A stretch of DNA of 64,000 nt from Neptunicoccus cionae (GTDB lineage Bacteria; Pseudomonadota; Alphaproteobacteria; Rhodobacterales; Rhodobacteraceae), in assembly GCF_002860325.1 (NCBI RefSeq), contig NZ_PKOJ01000007.1, positions 1-64,000 on the forward strand, in the 5' to 3' direction. The notes below the pieces were generated by a model. It was not told where the DNA came from, made no database searches, and saw nothing but the letters and a program-made list of their open reading frames with translations. Positions 1-64,000 of this stretch are shown here, in pieces. The stretch's first letter is position 1. Every line of letters starts with the position of its first letter. A program made the position numbers and the translations under genes.

Positions 1-2457
1 GACGAGGGTACCTCTGTCGATAGCCTGTTGTCGGATATGGCTGAAGAATTGCCCGACGACGAAGAGGAAGACGATGTTGAAGAATTGCTGGCAGGTGTGA
101 CGCAAGACACTGATTTGGGCAGTGATGTCGGCGATGATGAGGGTGAAACCGACCTCGACGATCTGTTAGCGGGAGAAGAGGACAGTACCGACCTCGATGA
201 GCTGCTGGCGGAAGGTGAGGGTGACACTGACCTCGACGATCTACTGGCGGAGGATGAGGACGACACTGACCTCGATGATCTGTTGGCGGAAGATGAGGGT
301 GACGCTGACCTCGACGATCTGTTGGCGGAAGAACAGAGCGATACCGACCTTGATGACCTGTTGGCGGAGAATGAGGACGACACTGACCTCGATGAAATGC
401 TGGCGGGAGAAGAGGACGATACCGACCTTGATGACCTGTTGGCGGGAGAAGAGGACGATACTGACCTCGACGATTTACTGGCGGATGTCGATGACGACAC
501 AGACCTTGAAGACCTGCTGGCGGATGACGGCGAGGAATTGGAAACGGAAGGGGAGGCGAGCGACATGGAGGCAGAGGCGACAGCCGCGAAGGCGCCTTAC
601 AATCCGGCTTTTGGCAAGATGACCGCCCCGAAACCGGAAATCAAGCCGGGGGACCGGCGCAAGATGCGGATAGCTATCCTCGGAGATTTTTCGGGCCGGG
701 CCAATAACGGAGCGTTACAAGGTGGTGCCGATCTTGCCTCACGTAAGGCGATCAAGTTTGACATCGATACGGTCGAAGACGTTATTTCTCGATTTGCGAC
801 AACTCTGACGTTGCCTGTGGGCCGCGACGGATCCGCTATCGAGGTGGAACTGGGAGAGATCGACGATCTGCATCCCGACGAACTCTACGACAATGTAGAG
901 CTGTTTGCCGAACTCTCGGGATTGCGCAGCCAGATCAAGCGGGGCAGCAATCTGGAAGCGCTGGCTGCCAAACTACGCGAATGGGGCGTGGAATTCGGTG
1001 ATTTCAAACTGGCGCGCAAAGGGCGGGCCAAGGGGGCAGCAGCAAATGCGTCCCTGCAGGTCAGCGAATTTGCCGCGCTGATCGGGGCCGAAGCTGCGCC
1101 GAAACCAGAGGCCACCGCAATAGACGACATGATCCAGCGGATCGTTGCACCTTTTGTGGTGGCGGCACCCGATGCCGGCCAGGACTCCCTTTTGGCCGCT
1201 GTTGATCAGGCGCTGGGCGCGGCGATGTCCTCTATCCTGCACCACCCCGACTTTCAGGCGGTGGAGGCCAACTGGCGCACGCTCGACATGCTGGCGCGGC
1301 GGATAGAAACAGGCAGCCATCTGGAACTGGTGCTTTACGACGTGGCGGTAGAGGAATTTGCCGCCGATCTCGCCGCCCATGAAGATCTGGGGGAGAGTGC
1401 GCTTTATGATATGCTGGTGGAACGCCCGCGTCTGAGCGAGGATCAGGGGCCGCTTGCCGCTGTACTGGGGCTATACACATTCGAGGAAACGCCTCCTCAT
1501 GCAGAACTGCTGGCGCGGATGTCCAAGATCAGTGCGCAGATGGACGCGCCATTTATCGCGGCGATGGGGGCGGGGTATCTGCAAACCAAGGCCGAAGACC
1601 TGCACCCGCTTATTGCAAAAACATGGGCGGCCCTGCGCGAAACACCCGAAGCAAAGTACATCGCACTGGCTACGCCACGTTTTCTGTTGCGGATGCCCTA
1701 CGGCAAAAAGACCGATCCGGTAGAGCCTTTCGCCTATGAGGAATTCAACACCCGCGAAGGAATGCGTTCCCTGCTGATGGGCAATCCTGCGGCGCTGGTG
1801 GCGATCCTGCTGGCGCAGACACTGGCGCAGCAGGGGGCAGAGATGTCGCTTGGATCTATTATGACGCTGGACGATATGCCGTTCCATTACATGCAGGACC
1901 AGTACGGCGATCAGGTGGCGCTGCCGTCAACCGAACGTCTGATAAACGTGCGCATGGCAACCGAAACCGTACAGCGCGGCTATCTTCCGGTTCTTTCCAT
2001 TCAGGGGCAGAACGTGGTGCGGCTTGGTTCTTTTAACGGGCTTGGCGGGGGCAAGTTGCTGGGCCTGTGGTCCGGTGAGGAAGCAAAACTGCTGCAATCG
2101 GGAAAAATTCAGCCCCGAACCGGTGTCGCATTGGGCGCAGGTCTGGCCAAAGCCCCGCCAGCAGATGCGGGCGGAGACGGTGTCGAAGAAGATGATGGCG
2201 AAAGTGCCGACGATGATGATGGTTTCGGCTTCGGGGGCGACGACGATTTGGATCTTGGAGGTGACGATGACGATTTCGACCTCGGAATTGATCTGGACGG
2301 CGACGATGATGATGACGCCCTTGATTTGGATCTCGGGGATGACGGAGATCTTGATGACCTGCTGTCGGGTTTTGACGACGATGATGATGACAGCGCTAAT
2401 GATGGTGATGACGAAGATATGGATGAAGATCTGGCAGCCTTGCTGGCGGATCTCTGA
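1..2457 (+). CDS. T6SS sheath-like TssB/TssC chimera with acidic repeat arms (5' end outside window)
   Basis: The frame is open from the first base, so the gene begins upstream; an internal ATG lies at 28 but the acidic repeat style already exists before it. Numbering from the window edge there are 818 codons. Residues 1-180 are Asp/Glu-rich and contain ten tandem 13-residue units. Residues about 215-345 resemble a TssB (VipA) domain (RRKMRIAILGDFSGR, then a DDLHPDELYDN stretch). Residues about 373-700 resemble the N-terminal part of TssC (VipB), with HHPDFQAVEANWRTL and an APFIAA segment. The small C-terminal TssC domain seems absent, and residues about 722-818 form a second acidic arm containing DLDDLL. 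In known T6SSs TssB and TssC are separate proteins that build the contractile sheath. This chimera may be an accessory sheath or baseplate component; its exact role is not known to me. It is the first visible gene of the T6SS operon, 52 bases before vgrG. Confidence 0.75.
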   Translation, partial: DEGTSVDSLLSDMAEELPDDEEEDDVEELLAGVTQDTDLGSDVGDDEGETDLDDLLAGEEDSTDLDELLAEGEGDTDLDDLLAEDEDDTDLDDLLAEDEGDADLDDLLAEEQSDTDLDDLLAENEDDTDLDEMLAGEEDDTDLDDLLAGEEDDTDLDDLLADVDDDTDLEDLLADDGEELETEGEASDMEAEATAAKAPYNPAFGKMTAPKPEIKPGDRRKMRIAILGDFSGRANNGALQGGADLASRKAIKFDIDTVEDVISRFATTLTLPVGRDGSAIEVELGEIDDLHPDELYDNVELFAELSGLRSQIKRGSNLEALAAKLREWGVEFGDFKLARKGRAKGAAANASLQVSEFAALIGAEAAPKPEATAIDDMIQRIVAPFVVAAPDAGQDSLLAAVDQALGAAMSSILHHPDFQAVEANWRTLDMLARRIETGSHLELVLYDVAVEEFAADLAAHEDLGESALYDMLVERPRLSEDQGPLAAVLGLYTFEETPPHAELLARMSKISAQMDAPFIAAMGAGYLQTKAEDLHPLIAKTWAALRETPEAKYIALATPRFLLRMPYGKKTDPVEPFAYEEFNTREGMRSLLMGNPAALVAILLAQTLAQQGAEMSLGSIMTLDDMPFHYMQDQYGDQVALPSTERLINVRMATETVQRGYLPVLSIQGQNVVRLGSFNGLGGGKLLGLWSGEEAKLLQSGKIQPRTGVALGAGLAKAPPADAGGDGVEEDDGESADDDDGFGFGGDDDLDLGGDDDDFDLGIDLDGDDDDDALDLDLGDDGDLDDLLSGFDDDDDDSANDGDDEDMDEDLAALLADL
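145..534 (+). repeat. Ten tandem 39-bp units coding for a 13-residue acidic repeat
   Basis: Ten in-frame 39-base units follow one another exactly. The consensus is DTDLDDLLA followed by four mostly acidic residues. Unit starts fall at 145, 184, 223 and so on to 496. The TDLDDLLA core hardly varies (changes include DADL, DELL, DEML, LEDLL), while the last four residues vary (EDED, EEQS, ENED, GEED, DVDD). Degenerate copies continue upstream toward position 1, for example a DDVEELLAG segment. The DNA repeats are imperfect, so protein-level selection or an old expansion is likelier than a very recent duplication. Copy number could vary between strains. Confidence 0.9.
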
Positions 2458-2509
2458 TTGAAAATGCACCGGCGGGCACCTGAGTGCTTCTGCCGGAAAG
2501 GAGATTAAA

Positions 2510-4561
2510 ATGGCCGACCCACTGCCGCTTGAAGGCCGTTCGCAAAGGGTGACTTGCGAAGGCCAGCCCTGCGATCTTTACATGCTTTCGGCTGACATCA
2601 GCGAGGGCATCGACCGGTTGAGCGATTTCACGGTAGAGTTTCTTGCAGAGAAACCCGATCTTGAAAGCAGGGATTTTCTGGCGAAGTCCTTCACCATCGA
2701 AATGGATTTGGAATCCGGTGTGCGCAAGTGGTTGGGCACCTGTGTCGAGTGTACGTTTCTTGGCATGTCTGCGGGTATGGGGTTTGGAACCTATGCCCAC
2801 TACAAGGTACGCCTGCGGGCCTGGCCGTGGTTGCTGACCCGCAATGCGAACTGCCGGATTTTTCAGGAGTTGACCGCTGATGAAATCATCAAGGCGGTGC
2901 TGCGCGATGCCGGTTTTAGTGATCACCGCTGGGTTGTCAGTGAAACACCGCCGGTGCGGGAATACTGTGTGCAATACCGCGAAAGTGACTGGAACTTCAT
3001 CCGCCGCCTTTTGGAGGAAGAAGGTAGGTTCTTCTACTTTGATTACAGTTCCGGCAAGGACCAGCTGACAATAAGGGATGACAGTGCTGCTCTGCCACCG
3101 ATTGACGGGGATCCGGAGATCGAAATGATCGACAAGGAAGCGGGCCAACGCTCTGAGATCGATTACATCGACAACTGGAAGGATGGCTACCGCGTCGATA
3201 CGGATAAAGTCACTCTGGATGATTACGATTTTACCAAATCGAAAACCAAATTGACGGGGACCCGCAAGCACGAAGCCGAGAAACTTGAAGTGTTCGATTA
3301 TCCGGGCCGGTTCAACGTCGGTGCAGATGGTACCAAACGGGCCCGTCGGCGGATGGAAGCGATCATAGCGGGCAAGAATCGCGTGTGGGGGCAGGGAATT
3401 GTCAAAGCCATGACACCGGCAGCAAAGTTCACGTTGAAAGAGCATCCTGCCCGCGCCCAAAACAAAGAATATCTGGTTCTGACGCTGGAGCAGAAGCTGC
3501 GCATTGAACGGACAGACGAAAAACGTGAAATGTCCCGCAGTGGGAAACACGACCCGCTGGCGCTGATTGAATCCCAAACTATCGAGCTAACCGCGCAGGA
3601 TGCAAAAATCGCGTATGTACCGGTGTCTACAATTCCCTGGCCTGTCATTCACGGCGTCCAGACGGCTGTAGTGGTTGGCCCAAGCGGGGATGAAATCTAC
3701 ACCGACGAGCACGGACGCGTGAAAGTTCAGTTTTTCTGGGATCGTGGAGGAAAAACCGACGAAAAATCCTCCTGTTTTATCAGGGTTGCCACGCCAATTG
3801 CCGGAAAAGGCTGGGGGATGATCCATATTCCGCGCATCGGACAAGAGGTGGTTGTCCAGTTTCTTGAAGGTGATCCGGATCGGCCTTTGATCGTGGGCAG
3901 TGTGTATAACGATCAGCAAACCACGCCGTTTTCCTTGCCTGACAACAAAACCCAGATCGGTCTTGTTAGCGATACCCACCAGAACGAGGACACAAACGCC
4001 AAGCATGAATTTGTCATGGAAGAGAAAAAGGACGAAGAATACATACGTATGCAGTCCGAGCGGGATTACACCCAGATCATCAAAAACAGTGCGGATGTAA
4101 AGATCGGTTGCGCGGATAAACCGGACGGGGATTATACCCAGTCGGTCTGGCGCGATACCACACGGAAATACGGCGTCGAAAGCGGCGAGGGCAATCTAAC
4201 CGAAACTGTTCAGACCAATTTCAGCAAAACAGTCAGTGACGGGGATTATACGTTGGCCGTGGAAACCGGAGGGCGCACGACAACCATTACATCCGACGAT
4301 ACACTGACGGTGGATGGTAATATTGATATGACCACGTCGTCTTCAGCTACGCTGACCGCCTCAAGCTCGATCACTCTGAAAGCGGATTCCTCGATCAAGC
4401 TGGTTTGCGGGGGATCGACAGTTGAACTAACGCCAAGCGCAATCAAGCTGACCTCCTCACAGATCAAAATCCAAGGTAGTCAGGTTAAGGTTGCTGGGAG
4501 CGTGGTTGATGTCGCGGGGAGTATGATCAAACTGGCGGGTGCATTGGTTAAAATCAATTAG
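2510..4561 (+). CDS. vgrG: T6SS spike protein VgrG (TssI)
   Basis: This 683-residue protein is a VgrG/TssI tip protein of the T6SS, a trimer carried on the Hcp tube. The gp27-like part covers about residues 1-380 (LEGRSQRVTCEGQPCDLYML at the start, an ESDWNFIRRLLEEEGRFFYF segment near 160-180). The gp5-type OB fold lies around 390-470, with DEHGRVKVQFFWDR and the IPRIGQEVVVQFLEGDPDRP signature. The rest is a repetitive beta-helix needle of short Ser/Thr/Val repeats that ends at the natural terminus, so there is no C-terminal effector domain. An AAGGAG ribosome binding site stands 6 bases before the ATG. The gene is followed 11 bases later by a DUF6931-like gene and then PAAR. Confidence 0.95.
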   Translation: MADPLPLEGRSQRVTCEGQPCDLYMLSADISEGIDRLSDFTVEFLAEKPDLESRDFLAKSFTIEMDLESGVRKWLGTCVECTFLGMSAGMGFGTYAHYKVRLRAWPWLLTRNANCRIFQELTADEIIKAVLRDAGFSDHRWVVSETPPVREYCVQYRESDWNFIRRLLEEEGRFFYFDYSSGKDQLTIRDDSAALPPIDGDPEIEMIDKEAGQRSEIDYIDNWKDGYRVDTDKVTLDDYDFTKSKTKLTGTRKHEAEKLEVFDYPGRFNVGADGTKRARRRMEAIIAGKNRVWGQGIVKAMTPAAKFTLKEHPARAQNKEYLVLTLEQKLRIERTDEKREMSRSGKHDPLALIESQTIELTAQDAKIAYVPVSTIPWPVIHGVQTAVVVGPSGDEIYTDEHGRVKVQFFWDRGGKTDEKSSCFIRVATPIAGKGWGMIHIPRIGQEVVVQFLEGDPDRPLIVGSVYNDQQTTPFSLPDNKTQIGLVSDTHQNEDTNAKHEFVMEEKKDEEYIRMQSERDYTQIIKNSADVKIGCADKPDGDYTQSVWRDTTRKYGVESGEGNLTETVQTNFSKTVSDGDYTLAVETGGRTTTITSDDTLTVDGNIDMTTSSSATLTASSSITLKADSSIKLVCGGSTVELTPSAIKLTSSQIKIQGSQVKVAGSVVDVAGSMIKLAGALVKIN

Positions 4562-4572
4562 GGGGCGATGTA

Positions 4573-5169
4573 ATGGACAAAGCGTCAAGCAGTGCTGTAG
4601 ATTTCAGCGGTTTGAAAAAAATTCCCGACGTTGCTTTCGGGCCGTTCTGCCGCGAAAACAAAATCAAGATCGATCCGGATTTGGGAATTGCTCCTGAGAC
4701 ACCATTAAAGGATGGGCTGGCTGCCTTATACGATGCACGGGCGGTTCCGTCATTCCTCCACGTGATGGCGCACGGGCTCCCAGTGCGGGAGTCCGTCTGG
4801 CTAGCTTGCCATGCAGCAGAACGAATGGTGCCTGAAGGGGCAGAACCGCCAAATACACTGCAAACCGCGCGGGCTTGGGTCTATAAACCAGACACGAAAA
4901 CCCGTGCTGCCGTACAGCAGGCGATCGAAAAGGCCGATCAGGAAGATCCAACACTGATGGCGGCAGATGCCGCGTTTCACGGCATCGTTAAGGGGCTGGA
5001 AGACGAAGTGAAAAGCCCTCCAACGGCTACTCCGACACTGGTGTTCGCAGTGTTGCTGAGCGCTGCGCTACGGGAAGAGGACATGGAACAGGCAGAAGCG
5101 AACTGGCAGGATCTGGTCGCTCTCTCAGTCGATATCGCCTCCGGTGGCACAGGGGAAAAACATTCGTGA
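4573..5169 (+). CDS. DUF6931-like T6SS-associated protein
   Basis: This 198-residue soluble protein has no signal peptide or membrane segment. The central part, with FLHVMAHGLPVRESVWLACH at about residues 60-80, resembles from memory a family listed as DUF6931, seen beside T6SS genes; no function is established. It is acidic and mostly helical by composition. It sits between vgrG (11 bases upstream) and PAAR, the place where T6SS adaptor or chaperone genes are often found, so an adaptor role is possible but only inferred. An immunity or regulatory protein is an alternative. The start at 4573 is preceded by GGGGCG at close spacing. Confidence 0.6.
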   Translation: MDKASSSAVDFSGLKKIPDVAFGPFCRENKIKIDPDLGIAPETPLKDGLAALYDARAVPSFLHVMAHGLPVRESVWLACHAAERMVPEGAEPPNTLQTARAWVYKPDTKTRAAVQQAIEKADQEDPTLMAADAAFHGIVKGLEDEVKSPPTATPTLVFAVLLSAALREEDMEQAEANWQDLVALSVDIASGGTGEKHS

Positions 5170-5194
5170 CAGCGCTATAAAGATGGAGAAATTC

Positions 5195-5242
5195 ATGAAA
5201 ATACTTATAATGATCAGCAAAAGTGAGGAGCCAGCCCGATGA
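5195..5242 (+). CDS. 15-residue upstream ORF coupled to the PAAR gene
   Basis: A short ORF (MKILIMISKSEEPAR) begins at an ATG 7 bases after GGAG. Its TGA overlaps the PAAR start codon in an ATGA junction. This is the usual geometry of translational coupling, so translation of the mini-ORF could feed or limit PAAR synthesis. The peptide has no recognisable function, and the overlap may be chance because the PAAR gene also has its own GAGGAG upstream. Confidence 0.35.
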   Translation: MKILIMISKSEEPAR

Positions 5243-5532
5243 GCCTGCCTGCTGCCCGAGTAACCGATCTTCACGTCTGCCCTTTGGTGACGGGTGTCGT
5301 GCCGCATGTCGGTGGGCCCGTTCTGCCACCGGGCCAGCCGAATGTGCTGATCGGCAACCTGCCAGCCGCGAATGTCGGGACGATGTGCACCTGTGTCGGG
5401 CCACCTGACGTGATCGTCAAAGGCTCCATCTCTTGCTTTATAGGCAACAGACCTGCCGCCCGTCTGACAGATTCTACAGCTCACGGTGGTGTAATTACCG
5501 CACCGGGCTGTCCAACAGTTTTAATCTCGTGA
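5239..5532 (+). CDS. PAAR-domain T6SS spike tip protein
   Basis: This 97-residue stand-alone PAAR protein would form the conical metal-binding tip on the VgrG trimer. It has typical PAAR features: an N-terminal LPAARVTDLHVCP, repeated Pro-Gly-rich turns, GPVLPPGQPNVLIGNLPAA, and a closing HGGVITAPGCPTVLI. His and Cys residues at those turns fit the zinc site. It has no N- or C-terminal extension, so it is a structural tip rather than an evolved PAAR effector. GAGGAG lies about 8 bases before the ATG. The start overlaps the stop of a 15-codon ORF, and tagH begins 19 bases downstream. Confidence 0.93.
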   Translation: MSLPAARVTDLHVCPLVTGVVPHVGGPVLPPGQPNVLIGNLPAANVGTMCTCVGPPDVIVKGSISCFIGNRPAARLTDSTAHGGVITAPGCPTVLIS

Positions 5533-5551
5533 CGGAGCTCAGCCGATATTT

Positions 5552-7150
5552 ATGACCCTCACGCTGCAAATTCTGTCCAGTGGTGCCCAGCCGGGCCGTG
5601 AAACCGCCTTTCCCTTGATCGGCGGCGCGTTAACCATCGGGCGGTCCGAGACCAATAACGTGGTTCTGCCCGATCCCACCCGCGAGATTTCCTCTTCTCA
5701 TGCGGTGGTGCAGGAAAGGGCAGGGGATTACGTGATCGTCGATACCTCTACAAACGGCACTTTCCTCAATGGCGAAACCGAACCGCTCGGGGATTTTCCG
5801 ACGCCCTTGAATGACGGGGATGTTTTGCGGATCGGACCTTATGAAATGCAGGTCGTGATTGCCACGGCCAGTGCCTCTTCTGATCCATTCGACGATCTGC
5901 CTCCCCCGCTGGGGGAAGAACCGATTGTAGAGGATAGGGCTCCGACGCTCGATACGTTGGCAGAGGTCGGCAGTCTGGACAATGACGGCGGAGATTTTCT
6001 CGATGATCTTCTGGGGGAAGCGCCGCCGAATGCAATGAATATGAAAACGCCGGAACTGTCAGATGATCCCGATAACACCATTGACGATTTTCTTGACGTG
6101 GCCCCCAACCCTGACCGCGAAGGCGGCGCGAGTGTTCCGGATCACTCAGGGCCCGGACATGATTTCTTCCATTCCAACAGCACCGCGCCCTCTATTCCCG
6201 ATAATTGGGAAGACGATCTGTTGGGCGCGAAACCCGAACCGATGGGAGGGCCGCCAAATGCAAGCACGCCAACATCTCCTGCGCCTGCGGGGGGCGGGTT
6301 GATACCGGAGACAACGTTTTCTTCCGAGCCGTTCACCATACCGGACCCTCAGGCCGCTCCGGACAAGCCGGAAATTGTGGAAAACTCCAGCGGTGCTGAT
6401 CCGATAGACGAATTGCTCGGCGGCCCGTTGGAACCTGCCCCGCAGGCGTCGTCAGAACCGGATATCCAGCCGGAGGAACAGGCCGAGCCGCAACCGGACC
6501 CACCAGCGGAGCCTGCGCCAGTTGCTGTGCCCGAGCCTGCTGACGGCCCTGTCTCCGGCAGTGACGCTGCGCTGGCACGACAGTTTCTGAGCGCCGCAGG
6601 CGTAGATCACAGCCGGATTGATGACATTGAACTCGGCCCGATCATGGAACGTACAGGTATCGCATTCCGCACCCTTGTCGAAGGCGCGCGGGAAGTTTTG
6701 ATGGCGCGGGCCTCGATCAAGGACGAATTGCGGCTGGGCCAGACCATGATTTCGCCGGATGGTAACAACCCGATCAAGTTTTCCATCTCCGGTCAGCAGG
6801 CGGTTGAAGCGATGATCAAGCCGACCGTTGCAGGGTATCAGGCCGCTGACAAAGCCGCCGCCGAAGCGATGATGGACATCAAGGCCCATGAGGTGGCGAT
6901 GATGTCAGGCATGGAAAGCGCGATAAAAACCCTGCTGTCGCGGTTCGATCCGGCGGAACTTGCAACCCGAATAGAGGACAGCGGCCGATTGGGAGGCTTG
7001 CTCAAAGGTAAAAAAGCGCAATACTGGGATGTATTTGAAAAACTCTACAAACAACTGTCCGAAGACGCAGAAGAAGATTTTAACACCTTGTTCGGCAAGG
7101 AATTTGCCAAAGCCTACAAGGATCAATTGCAGAAACTGAAATCGAATTAG
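5552..7150 (+). CDS. tagH: T6SS FHA-domain protein TagH (Fha)
   Basis: This 532-residue protein has an N-terminal FHA phosphothreonine-binding domain (about residues 1-105, with IGRSETNNVVLPDP, SSSHAVV and DTSTNGTFLNG). A long acidic, Pro-rich linker runs from about 106 to 340. The C-terminal domain (about 340-532) matches the TagH family of T6SS proteins. In known systems (Pseudomonas Fha1, Agrobacterium Fha) the FHA domain binds a Thr-phosphorylated partner and promotes assembly. The linker carries four D-D-L-L-G-like motifs: FLDDLLG 149-155, TIDDFLD 176-182, WEDDLLG 219-225 and PIDELLG 284-290. They resemble the repeat core of the first gene in the window. The ribosome binding site is weak, with GGAG about 14 bases upstream. 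Confidence 0.93.
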   Translation: MTLTLQILSSGAQPGRETAFPLIGGALTIGRSETNNVVLPDPTREISSSHAVVQERAGDYVIVDTSTNGTFLNGETEPLGDFPTPLNDGDVLRIGPYEMQVVIATASASSDPFDDLPPPLGEEPIVEDRAPTLDTLAEVGSLDNDGGDFLDDLLGEAPPNAMNMKTPELSDDPDNTIDDFLDVAPNPDREGGASVPDHSGPGHDFFHSNSTAPSIPDNWEDDLLGAKPEPMGGPPNASTPTSPAPAGGGLIPETTFSSEPFTIPDPQAAPDKPEIVENSSGADPIDELLGGPLEPAPQASSEPDIQPEEQAEPQPDPPAEPAPVAVPEPADGPVSGSDAALARQFLSAAGVDHSRIDDIELGPIMERTGIAFRTLVEGAREVLMARASIKDELRLGQTMISPDGNNPIKFSISGQQAVEAMIKPTVAGYQAADKAAAEAMMDIKAHEVAMMSGMESAIKTLLSRFDPAELATRIEDSGRLGGLLKGKKAQYWDVFEKLYKQLSEDAEEDFNTLFGKEFAKAYKDQLQKLKSN

Positions 7151-7165
7151 GAAAGGACTGGAATT

Positions 7166-7606
7166 ATGTTAGCGAAATTCAAGCTTACGGGCCTGTCTCT
7201 GGTCGTAGCCGGGTTAATGGCAGCTTGTACGCCATCACCGACCGAAGTTGCCATGAACATCACCGCCAGCGCAGGAGTAAACGGCGGACTGCCGGTCAAG
7301 GCGACGATCTACTATCTGAACTCGACCTCGAAGTTTAACGGTGCGGATTATGCCTCGCTTGCGGGCAGCCCCGAAGCGGTGCTTGGTGCAGATCTGGTGC
7401 GTACGCAATCTGTCCTCTTGTCTCCCGGACAAACCAAGAATGTATCCGCGGCCTTTGAAGGCGAAGGCCCTGCTGCCCTTGGCGTAGTTGTAGGGTTCAA
7501 GGCGATTTCAACTGCAAAATGGCGCACCACAACGGCTTTGGCCAGTGGGAAGGTCAATGCGTTGACGATCTCGCTCGGCGCAAACAGCGTGAATATCTCT
7601 AAATAG
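7166..7606 (+). CDS. tssJ: T6SS outer-membrane lipoprotein TssJ
   Basis: This 146-residue protein has a lipoprotein signal peptide (hydrophobic residues 7-20, lipobox LMAAC with Cys21). The mature part is a small beta-sandwich-like domain that includes NGGLPVKATIYYLNSTSKF, in keeping with the TssJ/VasD family (SciN). TssJ is anchored in the outer membrane and binds the periplasmic end of TssM in the T6SS membrane complex. GGAAAGGA lies 8-10 bases before the ATG. The gene is 15 bases after tagH and 14 bases before tssK. Confidence 0.93.
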   Translation: MLAKFKLTGLSLVVAGLMAACTPSPTEVAMNITASAGVNGGLPVKATIYYLNSTSKFNGADYASLAGSPEAVLGADLVRTQSVLLSPGQTKNVSAAFEGEGPAALGVVVGFKAISTAKWRTTTALASGKVNALTISLGANSVNISK

Positions 7607-7620
7607 GAAGGACGCGCTAC

Positions 7621-8961
7621 GTGTCTTGGGAAAGTAAAGTCATCTGGTCCGAAGGGTTGTTCTTGCAGCCCCATCACTTCCAGCAGAATGACCGCTATCT
7701 GGAAAGCCAGATTGCGGGTGTATCGCGGGGGGCTGCGCCCTATGTCTGGGGGCTGCGCGAGCTGACCATAGATGACGAATTGTTAAGGCTGGGTAAATTC
7801 GCCATCAAATCCTGTGACGGGATCACACCGGACGGCACCAGCTTTCGCATTCCGGCGGTGGATGACCTTCCGCCCGCGATGGAGGTTCCCACGACGGTTA
7901 AGGATTCCGTGGTTTATCTGGCAATCCCGACACGGCGTCACGGTGCGGTAGAGGTGGAACTGGAATTTCACGAAAACTCCGCATCGCGCTACCAACCCGC
8001 AGAGGTCGACGTGACCAATGCCGTCGGGCGGGATCGCAAGGCGACGACCATTGGCGTGGGCAAGCTGCGATTGCAATTCGCCCTTGATCTGGATGATCTG
8101 GAAGACCAGCTTGTCATCCCGATCGCCAAGGTGATCGAGGTGCGATCGGACGGGGAAATCCTGCTGGATCGCTCTTTTATACCGACAGTTCTGGACCAGC
8201 GGGCAGCAAAGCCGCTGACCGAGTTTCTGAGAGAAATCGAAGGGCTGCTCGGCCACCGTTGCGAAGCGCTTTCGGGGCGTCTGGCGGACAACGGGCCCGC
8301 CAAAGGTGTGGCAGAGCTGTCTGATTACCTGTTGTTGATCACAGTGAATCGCTACCTTCCGCAAATCCGCCATCTGGGGCTGGTGGAAAATACCCATCCT
8401 TGCGGGCTGTTCATGCTGCTTGTAGGGCTGGCTGGCGAACTGGCGACATTCATGGCGCCGGAAAAACGCCCTCCGGAGTTTCCTCCTTACCGTCACGACA
8501 GTCTGACAGAGACCTTCCAGCCGCTAATCCGCACGCTGCGCCAGTATCTGTCCGCAGTTCTGGAGCAAACGGCGGTGTCGATCCCGCTGCAACCGCGCAA
8601 ATACGGCGTTTCTGTCGGCGTGATCGCGGACAAACGGCTGCTCAGCGATACGCAGATGGTGCTGGCTTGTAAGGCGGAAACCGCCGCCGAAAACATCCGC
8701 CGCCATATGCCGACACAAGCCAAGCTGGGACCGGTGGAGGATATCCGGCAGCTGGTGAATTCCGCGTTGCCGGGGATCGGCCTGCGCCCCTTGCCGGTGG
8801 CACCGCGCCAGATCCCTTACCATGCGGGGGTGGTGTATTTCGAACTCGATCCGGACAGCGAGTACTGGAAAAAGATGCGCACCTCGGGTGGGCTGGCAGT
8901 GCATGTGGCCGGGGAATTTCCGGGACTGGAAATGGAATTATGGGCGATCCGCAACGGATGA
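7621..8961 (+). CDS. tssK: T6SS baseplate protein TssK
   Basis: This 446-residue protein begins with the family's conserved VIWSEGLFLQPHHFQQND and covers the full length of TssK (VasE/ImpJ). TssK is the trimeric cytoplasmic connector that joins the baseplate wedges to the TssL/TssM membrane complex. The start is GTG at 7621; GGAAGGA lies about 8 bases upstream, and the conserved N-terminus begins there, which fixes the start. No truncation is seen. Confidence 0.96.
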   Translation: MSWESKVIWSEGLFLQPHHFQQNDRYLESQIAGVSRGAAPYVWGLRELTIDDELLRLGKFAIKSCDGITPDGTSFRIPAVDDLPPAMEVPTTVKDSVVYLAIPTRRHGAVEVELEFHENSASRYQPAEVDVTNAVGRDRKATTIGVGKLRLQFALDLDDLEDQLVIPIAKVIEVRSDGEILLDRSFIPTVLDQRAAKPLTEFLREIEGLLGHRCEALSGRLADNGPAKGVAELSDYLLLITVNRYLPQIRHLGLVENTHPCGLFMLLVGLAGELATFMAPEKRPPEFPPYRHDSLTETFQPLIRTLRQYLSAVLEQTAVSIPLQPRKYGVSVGVIADKRLLSDTQMVLACKAETAAENIRRHMPTQAKLGPVEDIRQLVNSALPGIGLRPLPVAPRQIPYHAGVVYFELDPDSEYWKKMRTSGGLAVHVAGEFPGLEMELWAIRNG

Positions 8962-8985
8962 GCCGCTTGAAAACGAGGTGCTAGG

Positions 8986-10350
8986 GTGAACAAAGACGAT
9001 CCTTTTGCGGAACCGGGGGACACCGAGAAAACGGTTGTGAACCTCAATCCGGGCGGTCGCTCTCCCGCCGCACCTGCTACGCCCGCGGCACCAGCACCAG
9101 AGCCAAGCCCGCCGCCGGTGGCTGCGACGCCTACGCAACAGGCGGCACCGGTTGATATAAATGCGGCGCGTTCCGGCCTGAACCCGTTAAACGCCGCCGC
9201 AGCGCCACTGTTCTCTCTTGTTGGGCGTATCCGCAACCGCGCCCAGCACAATGATCCGACTGCGCTGCGCAACGCGGTCGTGCAACAGATACAGACCTTC
9301 GAAACCACAGCCTTGCAGGCGCAAGTTCCGGCACAACAGGTTAAAATCGCGCGTTACGCGATCTGCGCCACCATCGATGACGTGGTGCTGAACACGCCTT
9401 GGGGCGGGCGATCTATCTGGGCGCAGCAGTCTATGGTCGGTACGTTCCACAAGGAAACCCATGGCGGTGACCGCTTTTACGAACTGCTGGCTCGGCTGGA
9501 AAAGGAACCGACCGTTAACCTTCTTCTCCTAGAGTTCATTTTTATGTGCCTCTCTCTCGGCTTTGAAGGGCGCTTGCGCGTCGAGGATCGGGGCGCGGAG
9601 AAACATGCAACCATTCGCGCAGGGCTCGCCAGCTTGATCCGCGCCCAGCGGGGACCACTGGAGCCGGAGGTCGCGCCGGTGTGGAAAGGATTGAAATTGC
9701 CACACAAACCGCTCAGCGCCTGGATGCCTGCATGGCTGATCTTTGGCCTGATGACGGTGGTTCTGGGTCTGTCCTATGTCGGTCTGGCTTGGGCGCTGTC
9801 GGGGGATACGGAGCGACTGCAAGGCCAGCTTGCGGCATTAGGCGCGCGGGAACAGGTAGAACTGAAACGGCAGGCACCACCGCCACCGGCCCCTCCACCT
9901 GTGGAAAGCGGCCAGAAGGAGCGTGTGGCCAAATTTCTGGAAAAAGAGATTGAGGAGCAGCTTGTCACCGTATTTGACGATGCCAATACAGTAACTGTCC
10001 GGATCAAGGGTTCGGGTATGTTCCAGCCGGCCTCGGACACATTGGTAGACCGGTTTGAACCGATTATGAACCGGATCGCCGAAGCCTTGAATGAAGAACC
10101 CGGAAAGATCATCATTGCGGGTCATTCCGATAACATTCCGATCAAGACCGCACGGTTTCCGTCCAATCTGCATCTGTCGCTGAAACGTGCGGAAAAAGTG
10201 ATGCAATCCATTGCCGGCACTTTGAACGATCCTGCACGTATGTCTGCTGAAGGACGGTCCGACAAAGAGCCGATTGCCGATAACGGCACCCGGGAGGGAC
10301 GGGCGGAAAACCGGCGGATCGAAGTAATTTTGATGAGAGAGAACAACTAG
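8986..10350 (+). CDS. tssL: T6SS inner-membrane protein TssL with OmpA-like peptidoglycan-binding domain
   Basis: This 454-residue evolved TssL (DotU/IcmH) starts at GTG 8986, after GAGG. Residues 1-60 are Pro/Ala-rich and include DPFAEPGDTEKTVVN. The DotU cytoplasmic domain lies at about 65-230, one transmembrane helix at about 244-268, and a C-terminal OmpA/MotB-type peptidoglycan-binding domain at about 320-454 (IIAGHSDNIPI, LSLKRAEKVM, ENRRIEV). It anchors the membrane complex to the cell wall and binds TssM and TssK. Thr13 or Thr16 at the N-terminus could be a phosphorylation site read by TagH, as reported for Agrobacterium TssL. tssM begins on the next base after the stop. Confidence 0.95.
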   Translation: MNKDDPFAEPGDTEKTVVNLNPGGRSPAAPATPAAPAPEPSPPPVAATPTQQAAPVDINAARSGLNPLNAAAAPLFSLVGRIRNRAQHNDPTALRNAVVQQIQTFETTALQAQVPAQQVKIARYAICATIDDVVLNTPWGGRSIWAQQSMVGTFHKETHGGDRFYELLARLEKEPTVNLLLLEFIFMCLSLGFEGRLRVEDRGAEKHATIRAGLASLIRAQRGPLEPEVAPVWKGLKLPHKPLSAWMPAWLIFGLMTVVLGLSYVGLAWALSGDTERLQGQLAALGAREQVELKRQAPPPPAPPPVESGQKERVAKFLEKEIEEQLVTVFDDANTVTVRIKGSGMFQPASDTLVDRFEPIMNRIAEALNEEPGKIIIAGHSDNIPIKTARFPSNLHLSLKRAEKVMQSIAGTLNDPARMSAEGRSDKEPIADNGTREGRAENRRIEVILMRENN

Positions 10351-13300
10351 ATGGCGGTTTTCCGGCGGATATTTCAGTGGATTTTCCACACCAATGGCAT
10401 TCTCGCTATTGTAGCGGGCCTGTTGATGGCGTCGGTCTGGTTTCTCGGGCCAATTCTCGGGATTGGTGGCAGCTTTCCACTGGAAACGGTAACGGCCAGA
10501 CTGATCGCCATCGGTATCATTTTTGTCTTTACCCTGTTCCTAATGCTGCTTCTGGCTCTGTTGCGGGCACGCCGCGAAGGTAAGATGGCAGACGAGATCG
10601 TCGAGGTGGAGGACGATCCTGCGGAAGAACAGGATGAAGCCGTCAAAGCCGAAATGGCGGAAATGCGCAACCGGATGCGCGACGCGCTCAAAACCCTGCG
10701 CAAATCCAAACTGGGCGGGCGCGGGCGCAGCCAGAAGCTCTATCAACTGCCGTGGTATCTGATGATCGGGCCACCGGGAGCGGGCAAAACCACAGCGATT
10801 GTTAATTCGGGTCTGAAATTCCCACTGGCCGAAAAAATGGGGATGCAGGCGATTGGCGGTATCGGGGGCACGCGCAATTGTGACTGGTGGTTCACGGATG
10901 AGGCGGTTCTGATTGACACGGCCGGCCGCTACACCACGCAGGACAGCGATGCAGAGGCCGACAGTCGCGCGTGGAACGGCTTTTTGAACATGTTAAAGAA
11001 ATTTCGCAAACGCCAGCCGATCAACGGGGCGATAGTTGCGATTTCCCTGTCCGATATTGCGGTGCAAAACGAAGCACAACGTAAGGAATACGCCACCGCA
11101 ATCCGGCTGCGTCTGACTGAGTTGCGCGAAAAACTCGGGGTGCGTTTTCCGGTTTATATCCTGCTGACAAAAGCAGATCTTCTCGTTGGTTTCACAGAGT
11201 TTTTTGAGAACTTGGGCAAAGAGGCCCGCGAACAGGTTTGGGGTTTCACCTATCCGATGGAAGGCCCCAAGGACAAGCGCAAGCCGCTGGATGGATTTGA
11301 TGCGCAGTTTGAAACCATGCTGGCCCATCTGAACGATTTGTCACTGGACCGGATGGCACAGGTTTCCGATCCCCAGCGTCGTTCCATGATTGCCGGTTTT
11401 CCCCAGCAGGTGGCCAGCCTGCGTCCGGTGGTGCGGGAGTTCCTGTCGGAGATTTTTCTCGACAGCAAATTTTCACAGACTCAACTGGTGCGCGGGGTGT
11501 ATTTCTCTTCCGGTACACAGGAAGGCACGCCGATCGACCGGCTGATGGGCGGCATGGCACGGACCTTTGGTCTGGGGCGTCAGGCACTCGGGTCAGGGCA
11601 GGGCGCAGGACGCAGCTATTTCCTGCGCAATCTGCTGGATAAGGTGATCTTTCCGGAAGCCGGTCTTGTCTCGGTCGACGATAAGGTGGAGCGCCGCTAC
11701 CGCTGGATCGTTCGGGGGACAGTGGTCGCCGCGGTGCTGCTGACCCTTGGTGTTGTGGGGCTTTGGACCAACAGCTTTCTGGGAAACCGGCAGTTGGTGG
11801 CAGATGCAAAAACGCAGATCGAACTTTATTCCTCAAAAGTCGCCGATGTGCCGGGGAACCCGATTGCCGATACGGATGTGCGCCAGCTTGTTGAACCGCT
11901 GGATATTCTGCTGGCGATGCCGGGCAACCCGTCCCAGACCGATCCGCTGCCGCCGCGCAGTCTGACCTATGGTCTGTATCAGGGGGATGCAGTGGGGACG
12001 GAAGCGGCGCAAACCTATCGCGCAGCCCTGAACCAGAAACTCCTGCCCCGTCTGCTGCTGCGGATGGAGGAGCTGATCCAGTCCAATCTGAACAATGAAA
12101 CCCTGCTGTTTGAGGCGCTGAAGGTGTATATGATGCTTGGCCAGCAAGGACCAATGGACCGTGATCTGGTGTTGCAGTGGTTTACCCTGGAATGGGCCAA
12201 TGAATTTGCCGGTGAACCTGACGCAGCTTCGCAAACGGCGCTTGTGACCCATCTGACAAATATGATCAACCAGCCCATGATCTCTATCCCGCTGGACGGT
12301 CCGTTGGTGGAACAGGTGCAGGGCATTCTGTCAGAAACTCCGGTGGCGGCGCGGGCTTATCGTACCATCGTGGAAGGGCCGGAGGCCAAGGCGCTTCCGG
12401 ACTGGACCCTGCTTGTGGCGGGTGGTGCCGCGACCAATCAGGTTATGGTCCGCCCGTCCGGTCTGCCCCTGTCAAGCGGTGTGGAGGGGATCTATACCTA
12501 TGACGGTTTTTATAACGTCTTCCTTCCCGCCGCCCTTGATGTGGCCGAACAGATCAAAAAGGATAACTGGGTTCTTGGCCCCCGCGCAGAAGATCTGAGC
12601 GATACAAATGCGCTGGCGCTGATCGCGCGGGATGTACTCGACCTTTATTACGCCGACTACATCATCGCCTGGGAAACGATTTTAGGCGATGTGGATATTG
12701 CGCCGATGTCATCCATGTCCCAGACTGTGAAAACATTGAACCTTCTGTCCGGCCCGTCCTCGCCTGTGTTCAAAATCATGAATCAGGTGGCGGAACAAAC
12801 GCGGTTGGCTGAACGGCGTGCAAATGAGGTTGTAGAGGGCGTGGCCAGCGGATTCAGTGAGGAAGGCAGCGCACTTGCACTGGAAGGGCTTGGCGTACGC
12901 ACGCAGCGGTTGCTGGCTGTGCTGCAGTCTGCGGCTACCGTGGATGGTGCAGCCCCGCCCAAGCCCGGCCAGCAGGTACAGGATCGGTTTAACAGCCTGC
13001 ACACCTTCGTCAAAGGTCTGGACGAGAATACACCGGGCGATATCAACCGCATCATGGAACTCTACGTCGCGGTCTATCAGGAGCTGAACCGCCTGTCGGT
13101 CGGGGGCACAGTGACGGGGCAGGGAGAGGCGGTACAGCGTTTGCAGGAAGCTATCGTGCCGATGGATGGCCCGATCAAACGCTGGTCCACCCAGATAATC
13201 GAATCCGCCTCGGGGGCTGCAGCGGGCGGGCAGCGCTCCAAGCTGAACAACCAGTGGCAGGCACAAGTCCTGCCATTCTGCAAGCAAGCTTTGGACAACC

Positions 13301-13929
13301 GCTATCCATTTAACAGAAAATCCCGCGCAGAGGTGGGCATACAGGATTTTGCCCGCCTGTTTGCACCTCAAGGGTTGATCGATACATTCTTTACCACCCA
13401 TCTGGCAGAGCATGTGGACGTATCCTCGCGCCCTTGGAAGTTCAAACGGACCACGGGTAAGGATCTCGGGATTTCAGACAGTGTACTGCAACAGTTTGAA
13501 CTGGCTGCCGAAATCAGGGATGCCTATTTCCTTGCGCCTGGCCTGCCGTCAATTACCTTTGATCTCAAACCTATCGCGCTCGACCCGAACGCACAGGAGG
13601 TGACTCTGCTGATCGACGGGCAGCCCCTGAACTATGCCCACGGTCCGCAACAGACGACATCTCTGAAGTGGCCGCAGGGCGGCAGCACGTCTGTCACCTT
13701 CAGTCCGTCAATCGAAGGACGCAGAAACCAGCGCCAGATGGACGGGCCTTGGGGGTGGTTCCGTCTGCTTGACAGTTCGGAGATCCGCCGCACCAATGTA
13801 GCCGATCAGACCCGCATTGTGTTCAATGTGGGCGGGCGCATCGCCGTATTCCAGATGCGGGCCGGTTCTGCGATCAACCCGTTCTCTTCCAAGGCGGTGC
13901 GGCTGTTTCGCTGCCCCAATTCGCTCTGA
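10351..13929 (+). CDS. tssM: T6SS inner-membrane protein TssM (IcmF)
   Basis: This 1192-residue protein is a full-length TssM/IcmF. Two transmembrane helices lie at about 12-34 and 45-70, followed by a cytoplasmic NTPase-like domain with an intact Walker A (GPPGAGKTT, from residue 140) and a DTAGRY motif. A third transmembrane helix is near 450-475, and a large periplasmic part reaches the C-terminus, where it contacts TssJ. TssM forms the trans-envelope core with TssL and TssJ. The gene starts immediately after the tssL stop, and tagF follows one base after its stop, so translation is probably coupled. Confidence 0.96.
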   Translation: MAVFRRIFQWIFHTNGILAIVAGLLMASVWFLGPILGIGGSFPLETVTARLIAIGIIFVFTLFLMLLLALLRARREGKMADEIVEVEDDPAEEQDEAVKAEMAEMRNRMRDALKTLRKSKLGGRGRSQKLYQLPWYLMIGPPGAGKTTAIVNSGLKFPLAEKMGMQAIGGIGGTRNCDWWFTDEAVLIDTAGRYTTQDSDAEADSRAWNGFLNMLKKFRKRQPINGAIVAISLSDIAVQNEAQRKEYATAIRLRLTELREKLGVRFPVYILLTKADLLVGFTEFFENLGKEAREQVWGFTYPMEGPKDKRKPLDGFDAQFETMLAHLNDLSLDRMAQVSDPQRRSMIAGFPQQVASLRPVVREFLSEIFLDSKFSQTQLVRGVYFSSGTQEGTPIDRLMGGMARTFGLGRQALGSGQGAGRSYFLRNLLDKVIFPEAGLVSVDDKVERRYRWIVRGTVVAAVLLTLGVVGLWTNSFLGNRQLVADAKTQIELYSSKVADVPGNPIADTDVRQLVEPLDILLAMPGNPSQTDPLPPRSLTYGLYQGDAVGTEAAQTYRAALNQKLLPRLLLRMEELIQSNLNNETLLFEALKVYMMLGQQGPMDRDLVLQWFTLEWANEFAGEPDAASQTALVTHLTNMINQPMISIPLDGPLVEQVQGILSETPVAARAYRTIVEGPEAKALPDWTLLVAGGAATNQVMVRPSGLPLSSGVEGIYTYDGFYNVFLPAALDVAEQIKKDNWVLGPRAEDLSDTNALALIARDVLDLYYADYIIAWETILGDVDIAPMSSMSQTVKTLNLLSGPSSPVFKIMNQVAEQTRLAERRANEVVEGVASGFSEEGSALALEGLGVRTQRLLAVLQSAATVDGAAPPKPGQQVQDRFNSLHTFVKGLDENTPGDINRIMELYVAVYQELNRLSVGGTVTGQGEAVQRLQEAIVPMDGPIKRWSTQIIESASGAAAGGQRSKLNNQWQAQVLPFCKQALDNRYPFNRKSRAEVGIQDFARLFAPQGLIDTFFTTHLAEHVDVSSRPWKFKRTTGKDLGISDSVLQQFELAAEIRDAYFLAPGLPSITFDLKPIALDPNAQEVTLLIDGQPLNYAHGPQQTTSLKWPQGGSTSVTFSPSIEGRRNQRQMDGPWGWFRLLDSSEIRRTNVADQTRIVFNVGGRIAVFQMRAGSAINPFSSKAVRLFRCPNSL

Positions 13930-13930
13930 C

Positions 13931-14503
13931 GTGTTCGGTTTTTTTGGCAAAATCCCCGCCCACGGCGATTTCATCCGCTCCCGCGGTAATGTATCCTTCA
14001 TCAACGGATGGGATGGTTTTTTGCAACAGGGGCTGGAGGAAAGCCGTCGTCGTCTCAAAGGAGACTGGGATGCGGCCTATCAAAATTCTCCGATCTGGCG
14101 GTTTCTTCTGGAACCGGACATTTGTGGGGGGCAGGCCGTGACGGGTGTTCTGATGCCCAGCCAGGATCGTGTCGGTCGCCGCTTTCCCCTGACACTGTTT
14201 CATCCGCTGGCAAATCCGGCCGTGCCTGAATTGCTCGACGATGATCCTTTAATGACGGAGCTCGAAAACATCGCGCTGGCCTGTCTGGATGCGCAGATCG
14301 ACAAGGGTGAACTGGTCCGAAGGCTTGAAGGGGTAGATTTCAGTACAGCGCCGGCCTCGGGCAGTATGAGCAGGCAATCCTACTGGCTTTCCACCTTCTT
14401 TGGCGGCGCTGCGAGACGGGATACACGCCGCTTTGACGGGTTACCGGAGCCTGCGCGTTTTGAAGAGCTTCTTTCACCGGATCGGGGGCAACAGGATGTT
14501 TGA
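13931..14503 (+). CDS. tagF: T6SS-associated protein TagF
   Basis: This 190-residue protein starts at GTG 13931, one base after the tssM stop. The first residues FGFFGKIPAHGDFIRSRG match the TagF family (DUF2094, ImpM), which supports this start over in-frame codons inside tssM. TagF is a post-translational repressor of T6SS assembly in Pseudomonas and Agrobacterium. In Agrobacterium it is fused to PppA. Here the 3' end overlaps pppA by 8 bases, which is a split form of the same pair. Confidence 0.92.
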   Translation: MFGFFGKIPAHGDFIRSRGNVSFINGWDGFLQQGLEESRRRLKGDWDAAYQNSPIWRFLLEPDICGGQAVTGVLMPSQDRVGRRFPLTLFHPLANPAVPELLDDDPLMTELENIALACLDAQIDKGELVRRLEGVDFSTAPASGSMSRQSYWLSTFFGGAARRDTRRFDGLPEPARFEELLSPDRGQQDV

Positions 14504-15224
14504 ACAGGGACCAATGTTCCGCACTGACGCGGCCACCCATGTAGGACTTGTGCGCGACCTGAACGAAGACAGTATGATCAGCCGGGAGAACCTCGGGCTG
14601 TGGACTGTTGCGGACGGCATGGGGGGGCATGCGGGCGGCGATTTCGCCAGCCAGACCATTGTGGCGGCGATCAGGGCTATTCCGGACGCGCTTCAGGGGG
14701 GCGAACTGATGCAGGCGGTTCGCGATGCGTTCCATTCGGCACATCAAACCATTCAAAACGAAGCCGAACTGCGTGAAGGGGGCACTATGGGCTCCACAGC
14801 GCTCTCGTTGATCCTGCGACAGGACTATTTCGTCTGCTTGTGGGTCGGTGACAGCAGGCTGTACCATTGCCGGGACGGAGCCGTGCGTCAGTTGTCCTCG
14901 GATCATTCTCTGGTGAATGAGTGGGTGGAAGAAGGCAAGCTGACCCGCGAAGAAGCCGAACGCCACCCCCATGGCAATGTCATCACGCGCGCGATCGGGG
15001 TCGGAGAAGTGCCAGAAGTTGCCAAGATCCGCGGCCAGTACGAGCCCGGAGACCGGTTCCTGTTATGCTCTGACGGGTTAAGCGGGTATATGGAAGAGGC
15101 GGATATCTTCAGCGTGCTTGCCAATGACCCGATGGAAGGGATTGCCGACCGGCTGGTACAGGGGGCTCTGGATGGTGGCGGGCGGGACAATGTGACCGTA
15201 ATCGTGGTCGAGGTGCCGTGGTAG
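14496..15224 (+). CDS. pppA: T6SS PP2C-type serine/threonine phosphatase PppA
   Basis: This 242-residue protein has all the usual PP2C motifs: VRDLNEDSMIS near the N-terminus, DGMGGHAGGD for metal binding, GDSRLYHCRDG, CSDGLSGYM, and a closing GGRDNVTVIVVEVP. In T6SS control PppA removes the phosphate placed by the kinase PpkA and so switches assembly off. I chose ATG 14496, since the conserved domain begins about 20 residues later; a further in-frame ATG lies at 14514. It overlaps tagF by 8 bases and is the last T6SS gene. The kinase partner is not in this window. Confidence 0.93.
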   Translation: MFEQGPMFRTDAATHVGLVRDLNEDSMISRENLGLWTVADGMGGHAGGDFASQTIVAAIRAIPDALQGGELMQAVRDAFHSAHQTIQNEAELREGGTMGSTALSLILRQDYFVCLWVGDSRLYHCRDGAVRQLSSDHSLVNEWVEEGKLTREEAERHPHGNVITRAIGVGEVPEVAKIRGQYEPGDRFLLCSDGLSGYMEEADIFSVLANDPMEGIADRLVQGALDGGGRDNVTVIVVEVPW

Positions 15225-15227
15225 GTT

Positions 15228-15304
15228 CCATTTTCGACAAATATCCCCGCGCGGAGCGCAGAAATTTCGCCTTCGGCGAGGATATTTTAAGAAAATGGAA
15301 AGAA
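15228..15304. repeat. Intergenic inverted-repeat element, copy A
   Basis: Two arms face each other: TTCCATTTTC at 15228-15237 pairs with GAAAATGGAA at 15292-15301, and AAATATCC at 15239-15246 pairs with GGATATTT at 15280-15287. A small GCCTTCGGCG palindrome lies at 15269-15278. The 3' half resembles the sequence after recA at about 55716-55751 (GCCTcCGGCGgGAGTATTTGG), which suggests a dispersed intergenic element. It lies directly after the T6SS operon stop. Confidence 0.5.
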
Positions 15305-15364
15305 ACCGGCGGTTATGATCCTTCTACGGTACAGGCGGGGACGCCGATGGCCGTGAAAATGGAG

Positions 15365-15398
15365 ACGCCCTGCTGAAATTTTCACGCAGGGCGTTTTA
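15365..15398 (+). terminator. Intrinsic terminator of the T6SS operon
   Basis: ACGCCCTGC (15365-15373) and GCAGGGCGT (15386-15394) form a 9-bp GC-rich stem with a 12-base loop, followed by a short run of T. It ends the + strand operon and lies 8-12 bases beyond the - strand tdh stop, so it may also stop tdh transcription, though there is no T-run on that side. Confidence 0.65.
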
Positions 15399-15405
15399 CG
15401 CGCTT

Positions 15406-16443
15406 TCAGGGCCAGTCCATCACCACTTTACCGGCAGACCCGTCTATCATGGCCGCAAACCCTTCTTCAAAGGCATCGATCCCGATGCGGTGGGTGATCA
15501 AACCGGAGACATCCAGACCGCCCTGAACCAGCGCGATCATCTTGTACCATGTCTCAAACATTTCACGACCATAGATGCCCTTGATGTGGAGCATTTTAAA
15601 GATCACCTTGTTCCAGTCGATCTCGAACCCGACCGGTGCGATCCCGAGTACTGCCATCTTGCCGCCGTTGTTCATCGTGTCGATCATATCGCGAAAAGCC
15701 GGTGGCGCACCGGACATTTCCAGTCCGACATCAAAGCCTTCTGTCATGCCGATCCGCGCCATTGTATCGCGCAGGGATTCTTCCGCGGCGTTAACAGTGT
15801 ATTGAACGCCCATGTCCTGTGCCAGTTTCAGGCGAATTGGATTGATATCCGTGATCACGGTTTTTCGTGCGCCGGCCTTCTGGGCAACGAGTGCACCCAT
15901 TATGCCAATAGGTCCGGCACCGGTGACAAGGACATCCTCGCCCACACAATCAAATGAAAGGGCTGTGTGGACCGCATTGCCAAAAGGATCGAAAATTGCA
16001 GCAATCTCGTCCGGAATATCGTCGGGAATGGGAACTACGTTGTCTTGGGGCAGGGCGATATATTCTGCGAAACTGCCCGGATGATTGACGCCTACGCCTT
16101 TGGTATTGCGGCACAGATGCCCGCGGCCGGCACGGCAATTGCGACAGTGGCCGCAGACGATATGGCCCTCACCGCTCACTCTCTGGCCGATTTTCAGGTT
16201 TGTAACTGCCGCGCCCAATTCAACAATTTCGCCGCAAAATTCATGCCCCGTTACCATCGGCACCGGAACAGCTTTCTGACTCCACGCGTCCCAGTTCCAG
16301 ATGTGAACATCGGTTCCGCAGATGGCGGACTTGCGAACTTTAATCAGAACATCGCGCCGCCCGATTTCGGGGATCGGTACATGTTCCATCCAAAGCCCTG
16401 TTTCAGCGCGGGATTTTACCAAAGCGCGCATTTGGTTGCTCAT
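15406..16443 (-). CDS. tdh: L-threonine 3-dehydrogenase
   Basis: This 345-residue zinc-dependent medium-chain dehydrogenase oxidises L-threonine to 2-amino-3-ketobutyrate with NAD+. The N-terminal half has the catalytic zinc ligand in [14 protein letters not shown], the [10 protein letters not shown] motif, and the structural zinc cysteines in [15 protein letters not shown]. The Rossmann motif is [10 protein letters not shown]. Length and sequence fit Tdh proper rather than a general alcohol dehydrogenase. Its start overlaps the kbl stop by 4 bases (ATGA), so the two enzymes, which act in sequence, are translationally coupled. Confidence 0.96.
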
Positions 16444-17633
16444 TTGATCACTCCCAGTTCACGACCGGCGGTTTCGAATGCGTCGATGGCACGGTCAAGG
16501 TCCTCGATACTGTGTGCAGCGGACATCTGCGTGCGAATACGATCCTGTTCCCGCGGAACGACCGGAAAACTGAAAGCGGCGACATAAACACCAAGCTGAT
16601 CCAAGCGCGCAGCCATTTTGCTGGCCAGTTTCGGGTTTCGCAACATGACCGGTATGATGGGATGATCGCCCGGTAGCAGTTCAAACCCCAATGCGCCCAT
16701 CCGGTTGCGGAAGTGGCCGGCATTGCGGCGCAGTCGAGCCCGCAGCTCGCCGCCGTCTGCCAGCTTGTCAAACACGGCGATGGAGGTCTGCGCGATCACA
16801 GGCGCAAGCGTGTTGGAAAACAGATAGGGGCGGGATCTCTGACGCAGCCAATCCACTATTCGTGCGCTGGCTGCGGTATAACCACCCGATGCACCGCCCA
16901 GTGCCTTGCCAAGCGTTCCGGTTATAATGTCGACCCGCCCTTCAACACCGCAATGTTCGGCTGTGCCGCGTCCGTTTTCGCCCATAAACCCCACCGAATG
17001 ACTGTCATCCACCATGACCAGTGCATCGTATTTATCGGCGAGGTCGCAAATTTCGGGCAGTTTGGCAACAAATCCGTCCATTGAGAAAACCCCGTCTGTG
17101 GCAATCAACCGGAAGCGGGCGTCTTTGGCTGCGATCAACTGGCGTTCCAGATCCGCCATGTCGGAGTTTTTATAGCGGTAGCGCTGCGCTTTGCAGAGCC
17201 GTACACCATCAATAATGGATGCGTGGTTCAACGCATCGGAAATAATAGCGTCTTCGGGTCCGAGAAGGGTTTCGAACAGGCCGGTATTTGCATCGAAACA
17301 GGCTGCGTAAAGGATCGTATCCTCCATGCCCAGAAAATCCGAGATACGTTTTTCCAATGCTTTATGAGGGGCTTGCGTGCCACAAATGAAGCGGACTGAC
17401 GCCATTCCGTAACCGTATTCGTTTAGCGCTTTTTTCGCCTCTTCAACGAGTTCCGGATTATCCGCCAGCCCCAGATAATTATTTGCGCACAAATTAATGG
17501 TTTGCCGGTCACCCAGATTGATTACTCCGGATTGTGGTGAGGTAATTACCCGTTCGCTTTTGTAGAGGCCCTGATCTTTCAGTTCCGCCAGCGCCTGTTC
17601 GAGCGTTTCGTCAAACCTGTCTGATGCTGCCAT
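16440..17633 (-). CDS. kbl: Glycine C-acetyltransferase (2-amino-3-ketobutyrate CoA ligase)
   Basis: This PLP enzyme of the alpha-oxoamine synthase family cleaves 2-amino-3-ketobutyrate with CoA to glycine and acetyl-CoA, the second step of threonine breakdown. The sequence follows E. coli Kbl closely along its length, with [32 protein letters not shown] and the PLP-lysine region [15 protein letters not shown] place the start at ATG 17633 because GGAG stands 7 bases upstream and the N-terminus then lines up with the E. coli enzyme; ATGs at 17639 and 17654 are alternatives that add 2 or 7 residues. It is first in a two-gene operon with tdh. Confidence 0.96.
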
Positions 17634-17654
17634 AGTCATGCTCCACTGCTGCAT

Positions 17655-18049
17655 TTCCTGTTTAGTAGTGGTGTAACACGAAGTATTCGGGCTGTCTTTC
17701 TTAGTTGGATGATGCGGTGAGGTAGGGAATCACTTTTGGAGCTGGGTTCAAAAATCATTGGGTTGACGGCCCGACAACAGCAGATTGTGCCAATATTGTG
17801 GCGTGAATATAGCTGGGAGAGACGTGTGCCGGAGGTAGGTCAGGCTTGAAAATTAAACTTTCAATTTCTTTTAAAATTCCGAAGTATCAATAGGCTACGG
17901 GTTTCTGTTAAAGCTTCGTTTACTTTCTGTGGACAAACTTGTGTGAAATTAGAAACAAATATGTCGAAACTTTGGCGTTATAACCACTTCATCCAAGTAT
18001 CAGGCGCAGTTGTCTGAATTTCAGTAGTTCAGTGTAAGTGAGTTCAAAA
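17655..18049. other. AT-rich intergenic region upstream of kbl and a small ORF
   Basis: About 395 bases contain no convincing larger gene. The stretch is visibly more AT-rich than its neighbours, as at 17846-17880. It must hold the kbl-tdh promoter (- strand) and possibly one for the 30-codon ORF at 18050. TTGAAA at 17846 is followed by AT-rich sequence, but no -10 box at good spacing is clear, so I do not call a promoter. Confidence 0.5.
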
Positions 18050-18142
18050 ATGGTTATTGCCAGCATCTTCGCATCAGGTATCGCAATCGGGTTTCTTGTA
18101 GGGTTTGTCAGCTTCACGCTGATTTACGCCTTCTTGGCCTAA
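18050..18142 (+). CDS. Putative 30-residue single-span membrane protein
   Basis: The ORF codes for a 30-residue, almost wholly hydrophobic peptide (starting MVIASIFASGIAIGFLVG, ending LIYAFLA), long enough for one transmembrane helix with GxxxG-like spacing of Gly and Ser. The ribosome binding site is weak (GTGAG about 8 bases upstream). It lies alone between kbl and a strong terminator about 60 bases downstream, which fits a short transcript. It could be a real small membrane protein or a chance ORF. Confidence 0.4.
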   Translation: MVIASIFASGIAIGFLVGFVSFTLIYAFLA

Positions 18143-18204
18143 TCTGCCTTCAGGCGGGGTTGCAAGTTTTGCGACCTGAGGTGTTACAAGTCTGAGTGCA
18201 CGCA

Positions 18205-18243
18205 TAAAAAAACACCGCTCCGGGAGAAGCGGTGTTTTTTGTG
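18205..18243. terminator. Strong bidirectional intrinsic terminator
   Basis: AACACCGCT (18211-18219) pairs with AGCGGTGTT (18228-18236) around a short CCGGGAGA loop. A-runs precede and T-runs follow the stem, so it works on both strands. On the - strand it ends the Hint-protein gene, which stops at 18260. On the + strand it would end a transcript covering the 30-codon ORF. Confidence 0.85.
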
Positions 18244-18259
18244 TTTAAGAGCGATATTG

Positions 18260-19183
18260 TCAGGCGTCGATGAAACCGCGGGCGCATGGGCCGTAGGCAT
18301 CGGGTTGCCGCCGCAGAACCGGGAAGGTCTCTAGCACACCGTCACGGCTGTCTTCGGGCAACAGGTCCAGATTTTCCGGAGTGGGCATGAAACTTTCCGA
18401 AGCGGCTGCCTCTGTGTAGATAACTTCGTGGCGGTCTGTCACGATCTGGAAAAACTCCATCTCTCCGCCGACAGCCTGAATGACTGTTACATCATCAACC
18501 AGAATGCGGGCAGGGATGAGCACCTCTTTCACACCGTAAACTGCCATGGCTTCGGCGCCTTTCAGAACCACACGCTGGTCCGCGCTGACGACCAGATCAC
18601 GGGCGTTCTTGATCGCGCCTTTTCTGAACAGAATTGGCGCGTTGTCCCGTGTAATCTTAACGTTATGAGAGCCGATCCAGCGAATTTCCTGCATTCCGCG
18701 ATCCCGTGTGATAACGCGGTCACCGGCGACGAGGTTTTCCACCCGCACTTCACCACGGCTGGTCATAACATGGGTGCCACGTGCGATGCCAAGGCGGTTC
18801 TGGGCCTTGTTTTGCTGTGTATCTGCTTCTTTAACAGGATTTTCACCTGTGTGAGGCATGGAAACGCTGACTGTTTCGTAAACGTGATCTTCGATTAACG
18901 GTCTGTCGCTGACCAGTTCGGAATAAAGCGCAGCGTGGTTGCTGGAAATATCCTGACGCGCAGTGAAAACCTCATCCGTGAAGCGATCCCGCAGCACCCA
19001 GATAATCTGTGCTTTGGTCGGGGCAACGCTGGTGTTTGCGTTTGGTTTCGGTGTGCTCGTCAGTTTTTGGATCTTGCTGTTTTTAATGCAAATGCCAGTG
19101 CGGAAGTTAGCAAATCCGCCTTTGGTCAGAGAAAACGGAGTGGTATTTGCGGCAATTGTGTAGCTGTGAAGATTTGCAGACAT
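18260..19183 (-). CDS. Hint-domain (Hedgehog/intein-type) protein, probable catalytic Cys lost
   Basis: This 307-residue protein has a C-terminal Hint_2-type domain at about 130-280: GTHVMTSRGEVRVENLVAGD, RVITRDRGMQEIRWIGS, and a late DRHEVIYTE block. Such proteins are common in Rhodobacteraceae, often at the end of calcium-binding RTX-like proteins, and their role is unclear. Family members usually have Cys at the start of the domain (C-F-x-P-G-T); here the aligned stretch reads GIARGT, so the nucleophile appears to be Gly. The first 130 residues match nothing I recognise and have no clear signal peptide. The ribosome binding site is weak. Confidence 0.8.
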   Translation of the reverse strand: MSANLHSYTIAANTTPFSLTKGGFANFRTGICIKNSKIQKLTSTPKPNANTSVAPTKAQIIWVLRDRFTDEVFTARQDISSNHAALYSELVSDRPLIEDHVYETVSVSMPHTGENPVKEADTQQNKAQNRLGIARGTHVMTSRGEVRVENLVAGDRVITRDRGMQEIRWIGSHNVKITRDNAPILFRKGAIKNARDLVVSADQRVVLKGAEAMAVYGVKEVLIPARILVDDVTVIQAVGGEMEFFQIVTDRHEVIYTEAAASESFMPTPENLDLLPEDSRDGVLETFPVLRRQPDAYGPCARGFIDA

Positions 19184-19609
19184 ATCCGATACTCGCTCAC
19201 TAAATTATGCGCCTCGGGTTTAAACAACTTAAATTTCTTGCATTCGGCGCTTTGAAAAATTGATGGGGGCCAAATGAGGCGCAAATGGGGCAGCAATTTG
19301 CTCAAACTTGGTTTTCTCGAAGCGTGAAAGCCCAACGAGAGCGGTGCATGCCGGTTTTCGCGGCGGGGCCGCAGTGGCTCCGGCTAGAGCCAAATGTCTG
19401 ACACTGTGTCGCAATTTAGTATTTCTAGGCCGTTTTTGGCGGTTGCTATTCCATGTCATGTTTGCTTAGTCTGAGGGCATACCAACAGGGTCTCATGGCC
19501 TGAACACAAAAAAACAGGCTGAAAACAGCCTGATAAAATTCCGGTCGTACAGATCGCACAAATTAAAAAACGGGTCTTCAGGCCTGGCAAAGTCAACTGG
19601 GAGATAGTT
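19184..19609. other. Divergent intergenic region between the Hint gene and potA
   Basis: These 426 bases hold no gene I can support. They must contain divergent promoters for the Hint gene (- strand) and the ABC importer (+ strand). The only clear element is the hairpin at 19506-19532, which reads as a terminator on the - strand. A GGGAG ribosome binding site for potA is at about 19599-19603. Confidence 0.5.
19506..19532 (-). terminator. Intrinsic terminator reading on the - strand, with no annotated gene before it
   Basis: Read on the - strand, CAGGCTG, a TTTT loop and CAGCCTG are followed by seven T and GTG, which is a near-ideal terminator. On the + strand the stem is followed by ATAAAATT and would not terminate well. 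No - strand gene lies upstream of it (the region to the right is the potA start), so it implies a short antisense or independent small RNA that begins near or inside potA. Confidence 0.6.
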
Positions 19610-20701
19610 TTGACTGCAACTTCGCACGACGACGCTTTTGTCGTATTTGATCGCGTTCAAAAAAGCTACGATGGCGAGATTCTTGTTGTAAAAGATCTCA
19701 ATTTACAAATTGCAAAAGGTGAGTTTCTGACAATGCTTGGCCCGTCAGGGTCCGGCAAGACGACCTGTCTTATGATGCTCGCTGGGTTTGAAACAGCCAC
19801 AAGCGGGGATATCCTGCTGGGCGGCAATCCTATCAACAATATTCCCCCGCATAAACGCGGGATCGGCATGGTGTTCCAGAACTACGCCCTGTTCCCCCAT
19901 ATGACCGTTGGTGAAAATCTCGCCTTTCCACTGGAAGTGCGCAAGATGGGCAAGTCAGAGCGGGAAGCCAAAGTGAAACGCGCCCTTGATATGGTGCAGA
20001 TGGGCGATTTTGCAGGTCGGCGTCCGGCACAGCTTTCGGGTGGTCAGCAGCAGCGGATCGCGCTGGCGCGGGCGTTGGTGTTTGATGCGGAACTGGTGCT
20101 GATGGACGAACCACTCGGGGCGCTCGACAAACAGCTGCGCGAACACATGCAGTTCGAGATTAAACACATCCACGAAAATCTGGGTATTACCGTGGTCTAC
20201 GTGACCCATGACCAGTCCGAGGCGCTGACGATGTCAGACCGGATTGCCGTGTTCAACGACGGTGTGATCCAGCAACTGGCACCGCCGGAAGATCTTTACG
20301 AACGCCCAGAAAACTCCTTCTGTGCGCAATTTATTGGTGAAAACAACACCTTGATGGGCACAGTTGAATCTGTATCGGACGGGGTCGCCTCTATTACGCT
20401 GGACGACGGCGCAAAAGTGCGCGGTCTTGCGGTGAACTGCGGTGGCCCCGGCAGCCGCACCACCATGTCGCTGCGTCCCGAACGGGTTTATGTGGGCGGA
20501 GAGGAAGGGCTCGTCACCACGGAAGCACAGGTCAAGGAACTGATCTATCTTGGCGACCATATCCGGTGCCGCATGAGCGTGCACGGGAACGACGAGTTCG
20601 TCGTAAAAGTTCCTAACGCTGCGGGTCACAAACACCTGCAAGTTGGTGAAAAAACCATGATCAGCTGGGAAACAGCTGACTGTCGGGCGCTCGACGCCTG
20701 A
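19610..20701 (+). CDS. ABC transporter ATP-binding protein, PotA-like (polyamine-type importer)
   Basis: This 363-residue ATPase has a Walker A (GPSGSGKTT), Q-loop (FQNYALFPHMTVGENLAFPL), signature LSGGQQQRIALARAL, Walker B VLMDEPLGALD and the switch His in VTHDQSEA. A C-terminal TOBE domain (about 280-363) is typical of PotA/FbpC-type ATPases. It energises the importer formed by the next three genes. The start is TTG at 19610 with GGGAG 6 bases upstream, and the protein begins TATSHDDAFVVFDRVQKSY. Substrate cannot be read from the ATPase; the set resembles spermidine/putrescine systems. Confidence 0.93.
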   Translation: MTATSHDDAFVVFDRVQKSYDGEILVVKDLNLQIAKGEFLTMLGPSGSGKTTCLMMLAGFETATSGDILLGGNPINNIPPHKRGIGMVFQNYALFPHMTVGENLAFPLEVRKMGKSEREAKVKRALDMVQMGDFAGRRPAQLSGGQQQRIALARALVFDAELVLMDEPLGALDKQLREHMQFEIKHIHENLGITVVYVTHDQSEALTMSDRIAVFNDGVIQQLAPPEDLYERPENSFCAQFIGENNTLMGTVESVSDGVASITLDDGAKVRGLAVNCGGPGSRTTMSLRPERVYVGGEEGLVTTEAQVKELIYLGDHIRCRMSVHGNDEFVVKVPNAAGHKHLQVGEKTMISWETADCRALDA

Positions 20702-20793
20702 GGGACAAAATCCAAAGAACACCGACCGTTCCGCACCCGTGGACGGATGGACCAACGATATAACGGGTAAAATGTAAACAAGGAGAAGTTTCT

Positions 20794-21894
20794 ATGAAAA
20801 TGAAGTCTATTATTCTGAGCACAGCAGCCGGCGTTGTCGCCGCATCTGCAGCTGGCGCTAAGGACATGACGATTGTTTCTTGGGGCGGTGCATATTCGGC
20901 CTCTCAGGATGCAGCCTATCACCAGCCTTATATGGCGGCGAACCCGGACGTAAACATCATCAACGACGAAAGCTCCGCCGAAGCGGTTGCCAAGCTGCGT
21001 GCGATGGCCGAAGCCGGTAACACAACATGGGATGTTGTGGATGTTGTTGCTTCCGATGCGATCCGTCTGTGTGACGAAGGTCTGGCGATGGAAATCGATC
21101 CGGACACAATGCTGGCAGACGCGCCTGACGGTACAAAAGCTTCTGAAGATTTCGGCGACCTGCTGGTATCCGAGTGCTTTATCCCGCAGATCGTGTATTC
21201 CACAACATTCGCGTATCGTACCGATGTGGACGCATGGGGCGGCAAAGAGCCAAGCAACATCTGTGACGTGTTCGATCTGGAAGCCTTCCCTGGCAAGCGT
21301 AGCCTTGAGAAGCGTCCGATCAACAACATGGAGTGGGCACTGCTGTGTGATGGCGTAGCCAAGGACGAAGTTTATGATGTTCTGGGCACAGAAGAAGGCC
21401 AGCAGCAGGCTCTGGCCAAGCTCGACACCATCAAGGACGAAGTGATCTGGTGGTCTGCCGGTGCGGATACGCCACAACTGCTGGCCGACGGCGAAGTCGT
21501 GATGGGTTCTACCTATAACGGTCGTCTGTTTGCGCTGATCGAAGAGCAAAAACAGCCGGTTAAAATGATGTGGGACGCACAGGTGTTCGACCTTGACGGT
21601 TGGATCATCCCTGCAAACCTGAGCGACGAGCGCAAGCAAGCCGCACTGGACTATATCATGTTCGCGACAGACACACAGCGTCTGGCCGATCAGGCGAAAT
21701 ACATCTCCTATGGTCCGGCCCGTGCGTCCTCTGCACCACTGGTAGGCAAGCACGCCGAACTGGGTATCGACATGGCGCCACACATGCCAACAGATCCCGA
21801 GAACGCCAAGAACACATTCCTTTATAACTACGAGTTCTGGGCTGACTACCGCGACGACATCGACGCGAAGTTCCAAGCCTGGCTTGCTCAATAA
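20794..21894 (+). CDS. Periplasmic substrate-binding protein, PotD-like
   Basis: This 366-residue protein has a Sec signal peptide (about residues 1-22, ending AAGAKD) and the extracellular solute-binding protein family 1 pattern seen in PotD-like proteins (MTIVSWGGAYSASQDAAYHQ at the mature N-terminus, TWDVVDVVASDA, LLADGEVVMGSTYNGR, and DGWIIPANLSDERKQAALDY). Polyamines or related cationic compounds are the likely ligands by context, but not proven. AAGGAG lies 9 bases before the ATG. A stable hairpin just after the stop probably raises its mRNA level above that of the permeases. Confidence 0.92.
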   Translation: MKMKSIILSTAAGVVAASAAGAKDMTIVSWGGAYSASQDAAYHQPYMAANPDVNIINDESSAEAVAKLRAMAEAGNTTWDVVDVVASDAIRLCDEGLAMEIDPDTMLADAPDGTKASEDFGDLLVSECFIPQIVYSTTFAYRTDVDAWGGKEPSNICDVFDLEAFPGKRSLEKRPINNMEWALLCDGVAKDEVYDVLGTEEGQQQALAKLDTIKDEVIWWSAGADTPQLLADGEVVMGSTYNGRLFALIEEQKQPVKMMWDAQVFDLDGWIIPANLSDERKQAALDYIMFATDTQRLADQAKYISYGPARASSAPLVGKHAELGIDMAPHMPTDPENAKNTFLYNYEFWADYRDDIDAKFQAWLAQ

Positions 21895-21903
21895 TTAATT
21901 ACA

Positions 21904-21930
21904 CAGGGCGGCTTTCGGGCCGCCCTGTTA
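21904..21930 (+). terminator. Stem-loop between binding-protein and permease genes (probable partial terminator)
   Basis: CAGGGCGGC (21904-21912) pairs with GCCGCCCTG (21919-21927) around TTTCGG. Only TTA follows, so it is a weak terminator. Such hairpins after periplasmic binding-protein genes usually protect the upstream mRNA and lower downstream expression, giving an excess of binding protein over permease. Confidence 0.65.
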
Positions 21931-21972
21931 CCCTGAACCCGATGGTTTCAACAGGTGGACAGTACTAAGATC

Positions 21973-23277
21973 ATGGCAAACACAGCAGACAGCTCCCAAG
22001 ATATCGCCCATTCCGCACCGGTTACCGGTCCGGTGCTGGGCAACGACGGACGCCCCCTAAAAGCCAGTCTCGCCAAAAGCCTGCGTCGTCAGAAATTACG
22101 CGCGCTTGGCCTGATTGCACCGCTGCTGATCTTTGTTCTTCTCACCTTTATCGCGCCGATTGCGGATATGTTGTTTCGCTCGGTTGAAAACAATATTGTC
22201 GGTGACGTTCTGCCCCGCACGGTAGTTGCCTTGCAGGACTGGGATGAAACCAGTGGAGAATTGCCAGACAATGCCACGTTCAAAGCGATGGCTCTAGATT
22301 TGAAAGAGGCGGTCGAGGACAAAAGCCACACGCGGCTCGGCTCACGTCTGAACTACGAACAATCTGGTATTTCCAGCCTGTTCCGCCAAACGGGCCGCAA
22401 GGTGAAGCGACTGGACGTGGAAGAAACGACGGATTTCGTCGCCGCGTTCGAGGATATGAACAAGAAATGGGTGGATGTCGAAAACTGGCAGACCATCAAA
22501 GCCTTCTCCGGACGGTTTACTGACGGTTATTTCCTTGCCGCAGCGGATCTGACCAAAGGGCCGGAGGGTATCGAGCGGGTGCCCGAGAACGAACAGATTT
22601 ACTATACTCTGTTGCTGCGCACGCTGAAAATGTCGCTGATCATCACCTTCAGCTGTATTTTGCTTGGCTATCCGATTGCCTTCCTGCTGGCGACATTGCC
22701 ACTGCGCACCTCCAACCTGCTGCTGATCCTCGTGCTGCTGCCATTCTGGACCTCGCTTCTGGTGCGCACCTCGGCGTGGAAGGTTCTGCTGCAACAACAG
22801 GGTGTGATCAATGACACGCTGGTCTGGCTCGGGCTGGTGGCGGATAACGCGCGGCTGGAACTGATCAACAACCAGACCGGCACCATAATCGCGATGACTC
22901 ATATTCTGCTGCCCTTCATGATCCTGCCGCTGTTTTCCGTAATGAAAACCATTCCGCCATCCTATGTGCGGGCTGCGAAATCACTGGGCGCGAATGACTG
23001 GACAGCCTTCTGGCGGGTCTACTTCCCGCAGTCCGTTCCGGGTATCGGGGCGGGGTCCATCCTGTGCTTCATCCTGTCGATCGGGTATTATATCACGCCG
23101 GAAATCGTGGGCGGCACAAAAGGTGTCTTCATCTCCAACCGGATCGCTTACCACATTTCGTCCAGCCTGAACTGGGGCCTCGCGGCGGCTCTGGGGACGT
23201 TGCTGCTGGTGGTGGTGCTCGGGCTGTACTGGCTCTACGACAAGTTCGTAGGCATTGATAACGTGAAACTGGGGTAA
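21973..23277 (+). CDS. ABC transporter permease, PotB-like, with long periplasmic insertion
   Basis: About 434 residues from ATG 21973; a GTG at 21955 would add six residues, but neither has a strong ribosome binding site. After a cytoplasmic N-terminus, TM1 lies at about 46-64 (LGLIAPLLIFVLLTFIAPIA). Then about 140 residues of soluble, probably periplasmic sequence precede TM2 at about 210. The rest is a normal binding-protein-dependent permease with the EAA-like loop near AAKSLGANDWTAFWRVYFP, which contacts the ATPase. The insertion is much longer than in E. coli PotB. The partner permease begins 6 bases after its stop. Confidence 0.9.
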   Translation: MANTADSSQDIAHSAPVTGPVLGNDGRPLKASLAKSLRRQKLRALGLIAPLLIFVLLTFIAPIADMLFRSVENNIVGDVLPRTVVALQDWDETSGELPDNATFKAMALDLKEAVEDKSHTRLGSRLNYEQSGISSLFRQTGRKVKRLDVEETTDFVAAFEDMNKKWVDVENWQTIKAFSGRFTDGYFLAAADLTKGPEGIERVPENEQIYYTLLLRTLKMSLIITFSCILLGYPIAFLLATLPLRTSNLLLILVLLPFWTSLLVRTSAWKVLLQQQGVINDTLVWLGLVADNARLELINNQTGTIIAMTHILLPFMILPLFSVMKTIPPSYVRAAKSLGANDWTAFWRVYFPQSVPGIGAGSILCFILSIGYYITPEIVGGTKGVFISNRIAYHISSSLNWGLAAALGTLLLVVVLGLYWLYDKFVGIDNVKLG

Positions 23278-23283
23278 GGTAAT

Positions 23284-24135
23284 ATGGCTCTTCCAATCTA
23301 CGCATCACCGCTGCAACGGGCCTGGTACTATGGCTTCCGCACCATCTGCACGCTGATCTTCCTGTTCCTGATCGTGCCGATCCTTGTGATCCTGCCGCTC
23401 AGCTTTAATGCAGAGGATTTCTTTACCTTCACGCCGGAAATGCTGCGGTTTGATCCCGAAGGGTATTCGCTGAAACACTACCGTGATTTCTTCTCGAACT
23501 CCGATTGGCAGAATGCGGTTGTAAACTCGCTCCGGATCGCGCCGATGGCGACTTTCCTGTCGGTGTCCTTCGGCACACTGGCCGCGATCGGCCTGAGCCA
23601 GCCCCATGTGCCATTCCGCCGTGCAATTATGGCGATCCTGATTTCGCCAATGATCGTACCGTTGATCATCTCGGCTGCGGGTATGTACTTCTTCTACTCC
23701 CGTATTGGCCTTCAAGGCACATACTGGGGCGTTGTCATGGCCCATGCAGCCCTTGGCATTCCGTTCGTTATCATCACCGTGACGGCGACATTGGTGGGTT
23801 TTGACAACTCGCTCACACGGGCGGCGGCAAATATGGGGGCAGGGCCGGTCCGCACCTTCTTCCGTATCCAGATGCCGCTGATCCTGCCCGGTGTGATCTC
23901 AGGCGGCCTGTTTGCCTTTATCACTTCGTTTGATGAGGTGGTCGTGGTGCTGTTCGTCGGCTCTGCCGGTCAGAAAACCCTGCCGTGGCAGATGTTCACC
24001 GGTCTGCGTGAACAGATCAGCCCGACAATCCTTGCGGTGGCGACAATCCTGATCGCGATTTCCATTGCCTTGTTGACAGTGGTCGAACTGCTGCGCCGCC
24101 GCTCTGAACGGCTGCGGGGCATGTCACCGGGTTAA
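23284..24135 (+). CDS. ABC transporter permease, PotC-like
   Basis: This 283-residue inner-membrane permease has about six transmembrane helices and the EAA motif region RAAANMGAGPVRTFFRIQMPL, which contacts the ATPase. The pattern, including FDEVVVVLFVGSAGQKTLPWQMF, fits PotC. It forms the heterodimeric channel with the permease gene 6 bases upstream. It is the last gene of the operon and is followed by a strong terminator. Confidence 0.93.
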   Translation: MALPIYASPLQRAWYYGFRTICTLIFLFLIVPILVILPLSFNAEDFFTFTPEMLRFDPEGYSLKHYRDFFSNSDWQNAVVNSLRIAPMATFLSVSFGTLAAIGLSQPHVPFRRAIMAILISPMIVPLIISAAGMYFFYSRIGLQGTYWGVVMAHAALGIPFVIITVTATLVGFDNSLTRAAANMGAGPVRTFFRIQMPLILPGVISGGLFAFITSFDEVVVVLFVGSAGQKTLPWQMFTGLREQISPTILAVATILIAISIALLTVVELLRRRSERLRGMSPG

Positions 24136-24162
24136 ACCGGACCGCTGAGTTTGGAATTCAGG

Positions 24163-24195
24163 ACGGGGCCGCTTTCGCAGGCCCCGTTTTTCTTT
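24163..24195 (+). terminator. Intrinsic terminator of the ABC importer operon
   Basis: ACGGGGCC (24163-24170) pairs with GGCCCCGT (24180-24187) around a GCTTTCGCA loop and is followed by TTTTTCTTT. It lies between the + strand permease and the end of the - strand AEC gene. Confidence 0.9.
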
Positions 24196-24201
24196 GCGCG
24201 G

Positions 24202-25140
24202 TCAAAGGGCGCGCAGGATAACCAGCCAGATCGAAACGCTGAACACCGCACCCGCTGTACCAAGCAGGATGGCACCGGCTGCGCTGCCTTTGGCGCGGTC
24301 ATACATATTGGCGAAAACATAGCCATTTACGCCCGGTGCCATTGCAGCGGTCAGAACCACGACGCGGGTGATATCTGGATCAAGGTCAAAGACCTGCGTT
24401 GCCATGATCAGCGCAATCAGCGGATGAACCACCAGACGTAGGGTGAGTACGAAGGCTGTCTCTCCCACGTTCGCGGACAGCCCGTACCGAACCAGAACAG
24501 CCCCCAGTCCGAACAGCGCAGCGGGCAGGGCGGCGCGGGCCATCATCTCGGTTGCAGCCCAGAGCCCCTCTGGAAGCCACATGCCAGTCAGGTTCACAAC
24601 AAAGCCGAGCGCGAGACCGATCATCAGCGCATTCTTGAACATGGCCTTGGCAACGATTTTGGCTGTCGTGGGCAGGCTGCGCCCGTCGGCGCGCACCAGT
24701 TCAATCGTGGTAATCCCTAGCAGATAACAAAACGGCGCATGGATCGCGACAATCGCGGTGATCGGGCCAAGCGCTTCGGTTCCGAAGGCCCGTTCGACAA
24801 TTGGAAAGCCCAGCAGGACCGAATTGGCAAAGAGCGCACAAAAGCCCAGCACAACCGCCTCACCCGGACGGCGTTTGAAAATGTAGACAGCCCCGAGACA
24901 CCCGAGTGTGAAACAACTGATGGAGCCTGCGTAAAAGCTGCCCAGAATGCGGAATTGAAAGACGGACGACAGGTCGAGTTTTGCAATCGCGCCGAAGAGC
25001 AGGCAAGGAATGGCAAAGTTCTGGGTGAACTTCATCAGTGCGTCAGCATAGTCATCCGGAAAGAGCTTGAAATACACAGCAGCGTATCCTGCGCCGACGA
25101 CAAGAAACACCGGCAGGACAACTGTAAAGACTTCTATCAT
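24202..25140 (-). CDS. AEC family transporter
   Basis: This 312-residue inner-membrane protein of the auxin efflux carrier (AEC) family has about 10 transmembrane helices, beginning MIEVFTVVLPVFLVVGAGYA. The pattern of two five-helix halves and the broken-helix region fits the family. Substrates of bacterial members include malonate or other organic acids and cannot be told here. It starts 13 bases after the stop of the upstream metallohydrolase gene and is probably the last gene of the long - strand operon. Confidence 0.88.
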   Translation of the reverse strand: MIEVFTVVLPVFLVVGAGYAAVYFKLFPDDYADALMKFTQNFAIPCLLFGAIAKLDLSSVFQFRILGSFYAGSISCFTLGCLGAVYIFKRRPGEAVVLGFCALFANSVLLGFPIVERAFGTEALGPITAIVAIHAPFCYLLGITTIELVRADGRSLPTTAKIVAKAMFKNALMIGLALGFVVNLTGMWLPEGLWAATEMMARAALPAALFGLGAVLVRYGLSANVGETAFVLTLRLVVHPLIALIMATQVFDLDPDITRVVVLTAAMAPGVNGYVFANMYDRAKGSAAGAILLGTAGAVFSVSIWLVILRAL

Positions 25141-25153
25141 TTGATCTTCTTCT

Positions 25154-25954
25154 TCAGACAGAGAGCCTGATTTTCATGCCGTCAAAAGCCGGCGTAATGT
25201 GATCGGGGGTTTCCCCGCACAGGGTTTCATAATCCAGATCCACGTGCATATTGGTCAGCACCGCCTGTTTGGGCGCGGCCCGCTCGATCCAGTCGAGCGT
25301 TTGGGACAGGTGGGAATGGGTCGGATGGGGCTCACGGCGCAGGGCGTCCACGACCCAGCACTCCAGATCCGCTACCGCTTTCCAAGCGGTTTCGTTCATT
25401 GCAGAGACATCCGGCAGATAAGCCAGAATGTCATCAATGCGAAAGCCGTTTGCCTGAATCGGCCCGTGATCCACCAGAAACGGGGTGAAGGTGATCGCGC
25501 CGCCTTCGCCGTCAATGGTGACGGGGCCGGTCATGTCGTTCATTTCAAGGATCGGTTTGTAAAGCGTTCCTGGCACCTGTTCGAAAGTGTAACCAAAGCG
25601 CTGGCGCAGGGTGGTTTGCGTTGTCGCGTCGGCCCAGATCGGCAGACGCTTGCGCATGTTGAAAACGACCATACGCAAGTCGTCGATCCCGTGGGTGTGA
25701 TCGGCGTGGTCGTGGGTATAGATCACCGCATCCAGCGCGCTGACTTCGGCATCCAGAAGCTGGCGGCGCAAATCCGGAGAGGTATCAATCAGAACCGTCG
25801 TCGTGCCGGCATCCGTGATACGCTCCACCAGCATGGAACAGCGCTGTCGAGCGTTTTTCGGATTGGCCGGATCACAATCTCCCCAGTTGCCGCCGATCCG
25901 CGGCACGCCACCTGATGATCCGCAGCCCAGAATGGTAAAGATGTACTCTGCCAT
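25154..25954 (-). CDS. Metallo-beta-lactamase-fold hydrolase (PhnP-like)
   Basis: This 266-residue protein has the MBL metal-binding motif THDHADHTHGIDDL and further His and Asp ligands. The N-terminus LGCGSSGGVPRIGGNWG is typical of the PhnP/lipB-associated branch, which contains phosphodiesterases acting on small cyclic phosphates. The Rhodobacteraceae copy next to tatD has no proven substrate that I know of. Its ATG overlaps the tatD stop by one base (TGATG), so it is translationally coupled. Confidence 0.9.
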   Translation of the reverse strand: MAEYIFTILGCGSSGGVPRIGGNWGDCDPANPKNARQRCSMLVERITDAGTTTVLIDTSPDLRRQLLDAEVSALDAVIYTHDHADHTHGIDDLRMVVFNMRKRLPIWADATTQTTLRQRFGYTFEQVPGTLYKPILEMNDMTGPVTIDGEGGAITFTPFLVDHGPIQANGFRIDDILAYLPDVSAMNETAWKAVADLECWVVDALRREPHPTHSHLSQTLDWIERAAPKQAVLTNMHVDLDYETLCGETPDHITPAFDGMKIRLSV

Positions 25955-26754
25955 CAGGCAGCTGCCTTATAGAGTGCCGCCTTGCCAAACAGCCGATCGA
26001 AATTGGCGGTGGTTTGTGCGGCAAACTCTGCGTAGTCGAGCCCGAAGATCTCGGCTCCGGTCCGAGCCGTATTGGCGGTGTAGGCCGGCTCGTTCCGCTT
26101 GCCACGATAAGGCGTAGGCGCAAGATACGGAGCATCGGTTTCAACCAGCACCCGGTCGAGCGGCACAGCGGCGAAAATATCCCGCAATTCCTGACTTTTC
26201 TTGAAGGTCGCGATGCCGCTCATCGACAGGTAAAACCCCAGATCAAGGGCGGCTTTGGCCAGTTCCATACCGGAAGAAAAGCAGTGCATCACGCAGCTGT
26301 AGGCGCCGTTGCGGTATTCTTCGGTCAGGATGCGGGCCATATCGTCATCCGCTGCGCGGGCATGGATGATCAGGGGCAGTCCGGTTTCCCGCGCCGCAGC
26401 AATATGGTTGCGCAGGCTGTCTTTCTGAATCTGTGCCGTATCCGCCGTATAATGATAATCCAGTCCGGTTTCCCCGATCCCGACCATTTTGGGGTGGCGG
26501 GTCAGTTCAATCAGACGTTCTGTCGGGACGAGATCGTAATCTGCCGCGCTCATCGGGTGGATACCGGCGGCATAAAACACAGAGTCATAGGCTTCGGCAA
26601 TCCCGCGTACGGTTGGTTCGTTCTCCAGCTTGGTGCAGATCGTGACCATTCGTGTTACACCTGCATCATGGGCGCGTTTGATAATTTCGTCTCGTTCGCC
26701 GTCGAAATCCGGAAAATCCAGATGGCAATGGCTGTCTACAATCTGTGGTGTCAT
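25954..26754 (-). CDS. tatD: TatD family metal-dependent deoxyribonuclease
   Basis: This 266-residue TIM-barrel hydrolase begins with DSHCHLDFPDF (first metal site) and has GETGLDYHY, IIHARAADDD, VMHCFSSG and VETDAPYLAPTPYRG. These are the conserved metal-binding blocks of TatD/YcfH enzymes, which act as 3'-5' DNA or RNA exonucleases or in DNA quality control. It sits between holB (23 bases upstream) and the MBL-fold hydrolase. Confidence 0.94.
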   Translation of the reverse strand: MTPQIVDSHCHLDFPDFDGERDEIIKRAHDAGVTRMVTICTKLENEPTVRGIAEAYDSVFYAAGIHPMSAADYDLVPTERLIELTRHPKMVGIGETGLDYHYTADTAQIQKDSLRNHIAAARETGLPLIIHARAADDDMARILTEEYRNGAYSCVMHCFSSGMELAKAALDLGFYLSMSGIATFKKSQELRDIFAAVPLDRVLVETDAPYLAPTPYRGKRNEPAYTANTARTGAEIFGLDYAEFAAQTTANFDRLFGKAALYKAAA

Positions 26755-26777
26755 GTGATCTGCCTACTGGCGCGCGA

Positions 26778-27908
26778 TCAAAGGCGCGCCGCTTCGTCAA
26801 GTTTTAGCAACATATCAAGGATCACGCCGGAGGGGTCAAGGTTAACCGCACGGGCATGACCGACACGGGCCGATAACTCTTGTGCAAGATTGGCCCATTT
26901 GCGGGCAGCAGCGCTGTTTGGGGCCAGTTTGGCCAGCATCCGTGCCTCATGAGGAGCGGCTTCAGTCCAGACGGCCGGTTGCAGGGCGCCATACCGCGCC
27001 AGTCTGGTCAAGAGAAGGTCGATCAGCAGAACAGTGATGTCGTAGTTTTCCGCATTGGCAGCACCTCCGCATTTCTCGGCAATGGCTGTAGCCTGACCAC
27101 GATCAAGTCCGGGTGCCTGTTCCATGAGGGCCACTAGTGCACTGTATCGTTGTGCACCGTCCCCGTGGGCCAGCCGCAGTGCCGCGCCAACAGACCCGCC
27201 GGAAAGTTCGGCAAGCGCCGGATCGCTGCCAATTTCCAGACCAGCGGCCATCAGAGCGTCGGACTGATCTTGGGGCGAAAGGGCCGTGCAGCGCAGGTCG
27301 CGGCAGCGGGACCGGATTGTGGGCAACAGGCGGGCGGGCTGGTGGCTAACCAGCAGCAGAACTGTCTTTTCGGGTGGTTCTTCTAGGATTTTAAGAAGTG
27401 CATTGGCAGCGCTGACATTCATCAGGTCAATGTCGTCCACAATCGCCACGCGCCAGCCGCCATCCGCCGCGGAGAGCGCGAAGAAGCTTTTAAGCTTGCG
27501 CACCTCATCGACGGTAATCTCTTTCTTCAAACGCGGTGGCTTGGCCTTGTCGTCCCAAGGGCGGCGGCACAAAAACAGGCGCGGCTCGCCCAAGGACATG
27601 GCACGGCGCACGGCCGGATGGTTCGGGTCCGCATCAAGACTTTCGGGTGGAGGAGGGGCGCCGAACATGCCGCCGTCATCTTCCGGCTGGGCCAGCAGGA
27701 ATTTTGCAATCCGCCATGCCAGCGTTGCCTTACCTACGCCGCGCGGTCCGGTCAGCATCCACGCATGGTGCATCCGCCCGCCGTTATAGGCCGAAAGGAA
27801 AGCTGCCTCGGCCTGAGCCTGTCCAACCAGAATACCGGTCTCCCGCGGGTGAGGGGCACCCTCGGCGCGATCCGGTTCGGGGATTTCCTCGGCCGTTATG
27901 ACAGCCAT
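26778..27908 (-). CDS. holB: DNA polymerase III subunit delta'
   Basis: This 376-residue clamp-loader subunit has the AAA+ fold: MLTGPRGVGKATLAWRIAKF (P-loop with GKA in place of GKS/T, as is usual for the non-hydrolysing delta'), DDIDLMNVSAANALLKILEEPP, and the SRC motif in RSRCRDL. Delta' works with delta and tau/gamma to load the beta clamp. The 5' end overlaps tmk by 13 bases, the classic tmk-holB arrangement. Confidence 0.95.
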   Translation of the reverse strand: MAVITAEEIPEPDRAEGAPHPRETGILVGQAQAEAAFLSAYNGGRMHHAWMLTGPRGVGKATLAWRIAKFLLAQPEDDGGMFGAPPPPESLDADPNHPAVRRAMSLGEPRLFLCRRPWDDKAKPPRLKKEITVDEVRKLKSFFALSAADGGWRVAIVDDIDLMNVSAANALLKILEEPPEKTVLLLVSHQPARLLPTIRSRCRDLRCTALSPQDQSDALMAAGLEIGSDPALAELSGGSVGAALRLAHGDGAQRYSALVALMEQAPGLDRGQATAIAEKCGGAANAENYDITVLLIDLLLTRLARYGALQPAVWTEAAPHEARMLAKLAPNSAAARKWANLAQELSARVGHARAVNLDPSGVILDMLLKLDEAARL

Positions 27909-28519
27909 TGTTCAACCACGGTCTGGATTTCACCGGATACGGATGCGGGGGACTGGTTCCCGTCAATCACATGGCAGCGGTCGGGAAACTGTTTCGCAAG
28001 CCCGAGAAACCCTTCACGCAGCTTCTCCTGAAATCCAAGGCCCATATCTTCAAAACGGTCCTCACCGGAATGCCGCGCCAGTCCGCGCCCGAGCGCGATT
28101 TCAGGGTCCATATCGATGATGAAAGTCAGGTCGGGTTCCTTTGCAATCATCAGATCGTGGAGGCGGTCCACTGTCGTGCGCAATTCCGCCCGCGCCGCAC
28201 CCTGATAAACGCGGGTGCTGTCCGCGAACCTGTCGCAGATCACCACTTGATCTGCTTCAAGGGCTGGACGGATGGTGCGCTCCAGATGATCGCGGCGGGC
28301 AGCCGTGAACAGCAGGATTTCGGTTTCGGGGGACCAGCGGTTCGGGTCTCCTTCCACCAGAAGGCGGCGGATATCTTCGGCCCCTTCGGAACCGCCCGGC
28401 TCGCGGGTGTGTAGCACATCCTGGCCGTAATCCCGCAACAAAGTTGCCAGAAGGCGCGACTGGGTGGTTTTGCCGGACCCGTCAATGCCTTCAAATGTAA
28501 TAAAAAATCCGCCCTTCAC
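27896..28519 (-). CDS. tmk: Thymidylate kinase
   Basis: This 207-residue enzyme phosphorylates dTMP to dTDP. It shows the P-loop EGIDGSGKTTQSRLL, the DR[Y/F] motif in ICDRFADSTRVYQGA, and the LTFIIDMDPEIALGR block. The start is GTG at 28519, directly after the carboxypeptidase TAA, so translation is coupled. holB overlaps its 3' end. Confidence 0.96.
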   Translation of the reverse strand: MKGGFFITFEGIDGSGKTTQSRLLATLLRDYGQDVLHTREPGGSEGAEDIRRLLVEGDPNRWSPETEILLFTAARRDHLERTIRPALEADQVVICDRFADSTRVYQGAARAELRTTVDRLHDLMIAKEPDLTFIIDMDPEIALGRGLARHSGEDRFEDMGLGFQEKLREGFLGLAKQFPDRCHVIDGNQSPASVSGEIQTVVEQWLS

Positions 28520-29647
28520 TTACCGCAAAGCCCCTTGGAGCTTTTGAGCGGAAACTTTCAGACGTTTCATCAATCCGGCATATTGCACGTCGCTGGAGGC
28601 ATAAACAGGGTACCTTTGGGACGGAAGGTCCGGAATTTCGATATTCAACACGCCCAATTCAGTTCCTTTGGCAATCGGCGCCTGAATAGGCCCCTCGTAT
28701 GTGACGCTCATTTTGATTTCGTCACGGGAGGAATAGGGGATCAATGCGGAAATGTCATCTGCAACTTCCAGCCCGACAGTCGTCTCTGCGCCCAACCAGA
28801 CTTCTGCTTGGGCGACGTTCTTTCCCGCTTTGAGAAGGGTCTCCTGTGTAAATTGCCGGAAGGCCCAGTTCATCAGACGCTCGGCCTCGCGGGCGCGTTC
28901 ATCTGCAGTGTTCAGCCCCGAGATCATCAGGATCACGCGACGGTCGTCCTGACGGGCGGTGCCGACAAGCCCGTAACCTGCCTCTTCGGTATGGCCTGTC
29001 TTCAAGCCGTCCGCTCCGATACCCTTGTCCAGCAGCGGATTGCGGTTCTTTTGGGTGATATTGGCCCAAGTGAAGGACTCTTCGGCAAAATAGCCGTAAT
29101 ATTCCGGAAATTGGGTCATCAGGCGATTGGCCAGCGTGACCAGATCCCGCGCGCTCATCCGGTGGTTGGGATCGGGCCAGCCCGTCGCATTGGCAAAGGT
29201 GCTTTCGTTCATTCCGAGTTTTCGTGCACGCGCGGTCATGATCCGTGCAAAATCCGCTTCGGAGCCCGCGAGATTTTCAGCAACCACGATACAGGCATCA
29301 TTGCCGGATTGCACAATGATACCGCGGATCAGGTTCTCGACGGTAATCCGGTCGCCCTGTTTGACGAACATCTTGGAGCCGCCCTTTTGGGACGCTTTTT
29401 GCGACACGGTAAATTCGGTATCGAGATTCACGCGCCCGTCCTGCAAGGCCTCGAACAGCATGTTGAGTGTCATCAGTTTGGACATGGAAGCCGGTGGGAT
29501 CGGGATATCCGCTTCTTTTGCCAAAAGCACAGTGCCGCTGGCCTGGTCCAGCACCAGTGCCGAACTTGCAATTGTGTCAAAGGCCGAGACGGGCAGGGTG
29601 GTGGCCAGCCAGATAGCTGCCGCGCGTAGTAGGAATTTAGGTCGCAT
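28520..29647 (-). CDS. D-alanyl-D-alanine carboxypeptidase (low-molecular-weight PBP)
   Basis: This protein of about 375 residues belongs to the PBP5/6 family, which trims the terminal D-Ala of peptidoglycan pentapeptides in the periplasm. ATG 29647 starts a clear signal peptide (RPKFLLRAAAIWLATTLPVSA) and has GGAG about 8 bases upstream; an ATG 13 codons earlier is less likely. Active-site motifs are SxxK in PPASMSKLMTL, SxN in QSGNDAC and KTG in DGLKTGHTEEAG. A C-terminal beta domain follows, ending in an amphipathic stretch that could be the membrane anchor. It precedes tmk with no gap. Confidence 0.94.
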   Translation of the reverse strand: MRPKFLLRAAAIWLATTLPVSAFDTIASSALVLDQASGTVLLAKEADIPIPPASMSKLMTLNMLFEALQDGRVNLDTEFTVSQKASQKGGSKMFVKQGDRITVENLIRGIIVQSGNDACIVVAENLAGSEADFARIMTARARKLGMNESTFANATGWPDPNHRMSARDLVTLANRLMTQFPEYYGYFAEESFTWANITQKNRNPLLDKGIGADGLKTGHTEEAGYGLVGTARQDDRRVILMISGLNTADERAREAERLMNWAFRQFTQETLLKAGKNVAQAEVWLGAETTVGLEVADDISALIPYSSRDEIKMSVTYEGPIQAPIAKGTELGVLNIEIPDLPSQRYPVYASSDVQYAGLMKRLKVSAQKLQGALR

Positions 29648-29769
29648 GCCGCGCTCCGTTGGAACGAAACAGATGGGAAGCCCCATCCCTGTAGTCAGGG
29701 AACGGGGATCAGTACTGTTCGGGGTTACATTGTCTTATCGCTTAACGCTGCCATCCATTCCGGAAGACG

Positions 29770-30678
29770 TCAACCTGACACCATGTAGGCATCGGCGAAC
29801 CCTTGCCCTTTTACCATGTTGAGCAGCTGGCGCTGTTCACTGGCAGAGCTTGCCGGACCGGCGAGAACCCGCCAGAAGGCCTTGCCATTGGTGGTGGACT
29901 TAACGATCTTCGCCGGAACGCCATTCTTTTTCAGACGGTCCACATTGGCCTTGGCATTCGACTCGACGCTGAAAAATCCGATTTGTGCGTATTTTGCACC
30001 CTTTACAGAATTCGGGGCGGCGGCCGGTTTGGCTGCTGGTTTCGGCTTGGTTTCTGCCGCTTGAACGGATGCACGGGCCTTGGCTGCAAGATCATCCTCA
30101 GCTGGCGCATCCAGCGCTACAGCTGTGACGTTCTCTGTAACGTTGCTTTCAACGTCCGCATCCATTTCTGCATTTTCGTCGATGGTTTCCTTGCGCAATG
30201 CAGTGACGCGCAGCTTGGTCGGAGAACCTGCCTGAACACCAAGGGCAGCAGCTGCCTCGGAAGACAGTTGCAGGTTCGGGCCCGGATTGTCCCGTTCCCG
30301 GCGGAACAGGGCGCCAACGACAAATTTACCATTGCTTTCGTTGCGAATGATGACCCGTTCGGGCTGTTTGCTGTCAGGGTGTGCGATCCAGACACCACCA
30401 AGTGAAGGGCGGCCATCCCACAAGGCGTTTTCGTTCTTTTCGAAGACTTCTGGGGCTTCAACGTCGCGTTCGACCAGTTTAATCGGTTTGCCCGAACCCG
30501 GTGTGACCTCTGCTAAGGCTTCGGTTGCTTCCGCGTCTTTCTTGCCAAACCCGAGGTTCATTCCCTCAAATCCGCCATCCTCACAGCCTGCAAGGGCTAC
30601 GCCTGCCAGCAGTGCGAAAACCAGTTTGCTTTTGGATGAAGAAAAATTACCGTTGCTCATGTTGCCTGTCCAGATCAT
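29770..30678 (-). CDS. SPOR-domain lipoprotein
   Basis: About 302 residues from ATG 30678, which has AAGGAG 9 bases upstream; a further ATG six codons later is possible. A lipoprotein signal (LLAGVALAGC) gives a lipidated Cys. The middle (about 70-180) contains WIAHPDSKQPERVIIRN and a double-psi-like RRERDNPGPNLQLSSEAA segment that resembles a D/L-transpeptidase- or RlpA-like fold. The last 75 residues are a SPOR domain (KYAQIGFFSVESNAKANVDR) that binds denuded septal peptidoglycan. It leads the operon with the carboxypeptidase, so a role in septal cell-wall remodelling is likely. Confidence 0.88.
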   Translation of the reverse strand: MIWTGNMSNGNFSSSKSKLVFALLAGVALAGCEDGGFEGMNLGFGKKDAEATEALAEVTPGSGKPIKLVERDVEAPEVFEKNENALWDGRPSLGGVWIAHPDSKQPERVIIRNESNGKFVVGALFRRERDNPGPNLQLSSEAAAALGVQAGSPTKLRVTALRKETIDENAEMDADVESNVTENVTAVALDAPAEDDLAAKARASVQAAETKPKPAAKPAAAPNSVKGAKYAQIGFFSVESNAKANVDRLKKNGVPAKIVKSTTNGKAFWRVLAGPASSASEQRQLLNMVKGQGFADAYMVSG

Positions 30679-30940
30679 CTTGCCTGTCTCCTTGGTCGCG
30701 GAATCTGCTTCACCGATCTGGCGCCGGTTCAAAGTCAAACACCGCGTTAATGTTCCGCCTCATCCCGCTGTGTCGCGGGTTTTGATCATACCCTAACCAT
30801 AAAGCACTTTGTTATGGAAGCCTGTTAATCCCCGGACGCCCAGAAACCAGCAGCCTGTTGCCGAGAAAAAAATGGGCTTGCAGTTTGGCGCGCGCGCAAT
30901 TACGAAACCCAAGCACGCGACATGCAGGCACCCGAAAAGC

Positions 30941-31028
30941 GGAGAGGTGGCAGAGTGGTCGAATGCGGCGGTCTTGAAAACCGTTGAGGTGAGAGCCTCC
31001 CAGGGTTCGAATCCCTGTCTCTCCGCCA
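30941..31028 (+). tRNA. tRNA-Ser (anticodon UGA)
   Basis: The cloverleaf is complete: acceptor GGAGAGG with CTCTCC and discriminator G; D-arm around AGTGGTCGAA; anticodon loop CTTGAAA with TGA at 30975-30977; a long class II variable arm (GAGG TGAGAG CCTC); T-arm CAGGG TTCGAAT CCCTG; encoded CCA at 31026-31028. It reads UCA and other UCN codons. No terminator is obvious right after it. Confidence 0.98.
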
Positions 31029-31287
31029 GCCTGACAATGGTGTATCTTTCACAAAATAACCTATAGTTGTGCAAAATTCCCGCAGGGGTTGAATCGCCCA
31101 AACTCGCACTTTTCGGGCCGATTTTGACAGAAAATTGAGCGAAATTTACCGAAAATTGCTGTTTCTAGAAGTTGAGATTTTAGGACGCTGCCCGATTTCC
31201 GTCCTTTTTTGGCCCAAATTGGAACTTACCAAAACCCTACGACAAGAAAGAAAAACGACACCGCATACCGAATCCCAAGGACAGTTT

Positions 31288-32514
31288 ATGTTTGCCAATC
31301 CTTCCAATAGGCCTTTCTACTCCTATGTGCTTACACAATCCGCCCTTGTTCTGATCGTTCTTGCAGCCTCTTACCTGCTGACGTTTCTTGCTTACGAACA
31401 TTTCGGCCTGCAAATCGACCGGCTTTTGCTGTCTTTCGGGCTTGTCCTTGTGACCCAATTGCCTGTGGCAGCGATGTACGCCCGCAGCGAAGGTCAGGAG
31501 GTTGACGGGAACCGGGGTTGGGCGCTTGCCTTTATTTTTGTTGCGGTCACTTTTGCCGGAGAGGCTGCCTTGCAACTGGCCAGCGGGCACCTTCTGGATA
31601 CTTGGGAACAGTTCAACGGCTTGGCGGCATCAGCCCGATTTGACACATTGGTAACCGCCGTCTGCGGCCTGTTGGCTGCGGTTCTGCTCTTCGTTACTTT
31701 TTCAAAGATTGTCTTCCGGCTGGCTGTCGCATGCCATTTGCGCCAGTATGCAAAAATTGCCACTCTTGCTGAAGAAACAGCTGAAGAAATTGCTGACTCT
31801 GCCGGAACGGAGGACCGTGCGCGCAACCTTCACCGCCCCAAAGTCTCACAGGATTTTTCCGAATTCTTCCGGCGTGAACTGATTGGCGCGAATATCGGAA
31901 TTTTCGGGTTGTCTCTGGTGGTCTTCGGGCCGGAGTTTATGACTATTCTGAAGCTTAGTATTCCGGCGTCGCTGGTGTTTTCGGTTATCTGCGTGGCAAA
32001 CCGTCTGGCGCGGTCTGAAACCCGTACGTCACTTTCGGCCCGTAGTTTGCACATTTCCTTACAGATGCTGCCACTGACCGTGACTTGCCTGATCCTGTTG
32101 GCACTGGGCGAGCTTTACAGAGATTATACCGCTACTCTGGCTGTGAACGCTACGCCCTACGAATTTGCCAGCGCTGCGGCCAGCGGTCTGGCTCATAACT
32201 CCAACGTTCTGTGGAGCGTCATCGTTGATCTTGGCATGATTTTTGCCTTGTCGATTGCTGCCAACACCTTGTTGCTGGTCCTGTTTACAAAACTGATCCG
32301 CCCCGTGGTGCGCCGCGCAATTCCGGCGGCTGTCACTGCGCGTGTAGATACGCCTCGCACCACTCCTGAAAGCCGTCTGGCACAGATGCCAGTGGCTCCG
32401 GATACTGTCGGATTTGTTAAGGGCCGCGATGTTGCAGCAACCTTGAAACATCGTGAGACCTCTACAAAACGTCCCAAACTTCTGTTGCAGCTCAATCAGG
32501 AATCCGCTGCCTGA
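31288..32514 (+). CDS. Multi-pass membrane protein of unknown function
   Basis: This protein of 408 residues starts at ATG 31288, with AAGGA 7 bases upstream. I see about eight hydrophobic segments in two groups: residues about 10-100 plus 125-150 (FYSYVLTQSALVLIVLAASY, LLLSFGLVLVTQLPVAAMY) and about 205-345 (ANIGIFGLSLVVFGPEFM, and a later MLPLTVTCLILLALGEL). A soluble acidic stretch near 150-200 lies between them. The C-terminal 70 residues are basic and soluble. It matches no family I can name, and neither motifs nor neighbours (tRNA-Ser upstream, a cytochrome c downstream) give its job. Confidence 0.7.
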   Translation: MFANPSNRPFYSYVLTQSALVLIVLAASYLLTFLAYEHFGLQIDRLLLSFGLVLVTQLPVAAMYARSEGQEVDGNRGWALAFIFVAVTFAGEAALQLASGHLLDTWEQFNGLAASARFDTLVTAVCGLLAAVLLFVTFSKIVFRLAVACHLRQYAKIATLAEETAEEIADSAGTEDRARNLHRPKVSQDFSEFFRRELIGANIGIFGLSLVVFGPEFMTILKLSIPASLVFSVICVANRLARSETRTSLSARSLHISLQMLPLTVTCLILLALGELYRDYTATLAVNATPYEFASAAASGLAHNSNVLWSVIVDLGMIFALSIAANTLLLVLFTKLIRPVVRRAIPAAVTARVDTPRTTPESRLAQMPVAPDTVGFVKGRDVAATLKHRETSTKRPKLLLQLNQESAA

Positions 32515-32661
32515 CGCAGGGTCGAGCCTGTAATGCAGAGGTTGCGGGTACAGCCGGTCTCCTGCGGCAGAATAGCCCCAAGCGTTTTTTGTCTCTAGCC
32601 CCGCACCGGTGGAATGCTAGGTTCGGTTTAAGGTTAGCCGATCAGGGGAAAGGATATTCTG

Positions 32662-33117
32662 ATGAAGTCAAACCGTATCTGGGGTGTTGCCACCACCGCA
32701 AGCATCCTCCTTAGCTTGGGCGGGATTGCAGTAGCCGAAGAAACAACCGCAACGACGCAGACTGGAACAGCGACCGTCGCCGCAGAGTCCGAAGTCGCGA
32801 AAGTGGTGATTGATGGTGACGCGAAAAAGGGCAAGCGGGTTTTTAACAAGTGTAAAGCTTGTCACAAGCTTGAGGCCGGTAAGAACGGCGTCGGACCCTC
32901 ACTGGCTGGATTGTTCGGCCGCCCGGCGGCAGAAGTGGAAGGGTTCCGGTACTCGGATGCGATGATCAATTCGGGGATCGTCTGGACACCTGAAACCCTG
33001 ACGCAATATCTTCACAAACCGAAGGATTTCGTGCCCGGAACCAAAATGACCTTTGCCGGTTTGAAAAAGGACAAGGACATTAACGATTTGCTCGCCTATC
33101 TGGCAGAGGAATTGTAG
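32662..33117 (+). CDS. Periplasmic class I c-type cytochrome
   Basis: This 151-residue protein has a signal peptide (cleavage near GIAVAEE), a Thr/Ala-rich linker, and a single-haem class I cytochrome domain. The haem site is CKACH, followed by GVGPSLAGLFGRPA, and the axial Met is in PGTKMTFAG. Length and pattern fit the cytochrome c2/c550 group that carries electrons between the bc1 complex and oxidases. The terminator 43 bases downstream suggests a single-gene transcript. Confidence 0.92.
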   Translation: MKSNRIWGVATTASILLSLGGIAVAEETTATTQTGTATVAAESEVAKVVIDGDAKKGKRVFNKCKACHKLEAGKNGVGPSLAGLFGRPAAEVEGFRYSDAMINSGIVWTPETLTQYLHKPKDFVPGTKMTFAGLKKDKDINDLLAYLAEEL

Positions 33118-33159
33118 GACTGAACGTCAGGCACCGTGATGTATCGCTTATGATCTGAA

Positions 33160-33199
33160 ACAAAACAGCCGCCGGAAGAATATCCGGCGGCTGTTTTGT
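33160..33199. terminator. Bidirectional intrinsic terminator
   Basis: A long stem runs from ACAAAACAGCCGCCGGA (33160-33176) to TCCGGCGGCTGTTTTGT (33183-33199) with a 6-base loop. T-runs flank it on both strands, so it ends both the + strand cytochrome gene and the - strand bactofilin gene. Confidence 0.9.
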
Positions 33200-33249
33200 A
33201 GTTGGAAAGAGGCAAAGCATTGCCTCTGCGCACATATAGGAACGTGCGA

Positions 33250-33774
33250 TTAGCCGTTGTTTGGCGTGCTTGCCGCAGGTTTGGCCGCAGCAGCGCTACC
33301 AGCGTTAAGCGGATCTTCCTGACGCTGTACGGACCCTTCGAAGTGGGCGCCGCTCTCGATGGCGATTGTCTTGTGGATGATGTCACCCTCAACCCGTGCG
33401 GATGAAGTCAGACGTACTTTCAAACCGCGTACACGTCCGATCACACGACCGTTGACAACGACATCGTCAGCCATGATCTCACCTTCAACGGTGGCGCCTT
33501 CGCCAACAGTCAGCAGATGGGCGCGGATGTCGCCTTTGATCTTGCCTTCGATCTGAATGTCGCCAGTCGTTTGCAGGTTGCCTGTGATCGTCAGATCGGA
33601 AGACAGGGACGAGGCCGGAGGTTTGGCCTTTGGCGGCGTAGAAGGTGCAGAAGCCGGTGTTGGCGGCGTTGCTGGCTTGGAAGGGGGCGAGGCAGGGGCC
33701 GCACCGGAGGGTTTGTTCGCTTCTGCCGAGGGGGCCGGCTTGTTGGTCTCACTGATTTTGCTTTTAGAAAACAT
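33250..33774 (-). CDS. Bactofilin (polymer-forming cytoskeletal protein)
   Basis: This 174-residue protein has a Pro/Ala-rich N-terminus of about 55 residues, a bactofilin beta-helix core (about 60-150: ITGNLQTTGDIQIEGKIKGD, GATVEGEIMADDVVVNGRVI) and a short tail. Bactofilins polymerise into membrane-bound filaments that localise cell-wall enzymes. Its 5' end overlaps the M23 peptidase gene by 11 bases, the conserved bactofilin/peptidase pair. Confidence 0.94.
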   Translation of the reverse strand: MFSKSKISETNKPAPSAEANKPSGAAPASPPSKPATPPTPASAPSTPPKAKPPASSLSSDLTITGNLQTTGDIQIEGKIKGDIRAHLLTVGEGATVEGEIMADDVVVNGRVIGRVRGLKVRLTSSARVEGDIIHKTIAIESGAHFEGSVQRQEDPLNAGSAAAAKPAASTPNNG

Positions 33775-35104
33775 TTCTAGCTGCCTTCATATATTTAGAG
33801 GGGTTAACTGCAGTACCATTTATGCGCACCTCATAGTGAAGATGCACGCCGGTGGACCGGCCCGTGTTGCCCATATCACCAATTCGCTCTCCGCGCGAGA
33901 CCCTTTGACCGGACTTCACGCGAATTTTGCTCATGTGGGCGTAATAAGTTTCAAAACCACGCACGTGGCGGATTTTGACGAGCTTTCCATAACCGCTCTG
34001 GCGGCCTGCAAAGGTAACGACCCCGTCACCGGTGGCCAGGATCGCCGTCCCGCGTGCGCCGGCCAGATCATTGCCCTTGTGCATTCGGCGCCCGCCGGTT
34101 TTCGGGTCGCGACGATAGCCGAACCCCGAGGTGTTGCGATAGCCGCCATCAACCGGAAACGAGAGAGGCAGCTTGGAAACAGCCATTTTAGCCAGACCGA
34201 CGCGATCCATTTTATCCAGAATATCGACCGCGTCGCGGCTCAGCTGGTTTGCAGCATCCCCTTTGGTGGAAATGGAAAGCGCTGTCAGTGGTCCGCCGGT
34301 GCCCGAATGGGTGCGACGCATTTCGTCAAGAATACTGTCGGTGTTGATTCCGGCATTGCTGAGCGCCTGCTGGAGCGGGCCAAGCGTAACATCGACGGCC
34401 TGTTCTAGGCGGGCAAAGATCCGTGCGGTTTGCTGTTCCTTCAACTGTTGGGCCAGCGACATTTCGGACATCTGCGTGTAAAGTTCTTCAGCCGTGGTTT
34501 CCAGTTGGTCCCGTTGCTGAACCGTAGCTTCAAGCGCCCGGGCCATTGTTGTCAGTGTTTCTTCGGTGTCGTTTGCGCTGCCCAGCTTGGTGCTGAGACT
34601 TCCGGTAACGGCCTGCATTTCGGCCATCACACTATCGGATTGCTTTTGCGCCTCATCCCGTTCCTTGATGGCCACCTGCAGTTTTTTCTGCATGATTTTC
34701 AGGCCAGTCGCCAGTTCACGGCGTTCTTCTTCGGCCTGAAGCAATTCGCTCTGTTGTTGGGAAATCTGTTCCAGTGCGATGTAAAAACGGTCCTGCGCAG
34801 TCTGGGCTTCCAATGCGCGGGTGTCACGTTCCTTGCTCAGTTCGTTCAGACGTGCCTCGTAGGCGCGCTGCATCACCTGCGCCTGCGTTTTGTCGGATCG
34901 TGCACTGATCCGGTCGATCATCAGCGTAGATGTCGCAATAACGGTCCAGCAGACGGTTACCGTAATAACCGCGCCGACCGCTGTCTGGAACAGAGGGGTC
35001 GCCCGAAAGTAACGGGTGGTGCGCTCTGTGCGCATGTAAATACGTTGCTCGGGCACATGGCGTGCAAGCAGCGCGTTCAGTTTTGCAAACGGTCCGTTCA
35101 TCAT
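33764..35104 (-). CDS. M23 family peptidoglycan endopeptidase paired with bactofilin
   Basis: This 446-residue protein has one N-terminal transmembrane helix (about residues 35-58, VGAVITVTVCWTVIATSTLM), a long periplasmic coiled coil (about 70-235, rich in E, Q, K and L) and a C-terminal LytM domain (about 330-446). Metal ligands are His and Asp in MHKGNDLAG and HxH in HLHYEVR. It is probably an active DD-endopeptidase placed by the downstream bactofilin, with which it overlaps by 11 bases. Confidence 0.92.
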   Translation of the reverse strand: MMNGPFAKLNALLARHVPEQRIYMRTERTTRYFRATPLFQTAVGAVITVTVCWTVIATSTLMIDRISARSDKTQAQVMQRAYEARLNELSKERDTRALEAQTAQDRFYIALEQISQQQSELLQAEEERRELATGLKIMQKKLQVAIKERDEAQKQSDSVMAEMQAVTGSLSTKLGSANDTEETLTTMARALEATVQQRDQLETTAEELYTQMSEMSLAQQLKEQQTARIFARLEQAVDVTLGPLQQALSNAGINTDSILDEMRRTHSGTGGPLTALSISTKGDAANQLSRDAVDILDKMDRVGLAKMAVSKLPLSFPVDGGYRNTSGFGYRRDPKTGGRRMHKGNDLAGARGTAILATGDGVVTFAGRQSGYGKLVKIRHVRGFETYYAHMSKIRVKSGQRVSRGERIGDMGNTGRSTGVHLHYEVRINGTAVNPSKYMKAARNVF

Positions 35105-35199
35105 TTTCCCTTAGCCTCTGTATTCTGGCACCCTTTGTCGGGACCGTTGCTCGGCTTGTTTCAGAACACCCCAGTGGTTTACAAAACCCTTTGGAAACA

Positions 35200-35216
35200 G
35201 GCAAGATTTTCTTGCC
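35200..35216 (-). terminator. Weak hairpin after the DUF455 gene
   Basis: GGCAAG and CTTGCC form a 6-bp stem around ATTTT. On the - strand it is followed by TGTTTCC. It lies about 30 bases after the DUF455 stop and may be a weak terminator. Confidence 0.35.
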
Positions 35217-35245
35217 CGCTCCGCAGGTTTCCGCCAATCGGGGTG

Positions 35246-36058
35246 TTATTCACCTGCCATGGGCCAGTAGAAATCCAGCGGCAGTCCGGCCTCGGCGCGT
35301 TTTTCGTCGTTGAACGGCGGCTTCAACCCGCCCGGAAAATAACGCTGCACGAGGCGGTGAAATTCGTCCTTCGGGTCGATGTCGTGACGCCCGCACAAGA
35401 AGTGGAACCACTTGGAGCCATAGGCCACATGGCCGACTTCCTCGGCATAGATAACTTCCAGTGCACTGACGGTTTCGGCATCCTTGGCGGATTTAAACTG
35501 CTGGATCATGCCCGGGGTAACGTCCAGTCCGCGGGCTTCCAGCACCATCGGCACAATGGCCAGCCGTCCCATAAAGTCTTCTGCGGTTTCCTGCGCGGCG
35601 CGCCACATGCCCGCATGGGCCGCGAAGGCGCCGTAATAACTGCCCAATGCTTCAAGACGGTCACACAACAGGTTGAAATGCTTGCTTTCTTCATCTGCGG
35701 CTTTCACCCAGTCGTCATAATATCCCGATGGCATTCTGACATGGGCAAACCGCGCGATGATGTCCCAGTGCAAATCCACCGCATTAAGTTCGATATGGGC
35801 GATCGCATGGATCAAGGTATTGCGGCCCTCAACCGTGCCGAGCCTGCGGCGGGGAACTTTGTTTGGCGGTAGCAATTCGGGCGCGTCGGGCCGGGCGGGA
35901 AAATCCGGTGGCTGGCTGTTGCCGATTTCCAGCGGGGTGCCGGCCTCTTTCATGGAAAACCACAAGGCAGCGGCGGCATGGCTTTTGGCTGTTTTCTCAC
36001 GCCCGTCAGCCGTATTCAGGACCGAGCAGGCCAGTTCTGTCAGGGTCGGCTGGCTCAT
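35246..36058 (-). CDS. DUF455 family ferritin-like protein
   Basis: This 270-residue protein belongs to the DUF455 family, which has a ferritin-like four-helix fold. Possible di-metal ligands are in HIELNAVDLHWD, DEESKHFNLL and the AEEVGHVAYG block (Glu and ExxH patterns). Function is unproven; a tRNA-modification or oxidative role has been considered for distant relatives. The start overlaps the stop of the upstream bcp gene by 4 bases (ATGA), which links it to peroxide defence. Confidence 0.88.
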   Translation of the reverse strand: MSQPTLTELACSVLNTADGREKTAKSHAAAALWFSMKEAGTPLEIGNSQPPDFPARPDAPELLPPNKVPRRRLGTVEGRNTLIHAIAHIELNAVDLHWDIIARFAHVRMPSGYYDDWVKAADEESKHFNLLCDRLEALGSYYGAFAAHAGMWRAAQETAEDFMGRLAIVPMVLEARGLDVTPGMIQQFKSAKDAETVSALEVIYAEEVGHVAYGSKWFHFLCGRHDIDPKDEFHRLVQRYFPGGLKPPFNDEKRAEAGLPLDFYWPMAGE

Positions 36059-36516
36059 AGGGCTTTTACCGCGTCCAGAACCGCGTCCACATGGCCGGGA
36101 ACCTTCACCTTGCGCCAGATTTCACGGATTACACCGTGCCCATCGATCAGGAAGGTGGCACGTTCGATTCCCATGAACTTCTTGCCGTACATGTTTTTTT
36201 CGACCCAGACGCCCATATCTTCGCACAACGTTCCGGATTCGTCGGAAACCAGCGTGACGCCGAGGTTGTGTTTGGCTACGAATTTGTCATGGCTGGCGAC
36301 GCTGTCCTTGGAAACCCCAATGATCACGGCGCCGGCGGCTTCGAATTCTGCGGCTTTCTCGCTAAAGCCGATGCTTTCCTTGGTGCAACCCGGTGTGTTG
36401 TCTCGTGGATAAAAATATAGAACCACAGTGCGTCCGGCATAATCCGAAAGGGACACGGTTCCGCCTCCGTCCCGTGGCAGTGTGAACATAGGCGCTTTTT
36501 CACCGATTTCAGGCAT
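36055..36516 (-). CDS. bcp: Thioredoxin-dependent peroxiredoxin, Bcp/PrxQ type
   Basis: 153 residues from ATG 36516, the start of the conserved domain (MPEIGEKAPMFTLPRDGGG); longer upstream reading is not conserved. The peroxidatic Cys44 lies in YPRDNTPGCTKES. The usual resolving Cys five residues later is absent (Ile49), but Cys98 in SGTLCEDMG could serve. The enzyme reduces hydrogen and organic peroxides. It overlaps the DUF455 gene by 4 bases. Confidence 0.95.
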   Translation of the reverse strand: MPEIGEKAPMFTLPRDGGGTVSLSDYAGRTVVLYFYPRDNTPGCTKESIGFSEKAAEFEAAGAVIIGVSKDSVASHDKFVAKHNLGVTLVSDESGTLCEDMGVWVEKNMYGKKFMGIERATFLIDGHGVIREIWRKVKVPGHVDAVLDAVKAL

Positions 36517-36657
36517 TTGTATCCCCCGTTCGCAAAAACTTGTTAAACTGGCGCTGGTATCAGCGGCCCGGTCACGTAAATAGGGTGGGCGCGCAGAGAT
36601 CAAGTGTGGAAAATAACCGCATGTCACTGTTGCCGGTAAAAGACGAGCGGAGAGGCA

Positions 36658-39600
36658 TTGATCTGGATTAGACATGTTCTGGTGGCCGGAATGGCCATGC
36701 TGATGGCGGGCATCGTTCTGACGGTGCTTTGCGTTGGCGTGGTGAGCATTCTGTTGCGCAACGGTCCGGTTGAAGTCCCCTTGATGCAAGCCTTCGTTCA
36801 GGACCGCCTGAACGCCCAGATGGCCGATGAAACTGTGTTGATCGGCGGTGTGTCCCTGACGTCCGGTGCTCAGGGCGTGGGCAACAGTATCCAGTTGCGG
36901 GATGTAGAGATTGCGGATGCCGAAGGCCGGACGCTGCTGGTTGTGCCGGAACTGCGTACACGTTTTTCGCTGTTGTCGCTGTTGCACGGTCGGGTCGCCC
37001 CGGAAGATATCGGAATTGTCGGATCGGAACTGTCTCTGGAACGGGCAGAGGATGGTACGATCACCCTGTTCGGAGATGGCGCGGGGCTGACTGAAGGGCT
37101 TGATGTGCTGGCCCTGCTGGACGGGCTTCAGACAAGGGTCGGCCTGCGGAGCCTGAAAAAGATTGCCTTGTTCGATACGGAAGTGACCTATCTGGACCGC
37201 GCATCGGGCCGGTCTTGGGTTCTTGCCAATTCAACGCTGACAATCACACGGGACGGGGACCGGTTGTCGGGTCGTGCAGAACTGGCGCTCAGCGGCACGG
37301 ACGGTGGCGCGCAGTCGAATGCGGCCAAACTCAAGACGGCTACGATGATCCTGAACGGTGACTACGTGCTCGGTTCCGAAGAGGCGACTGTTTCCTTTCA
37401 GTTTGCACAGGCCGCGCCTTCGGAAATCGCGGATCTTTTTCAGGCGTTCGACTGGTTGCGCAATCTGGAGACCACCTTGTCAGGCTCTGTCCGCGCGAGC
37501 CTGTCCGGTGACGGAACCCTTGGTGATCTTCACGGTGTATTGCAGTTGTCGGAAGGGGCTTTGGCGGAAACGCCGGACAGTCAGCCGCTTACCTTCAGTC
37601 AGGCCAAAGTCTATTTTGATTACAATCACGAGAAAGACACTCTCAACCTGACGCAGGTCGATCTGGAAACCAGTTCCGGTGCTCTGCAAGCCACCGGCTT
37701 TGCCCAGATGCACCGTAGCGTTTCCGGAAGCGTGGACGCTCTTTCGGGGCAATTGCGCCTGTCTGATATCAACATCCAGCGTCCGGACCTGTTCGATCAG
37801 GACGTGGGCCTGTCTGCTGCCGCCCTTGATGCGCGCGTTTCCTTTTCCCCGCTTACAATCGAGGTCGGCCGGCTGGCTGTTTTTGACGCAGACACAACCA
37901 TCAAGATCAAGGGCAGGTCGGTTGCGGGGGAAACATATTGGGAAAACAGCTACGATGTGGATGTGAACCGGATCGGGCTGGCGCGATTGAAACAGCTCTG
38001 GCCGAAACCGGTCGTTGAAAAAACGCGCCGCTGGATGAACGAGAATGTTTCGCAAGGGCAGATCGTGAATTTTGGCGGTGGTATGCGATCCTATTCCGGT
38101 GAGTACGAATATGCGTTCAACTTCGGCATCGAAGACGCGAACTTCCGCTTTTTAAAAACCGTTCCTCGATTGCAAGAGGGTGTCGGATTTGGCTATCTCA
38201 CCCACAAGGACTTGAGGCTCGATCTGAGCAGCGGCTATGTGGTGGCCCCAAACGGGACCGAAGTTGATGTGGCCGGATCATCCCTGTTCATTCCTGACAT
38301 CCACCAGCGCCCGTCTCCCGGTGAGATCACGCTAAGTGCAAAGGGGAGCGTGGGGGCTGCACTCGCCCTTTTGAACGTGGAAAAATTTCAGTTTCTGAAA
38401 AAGGTCGGGCTGTCCGAGGATATTGCCGAAGGGCAGGCTGTTGTGCAGGGCACCTTCAAACTGCCGCTTGATAAAGACGCCAAGACCAGTGATGTGAAAA
38501 TGGATCTGACTGCCCGGTTGACGGATTTGCATTCTCACACCTTGATCAAAGGAAAATCCCTGACGGCAGATGTGCTGGAAGCGCAGATTACAGACCAAGG
38601 GGTGACCCTTTCGGGGGATGCGGTGCTGGATGCTGTACCCGTGACTGCCCGCTGGAAACAGGCTTTTGGCAAGGATGTTCCAAAAGAAAGCACAGTTTTT
38701 GCGCAATTCGATCTGTCGGATCAAAACCTGCGTTCTCTGGGCATTCAATTGCCCGATGGAACGATCCGCGGTCAGGCAAGGGGGGCGATGGATGTTACCC
38801 TTCGGAAAGGGGCGGCACCGGTATTTGAATTGTCGTCGAATTTGCAAGGGGCGCGACTGTCGATTCCTGCGCTTAACTGGTCCAAAGCCGCAGGAACCGC
38901 GGGGAGTCTGGATATAACGGGCCAGTTGGGAGACCAGCCGCAAGTGGATCGGATCGCTTTTCGCGCGCCGGGATTGGCAGCCGAAGGAACATTGGATCTG
39001 AACCCTGACGGAAGTTTGCGCCGCGCCCGTTTCGACAGTGTTTCGGTTGGACGCTGGCTTGACACTTCGGCAATTCTGACGCCGCAGGGGAATGGCAGCG
39101 CCAATATCTCTGTCAACGGAGGGCGTGCTGACCTGCGTTTTCTGGACGATGCAGCGGACGGCGGGCAATCCGGTGGGTCCGGCAACTCCACGATCAAACT
39201 GGCTTTGGATCAGGTCCGTATAACCGACAGCCTGACCCTGAGCTCTTTTTCTGGCAAGCTGACCACTGCCCAAGGTTTGCGGGGCAGTTTCGTAGGGCGG
39301 ATCAACGGGGGCACGCGGGTGGACGGCAAGCTGTTCCCTCAGTCCCATGGCACAGCGTTGGAACTGAGCAGCAAGGACGCCGGCGGTGCGCTGCAATCTG
39401 CCGGACTTTTGAAGAACGCACGGGGCGGAGAGTTGCGTCTGGTGCTGGTGCCCCGTTCGGGCGACGGGAATTACGACGGCAACCTGAATATATCGCGCAC
39501 CCGTTTACGGGATGCCTCAGCGATGGCGGGGCTGCTGAACGCGATTTCGGTTGTCGGTCTGCTGCAGCAATTGGAAGGGGAAGGAATCCATTTCAACACT

Positions 39601-39945
39601 GTTGAAGGCGGATTCAAACTGCGCTCCAACGGGGTAAAGCTGGAAAGGATCAGCGCCGTCGGGCCTTCAATGGGAATGACGCTGGACGGATGGTATGACA
39701 CGGCCCGTAAATCGGTTAACTTCGAGGGCGTTGTCACGCCTCTTTACGCTGTAAACGGCATTTTCGAACGCCTATTCGGCCCGTTGATGGGGCGGCGTAA
39801 AGGGGAAGGCATGTTCAGCTTTACCTACAGGATGCAAGGTCCTGCGGACAATCCGAAGGTTTCGGTCAACCCGCTATCAATCCTCACACCCGGCGCCTTC
39901 CGTGAGATTTTCCGCACCCAGCCGCCCGCACCACCATCGCAATGA
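36658..39945 (+). CDS. Large AsmA-superfamily (YhdP/DUF3971-like) envelope protein
   Basis: This 1095-residue protein has one N-terminal transmembrane helix (about residues 6-32, VLVAGMAMLMAGIVLTVLCV), then a very long beta-rich periplasmic region with repeating amphipathic strands. Conserved DUF3971/AsmA-like patterns appear near RWMNENVSQGQIVNFGG (about 458-475) and towards the end (MAGLLNAISVVGLLQQLEG). YhdP, TamB and AsmA proteins form grooves that move phospholipids between the membranes. The start is TTG at 36658 with GGAGAGG 4-5 bases upstream; an ATG at 36691 would cut into the transmembrane helix. Confidence 0.88.
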   Translation: MIWIRHVLVAGMAMLMAGIVLTVLCVGVVSILLRNGPVEVPLMQAFVQDRLNAQMADETVLIGGVSLTSGAQGVGNSIQLRDVEIADAEGRTLLVVPELRTRFSLLSLLHGRVAPEDIGIVGSELSLERAEDGTITLFGDGAGLTEGLDVLALLDGLQTRVGLRSLKKIALFDTEVTYLDRASGRSWVLANSTLTITRDGDRLSGRAELALSGTDGGAQSNAAKLKTATMILNGDYVLGSEEATVSFQFAQAAPSEIADLFQAFDWLRNLETTLSGSVRASLSGDGTLGDLHGVLQLSEGALAETPDSQPLTFSQAKVYFDYNHEKDTLNLTQVDLETSSGALQATGFAQMHRSVSGSVDALSGQLRLSDINIQRPDLFDQDVGLSAAALDARVSFSPLTIEVGRLAVFDADTTIKIKGRSVAGETYWENSYDVDVNRIGLARLKQLWPKPVVEKTRRWMNENVSQGQIVNFGGGMRSYSGEYEYAFNFGIEDANFRFLKTVPRLQEGVGFGYLTHKDLRLDLSSGYVVAPNGTEVDVAGSSLFIPDIHQRPSPGEITLSAKGSVGAALALLNVEKFQFLKKVGLSEDIAEGQAVVQGTFKLPLDKDAKTSDVKMDLTARLTDLHSHTLIKGKSLTADVLEAQITDQGVTLSGDAVLDAVPVTARWKQAFGKDVPKESTVFAQFDLSDQNLRSLGIQLPDGTIRGQARGAMDVTLRKGAAPVFELSSNLQGARLSIPALNWSKAAGTAGSLDITGQLGDQPQVDRIAFRAPGLAAEGTLDLNPDGSLRRARFDSVSVGRWLDTSAILTPQGNGSANISVNGGRADLRFLDDAADGGQSGGSGNSTIKLALDQVRITDSLTLSSFSGKLTTAQGLRGSFVGRINGGTRVDGKLFPQSHGTALELSSKDAGGALQSAGLLKNARGGELRLVLVPRSGDGNYDGNLNISRTRLRDASAMAGLLNAISVVGLLQQLEGEGIHFNTVEGGFKLRSNGVKLERISAVGPSMGMTLDGWYDTARKSVNFEGVVTPLYAVNGIFERLFGPLMGRRKGEGMFSFTYRMQGPADNPKVSVNPLSILTPGAFREIFRTQPPAPPSQ

Positions 39946-40020
39946 ACGTTAAATGCGCCTCCGTCGCAATGAGTGCAAAAATAGTTGCACTCCGGCGCGG
40001 GTTTGGGCATGGGCAGGGCC

Positions 40021-41079
40021 ATGAAACTCTCTGATTTTGATTTTGACCTGCCCGAAAGCCTGATCGCATTGCGTCCGGCCAAACCACGCCCGTCCTCGCG
40101 CCTGTTGCTGGCCGAGGGCACGGCTCTGTCGGACCATCACTTTTACGATTTGCCCAAGTTCCTGCGGCGGGGGGATCGTCTGGTTCTGAATGACACAAAG
40201 GTCATTCCCGCGCGGTTGAACGGCAAGCGGCGGCGCATGTCCGATCAGGGCGAAACCTTTGCGGCGGTTGAAGTGACCCTGTTGTCGCTGGACGGGCAGG
40301 GCGACTGGATGGCACTGGCCAAACCGGGACGACGGGTTCGGGTGGGAGAGGAAATCGCCTTTTCGCCGGAACTGTCAGCCACAGTGCTCGACAAGAGCGC
40401 GGACGGGCTGCGGTTACGGTTTTCCCTGTCCGGGCCCGCGTTCGACGCACAACTGGCAGCTTTAGGCGCTATGCCGCTGCCGCCCTATATCGCTGCAAAA
40501 CGGGCTGCTGACGCGCAAGACGCGCAGGATTATCAAACGGTTTTTGCCCAAAATTCCGGTGCCGTTGCCGCGCCGACAGCTTCGCTGCATTTCGATCAGG
40601 GAATACTGGATGCGCTTGCGGATACGGGCGTGACTTTCACCAAAGTGACCCTTCACGTCGGGGCCGGAACATTTCTTCCGGTGAAGGTGGATGATGTCAG
40701 CGATCACAAGATGCATGCGGAATGGGGCAGGGTAGACGAACAGGCCGCTGCCGAAATCGCGCAGACCAAAGCACAGGGCGGGCGGGTTATTCCGGTTGGC
40801 ACCACAGCCCTGCGCCTGATCGAAACCGCCGCCCGCGACACCGGCGAGATTGCCCCCTGGGTCGGGGAAACCGATATCTTCATCAAGCCCGGTTTCGAAT
40901 TCGCCGTGACAGACGGGCTGATCACGAATTTCCATCTGCCGAAATCGACGCTGATGATGCTGGTCAGCGCCCTGATGGGGGTGGATACGATCAAATCCGT
41001 TTACGCGCATGCGATCGCAGAGAAATACCGCTTCTTTTCCTACGGCGACAGCTCTCTTCTCTTGCCTGAACGGCGGTAA
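40021..41079 (+). CDS. queA: S-adenosylmethionine:tRNA ribosyltransferase-isomerase
   Basis: This 352-residue enzyme makes epoxyqueuosine in tRNA from preQ1 and SAM. The conserved N-terminus [17 protein letters not shown] fixes the start at 40021, with GGCAGGG upstream. Family blocks include [52 protein letters not shown] and the closing [15 protein letters not shown]. It stands alone between the AsmA-like gene and an MFS gene. Confidence 0.97.
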
Positions 41080-41184
41080 GCTGCGCAAGGAGGCGAATAG
41101 CTTGCCAAAGGTGTCGTGTTTGTCTTGTACCATGACAGGCGAATCCCATATGGCTGGCAAAATTCAAAGCGGTTAGGCGACGAC

Positions 41185-42459
41185 ATGACACTTGTACTGA
41201 AAAACTCCTGGGCGCTTCTGCTGGGAATGTTCCTGCTGATGCTGGGCAATGGTGTGCAAGGTACACTGCTCGGGATTCGCGGGGCGCTCGAAGGGTTCAC
41301 ACCGGGCGCCATGTCCCTGATCATGTCCGGCTATTTCGTCGGCTTTCTGGGGGGATCGCAAATGGCGCCGGGGATGATCCGGCGGGTCGGGCACGTTCGC
41401 GTATTTGCCGCTCTTGCCTCTATGATCTCTGCTGCGTTGATCCTCTATGCGGCGATCCCGAATGAGTATGTATGGTTCTTTCTGCGAGTCATTGTCGGTT
41501 TCTGCTTTTCCGGCGTGTATGTGGTCGCTGAAAGCTGGTTGAATGATTCTGCGACCAACGAAACACGCGGGCAGGCACTATCGGCATATCTCATCGTTCA
41601 GATGATGGGGATTGTCGCAGCGCAGTGGCTGCTGAACTTTGCCGATGTGGGCGGCTTCATTCTGTTTATTATTATCTCGGTTGCGGTTTCTGTTTCCTTT
41701 GCGCCGATTCTCCTCTCGGTCAGCCCCGCGCCGGTGTTCCACACCACCAAACCGATGAGCCTGAAAGAACTATACCATGCCTCGCCGCTCGGGATTACCG
41801 GCTCTTTCCTGCTGGGGGCGATTTTTGCTGCTCTCTTCGGGATGACGGCGGTTTACGGCACCGAAAAGGGTATGAGCGTTGGTGAGATTTCCTTCTTTGT
41901 AGGGATCATCTATGTCGGCGGGATGTTGTGCCAGTTCCCGATCGGCTGGCTGTCAGACCGGATGGACCGGCGTCTGCTGATCATCGGGATCACGCTGATC
42001 GGAACGGCTGCAACACTGGTAGCCTTTGCTTTTGCAGGGAATTTCACACTGATCCTGATCTGTAGCTTTATCATCGGCGGTGTCGCGAACCCGCTGTATT
42101 CGCTGTTACTGGCACATACCAACGACTTTCTGGAACTGGAAGATATGGCTGCGGCCAGTGGCGGTTTGATTTTTGTCAACGGGATCGGGGCCATCGCCGG
42201 CCCGCTGATCGTGGGCTGGATGATGTCCACCTTCGGGTCTGACAGTTTCTTCCTGTATATCGGTGCGCTGACCATGACGATGGCGGTCTATGCGATCTAC
42301 CGGACGTTCCAGCGTGCCTCGCCGGATGTGGACGACACAAACAGCTACGCGCCGGTGTTCAGCACGGCCTCTCCGGTGGCCTTTGAGGTTGCGCAAGAAG
42401 TCGCAATCGAGATGGCATTGGAGGGTGAAGAAAACAACGATAGCGTTAACAGTTTGTAA
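41185..42459 (+). CDS. MFS transporter
   Basis: This 424-residue protein has 12 predicted transmembrane helices. ATG 41185 starts directly before TM1 (NSWALLLGMFLLMLGNGVQG). The loop 2-3 region GSQMAPGMIRRVGHVRVF and the loop 8-9 region PIGWLSDRMDRRLLII are typical of the major facilitator superfamily, near the YcaD-like group. The substrate is unknown. The C-terminal 40 residues are acidic and cytoplasmic. Confidence 0.9.
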   Translation: MTLVLKNSWALLLGMFLLMLGNGVQGTLLGIRGALEGFTPGAMSLIMSGYFVGFLGGSQMAPGMIRRVGHVRVFAALASMISAALILYAAIPNEYVWFFLRVIVGFCFSGVYVVAESWLNDSATNETRGQALSAYLIVQMMGIVAAQWLLNFADVGGFILFIIISVAVSVSFAPILLSVSPAPVFHTTKPMSLKELYHASPLGITGSFLLGAIFAALFGMTAVYGTEKGMSVGEISFFVGIIYVGGMLCQFPIGWLSDRMDRRLLIIGITLIGTAATLVAFAFAGNFTLILICSFIIGGVANPLYSLLLAHTNDFLELEDMAAASGGLIFVNGIGAIAGPLIVGWMMSTFGSDSFFLYIGALTMTMAVYAIYRTFQRASPDVDDTNSYAPVFSTASPVAFEVAQEVAIEMALEGEENNDSVNSL

Positions 42460-42552
42460 AATAGTTAAAAAATGGTTGACGCATACCTGTGAAGTAACAA
42501 GTCTGTAACGTAAGGCCCTGTTATTTTGTGTGTAGCTATGTCGGAGAGAACG

Positions 42553-43131
42553 ATGGACAAAGCCAAAGAGATTATCGAGTTCTGGATTAACGAAGTCGGA
42601 CCCAAAGGATGGTATCAGGGCACCAAGGCGCTTGATGACACGATCAAAGACCGTTTCATGGACGACTATGAGGCGGCAAAACGGGGCGAATATGACAGTT
42701 GGGGCAGTTGCCCTGACAAATCGCTGGCGTTGTTGATCCTGCTGGACCAATTTCCCCGCAACATGTTTCGTGAAGACCCGCGCGCTTTTGAAACCGATGG
42801 CAAGGCGCTTAAAGTGGCCGCACATGCCATCGACGAAGGGTACGATATGCGAACGGGCGAACCCGAGCGCCAGTTCTTCTATCTGCCGTTCATGCATTCC
42901 GAATGCCTGACTCATCAGGAACGCTGTGTCCGTCTGATCGCAAAACGGATGAGCGCGCAGGGCAGCACTAATTTGCTGCATGCCAAAGTCCATCGTGCTG
43001 TGATCCGCAAATTCGGACGTTTTCCCTACCGCAACAATGCGCTGGGGCGCAGTTCCACAGAAGGCGAAGTCGCGTTTTTGGAAAACGGCGGCTACCAGCA
43101 GATGACACAAGAGGTCAAAGCCGCCGCCTGA
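42553..43131 (+). CDS. DUF924 family protein
   Basis: 192 residues from ATG 42553, chosen because GGAGAG stands 5 bases upstream and the conserved start (IIEFWINEVGPKGWY) follows. Conserved DUF924 blocks are LALLILLDQFPRNMFR and FFYLPFMHSECLTHQERCV. The family has a TPR-like helical fold and no proven function. It lies between an MFS gene and lpd, with 130 bases before lpd. Confidence 0.9.
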   Translation: MDKAKEIIEFWINEVGPKGWYQGTKALDDTIKDRFMDDYEAAKRGEYDSWGSCPDKSLALLILLDQFPRNMFREDPRAFETDGKALKVAAHAIDEGYDMRTGEPERQFFYLPFMHSECLTHQERCVRLIAKRMSAQGSTNLLHAKVHRAVIRKFGRFPYRNNALGRSSTEGEVAFLENGGYQQMTQEVKAAA

Positions 43132-43261
43132 GCAGGAATGGTCACAGGTTTTCACAGGCTGATTTTGTCTTAGTTTATGGTGTGCTCTTGCGAGCGGGGA
43201 TGAAATGTAGCATCCTAGTTGCAAGATAGTTTAACCTTGAACCAATTCTGCGAGGACGAGA

Positions 43262-44656
43262 ATGGCCGACACCCAGTTTGATATGATTGTGATAGGCGCA
43301 GGGCCCGGAGGCTATGTCTGTGCGATCCGCGGGGCGCAAAACGGTCTGAAGGTTGCCGTTGTCGAGCGGGAACATCTGGGCGGTATCTGTCTGAACTGGG
43401 GCTGTATCCCCACCAAGGCGCTGTTGCGCTCCTCCGAAGTATTCCACCTGATGCACCGCGCCAAGGAGTTCGGTCTGAAGGCAGAAGGTATTGATTACGA
43501 TCTGGATGCGGTGGTCAAACGCTCTCGCGGGGTGGCCAAACAGCTTTCGGGCGGCGTCGGACATCTTTTAAAGAAGAACAAGGTCACCGTCGTAATGGGC
43601 GCGGCCAAACTTGCCGGTAAAGGTAAGGTTCTGGTGACGAACAATGACGGGGAGCAAACCCTGTCGGCCAAGAATATCGTTGTCGCCACAGGGGCGCGTG
43701 CCCGCGAACTGCCGGGGCTAGAGGCTGATGGCGAACGGGTCTGGACCTATCGTCATGCTCTGAACCCGCCCCATATGCCGAAAAAACTGCTGGTGATCGG
43801 CTCGGGCGCGATTGGCATCGAATTCGCCAGCTTCTTCAATACGCTCGGCTCGGACACAACCGTTGTCGAGGTGATGGACCGTGTGTTGCCGGTAGAAGAC
43901 GAAGAAATCTCCAAACACGCCAAAAAGCAGTTTGAAAAGCAGGGCATGACCATCATGGAGAAATCCACGGTCAAGAAACTGGACCGCGCCAAGGGTAAGG
44001 TCACAGCCCATATCGAAAAAGGCGGTAAGGTCGAAAAGCTGGAATTTGACACGGTCATTTCCGCTGTTGGTATCGTTGGCAATGTCGAGGGGCTGGGTCT
44101 GGAAGAAGCGGGGATCAAGGTGGATCGCACCCATGTAATCACCGATGAATACTGCCGGACGGCTGCGGACGGGGTTTTTGCAATCGGTGATATCGCCGGT
44201 GCGCCGTGGCTTGCCCACAAAGCCAGCCATGAAGGTGTCATGGTGGCTGATCTGGTGGCGGGCAAACATGCCCATCCGGTCAAACCCGAAAGCATAGCAG
44301 GTTGTACCTACTGTCACCCGCAGGTGGCCAGTGTCGGCCTGACCGAAGCCAAGGCCAAAGAAGCAGGCTATGAGGTCAAGGTCGGGCGCTTCCCGTTTAT
44401 CGGCAACGGCAAGGCCATTGCGCTTGGCGAACCCGAGGGCATGGTGAAAACTGTCTTTGATGCCAAAACCGGCGAATTGCTGGGGGCGCATATGGTCGGT
44501 GCGGAAGTGACCGAACTGATTCAGGGCTACGTGGTGGGGCGCCAGTTGGAAACCACCGAGGAAGACCTGATGCAGACGGTCTTCCCCCATCCGACCCTGT
44601 CAGAGATGATGCACGAAAGTGTTCTTGATGCTTACGGTGCGGCGATTCACTTTTAG
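43262..44656 (+). CDS. lpd: Dihydrolipoyl dehydrogenase
   Basis: This 464-residue flavoprotein re-oxidises dihydrolipoamide in 2-oxo acid dehydrogenase complexes. FAD site GAGPGGYVCAIR; redox-active disulfide GGICLNWGCIPTKALL; NAD site GSGAIGIEFASFF; C-terminal His-Glu pair in FPHPTLSEMMHE. A terminator follows 20 bases later, so it is transcribed apart from the katG gene downstream. The nearby lipA (lipoate synthase) is functionally related. Confidence 0.96.
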   Translation: MADTQFDMIVIGAGPGGYVCAIRGAQNGLKVAVVEREHLGGICLNWGCIPTKALLRSSEVFHLMHRAKEFGLKAEGIDYDLDAVVKRSRGVAKQLSGGVGHLLKKNKVTVVMGAAKLAGKGKVLVTNNDGEQTLSAKNIVVATGARARELPGLEADGERVWTYRHALNPPHMPKKLLVIGSGAIGIEFASFFNTLGSDTTVVEVMDRVLPVEDEEISKHAKKQFEKQGMTIMEKSTVKKLDRAKGKVTAHIEKGGKVEKLEFDTVISAVGIVGNVEGLGLEEAGIKVDRTHVITDEYCRTAADGVFAIGDIAGAPWLAHKASHEGVMVADLVAGKHAHPVKPESIAGCTYCHPQVASVGLTEAKAKEAGYEVKVGRFPFIGNGKAIALGEPEGMVKTVFDAKTGELLGAHMVGAEVTELIQGYVVGRQLETTEEDLMQTVFPHPTLSEMMHESVLDAYGAAIHF

Positions 44657-44676
44657 CAAGACAGGCAATTTGTTCT

Positions 44677-44714
44677 GAAAAAGGCGGTTCTGCAGGGCAG
44701 GGCCGCCTTTTTCA
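44677..44714 (+). terminator. Intrinsic terminator after lpd
   Basis: GAAAAAGGCGG (44677-44687) pairs with CCGCCTTTTTC (44703-44713) around a GC-rich loop, giving a stem that ends in a T-run. Confidence 0.85.
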
Positions 44715-44730
44715 TGTGTAAATCTTGGTG

Positions 44731-44767
44731 ATAATTTTTAACTATCAAAAGTATCGTTTAATCAAAC
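44731..44767 (+). promoter_or_regulatory. Candidate OxyR-binding site upstream of katG
   Basis: ATAATTTTTAACTAT (44731-44745) matches the E. coli OxyR half-site ATAGnTnnnAnCTAT at all but one fixed position and keeps the LysR T-N11-A core. A second, weaker T-N11-A element (44753-44767) follows at 22-base spacing, as for an OxyR tetramer. It stands about 115-150 bases before the katG start. No oxyR gene lies in the window. Confidence 0.5.
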
Positions 44768-44860
44768 TTAAACTTCTGAACTGTCTTTGTTAAACAGGCT
44801 TCAGGCAAAATCGGGATCGGTTGTTACAGGACTCAGTAAGGATCGACCGCGAGATTCTAA

Positions 44861-47089
<2,229 letters not shown>

Positions 47090-47115
47090 TTCAGGTCAAT
47101 TCGAAACGATTAAAG

Positions 47116-47146
47116 GGGCAGGGCCGCAAAGCTCTGCCCTTTTTTA
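47116..47146 (+). terminator. Intrinsic terminator after katG
   Basis: GGGCAGGGC (47116-47124) pairs with GCTCTGCCC (47131-47139) with one G-T pair and a CGCAAA loop, followed by TTTTTTA. Confidence 0.88.
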
Positions 47147-47258
47147 TCGTATCGTCCGCGCTTTCCGGTCTGCGCATGGCTGCCATGCGGATTCCCTACT
47201 GCTCCTGTTGCAAATTCGCGATAATATGGGGATAAAGGGGCAACCAAGGAAGGCTCTC

Positions 47259-48212
47259 ATGCGCGATCTGAAAATCCCGTCCCAACGGCATCCCGAAAAA
47301 GCCAAGCGACCCGACAACGCCCAGCCCAAAAAACCGGACTGGATCAGGGTCAAGGCACCGACCTCAAAAGGGTATTTTGAAACCCGCAACATCATGCGCG
47401 AAAACAAGCTCGTCACGGTCTGTGAAGAAGCCGGTTGTCCGAATGTAGGCGAATGCTGGTCACAGGGCCACGCCACCATGATGATCATGGGCGAGGTCTG
47501 TACCCGCGCCTGCACATTCTGCAACATTGCAACCGGAAAGCCGCCGGAAGCACTGGATGTGTTCGAGCCGGGCCGCGTGGCGGCTGCGGTGAAGAAGCTG
47601 GGTCTGAACCATGTGGTGATTACTTCGGTGGACCGCGACGATGTGGAAGACGGCGGGGCAGAGCATTTTGCCCAGACCATCCGCGCCGTGCGAAAACAAT
47701 CGCCTGATACAACGATTGAAATCCTGACACCGGATTTCATCCGCTGCGCCCCTGAAGCGCTGGAAGTGGTGGTTGCGGCCCGTCCGGATGTGTTCAACCA
47801 TAACCTTGAGACGGTCCCGGGGCTCTATCCCGAGGTGCGCCCCGGTGCACGGTATTTCCATTCCCTGCGCCTGTTGCAGCGGGTAAAGGAACTTGATCCG
47901 TCGATGTTTACCAAATCCGGTATTATGGTTGGTCTGGGAGAAGACAAACAGGCCGTGATGCAGGTGATGGATGACATGCGGGCAGCCGACATTGATTTCA
48001 TGACCATCGGCCAGTATTTGCAGCCAACGCCAAAGCACCATGTGCTCGACCGGTTCGTAACGCCGGAAGAATTTGCGACCTATGAAAAGGCGGCCTACGG
48101 CAAGGGGTTCCTGATGGTTTCGGCCACGCCACTGACCCGTTCAAGCTATCACGCGGGGGATGACTTTGCCCGTCTTCGGGAGTCTCGGAACAAGGCGCTG
48201 GGGCTGGCCTGA
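47259..48212 (+). CDS. lipA: Lipoyl synthase
   Basis: 317 residues from ATG 47259, with AAGGAAGG upstream. This radical SAM enzyme inserts sulfur at C6 and C8 of octanoyl groups. The auxiliary cluster is held by [12 protein letters not shown] and the radical SAM cluster by CTRACTFC. The closing [10 protein letters not shown] holds the conserved C-terminal Ser ligand region. An ATG 17 codons upstream is less likely. It serves the same lipoate-dependent complexes as lpd about 2.6 kb away. Confidence 0.97.
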
Positions 48213-48257
48213 ACCGGTATTTACCCGGCTATATGAATTCGTTCGTCGCGCGCAGGT

Positions 48258-50773
<2,516 letters not shown>

Positions 50774-50776
50774 TCC

Positions 50777-51946
50777 ATGACACCTGCCGCGCGTTATGCT
50801 GCCGCTATTGAGGTTCTGGACGGTTTCCTTACGGGGGAACCGGCAGAAAAGCTGTTGTCCAACTGGGCGCGGCGCAACCGCTATGCTGGCAGCAAGGATC
50901 GCGCGGCGGTGCGTGACATTGTGTTTGATTCCTTACGCAACCTGAACAGCTTTGCCATCCTGTCCGGTGTCGGGCAGGGGCGGGGTATTGCGCTTGGACA
51001 TTGCATTGCGGCGGGGATCGCACCTGATGAGATTTTCAATGGCGCTGGATATGGTCCTGCGCCACTGGATGAAAGCGAGCGCAACGCGATAGCAGGCGCA
51101 GAAAAAGCGCAATCAGAGGAGTTTGACCTGCCGGAGTGGCTGGTCGAGGTTTTCAAGTCCGATCTTGGAGAAGAAGCACAGGCCAGCGCAGCAGCCCTGC
51201 GCGAGCGGGCACCGGTTGATCTGCGCGTAAACATTGCCAAAACCACGCCGGAGGCTGCGGCCCGTGCGCTGGCGGCGGAGAGTATCCTGACAGAGCCGGT
51301 CACGGGGGTGCCAACTGCGCTGCGGGTTATTGAAAATGCCCGTCGTGTTGCTGGTTCCAAGCCTTACCTGTCCGGTCTGGTGGAACTTCAGGATGCTGCA
51401 TCGCAAGCTCTGGTGCAAATGCTGGAACTGCGAGGCGGCCAGCGCGTGCTTGACTATTGCGCAGGCGGTGGTGGCAAGACACTGGCGATGGCTGCACAGG
51501 AACCCCGCACAAGGCTGTGTGCCTGGGATATCAGTCAGGCCCGTCTGGCGCCTCTGGCGGAACGTGCGAAACGGGCAGGTGCAAAGGTAAAGCTGCTGGC
51601 AGCGAAACCGGTCAAGGCGGAATTCGATCTGGTTCTGGTCGATGCGCCCTGTTCGGGGTCCGGTGCGTGGCGGCGCAACCCTGAAGGCAAATGGCGCTTG
51701 CAACCGGAGGGGCTGGCGTCCTTGCAGAAAACCCAGGCACAGGTCCTGTCCGAAGCAAGCGCACTGGTCGTACCCGGCGGAACGTTGATCTATGCAACCT
51801 GTTCCCTTCTGAAACGGGAAAATATCGAAGTGGTTAACGGCTTTTTAAGCAGTCACAGCGAATATTCGTTGCAAAATTCCCGCAGCTTCTTGCTGGACCG
51901 GCCGGGTGACGGATTTTTTTGTGCGATATTACAAAAACAACTATGA
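50777..51946 (+). CDS. RsmB-type rRNA cytosine-5-methyltransferase
   Basis: This 389-residue SAM-dependent methyltransferase is of the RsmB/NOP (Sun) family. An N-terminal NusB-like region covers about 1-130. The SAM motif is DYCAGGGGKTLAMAA, motif IV is VDAPCSGSGAWRRNP and motif VI is YATCSLLKREN, with both catalytic Cys residues present. Family members make m5C in rRNA, m5C967 of 16S rRNA in E. coli; the exact target here is inferred. It is cotranscribed with guaB. Confidence 0.9.
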   Translation: MTPAARYAAAIEVLDGFLTGEPAEKLLSNWARRNRYAGSKDRAAVRDIVFDSLRNLNSFAILSGVGQGRGIALGHCIAAGIAPDEIFNGAGYGPAPLDESERNAIAGAEKAQSEEFDLPEWLVEVFKSDLGEEAQASAAALRERAPVDLRVNIAKTTPEAAARALAAESILTEPVTGVPTALRVIENARRVAGSKPYLSGLVELQDAASQALVQMLELRGGQRVLDYCAGGGGKTLAMAAQEPRTRLCAWDISQARLAPLAERAKRAGAKVKLLAAKPVKAEFDLVLVDAPCSGSGAWRRNPEGKWRLQPEGLASLQKTQAQVLSEASALVVPGGTLIYATCSLLKRENIEVVNGFLSSHSEYSLQNSRSFLLDRPGDGFFCAILQKQL

Positions 51947-52023
51947 CGTGTATTTGTATTATGATAAGTGTTCTTCTGGGAGAGTGAGTGGTGGGATTTT
52001 GACAGCAACGGCTGGGGGGCTTT

Positions 52024-53802
52024 TTGGCTGTGTTCAAAATTTCGCAATACGTCACGCAAGTGGCGCTTGTCTGGATTGTCGGCTGTAGTTTCGTATTACT
52101 GTGGTTGATGCCGGAACCTGTCGTCTGGTTCGGATTTTTCGCCTTTCTTGCAGGGTTTGCCTTGGTAGTTGCTGCCCGAAGGCAAAGAAAACTATACCGA
52201 CAACACACTGATAAAAATCAAGAAATTGTTTCGGAACTGCCGCAGGACCGGCAGCAGGAAAATCCACCGCCCGAACCAGCCCTTAACCCGATGAGCGAAA
52301 CTCTGGTTGCTGAGAAGATGCAACAGTTGTTTGACAGGCTGCCAATCGCTCTTGTTCAGATCGACTCGCGTGGGCGGGTTGGACAGTCAAACGCTGCAGC
52401 TCGGGAATTCCTGCGTCTTGAACCTGCAGAATCGCCGTTGTTTGCCAGTCTTGTTGAAGGAATGGGGCGCAGCGTATCAACGTGGATTCAATCAGCGCGT
52501 GATCTGCATGAGCCGACAAACCCTGAAATGGTTCAAGTGCGACGCTCCAACGGGGAAGAGATTTTACAGGTGTCTCTGATGCCGCCGCCGGTTGAAGGTC
52601 AGGGCGGAATGATCGCAACTCTGAGCGATGCGACAGAGTTGAAATCACTTGAAGCGCAGTTTGTCCAAAGCCAGAAAATGCAAGCCATTGGCCAGCTTGC
52701 CGGCGGGGTTGCCCATGATTTCAACAATCTGCTGACGGCGATATCAGGTTATTGTGATTTGCTGTTGTTGCGTCATGAGAAAGGCGATCCGGACTACAAC
52801 GATCTTATCCAGATTACCCAGAACGCCAATCGTGCTGCTGCTTTGGTGGGGCAGTTGCTGGCGTTTTCTCGCAAACAAACCATGCAGCCCAAGGTCGTAT
52901 CGGTGAACGAAACCCTGTCCGATCTCACACATCTGCTCAGTCGGTTGTTGGGGGAAAAGGTGCGATTGAACGCAGAGTATGGCAAGGATCTGCCCCGCGC
53001 TTATCTTGACGGCCGCCAGATTGAACAGGTGATCTTGAACCTTGTCGTCAACGCACGAGATGCCATGCCGGACGGAGGGGAAGTCCTTATCAAAAGCGGA
53101 ATGCGCGTGTATGATCGTCCGACCCGCGTCGATCGTGTACTGGTGCCGAAAGGCAAGTATGTTACGATAAGTGTCGCCGACACAGGCTGCGGTATCCCAC
53201 CGGAACATATGGAAAAACTCTTCGAGCCCTTCTTCACAACCAAAGAAACAGGCGAAGGCACGGGGCTGGGGCTGTCCATGGCCTATGGGATCGTTAAGCA
53301 GACGTCGGGATTCATCTTTGCCACCAGCACGGTGGGCGAGGGATCCGAGTTCACTCTGTTGCTGCCAGCCCATGAGGGGCGCGAGAAGGTTGCAGCCGTT
53401 GCCAAGCCGCATCGCCCGAACCTGTCGAAAAGTCTGAACGGGCTGTCGGTTATGCTGGTCGAAGATGAAGCTCCGGTCCGGACCTTCGTGGCCCGCGCAC
53501 TCGCGATGCAAGGAGTGCGTGTGACCGAAGCAGCATCAGCAGAAATTGCCCTTGAAAAGCTTCAGGACACCGATCTCCACATTGATCTGATCGTGTCCGA
53601 TGTGGTGATGCCGGGCATGGACGGGCCCACGTGGGTGGTGAAAGCACAGGAAAGCAGACCGGATGTGAATGTGATTTTCGTCTCCGGCTATGCCGAAGAG
53701 AATTTCACCTCAGAATATGGCGAAATCCCGAACGCACATTTCCTGCCAAAGCCGTTTTCACTCAAACAACTGACAGAAACCGTGCGCGACCTTGCGGCGT
53801 AA
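52024..53802 (+). CDS. cckA: Hybrid sensor histidine kinase, CckA-like
   Basis: This 592-residue protein has two N-terminal transmembrane helices (about 12-33 and 35-56), a PAS-like domain (about 100-195), a HisKA domain with His231 in [17 protein letters not shown], an HATPase domain (about 325-440; [38 protein letters not shown]) and a C-terminal receiver with Asp526 ([12 protein letters not shown]). This is the CckA layout; CckA sends phosphate through ChpT to CtrA, which controls the cell cycle in Caulobacter and motility and gene-transfer agents in Rhodobacteraceae. It has a start at TTG 52024, with GTG 52030 as an alternative, after a GGGGGG run. Confidence 0.85.
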
Positions 53803-53823
53803 AATCGGGTTCTTGTGCGTGGA

Positions 53824-54426
53824 TCAGGGCTCAGGTGCCAGTCGTTCGTAAATCTCGAAGTCTTGTGCATAAGCCTTTTGATATTCGGCGAGAAGTGCAG
53901 GGCTGAGGGTGATTTCCCCCGTCGGGGACTGGTTTGCCCGCCCGAGGGTGAACTGTCGGTTCAGACGGTTCTGCAAAAAGCGGACCAGCCCTTCCATGTC
54001 ATCGTATCGGAACAGATGGGACAGACCCAAGGCACCGTCCTTATCCGACATGAATTTTGCCTGAGAGCCGACACGGGCAAATTCGGGCGGATTGTCAGAC
54101 AGGTAGGCCGCAACAAATTCATCAAAACTGATACCGGCGGTTGAATTGGCCGTACCATTCAATTCTTCACGGGAACGATAGCGGTACCAGCTTCCCAGCC
54201 ATTCCACAGGCTCTCGGATGACGGCAACCGTGTCCGGTTCATCCTTGGTCAAGGTCATAATGAAGGGTTCAAGAAGACGCTGGTACTTCCTGTAGGGTGT
54301 GTGTTTCGCATTCGGTACTTTGGAAATGCGGATGTCACAATTCGGGCCGAGCGCCATTTCGATAGAGGTCGAAGCGGTTTTCGGCGTTGCAAAGAACACC
54401 AGCTTCTCTTTTAGAAATACCATCAT
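53824..54426 (-). CDS. Sulfotransferase-like P-loop protein
   Basis: This 200-residue protein opens with FFATPKTASTSIEMAL, which fits the 5'-phosphosulfate-binding PSB loop of sulfotransferases, and has IREPVEWLGSWYRYR, which fits the 3'-phosphate-binding region. Homologues in Rhodobacteraceae have been labelled gamma-glutamyl kinase, but I see no kinase motif to support that. The acceptor is unknown. It ends 21 bases from cckA, in convergent orientation, and is divergent from recA. Confidence 0.75.
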   Translation of the reverse strand: MMVFLKEKLVFFATPKTASTSIEMALGPNCDIRISKVPNAKHTPYRKYQRLLEPFIMTLTKDEPDTVAVIREPVEWLGSWYRYRSREELNGTANSTAGISFDEFVAAYLSDNPPEFARVGSQAKFMSDKDGALGLSHLFRYDDMEGLVRFLQNRLNRQFTLGRANQSPTGEITLSPALLAEYQKAYAQDFEIYERLAPEP

Positions 54427-54516
54427 GCGGGGTAATTGTCCCTGTTCAACTTAAAACTGCACCTCGTTTACCATTCATAAACATTCATCGCGGATTGTTA
54501 AGTTGAAAGTTTTACT

Positions 54517-54546
54517 TGTAATGTTCCCGTTTTGATCTCATATATG
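54517..54546 (+). promoter_or_regulatory. Candidate recA promoter
   Basis: TTGTAA (54517-54522) and TATATG (54541-54546) are separated by 18 bases and resemble -35 and -10 boxes. The SOS box begins 7 bases downstream, across the expected start of transcription, where LexA would block it. Confidence 0.5.
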
Positions 54547-54552
54547 CTAGGA

Positions 54553-54567
54553 GAACAAGAGGCGAAC
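54553..54567 (+). promoter_or_regulatory. SOS box (LexA operator) of recA, alphaproteobacterial type
   Basis: GAACAAGAGGCGAAC is an exact GAAC-N7-GAAC, the reverse complement of the GTTC-N7-GTTC operator known for alphaproteobacterial LexA. It lies 52 bases before the recA start. A near-match (GTTC-N7-GATC) lies about 30 bases upstream at 54524. Confidence 0.88.
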
Positions 54568-54618
54568 ATCAGCAGCGATTGCCGAGTCTCCGGCGATGTG
54601 AAATAAGGGATGTCAAAG

Positions 54619-55695
54619 ATGGCTACAAACCTACTCGATTTAACTGAAAGACAGTCCATGGATAAGCAAAAAGCACTGGAATCAGCCCTTGGGCAGATCG
54701 AACGTCAGTTCGGCAAAGGCTCTATCATGAAGCTGGGCGCGAATCCTGTGATGGATGTGGAGGCAACCTCTACAGGGTCGATCGGGCTGGATATTGCGCT
54801 AGGGATCGGTGGGATTCCAAAGGGGCGGATTATCGAGATCTATGGTCCTGAAAGCTCCGGTAAGACAACCTTGACATTGCATTGCATCGCGGAAGAACAG
54901 AAAAAAGGCGGGGTTTGCGCCTTTGTGGATGCGGAACATGCGCTGGACCCGACCTACGCCAAGAAATTGGGCGTTGATCTGGACGAGTTGCTGATCTCCC
55001 AGCCGGACGCTGGCGAGCAGGCGCTGGAAATTACCGATACGCTTGTGCGGTCTGGTGCGGTTTCCATGGTCGTGGTCGATTCGGTTGCGGCGCTGACGCC
55101 GAAATCGGAACTTGAAGGGGATATGGGCGACCATCAGGTTGGGGCTCAGGCCCGTTTGATGAGTCAGGCCATGCGCAAGTTGACAGGCTCTATCAGCAAA
55201 TCCAAATGTACCGTGATCTTTATCAACCAGATCCGTATGAAAATCGGCGTGATGTTCGGCTCGCCCGAGACCACTTCCGGTGGGAATGCGCTGAAATTCT
55301 ACGCTTCCGTGCGTCTGGACATCCGCCGCACCGGTGCGATCAAGGATCGCGACGAAGTGGTTGGCAACGCGACCCGTGTCAAGATCGTCAAAAACAAGGT
55401 GGCTCCGCCGTTCAAACAGGCGGAATTCGACATCATGTATGGTGAAGGAATCTCCAAACGGGGTGAACTGGTGGATCTGGGCGTCAAAGCCGGTATCGTT
55501 GAAAAATCGGGCTCCTGGTTCTCTTACGGGGACCAGCGGATCGGGCAGGGGCGGGAAAACGCCAAGAACTTCCTCAAAGAAAATCCACAAGTGGCCTGGG
55601 AGATCGAGGACAAGATTCGCGCCTCCCACGGTCTGGACTTCGATATGCCGAAACCCGCCGCAGACGAAAGCGCGGATGACGTGATTGAAGGTTAA
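54619..55695 (+). CDS. recA: Recombinase RecA
   Basis: 358 residues from ATG 54619, chosen because AAGGG is 9 bases upstream; ATG 54610 touches the ribosome binding site. RecA coats single-stranded DNA for strand exchange and triggers LexA self-cleavage. Motifs: [18 protein letters not shown], Walker [10 protein letters not shown], Walker [10 protein letters not shown], and DNA-binding loops L1 and L2 near [13 protein letters not shown] and [17 protein letters not shown]. The acidic C-terminal tail is present. It has its own SOS box and terminator. Confidence 0.98.
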
Positions 55696-55705
55696 GATTT
55701 GCCGC

Positions 55706-55751
55706 TTCCGCCGGTGCCTCCGGCGGGAGTATTTGGCGAACATTGAAAACT
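55706..55751. repeat. Intergenic inverted-repeat element, copy B
   Basis: CCGCCGG (55708-55714) and CCGGCGG (55720-55726) form a 7-bp stem, followed by GAGTATTTGGCGAACATTGAAA. The palindrome, the A-T-rich ATATTT/GTATTT block and the trailing GAAAA-type tract resemble the element after pppA (15269-15304), so this looks like a second copy of a dispersed family. Confidence 0.5.
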
Positions 55752-55760
55752 GTTTTTGCG

Positions 55761-55790
55761 GCGCCGCAGGCAATGTCTGCGGCGCTTTGC
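55761..55790 (+). terminator. Intrinsic terminator after recA
   Basis: GCGCCGCAG (55761-55769) pairs with CTGCGGCGC (55777-55785) around GCAATGT, followed by TTTGCG. The T-run is short but the stem is strong. Confidence 0.7.
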
Positions 55791-55881
55791 GTTGGGGCAG
55801 TCCTAAATGGGATGTGGACAGAATGCACAGGCAGGGTATAACCGCCCCTGATAAAATTCCCAAGACTGCAAAGGCATACAC

Positions 55882-58533
55882 ATGGTTGGCGTAAACGATA
55901 TCCGCAGCACGTTTCTGTCCTATTTCGAGAAGAACGGCCATGCGGTGGTGGACAGCTCTCCGCTGGTGCCGCGCAACGACCCGACTCTGATGTTCGTCAA
56001 TTCGGGGATGGTGCAGTTCAAGAACCTGTTCACCGGCGCGGAAACACGGGATTACAAGCGGGCGACTTCGGCGCAAAAATGTGTGCGCGCAGGGGGCAAA
56101 CACAACGATCTGGACAATGTGGGGTATACCGCGCGGCACCATACATTCTTTGAAATGCTCGGGAACTTCTCTTTCGGGGATTATTTCAAGGAAGAGGCAA
56201 TTCCTTATGCATGGAAGCTGATCACCGAGGAGTTCGGGATTGACAAGTCCCGTCTGGTCACGACCGTTTACCACACCGATGACGAAGCTTTTGAAATCTG
56301 GAAAAAGCTTGGCGTGCCAGAGGACCGGATCATCCGCATCGCGACCTCTGATAACTTCTGGCAGATGGGGCCGACGGGGCCATGTGGTCCTTGTACCGAG
56401 ATTTTCTATGACCACGGTGATCACATCTGGGGCGGACCGCCGGGTTCTGCCGAAGAAGACGGCGACCGGTTTATCGAAATCTGGAACGTCGTTTTTATGC
56501 AGAACGAGCAGTTCGAGGACGGTTCCATGCGGGAACTGGACATGCAGAGCATTGATACCGGCATGGGGCTGGAGCGGATAGCAGCGCTGTTGCAGGGCAG
56601 CCATGACAACTACGACACCGATCTGTTCAAGGCATTGATCGAGGCTTCGGCCCAAGGCACCGGAGTGGACCCTTACGGGGATCAGAACGTGCATCACCGT
56701 GTGATTGCGGATCACCTGCGGTCCACGTCTTTCCTGATTGCGGACGGGGTTCTGCCGTCAAACGAGGGTCGCGGCTATGTCCTGCGCCGGATCATGCGCC
56801 GTGCCATGCGTCATGCCCATTTGCTGGGTGCGAAAGATCCGTTGATGCACCGTCTTGTGCCTGAACTGGTGCGTCAGATGGGGCAGGCTTATCCGGAACT
56901 GGGCCGTGCCCAGCCGATGATCGAAGAAACGCTTTTGCTGGAAGAATCCCGTTTCCGCACCACGCTGGACCGTGGACTGAAACTGCTGGATGCGGAACTG
57001 GAAGGTATGGCCGAAGGTCAGGCGCTGGAAGGGGAAACGGCGTTCAAGCTTTATGATACCTACGGTTTTCCGCTGGATCTGACACAGGATGCCCTGCGGG
57101 AAAAAGGTGTAGAAGTGGACACCGACGGATTTAACGCAGCGATGGAAGCACAGAAAGCCAAGGCGCGGGCGGCCTGGTCCGGTTCGGGTGAGGCTGCGGA
57201 TGAATCCGTCTGGTTTGATGTGGCCGATAAAGAAGGTTCGACCGAGTTTCTGGGCTATGACACGGAAGAAGCCGAAGGCCAGATCCGTGCGGTGGTTGTG
57301 GATGGTAAGCCGGTTGAGCGGGCCGAAACCGGCGCGGCCGTACAACTGGTGCTGAACCAGACACCGTTCTATGCGGAAAGCGGTGGTCAGGTAGGAGACA
57401 CAGGCGTGATCAAAACCGCCGGTGGCGTTGTGCAGGTTTCTGATGTGAAGAAGAAAGCTGGTGTATTTATACATATTGGCACGGTCAGCGAAGGGGCCGT
57501 TGCCAAAGGTGATGCTGCTGAACTGGTGGTGGATCACGACCGGCGCAGTGCTATCCGTGCCAATCACTCCGCTACACACCTGCTGCATGAGGCCCTGCGC
57601 ATTGCTCTTGGCGATCACGTTGCGCAGCGCGGGTCACTGAATGCCGAGGACCGTTTGCGCTTTGATTTCAGCCACTCCAAAGCCATGAGCCTTGAGGAAC
57701 TGGGGCAGGTGGAGCGGGAAGTGAACGCCTATATCCGTCAGAACTCTGCGGTGGATACGCGGATCATGACACCTGATGAAGCCCGCGAATTGGGTGCACA
57801 GGCGCTGTTTGGCGAGAAATACGGCGATGAAGTGCGCGTGGTTTCAATGGGCCAGCTTGAAGACAGCGGCAAGGGCAGTGACAAGCGCACCTATTCGCTG
57901 GAGCTTTGCGGGGGAACCCATGTGCGGCGCACTGGCGACATCGGCGCGTTTGTATTGCTGGGGGACAGTGCCAGCAGTTCCGGTGTGCGCCGGATCGAGG
58001 CGCTGACCGGACAGGCGGCGGAGGACTATCTGCGCGGGCAGGATCACCTGCTGGCCGAAGCTGCTCTGGCGCTGAAGGTACCGGCGAGCGATGTGCCTGC
58101 ACGGATCAAAGCGTTGCAGGACGAACGCAAGGCGCTGCAGAACGAAGTGGCGGAACTGCGCAAACAGGCCGCTATGGGCGGTGCCGGTGGCGGATCGGAC
58201 GCTCAGGAGGTGAACGGCGTTCCCTTCCTTGGACAGATACTGGCGGATGTTCCGGGCAAGGATTTGCGTGGCTTGATCGACGAACACAAGAAACGCCTTG
58301 GCAGTGGGGCAATCCTGCTGATCTCTGGCGCAGGGGGCAAGGCGGCGGTGGCTGCGGGGGTTACGGACGACTTGACGGACCGTGTGTCAGCGGTTGATCT
58401 GGTCAAGGCGGCTGCGGCGGCCTTGGGCGGCAAGGGCGGCGGTGGCCGTCCCGATATGGCACAGGCCGGTGGTCCGTCCGCTGACAATGCGGAGGCGGCG
58501 ATCAAGGCGGCCAAAGAAATACTGGAGGATTAA
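55882..58533 (+). CDS. alaS: Alanyl-tRNA synthetase
   Basis: This 883-residue class II synthetase charges tRNA-Ala. Aminoacylation domain: motif 1 region [23 protein letters not shown] and ERIAALLQG. The editing domain has the HxxxH zinc motif in [12 protein letters not shown] and the C-x3-H in [12 protein letters not shown] coiled coil and a Gly-rich C-Ala domain close the protein. Full length. A DUF1330 gene starts on the next base after its stop, so the three genes form one operon. Confidence 0.98.
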
Positions 58534-58818
58534 ATGACTGTTTACACAATGGCGCATATCGATGTGCATGACGAAGAAGAGTACGCACGCTACGCCGAAC
58601 TGGCCGGTCCTGCGGTAAAACAATACGGCGGTGTCTTTCTGGCTCGCGGCGGGGAAACCGTTGTGATGGAAGGTCAGGCACGGTCGCGCAACGTAATTAT
58701 CCAGTGGCCGGATATGGACACAGCCAAGGCGTTCTACAACGGCCCGGAATACCAGCGGGCGCTGAGCCACGGCCTGCCAGCGGCGGATCGCGACTATATC
58801 TTTGTTGAGGGCGTGTAA
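58534..58818 (+). CDS. DUF1330 family protein (first of two)
   Basis: This 94-residue protein of the DUF1330 ferredoxin-like-fold family (dimeric alpha-beta barrel) has GPAVKQYGGVFLARGG and NVIIQWPDMDTAKAFY as conserved blocks. No reaction is established. Its ATG abuts the alaS stop, and its stop overlaps the next start by one base (TAATG). Confidence 0.9.
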   Translation: MTVYTMAHIDVHDEEEYARYAELAGPAVKQYGGVFLARGGETVVMEGQARSRNVIIQWPDMDTAKAFYNGPEYQRALSHGLPAADRDYIFVEGV

Positions 58819-59102
58819 TGGCGGCTTATGTGATCGCCCAGATCGAGGTTACGAACCTTGACGGCTATATGGAATATGCCAGCCAGACGGTGGCTTGTGC
58901 GGAAAAATTCGGCGGGCGCTTTCTGGTAAAGGGCGGTGCCGCGGAATGGATCGAAGGCGACGGGCCTGCGCGCAATGTGGTTATCGAATTTGACAGCACA
59001 GAGGCGGCAAAGACTTTCTATTATTCTGACGAATACCAGAAAATCCTGCCTCTCGCGCTGAATAATTCCAACCGCACGATGGTTCTGGTTGAAGGCGTTT
59101 AG
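58818..59102 (+). CDS. DUF1330 family protein (second of two)
   Basis: A second 94-residue DUF1330 protein, clearly a paralogue of the previous one: same length, KFGGRFLVKGGAAEWIEG and the RNVVIEFDSTEAAKTFYYS block, and both end in VEGV. It is diverged enough (perhaps 35-40 percent identical by eye) for an old duplication. The two may form a heterodimer. A terminator follows 26 bases later. Confidence 0.9.
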   Translation: MAAYVIAQIEVTNLDGYMEYASQTVACAEKFGGRFLVKGGAAEWIEGDGPARNVVIEFDSTEAAKTFYYSDEYQKILPLALNNSNRTMVLVEGV

Positions 59103-59128
59103 GTCTTTAATCTTGAAACGGTTTAGGG

Positions 59129-59157
59129 AAGGCGGCTCTGAAAGGGCCGCCTTTCTT
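59129..59157 (+). terminator. Intrinsic terminator of the alaS-DUF1330 operon
   Basis: AAGGCGGC (59129-59136) pairs with GCCGCCTT (59146-59153) around TCTGAAAGG and is followed by TCTT. Confidence 0.8.
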
Positions 59158-59212
59158 GATCTTCGGCCCCTCTCAGCGTAACAGGCAAGCCAGCACACAC
59201 AGGAGTCCTTAC

Positions 59213-59986
59213 ATGTCCGGTACAGACCACGCCAAAGCCGCTGAATGGGGCGGCCCCCAACCAGCAATCGTTCTCGTAGAACCCCAGATGGGTGAGAATA
59301 TCGGTGCGGCGGCGCGGGCGATGTGGAATTTCGGGCTGGAGCGGATGCGGATTGTGAACCCACGGGACGGTTGGCCGAACCAGAAGGCAGTGACCATGTC
59401 GAGCGGCGCGGCAAGGGTGATTGACGCGGTGCAGGTAACACAGACCACAGAGGAAGCGGTGCAGGACCTGAACTATGTTTTTGCCACCACCGCGCGAGGG
59501 CGGGATCTGACCAAACCTGTCGTGACACCGGAACGCGCTATGGAACAGGCCCGCGCTATGGTGGCCGAGGGGCAGAATGTGGGTATTCTGTTCGGGCCTG
59601 AACGCTCGGGCCTTGAAAACCCCGATATTGCGCGGGCGAATGCGATTATTTCCGTGCCGGTCAATCCGGCGTTTGCCTCTCTCAATCTGGCGCAATGCGT
59701 GCTGCTGCTGGCCTATGAATGGCACCGCCAGCAAGGCGATGCCGCCCCCGAGGTGCTGGAACTGGCGGGAACAAAACACGCCGAAGCCATCGAAATCCAG
59801 AAGCTGAGCGAAACTCTGGAGGCGCGGCTGGAGTCGGTTGGCTTTTTCTGGCCGGATCACAAGGCCGAAAGCATGGTAACGAACCTGCGCAACATGATCT
59901 CGCGCATGCCGCTGACACAGGCGGATGTGCGCATGTTCCACGGCGTCATCAAGTCGCTGGCTGACAAGCATCCGAAGTCCCGTTAA
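59213..59986 (+). CDS. trmJ: tRNA 2'-O-methyltransferase, TrmJ-like (SpoU family)
   Basis: 257 residues from ATG 59213 (AGGAG 8 bases upstream). It is a SPOUT-fold methyltransferase with the three conserved motifs: VEPQMGENIGAAARAM, FGPERSGLENPDIARAN and VNPAFASLNLAQCVLLLAYE, which form the SAM-binding trefoil knot. The C-terminal extension (about 165-257) fits TrmJ, which methylates position 32 of several tRNAs. Another SpoU subfamily is a less likely reading. Confidence 0.88.
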   Translation: MSGTDHAKAAEWGGPQPAIVLVEPQMGENIGAAARAMWNFGLERMRIVNPRDGWPNQKAVTMSSGAARVIDAVQVTQTTEEAVQDLNYVFATTARGRDLTKPVVTPERAMEQARAMVAEGQNVGILFGPERSGLENPDIARANAIISVPVNPAFASLNLAQCVLLLAYEWHRQQGDAAPEVLELAGTKHAEAIEIQKLSETLEARLESVGFFWPDHKAESMVTNLRNMISRMPLTQADVRMFHGVIKSLADKHPKSR

Positions 59987-60046
59987 CCATTGATCGCCCC
60001 TGCGCCACGTCCTAGATAAAGGCGAGCATTTTGAAAGGCGCGGCCC

Positions 60047-61183
60047 ATGAGCAAGACACGCAGCATCTTTGAAGAGGTTTCCGGCGAGAAACCCGCAGGA
60101 GACCTTCCCAAAGGCGGATTGATCGACGCAGGCAAGACCGGTGCCAGACGGGCCATTGCGGTCTGGCTGATGGTCCTGTTTGCTATGGTGGCACTGATGA
60201 TCCTTGTGGGTGGCATGACCCGCCTGACGGACAGCGGATTGTCCATCACCGAATGGAAACCAGTCACCGGCGCAATCCCTCCGATGGATGCAACTGTCTG
60301 GGAAGAAGAATTCACAAAATACAAGGCAACGCCGGAATACCAGCTTCAGAACAAGGGCATGAGCCTTTCGGAATTCAAAACGATTTACTGGTGGGAATGG
60401 GGCCACCGCCAGCTTGGCCGGCTTGTCGGGCTGGTCTGGGCGCTAGGCTTCTTTTACTTCCTCTTGCGCCGCCAAATTCCAAAAGGCTGGACCGGACGTT
60501 TGCTATTCGTCGGCGCTCTGGGCGGCTTGCAAGGAGCGATCGGCTGGTGGATGGTATCTTCGGGTCTGACAGGGCGTATGGTAGATGTGGCCTCGTACCG
60601 GTTGGCGACCCATCTGGGGTTGGCCTTTGTTATCCTAGGCGTTCTGGTCTGGTACGCATGGCAGCTTCAGCGCAGCGAAATGGAGCTGTTCCAGTCCCGC
60701 CGCACACAGGAAAAGCCGCTGGTGACACTGTCGACTGTAATGTTGGTACTGGTGTTCGGCCAGATCCTGCTGGGCGCACTGGTTGCCGGTATAGATGCGG
60801 GGCGCGGGTACATCGACTGGCCGATGATGAACGGGGAATTCCTGCCGTCGGAGTCCTTTGATTATGTTCCCTTCTGGACGAACTTTTTTGAGAACCCTGC
60901 GCTGGTGCAGTTCAATCACCGGATGCTGGGCTATCTGGTTCTTCTGGGGTCACTCTACCTCTGGTATTCAGCGCGCGGCTCGGCTATCGTGGCGACACGG
61001 CGCGCGGCTTTGATTGCTCTGGGCATGGTGGTAGCGCAGATGGTTATGGGGATCGTGACTGTGATGCATGCAGCCCCTGTCCATCTTGCGATTTTCCATC
61101 AGGTGGGCGCCGTGATTGTTATTGTAAGTATTTTGAACGTCCGGTTTTCAGCGCTCTATCCAAAGGCGCAAAAGCTTAGATAA
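60047..61183 (+). CDS. ctaA: Haem A synthase
   Basis: This 378-residue inner-membrane enzyme of the COX15/CtaA family oxidises haem O to haem A for aa3 cytochrome oxidases. It has eight predicted transmembrane helices and conserved haem-ligand His residues in EWGHRQLGRLVG, ATHLGLAFVIL, FNHRMLGYLV and IFHQVGAVIVI. The type 2 start GGMTRLTDSGLSITEWKPVTG is typical of alphaproteobacteria. The M32 gene begins 13 bases later, so they may share a transcript. Confidence 0.96.
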   Translation: MSKTRSIFEEVSGEKPAGDLPKGGLIDAGKTGARRAIAVWLMVLFAMVALMILVGGMTRLTDSGLSITEWKPVTGAIPPMDATVWEEEFTKYKATPEYQLQNKGMSLSEFKTIYWWEWGHRQLGRLVGLVWALGFFYFLLRRQIPKGWTGRLLFVGALGGLQGAIGWWMVSSGLTGRMVDVASYRLATHLGLAFVILGVLVWYAWQLQRSEMELFQSRRTQEKPLVTLSTVMLVLVFGQILLGALVAGIDAGRGYIDWPMMNGEFLPSESFDYVPFWTNFFENPALVQFNHRMLGYLVLLGSLYLWYSARGSAIVATRRAALIALGMVVAQMVMGIVTVMHAAPVHLAIFHQVGAVIVIVSILNVRFSALYPKAQKLR

Positions 61184-61196
61184 TTGAGGTGATTGA

Positions 61197-62684
61197 ATGA
61201 ATTCCAAGACAGCTTACACGGCGCTGGCCGACCATTTTCGGGATGTGGTCGCCTTGGGGCAGGTTTCCGGATTGCTCGGCTGGGATCAGGAAACCATCAT
61301 GCCCAAAGGGGCCGCCGCGCAGCGGTCCGAATGGATGAGCGCCCTTGAAAAGCTGAGCCACAGCCAGCGCACCGATCCGCGTATTGCCGAATGGCTGGAC
61401 GCAGTGGACGGGGCCGATCTGAACGCGGTGGAGGCGGCCAATGTGCGTCTAATTCGCCGCCAGTTTGAACGTCAGTCCAAAGTACCAGCGGCGCTGGCCA
61501 GCCAGATTGCGCGGGTCACATCGCAGGCCCAAGGGGTTTGGGCCAAAGCGCGGGAAGCGGGAGATTTTTCGGCTTTTCAGGATGTGTTGACCGAGGTTCT
61601 GGCGCTACGCCGCGAAGAAGCGGCGGCGCTGGCAGAAGGCGGGAACCTTTATGATGCGTTGCTGGAAGATTATGAACCCGGCATGAAGGAACCGGAACTT
61701 GCCGAACTTCTGGGCGGCTTGCGCGACGGGCTGGTGGACCTGCGGGGCAGGGTGGCCGAAAGCGCCGAGGTGATCCCAGATATTCAAGGCAGTTTCTCCC
61801 ATGCGCAGCAAACCATGGTCGCCCATGAACTCGCCACGGCGTTCGGGTATGACTGGTCCCGTGGGCGGCTCGATTTCAGCGTTCATCCGTTTTCCAGCGG
61901 CAGCTTTAATGACGTGCGCATCACCACTCGCGTGTCCGAAACAGACCCGTTCAACTGTTTTTACTCCACCATTCACGAGGTGGGCCATGCCACCTATGAG
62001 CAGGGGATTTCACAGGATTACGGGCTGAGCATGCTGGGGCGTGGTGTGTCTATGGGCGTGCATGAAAGCCAGTCCCGTATACTGGAAAACCAGCTTGGCC
62101 GCAGTCGCGCCTTTACCGGATATCTCTATAACCGGATGACCGAGGTGTTCGGAGATTTCGGGATCGAGAATGCCGAGATTTTTTACCGCGTGGTGAACAA
62201 GCTCCATCGCGGGTTTATCCGGACCGAGGCCGATGAGGTGCAATATAACCTCCACGTGCTGTTGCGCTTTGATCTGGAGCGCAAGCTGATTGCCGGAGAA
62301 CTGGAAGTTGCCGATCTGGAGGCGGCGTGGAACGAACGGTTCGAGCAGGATTTCGGCTATCCGGTAGACCAGCCCGCAAATGGCGTTTTGCAGGATGTGC
62401 ACTGGTCGGTCGGGCTGTTCGGCTATTTCCCGACCTACTCTCTGGGCAATATCTATGCCGGAGAGCTGTTTGCCGCGATGTCCGGTGATCTGCCGGAGTT
62501 GCAGGCGGATCTGGGCAAGGGCGATACCAAGGCGGCGCTGGCGTGGCTGGGGGATAAAATCCACCGCTTTGGTGCCCTTTACGAACCCCGCGAGACTATC
62601 GCCCGTGCGGTCGGTCACGCGCCAACGGCCGAACCGCTTCTGGCCTATCTGAACGCAAAATTCGGCGAGATTTACAAGCTGTAG
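61197..62684 (+). CDS. Zinc carboxypeptidase, M32 family
   Basis: This 495-residue metallopeptidase has the HExxH active site in TIHEVGHATYEQG, with the third ligand Glu in GVHESQSRILENQ. Other family blocks are LGWDQETIMP near the N-terminus and HVLLRFDLERKLIAGEL. It removes C-terminal residues from peptides with broad specificity, in the cytoplasm (no signal peptide). It starts 13 bases after ctaA. Confidence 0.94.
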   Translation: MNSKTAYTALADHFRDVVALGQVSGLLGWDQETIMPKGAAAQRSEWMSALEKLSHSQRTDPRIAEWLDAVDGADLNAVEAANVRLIRRQFERQSKVPAALASQIARVTSQAQGVWAKAREAGDFSAFQDVLTEVLALRREEAAALAEGGNLYDALLEDYEPGMKEPELAELLGGLRDGLVDLRGRVAESAEVIPDIQGSFSHAQQTMVAHELATAFGYDWSRGRLDFSVHPFSSGSFNDVRITTRVSETDPFNCFYSTIHEVGHATYEQGISQDYGLSMLGRGVSMGVHESQSRILENQLGRSRAFTGYLYNRMTEVFGDFGIENAEIFYRVVNKLHRGFIRTEADEVQYNLHVLLRFDLERKLIAGELEVADLEAAWNERFEQDFGYPVDQPANGVLQDVHWSVGLFGYFPTYSLGNIYAGELFAAMSGDLPELQADLGKGDTKAALAWLGDKIHRFGALYEPRETIARAVGHAPTAEPLLAYLNAKFGEIYKL

Positions 62685-62706
62685 TACCGGCAGCCGGACA
62701 GGACGT

Positions 62707-63501
62707 TTATGTCTGCGACCAGTCCGGTTCGCGTTTTTCCAGAAAGGCCGCGATGCCTTCTTCGGTGTCGCGGTAGAGCATGTTTTGCGCCATGACATCG
62801 CCCGTATAGGCATAGGCCTGATCAAGCGGCATCTGTATCTGCTCGTAAAACGCCTGCTTCCCGATCGCAACCGCCGCGCCAAGCTTGGTGGCAATCTGTT
62901 CGGCCAGTGCCTGGGTTTCCTGTTCCACATCTGCAGGCGCCACGACACGGTTCACAAGGCCCAGTTCGCAAGCTTTATCGGCAGGGATGAACTGACCGGT
63001 TGTCAGCATTTCGAATGCGTGTTTGCGCGGTATGTTGCGGGACAGGGCCACCATTGGGGTGGAGCAGAACAGCCCGATATTCACCCCGTTCACACCGAAC
63101 TTTGTCTCTGTATCCGTCACTGCCAGATCGCAGCTTGCCACCAGCTGGCAACCGGCTGCGGTGGCCAGACCGTGGGGTTGGCAGATCACCGGTTGAGGCA
63201 GTTTCGGGATAGTGGTCATCATCTTTGTGCATTTGGCAAACAGGTTAAGGAAATACTGTTTGCCACCATCCTCCGCCTGACGCGCAACGGTCATTTCCTT
63301 GAGGTTATGACCCGCGCAAAACGCCTTGCCGTTGCCTTTCAGGATTACAACACGAATGGATTTGTCCTGCATCAGCGCGTCAAACTGGCTCTGTAACGCG
63401 TCCAGCATGTCATCAGACAACGCATTCAGGGTTTGCGGCGTGTTTAGCGTCAGCGTGGCAATTGCGCCGGAGTCGTTGCGTAACAGGATGTCGGAATTCA
63501 T
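62707..63501 (-). CDS. Enoyl-CoA hydratase/isomerase family protein
   Basis: 264 residues from ATG 63501, where the crotonase domain begins; an ATG 17 codons upstream is not supported. The oxyanion-hole segments are GNGKAFCAGHNLKEM and HGLATAAGCQLVASCDLAV. The Glu usually needed for hydration at the second active site is not evident (NIGLFCSTPMVAL), so this may act on a substrate other than a plain enoyl-CoA. Convergent with the M32 gene and divergent from the thioesterase. Confidence 0.85.
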   Translation of the reverse strand: MNSDILLRNDSGAIATLTLNTPQTLNALSDDMLDALQSQFDALMQDKSIRVVILKGNGKAFCAGHNLKEMTVARQAEDGGKQYFLNLFAKCTKMMTTIPKLPQPVICQPHGLATAAGCQLVASCDLAVTDTETKFGVNGVNIGLFCSTPMVALSRNIPRKHAFEMLTTGQFIPADKACELGLVNRVVAPADVEQETQALAEQIATKLGAAVAIGKQAFYEQIQMPLDQAYAYTGDVMAQNMLYRDTEEGIAAFLEKREPDWSQT

Positions 63502-63569
63502 GGTTTCCCCTTGTTTGGCGGTGCCCTTTGACCCAAACCTTAGACAAGACAAAAGGCCGAGGAAAGACC

Positions 63570-64000
63570 ATGCCCCTGAAAATGACCATAGACGAACTGC
63601 GCGAATTCTTTGAAGAGGTTTTTCCGCAGGTCAAAGATGATTTTCTTATCGAAGAGATGAGCGATGACGAAATTACCGTGCGTCTGAAAGTAACGGAAAA
63701 ACACCTGCGCCCGGGTGGCACGGTTTCCGGGCCGTCCATGTTCGGGCTGGCGGATGTGTGTTTCTATCTGATCATCATGGGGAACATCGGGCCCAAAGCC
63801 CTGACGGTAACAACCAACTGTTCCATCGATTTCATGCGCAAACCCGAACCGCGCGACATGATCGCCAAGGCGCGCCTGCTCAAGCTCGGGAAGGCTTTGG
63901 CTGTCGGGGATGTAATGCTGTATTCCGAAGGCATGGACAAACCTGTTGCCCATGCCAATGTGACGTATTCCATTCCGCCACGGGATGAATTCGTGCGTTA
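63570..64000 (+). CDS. PaaI-like hotdog-fold thioesterase (last stop base outside window)
   Basis: The 143-residue sequence is complete, and the window ends on TA, most likely the first two bases of the stop codon. A hotdog fold is indicated by HLRPGGTVSGPSMFGLADVC (active-site helix) and NCSIDFMRKPEPRDMIAKAR. It would hydrolyse acyl-CoA thioesters. GAGGAAAG stands 4-6 bases before ATG 63570. Divergent from the enoyl-CoA hydratase gene, so an acyl-CoA role for both is plausible. Confidence 0.82.
   Translation, partial: MPLKMTIDELREFFEEVFPQVKDDFLIEEMSDDEITVRLKVTEKHLRPGGTVSGPSMFGLADVCFYLIIMGNIGPKALTVTTNCSIDFMRKPEPRDMIAKARLLKLGKALAVGDVMLYSEGMDKPVAHANVTYSIPPRDEFVR

Follow-up and report, generated by a model that had tools for sequence, protein, structure and literature searches.

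Why do two proteins of one T6SS locus, the scaffold TagH and a chimera of sheath domains, carry copies of a short acidic motif around D-D-L-L, and do they thereby dock on the same partner? To our knowledge, it is not settled how a T6SS chooses its site and how the TagH scaffold, the membrane complex and the sheath are joined. A sequence-only reading of the locus had proposed that the copies in disordered regions of both proteins serve one shared docking partner and multivalent assembly. Here, we follow the motif through the window (the whole analysed stretch, i.e. the first 64 kb of contig C15 of a 4.29 Mb genome), other parts of that genome and related loci.

Organization of the locus

Half a T6SS cluster sits at the left end of the window. 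It begins with the C-terminal part of the sheath chimera gene (1..2457, + strand, with matches to T6SS_VipA and VipB of Pfam), which runs off the contig at window base 1 and is open at that end. Then follow the genes for VgrG (2510..4561, +, TIGR03361), a DUF6931 protein (4573..5169, +, PF22011), TagH, the series TssJ, TssK, TssL, TssM and TagF as the remainder of this cluster half (7166..14503, +, Pfam and NCBIfam), and a PP2C-type, PppA-like phosphatase (14400..15224, +, Pfam). The DUF6931 protein shares 26-40% identity with its relatives in the other loci, which is variable given its position between VgrG and TagH; it is perhaps an adaptor.

The second half of the cluster forms the end of contig C14 and is read toward the contig end in the order TssA, TssB, TssC, Hcp, TagJ, TssE, TssF, TssG, ClpV, a coiled-coil-like protein, an ion channel and a second TssB, which enters repeats and then runs off the contig. 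The names from TssA to ClpV were assigned by reading, those of TssB and TssC alone being backed by Pfam matches; the window genome also possesses canonical TssB and TssC. Beyond TssA, C14 encodes a protein with a protein kinase domain (Pkinase). The coiled-coil-like protein between ClpV and the channel (L034 1925-3316, − strand, C14 end) gave no Pfam match with its 411-aa reading; such a protein occurs in 13 rows of the scanned loci, the own genome counted. The putative N-terminal part of the chimera, at the C14 end (L034 3-1016, −), comprises a full TssB, in which the VipA domain is complete (PF05591, positions 2-151 of 155), and the start of the repeats. Because the gene is continuous in relatives, we infer that the chimera pieces on C14 and C15 are one gene.

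The sheath chimera

The C-terminal part of the chimera consists, in this order, of acidic repeats, a TssB-like domain, a region resembling the N-terminal domain of TssC and an acidic tail. The second TssB-like (VipA) domain (667..939, +) matches PF05591 over positions 29-121 with 28.5 bits, and the TssC/VipB N-terminal domain (1183..2025, +) matches PF05943 with 142 bits. VipB_2 (PF18945) was absent from the window chimera and the two relatives tested, whereas the canonical TssC of the same genome has both domains, and with the TssC model TIGR03355 the chimera reached 151.1 bits, i.e. less than the curated cut-off of 271.5. A structure model of the TssB/TssC core was of high confidence (pTM 0.79, mean pLDDT 83) and found TssC chains as structural matches (5n8n, 3j9g, 5urw). 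As a whole, the chimera joins TssB through a linker to a TssB/TssC unit in which the C-terminal domain of TssC is missing (TssB–linker–TssB/TssC). With TssB/TssC (VipA/VipB) it shares recognisable TssB-like and TssC N-terminal domains, but it differs from them by the fusion into one chain, an identity of 28% to canonical TssC over part of the length, the missing VipB_2, an often present extra N-terminal TssB with up to about 1,000 bead residues, and conserved tail motifs. A phage origin of the core was considered and rejected, with no PHROG match up to an E value of 0.1 and only weak matches to phage sheaths. According to the available part of PMC3702570, TssC40 of Agrobacterium is likewise a second divergent TssC-type protein beside canonical TssC; as nearest paralogues, TssC40-like proteins were rejected, because the second TssC of a tandem scores below canonical TssC against the chimera core, where the second TssC of tandem pairs from two family genomes stood in for TssC40 and the analogy is our own reading.

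After the core follows a disordered acidic stretch with two predicted helices. The first tail motif, DLDDLLSGF (2347..2373, +; predicted helix 588-594), and the second, DEDMDEDLAALLADL at the C-terminus (2410..2454, +; predicted helix 614-622), are both conserved in alignments A1 and A3. The consensus of the helices reads D-L-D-x-L-L-A-x-[FL] and, at the C-terminus, [MI]-D-x-[ED]-L-x-A-L-L-x-x-L; variants occur, the second motif is absent in L149, and the tail motifs can be followed, in varied form, out to MAGs labelled Planctomycetes.

The linker in the window contains a tandem array of ten 39-bp copies (136..524, +, Tandem Repeats Finder), which encodes 13-aa TDLDDLLA units. The sequence-only reading had counted TDLDDLLA ten times and had noted DLDDLL in the tail besides. 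The tail copy is there, at window position 2347, and ten units were found as well, of which six are exact and four are variants (TDLDELLA, ADLDDLLA, TDLDEMLA, TDLEDLLA). Because they form one DNA tandem array of period 39, the ten units are not independent and do not count as ten separate observations. The proposed multivalence is real in the chimera as regards its many motif copies.

The threonine in these units raises the question whether the TDLD repeats represent pThr-x-x-Asp sites made by the kinase of the cluster and read by the FHA domain of TagH. FHA domains prefer pThr-x-x-Asp, a Pkinase-domain protein and the PP2C phosphatase flank the cluster, and of the 11 motif sites in the window chimera, 8 have T with D at +3. 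However, among the 60 loci with at least three sites this applies to more than half of the sites in just two, the window and L038, and overall to 37 of 581 sites, which rules out TxxD phosphosites as a general feature and makes such a switch very improbable.

Distribution of the chimera family

A VipB match was found in 35 of 149 genomes of the family, and 15 of these 35 have a second, divergent one (142-167 bits); the 15 exclude one more match, a partial one in G004, and the tandem TssC pairs of G022 and G039. The divergent matches lie in frames of 601-1,781 residues. With one genome per species, at least 508 stretches related to the core were listed, canonical TssC possibly among them, and the 79 loci in which the match spans from the TssB-like into the TssC-like part were kept. 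By their titles, these belong mostly to Rhodobacteraceae and roseobacters, and also to Roseibium, Pseudovibrio, Rhizobium sp. GN54, Rhodospirillales, Siccirubricoccus and MAGs labelled Planctomycetes and Spartobacteria. The complete chimera set (window 1-2457, L034, L035-L049 and L093-L171) has 94 rows, 89 of them distinct (five duplicates), so that counts taken across the two locus sets are not wholly independent.

In 56 of the 82 loci with a readable start, the core is preceded by an extra full TssB, and the linker between the two measures roughly 180-1,030 residues. The linkers differ from locus to locus in length and bead sequence, and the valence varies accordingly, some chimeras having almost no linker and others one of about 1,000 residues. 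On the profile of tail motif 1, 60 of 66 chimera linkers beat their own shuffles (p below 0.05; mean best score 19.5 vs 6.5). Since the linkers fit the tail profile better than shuffles do, the tail helix appears to have been amplified into the beads.

Some relatives of the core stand apart. In Siccirubricoccus L167 (9926-11902) the gene lies away from every T6SS gene that tblastn detected, and LDALL occurs several times in its tail. No other T6SS matches were found near L167, L129, L139, L142, L146 and L160, except for a VgrG match in L146 and a weak channel match in L129; these isolated relatives come from Siccirubricoccus and from MAGs labelled Planctomycetes or Spartobacteria, some of them beside proteins that we read as TPR-like.

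A channel gene next to the chimera

Directly upstream of the chimera, at the C14 end, lies the channel gene (L034 988-1860, −). Among proteins of known structure, its product of 291 aa is best matched by 5hvx ('Ion transport protein'), at 1.6e-79 over residues 21-280, i.e. along the whole channel, and contains Ion_trans (PF00520); NavAb is named in entry 6p6w. Judged by these matches, it is a bacterial voltage-gated sodium-channel homologue. Of the 82 loci that could be judged, 58 have a channel gene immediately before the chimera and 24 have none there (11 of 93 loci were left out as undetermined, and start codons were chosen by rule). In 51 of the 58, i.e. 51 of the 82, the channel stop overlaps the chimera start by 4-22 nucleotides. 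In searches of open-access papers, titles and abstract starts revealed nothing on a sodium channel within a T6SS cluster, on a TssB-TssC fusion with repeats or on a TagH motif.

The motif sites of TagH

TagH (Fha; 5552..7150, +) is composed of an N-terminal FHA domain (PF00498, 57.2 bits), a disordered linker and a T6SS_FHA_C domain (PF20232, 185 bits), and the whole protein reached 297.2 bits with the NCBIfam model TIGR03354 (cut-off 120.25). It resembles TagH/Fha of the T6SS threonine-phosphorylation pathway (TIGR03354; Agrobacterium, Pseudomonas, Acidovorax) in the sequence of FHA, linker and T6SS_FHA_C, in cluster position and in the kinase and phosphatase near the cluster. The linker (aa 106-341; 5867..6574, +) is mostly predicted to be disordered by pLDDT: between aa 111 and 320 the 10-residue means of the AlphaFold2 model are about 38-55, and the model gives the linker no confident placement.

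Within this linker, D[DE][LF]L occurs at aa 151, 178, 221 and 286 (window 6002, 6083, 6212 and 6407) in FLDDLLG, TIDDFLD, WEDDLLG and PIDELLG, with spacings of 27, 43 and 65 residues, which confirms the four sites that had been read there. Shuffles of the linker (aa 106-341) contain on average 0.046 copies, and none of 20,000 reached four. Among 749 ORFs sampled from the genome (248,237 aa; read from ATG starts alone, in 0.8 Mb of genomic sequence and the remainder of the window), two have two copies and none has three or more. Nor is the motif equally common in other acidic regions, since 5 of 134 acidic 60-residue windows of low hydrophobicity from the genome have one copy and none has two; those five look, on our own reading, like RTX-type GGxGxD repeats. 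Both proteins thus contain a disordered multivalent region, TagH with four sites in its low-pLDDT linker and the chimera with many.

Apart from prolines and single positions, the best-conserved linker stretches of 53 aligned TagHs form three islands. The first, G-D-F-L-D-D-L-L-G (77-96% per column), corresponds to site 1, GDFLDDLLG (5990..6016, +; predicted helix 149-153). The second, I-P-D-D-W-D-D (92-100%), belongs to site 3, IPDNWEDDLLG (6194..6226, +; predicted helix 221-224), in which the IPDDWDD portion is nearly invariant and the LL portion less so. The third, G-A-S...H.....D-x-F (aa 192-206; 6125..6169, +), is without the motif. In the AlphaFold2 model the only helices of at least four residues within aa 106-335 are the two conserved sites, albeit at low confidence. 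Site 2, TIDDFLD (6077..6097, +), is weakly conserved by alignment and pattern counts, many relatives having DPIDDLLPPLG near it, and site 4, PIDELLG (6401..6421, +), has no alignable counterpart in the orthologues. Because site 2 is weak and site 4 lacks a counterpart, the argument from conservation rests on two of the four copies.

Pattern counts extended these results to 73 of 83 TagHs from chimera-bearing loci, 6 of 7 from chimera-less loci of the same subtype and 10 of 14 from other subtypes, short or incomplete proteins being dropped. Site 1 was present in 61 of 73, 5 of 6 and 0 of 10, respectively, and IP[DE][DNE][WF][DEA] in 72 of 73, 6 of 6 and 0 of 10; with identical proteins removed, the chimera-bearing loci gave 56 of 68 and 67 of 68. 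The misses of site 1 include near variants, namely DFLDALL (L095, L104) and AFLDALL and DVLDELL (L097, L144), and six of the 68 distinct full-length TagHs fit neither of the two site-1 patterns used (L036, L099, L100, L101, L163, L164), those of L100 and L164 having other phi-D-x-L-L sites. Conservation in orthologous linkers therefore holds for sites 1 and 3 and for this subtype only, which distinguishes it from TagH/Fha of other subtypes. We know of no description of the GDFLDDLLG and IPDDWDD islands. One genome of the family has two TagH genes of different subtypes (G124, C1 and C12).

Composition and repeat slippage alone, i.e. acidic low-complexity sequence without any binding role, could produce several of the features described so far: the array in the window repeats a 39-bp unit in tandem, linkers of different loci vary in length and in the sequence of their beads, and the single DDLL of the tail is expected from composition (p 0.37). 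This explanation is nevertheless improbable in view of the conservation of TagH sites 1 and 3 inside an otherwise variable linker, the specific residues kept in the tail motifs and the failure of shuffled linkers to reproduce the motif. Both motifs are probably helical docking motifs, as far as sequence and predicted structure can tell.

The chimera itself can hardly be all that TagH binds. In the sister loci L050-L054, ClpV is followed by VgrG without channel or chimera (5 of 5), and the TagHs have site 1 in four of five and IPDDW in five of five; these loci span the position of the cassette, while in L055 the absence of the chimera rests on the single VipB match of the genome. Because such chimera-less sister T6SSs mostly keep the TagH sites, the partner of TagH would not be the chimera alone.

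A shared core within different motifs

How similar are the motifs of the two proteins? Per distinct protein, the core phi-D-[DE]-L-L occurs 3.33 times in the chimera (73% carry it) and 1.20 times in TagH (68%), and at most 0.02 times in every other T6SS family of the fetched loci. The core is thus regular in TagH and the chimera only, with the reservation that a laxer core pattern also scores TssK (0.90 per protein, in 81% of distinct proteins; TagH 1.72). The longer pattern phi-D-x-LL-xx-phi is found 5.06 times per chimera, 0.48 times per TagH, 0.19 times per TssA, 0.07 times per TssM and at most 0.04 times in the rest; the TagH matches stem mostly from IDDLLPPL, a form that the window TagH lacks. 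In any frame of the 4.29 Mb, D-phi-D-[DE]-[LF]-[LF] has 18 matches, nine in the chimera and nine scattered singly, and the TagH sites do not fit this six-residue pattern.

The longer motifs differ, D-F-L-D-D-L-L-G in TagH versus D-L-D-x-L-L-A-G-F in the chimera. On the chimera-tail profile, the window TagH scores 0.2 bits, not above its own shuffles (p 0.375), whereas TagHs exceed their shuffles (p below 0.05) in 43 of 67 chimera-bearing, 2 of 6 chimera-less and 0 of 6 other-subtype loci, these being the loci in which the TagH linker could be delimited. What is certainly shared is a short core in a predicted helix inside an acidic disordered segment. The N-terminus of TssA was considered as a general third carrier and rejected, with high scores in just 3 of 16 TssA rows (LNLDTLLAGFDGE of the window genome with 22.6 bits, L051 with 16.7 and L071 with 14.1, the top of the 749 background ORFs being 12.6); most further TssA N-termini of the subtype resemble MDLAVLLQSKGDD and are without the later hydrophobic residue.

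Given such a short common core, the two proteins may have acquired their motifs by convergence, with short acidic amphipathic LL helices, which arise readily in evolution, having evolved separately as genuine docking motifs for different partners. Besides the window TagH and the tail having only the short core in common, convergence would explain why the TagH motif persists in loci without a chimera and why site 3 is dominated by IPDDWDD, which the consensus of the chimera tail lacks. On the other hand, the core is regular in no other T6SS family of the loci, and in the distant, Rhodospirillales-titled L164, in which the chimera lies close to TagH, FDALLG and FDSLLG occur in TagH. We regard convergence as a serious possibility, if a rather doubtful one. 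The interpretation of the sequence-only reading is supported in part. One shared docking partner, as originally proposed, is unsupported, with TagH retaining the motif without the chimera and the window TagH missing the tail profile.

ClpV as a candidate partner

A more specific reading is that FLDDLL and DLDDLL copy the LLDEII helix of TssC, so that TagH and the chimera would both hold ClpV. That helix is the means by which some TssC proteins recruit ClpV, according to the accessible part of PMC4239648, and it is likewise short, helical and hydrophobic-acidic and lies in a flexible part of a sheath protein. The motifs resemble LLDEIM, ILDSII and LLDEII of VipB, HsiC2 and HsiC3 (PMC4239648), and ClpV-TssC binding modes differ between systems, as stated in the available portion of PMC5048182. 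In the chimera-bearing L047, moreover, Gln and Gly replace the Arg/Asp pair of the ClpV groove. This L047 is, however, the one clear exception: the subtype belongs to the TagJ class, and by pattern both Arg and Asp are present in 65 of 80 ClpV rows, one of the two being found in 11 further rows where the second residue was not read. In P. aeruginosa ClpV1 this pair is reported to obstruct the groove, and in the consulted sections of the same paper LLDEII occurred only with aliphatic grooves (PMC4239648). Where the N-terminus of canonical TssC was read in rows of the subtype, it is EFASLL-like and not LLDEII. The present system hence differs from the published LLDEII system (PMC4239648, as far as available) in its Arg/Asp groove, the presence of TagJ and the location of the motif, which lies elsewhere and also in TagH. 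Since the ClpV class of the subtype carries the pair reported as obstructing, ClpV is disfavoured as the common partner on sequence grounds, and the copying of the TssC helix appears unlikely.

The chimera could meet ClpV by another route. A SQKFIARNRAPRV-like TagJ-binding N-terminal peptide is found in 54 of 94 chimera rows; the remaining 40 have no TssB1, or their start is truncated or of another sequence. The SQKFIARNRAPRV-like region of TssB is where TagJ/HsiE1 binds (PMC4239648, part seen), and because its TssB keeps such a peptide, the chimera could bring TagJ and ClpV.

A model and its implications

Tentatively, and with somewhat less than even confidence, we favour the reading that TagH and the chimera carry docking helices with a phi-D-x-L-L core and that the chimera is a sheath-anchored multivalent scaffold for the same or related components. 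According to this model, the TagH sites GDFLDDLLG and IPDDWDD-LL would serve as fixed handles with which the FHA scaffold grips a core component of the T6SS, probably where the machine is assembled. On the chimera side, the conserved pair of tail helices would have been amplified, in many loci, into the bead linker, which joins a full TssB to a TssB/TssC pseudo-protomer that lacks the C-terminal domain of TssC. The full TssB, still equipped with the TagJ-binding peptide, could join the sheath, and the chimera would then concentrate the same or related components near the growing or ending sheath. The pseudo-protomer may be unable to extend the sheath and could sit at one of its ends.

Phase separation, as also suggested by the sequence-only reading, is a reasonable idea because Fha/PpkA condensates have been published for Acidovorax citrulli, in which TagH/Fha phase-separates and the condensates recruit T6SS parts (PMC12607579, partly available). 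The likeness to our locus would lie in an Fha scaffold that condenses and draws in components of the T6SS; in the accessible text of that paper the words 'motif' and 'linker' were not found and no sheath chimera is mentioned.

For further work, the conserved TagH motif provides a direct handle, e.g. in pull-downs with a peptide of nine residues. As a natural sheath protein that is multivalent, with a valence that varies, the chimera offers in related strains a series in which the role of avidity in sheath assembly can be tested. The TssB–linker–TssB/TssC chimera, with its gene overlapping a channel gene, is a larger finding than the motif. One may speculate that the channel and the giant sheath-derived bead protein, being translationally coupled, form an electrically triggered condensate for T6SS assembly, an idea that we consider unlikely at present. 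The channel would sense a depolarisation of the membrane, for instance from the attack of a neighbour, and the bead protein, joining TagH via the shared core, would gather sheath and scaffold there. If true, such a cassette would exist in many T6SSs of Rhodobacterales-type bacteria. The overlap of channel and chimera genes may also place some bacterial sodium channels in a cellular context.
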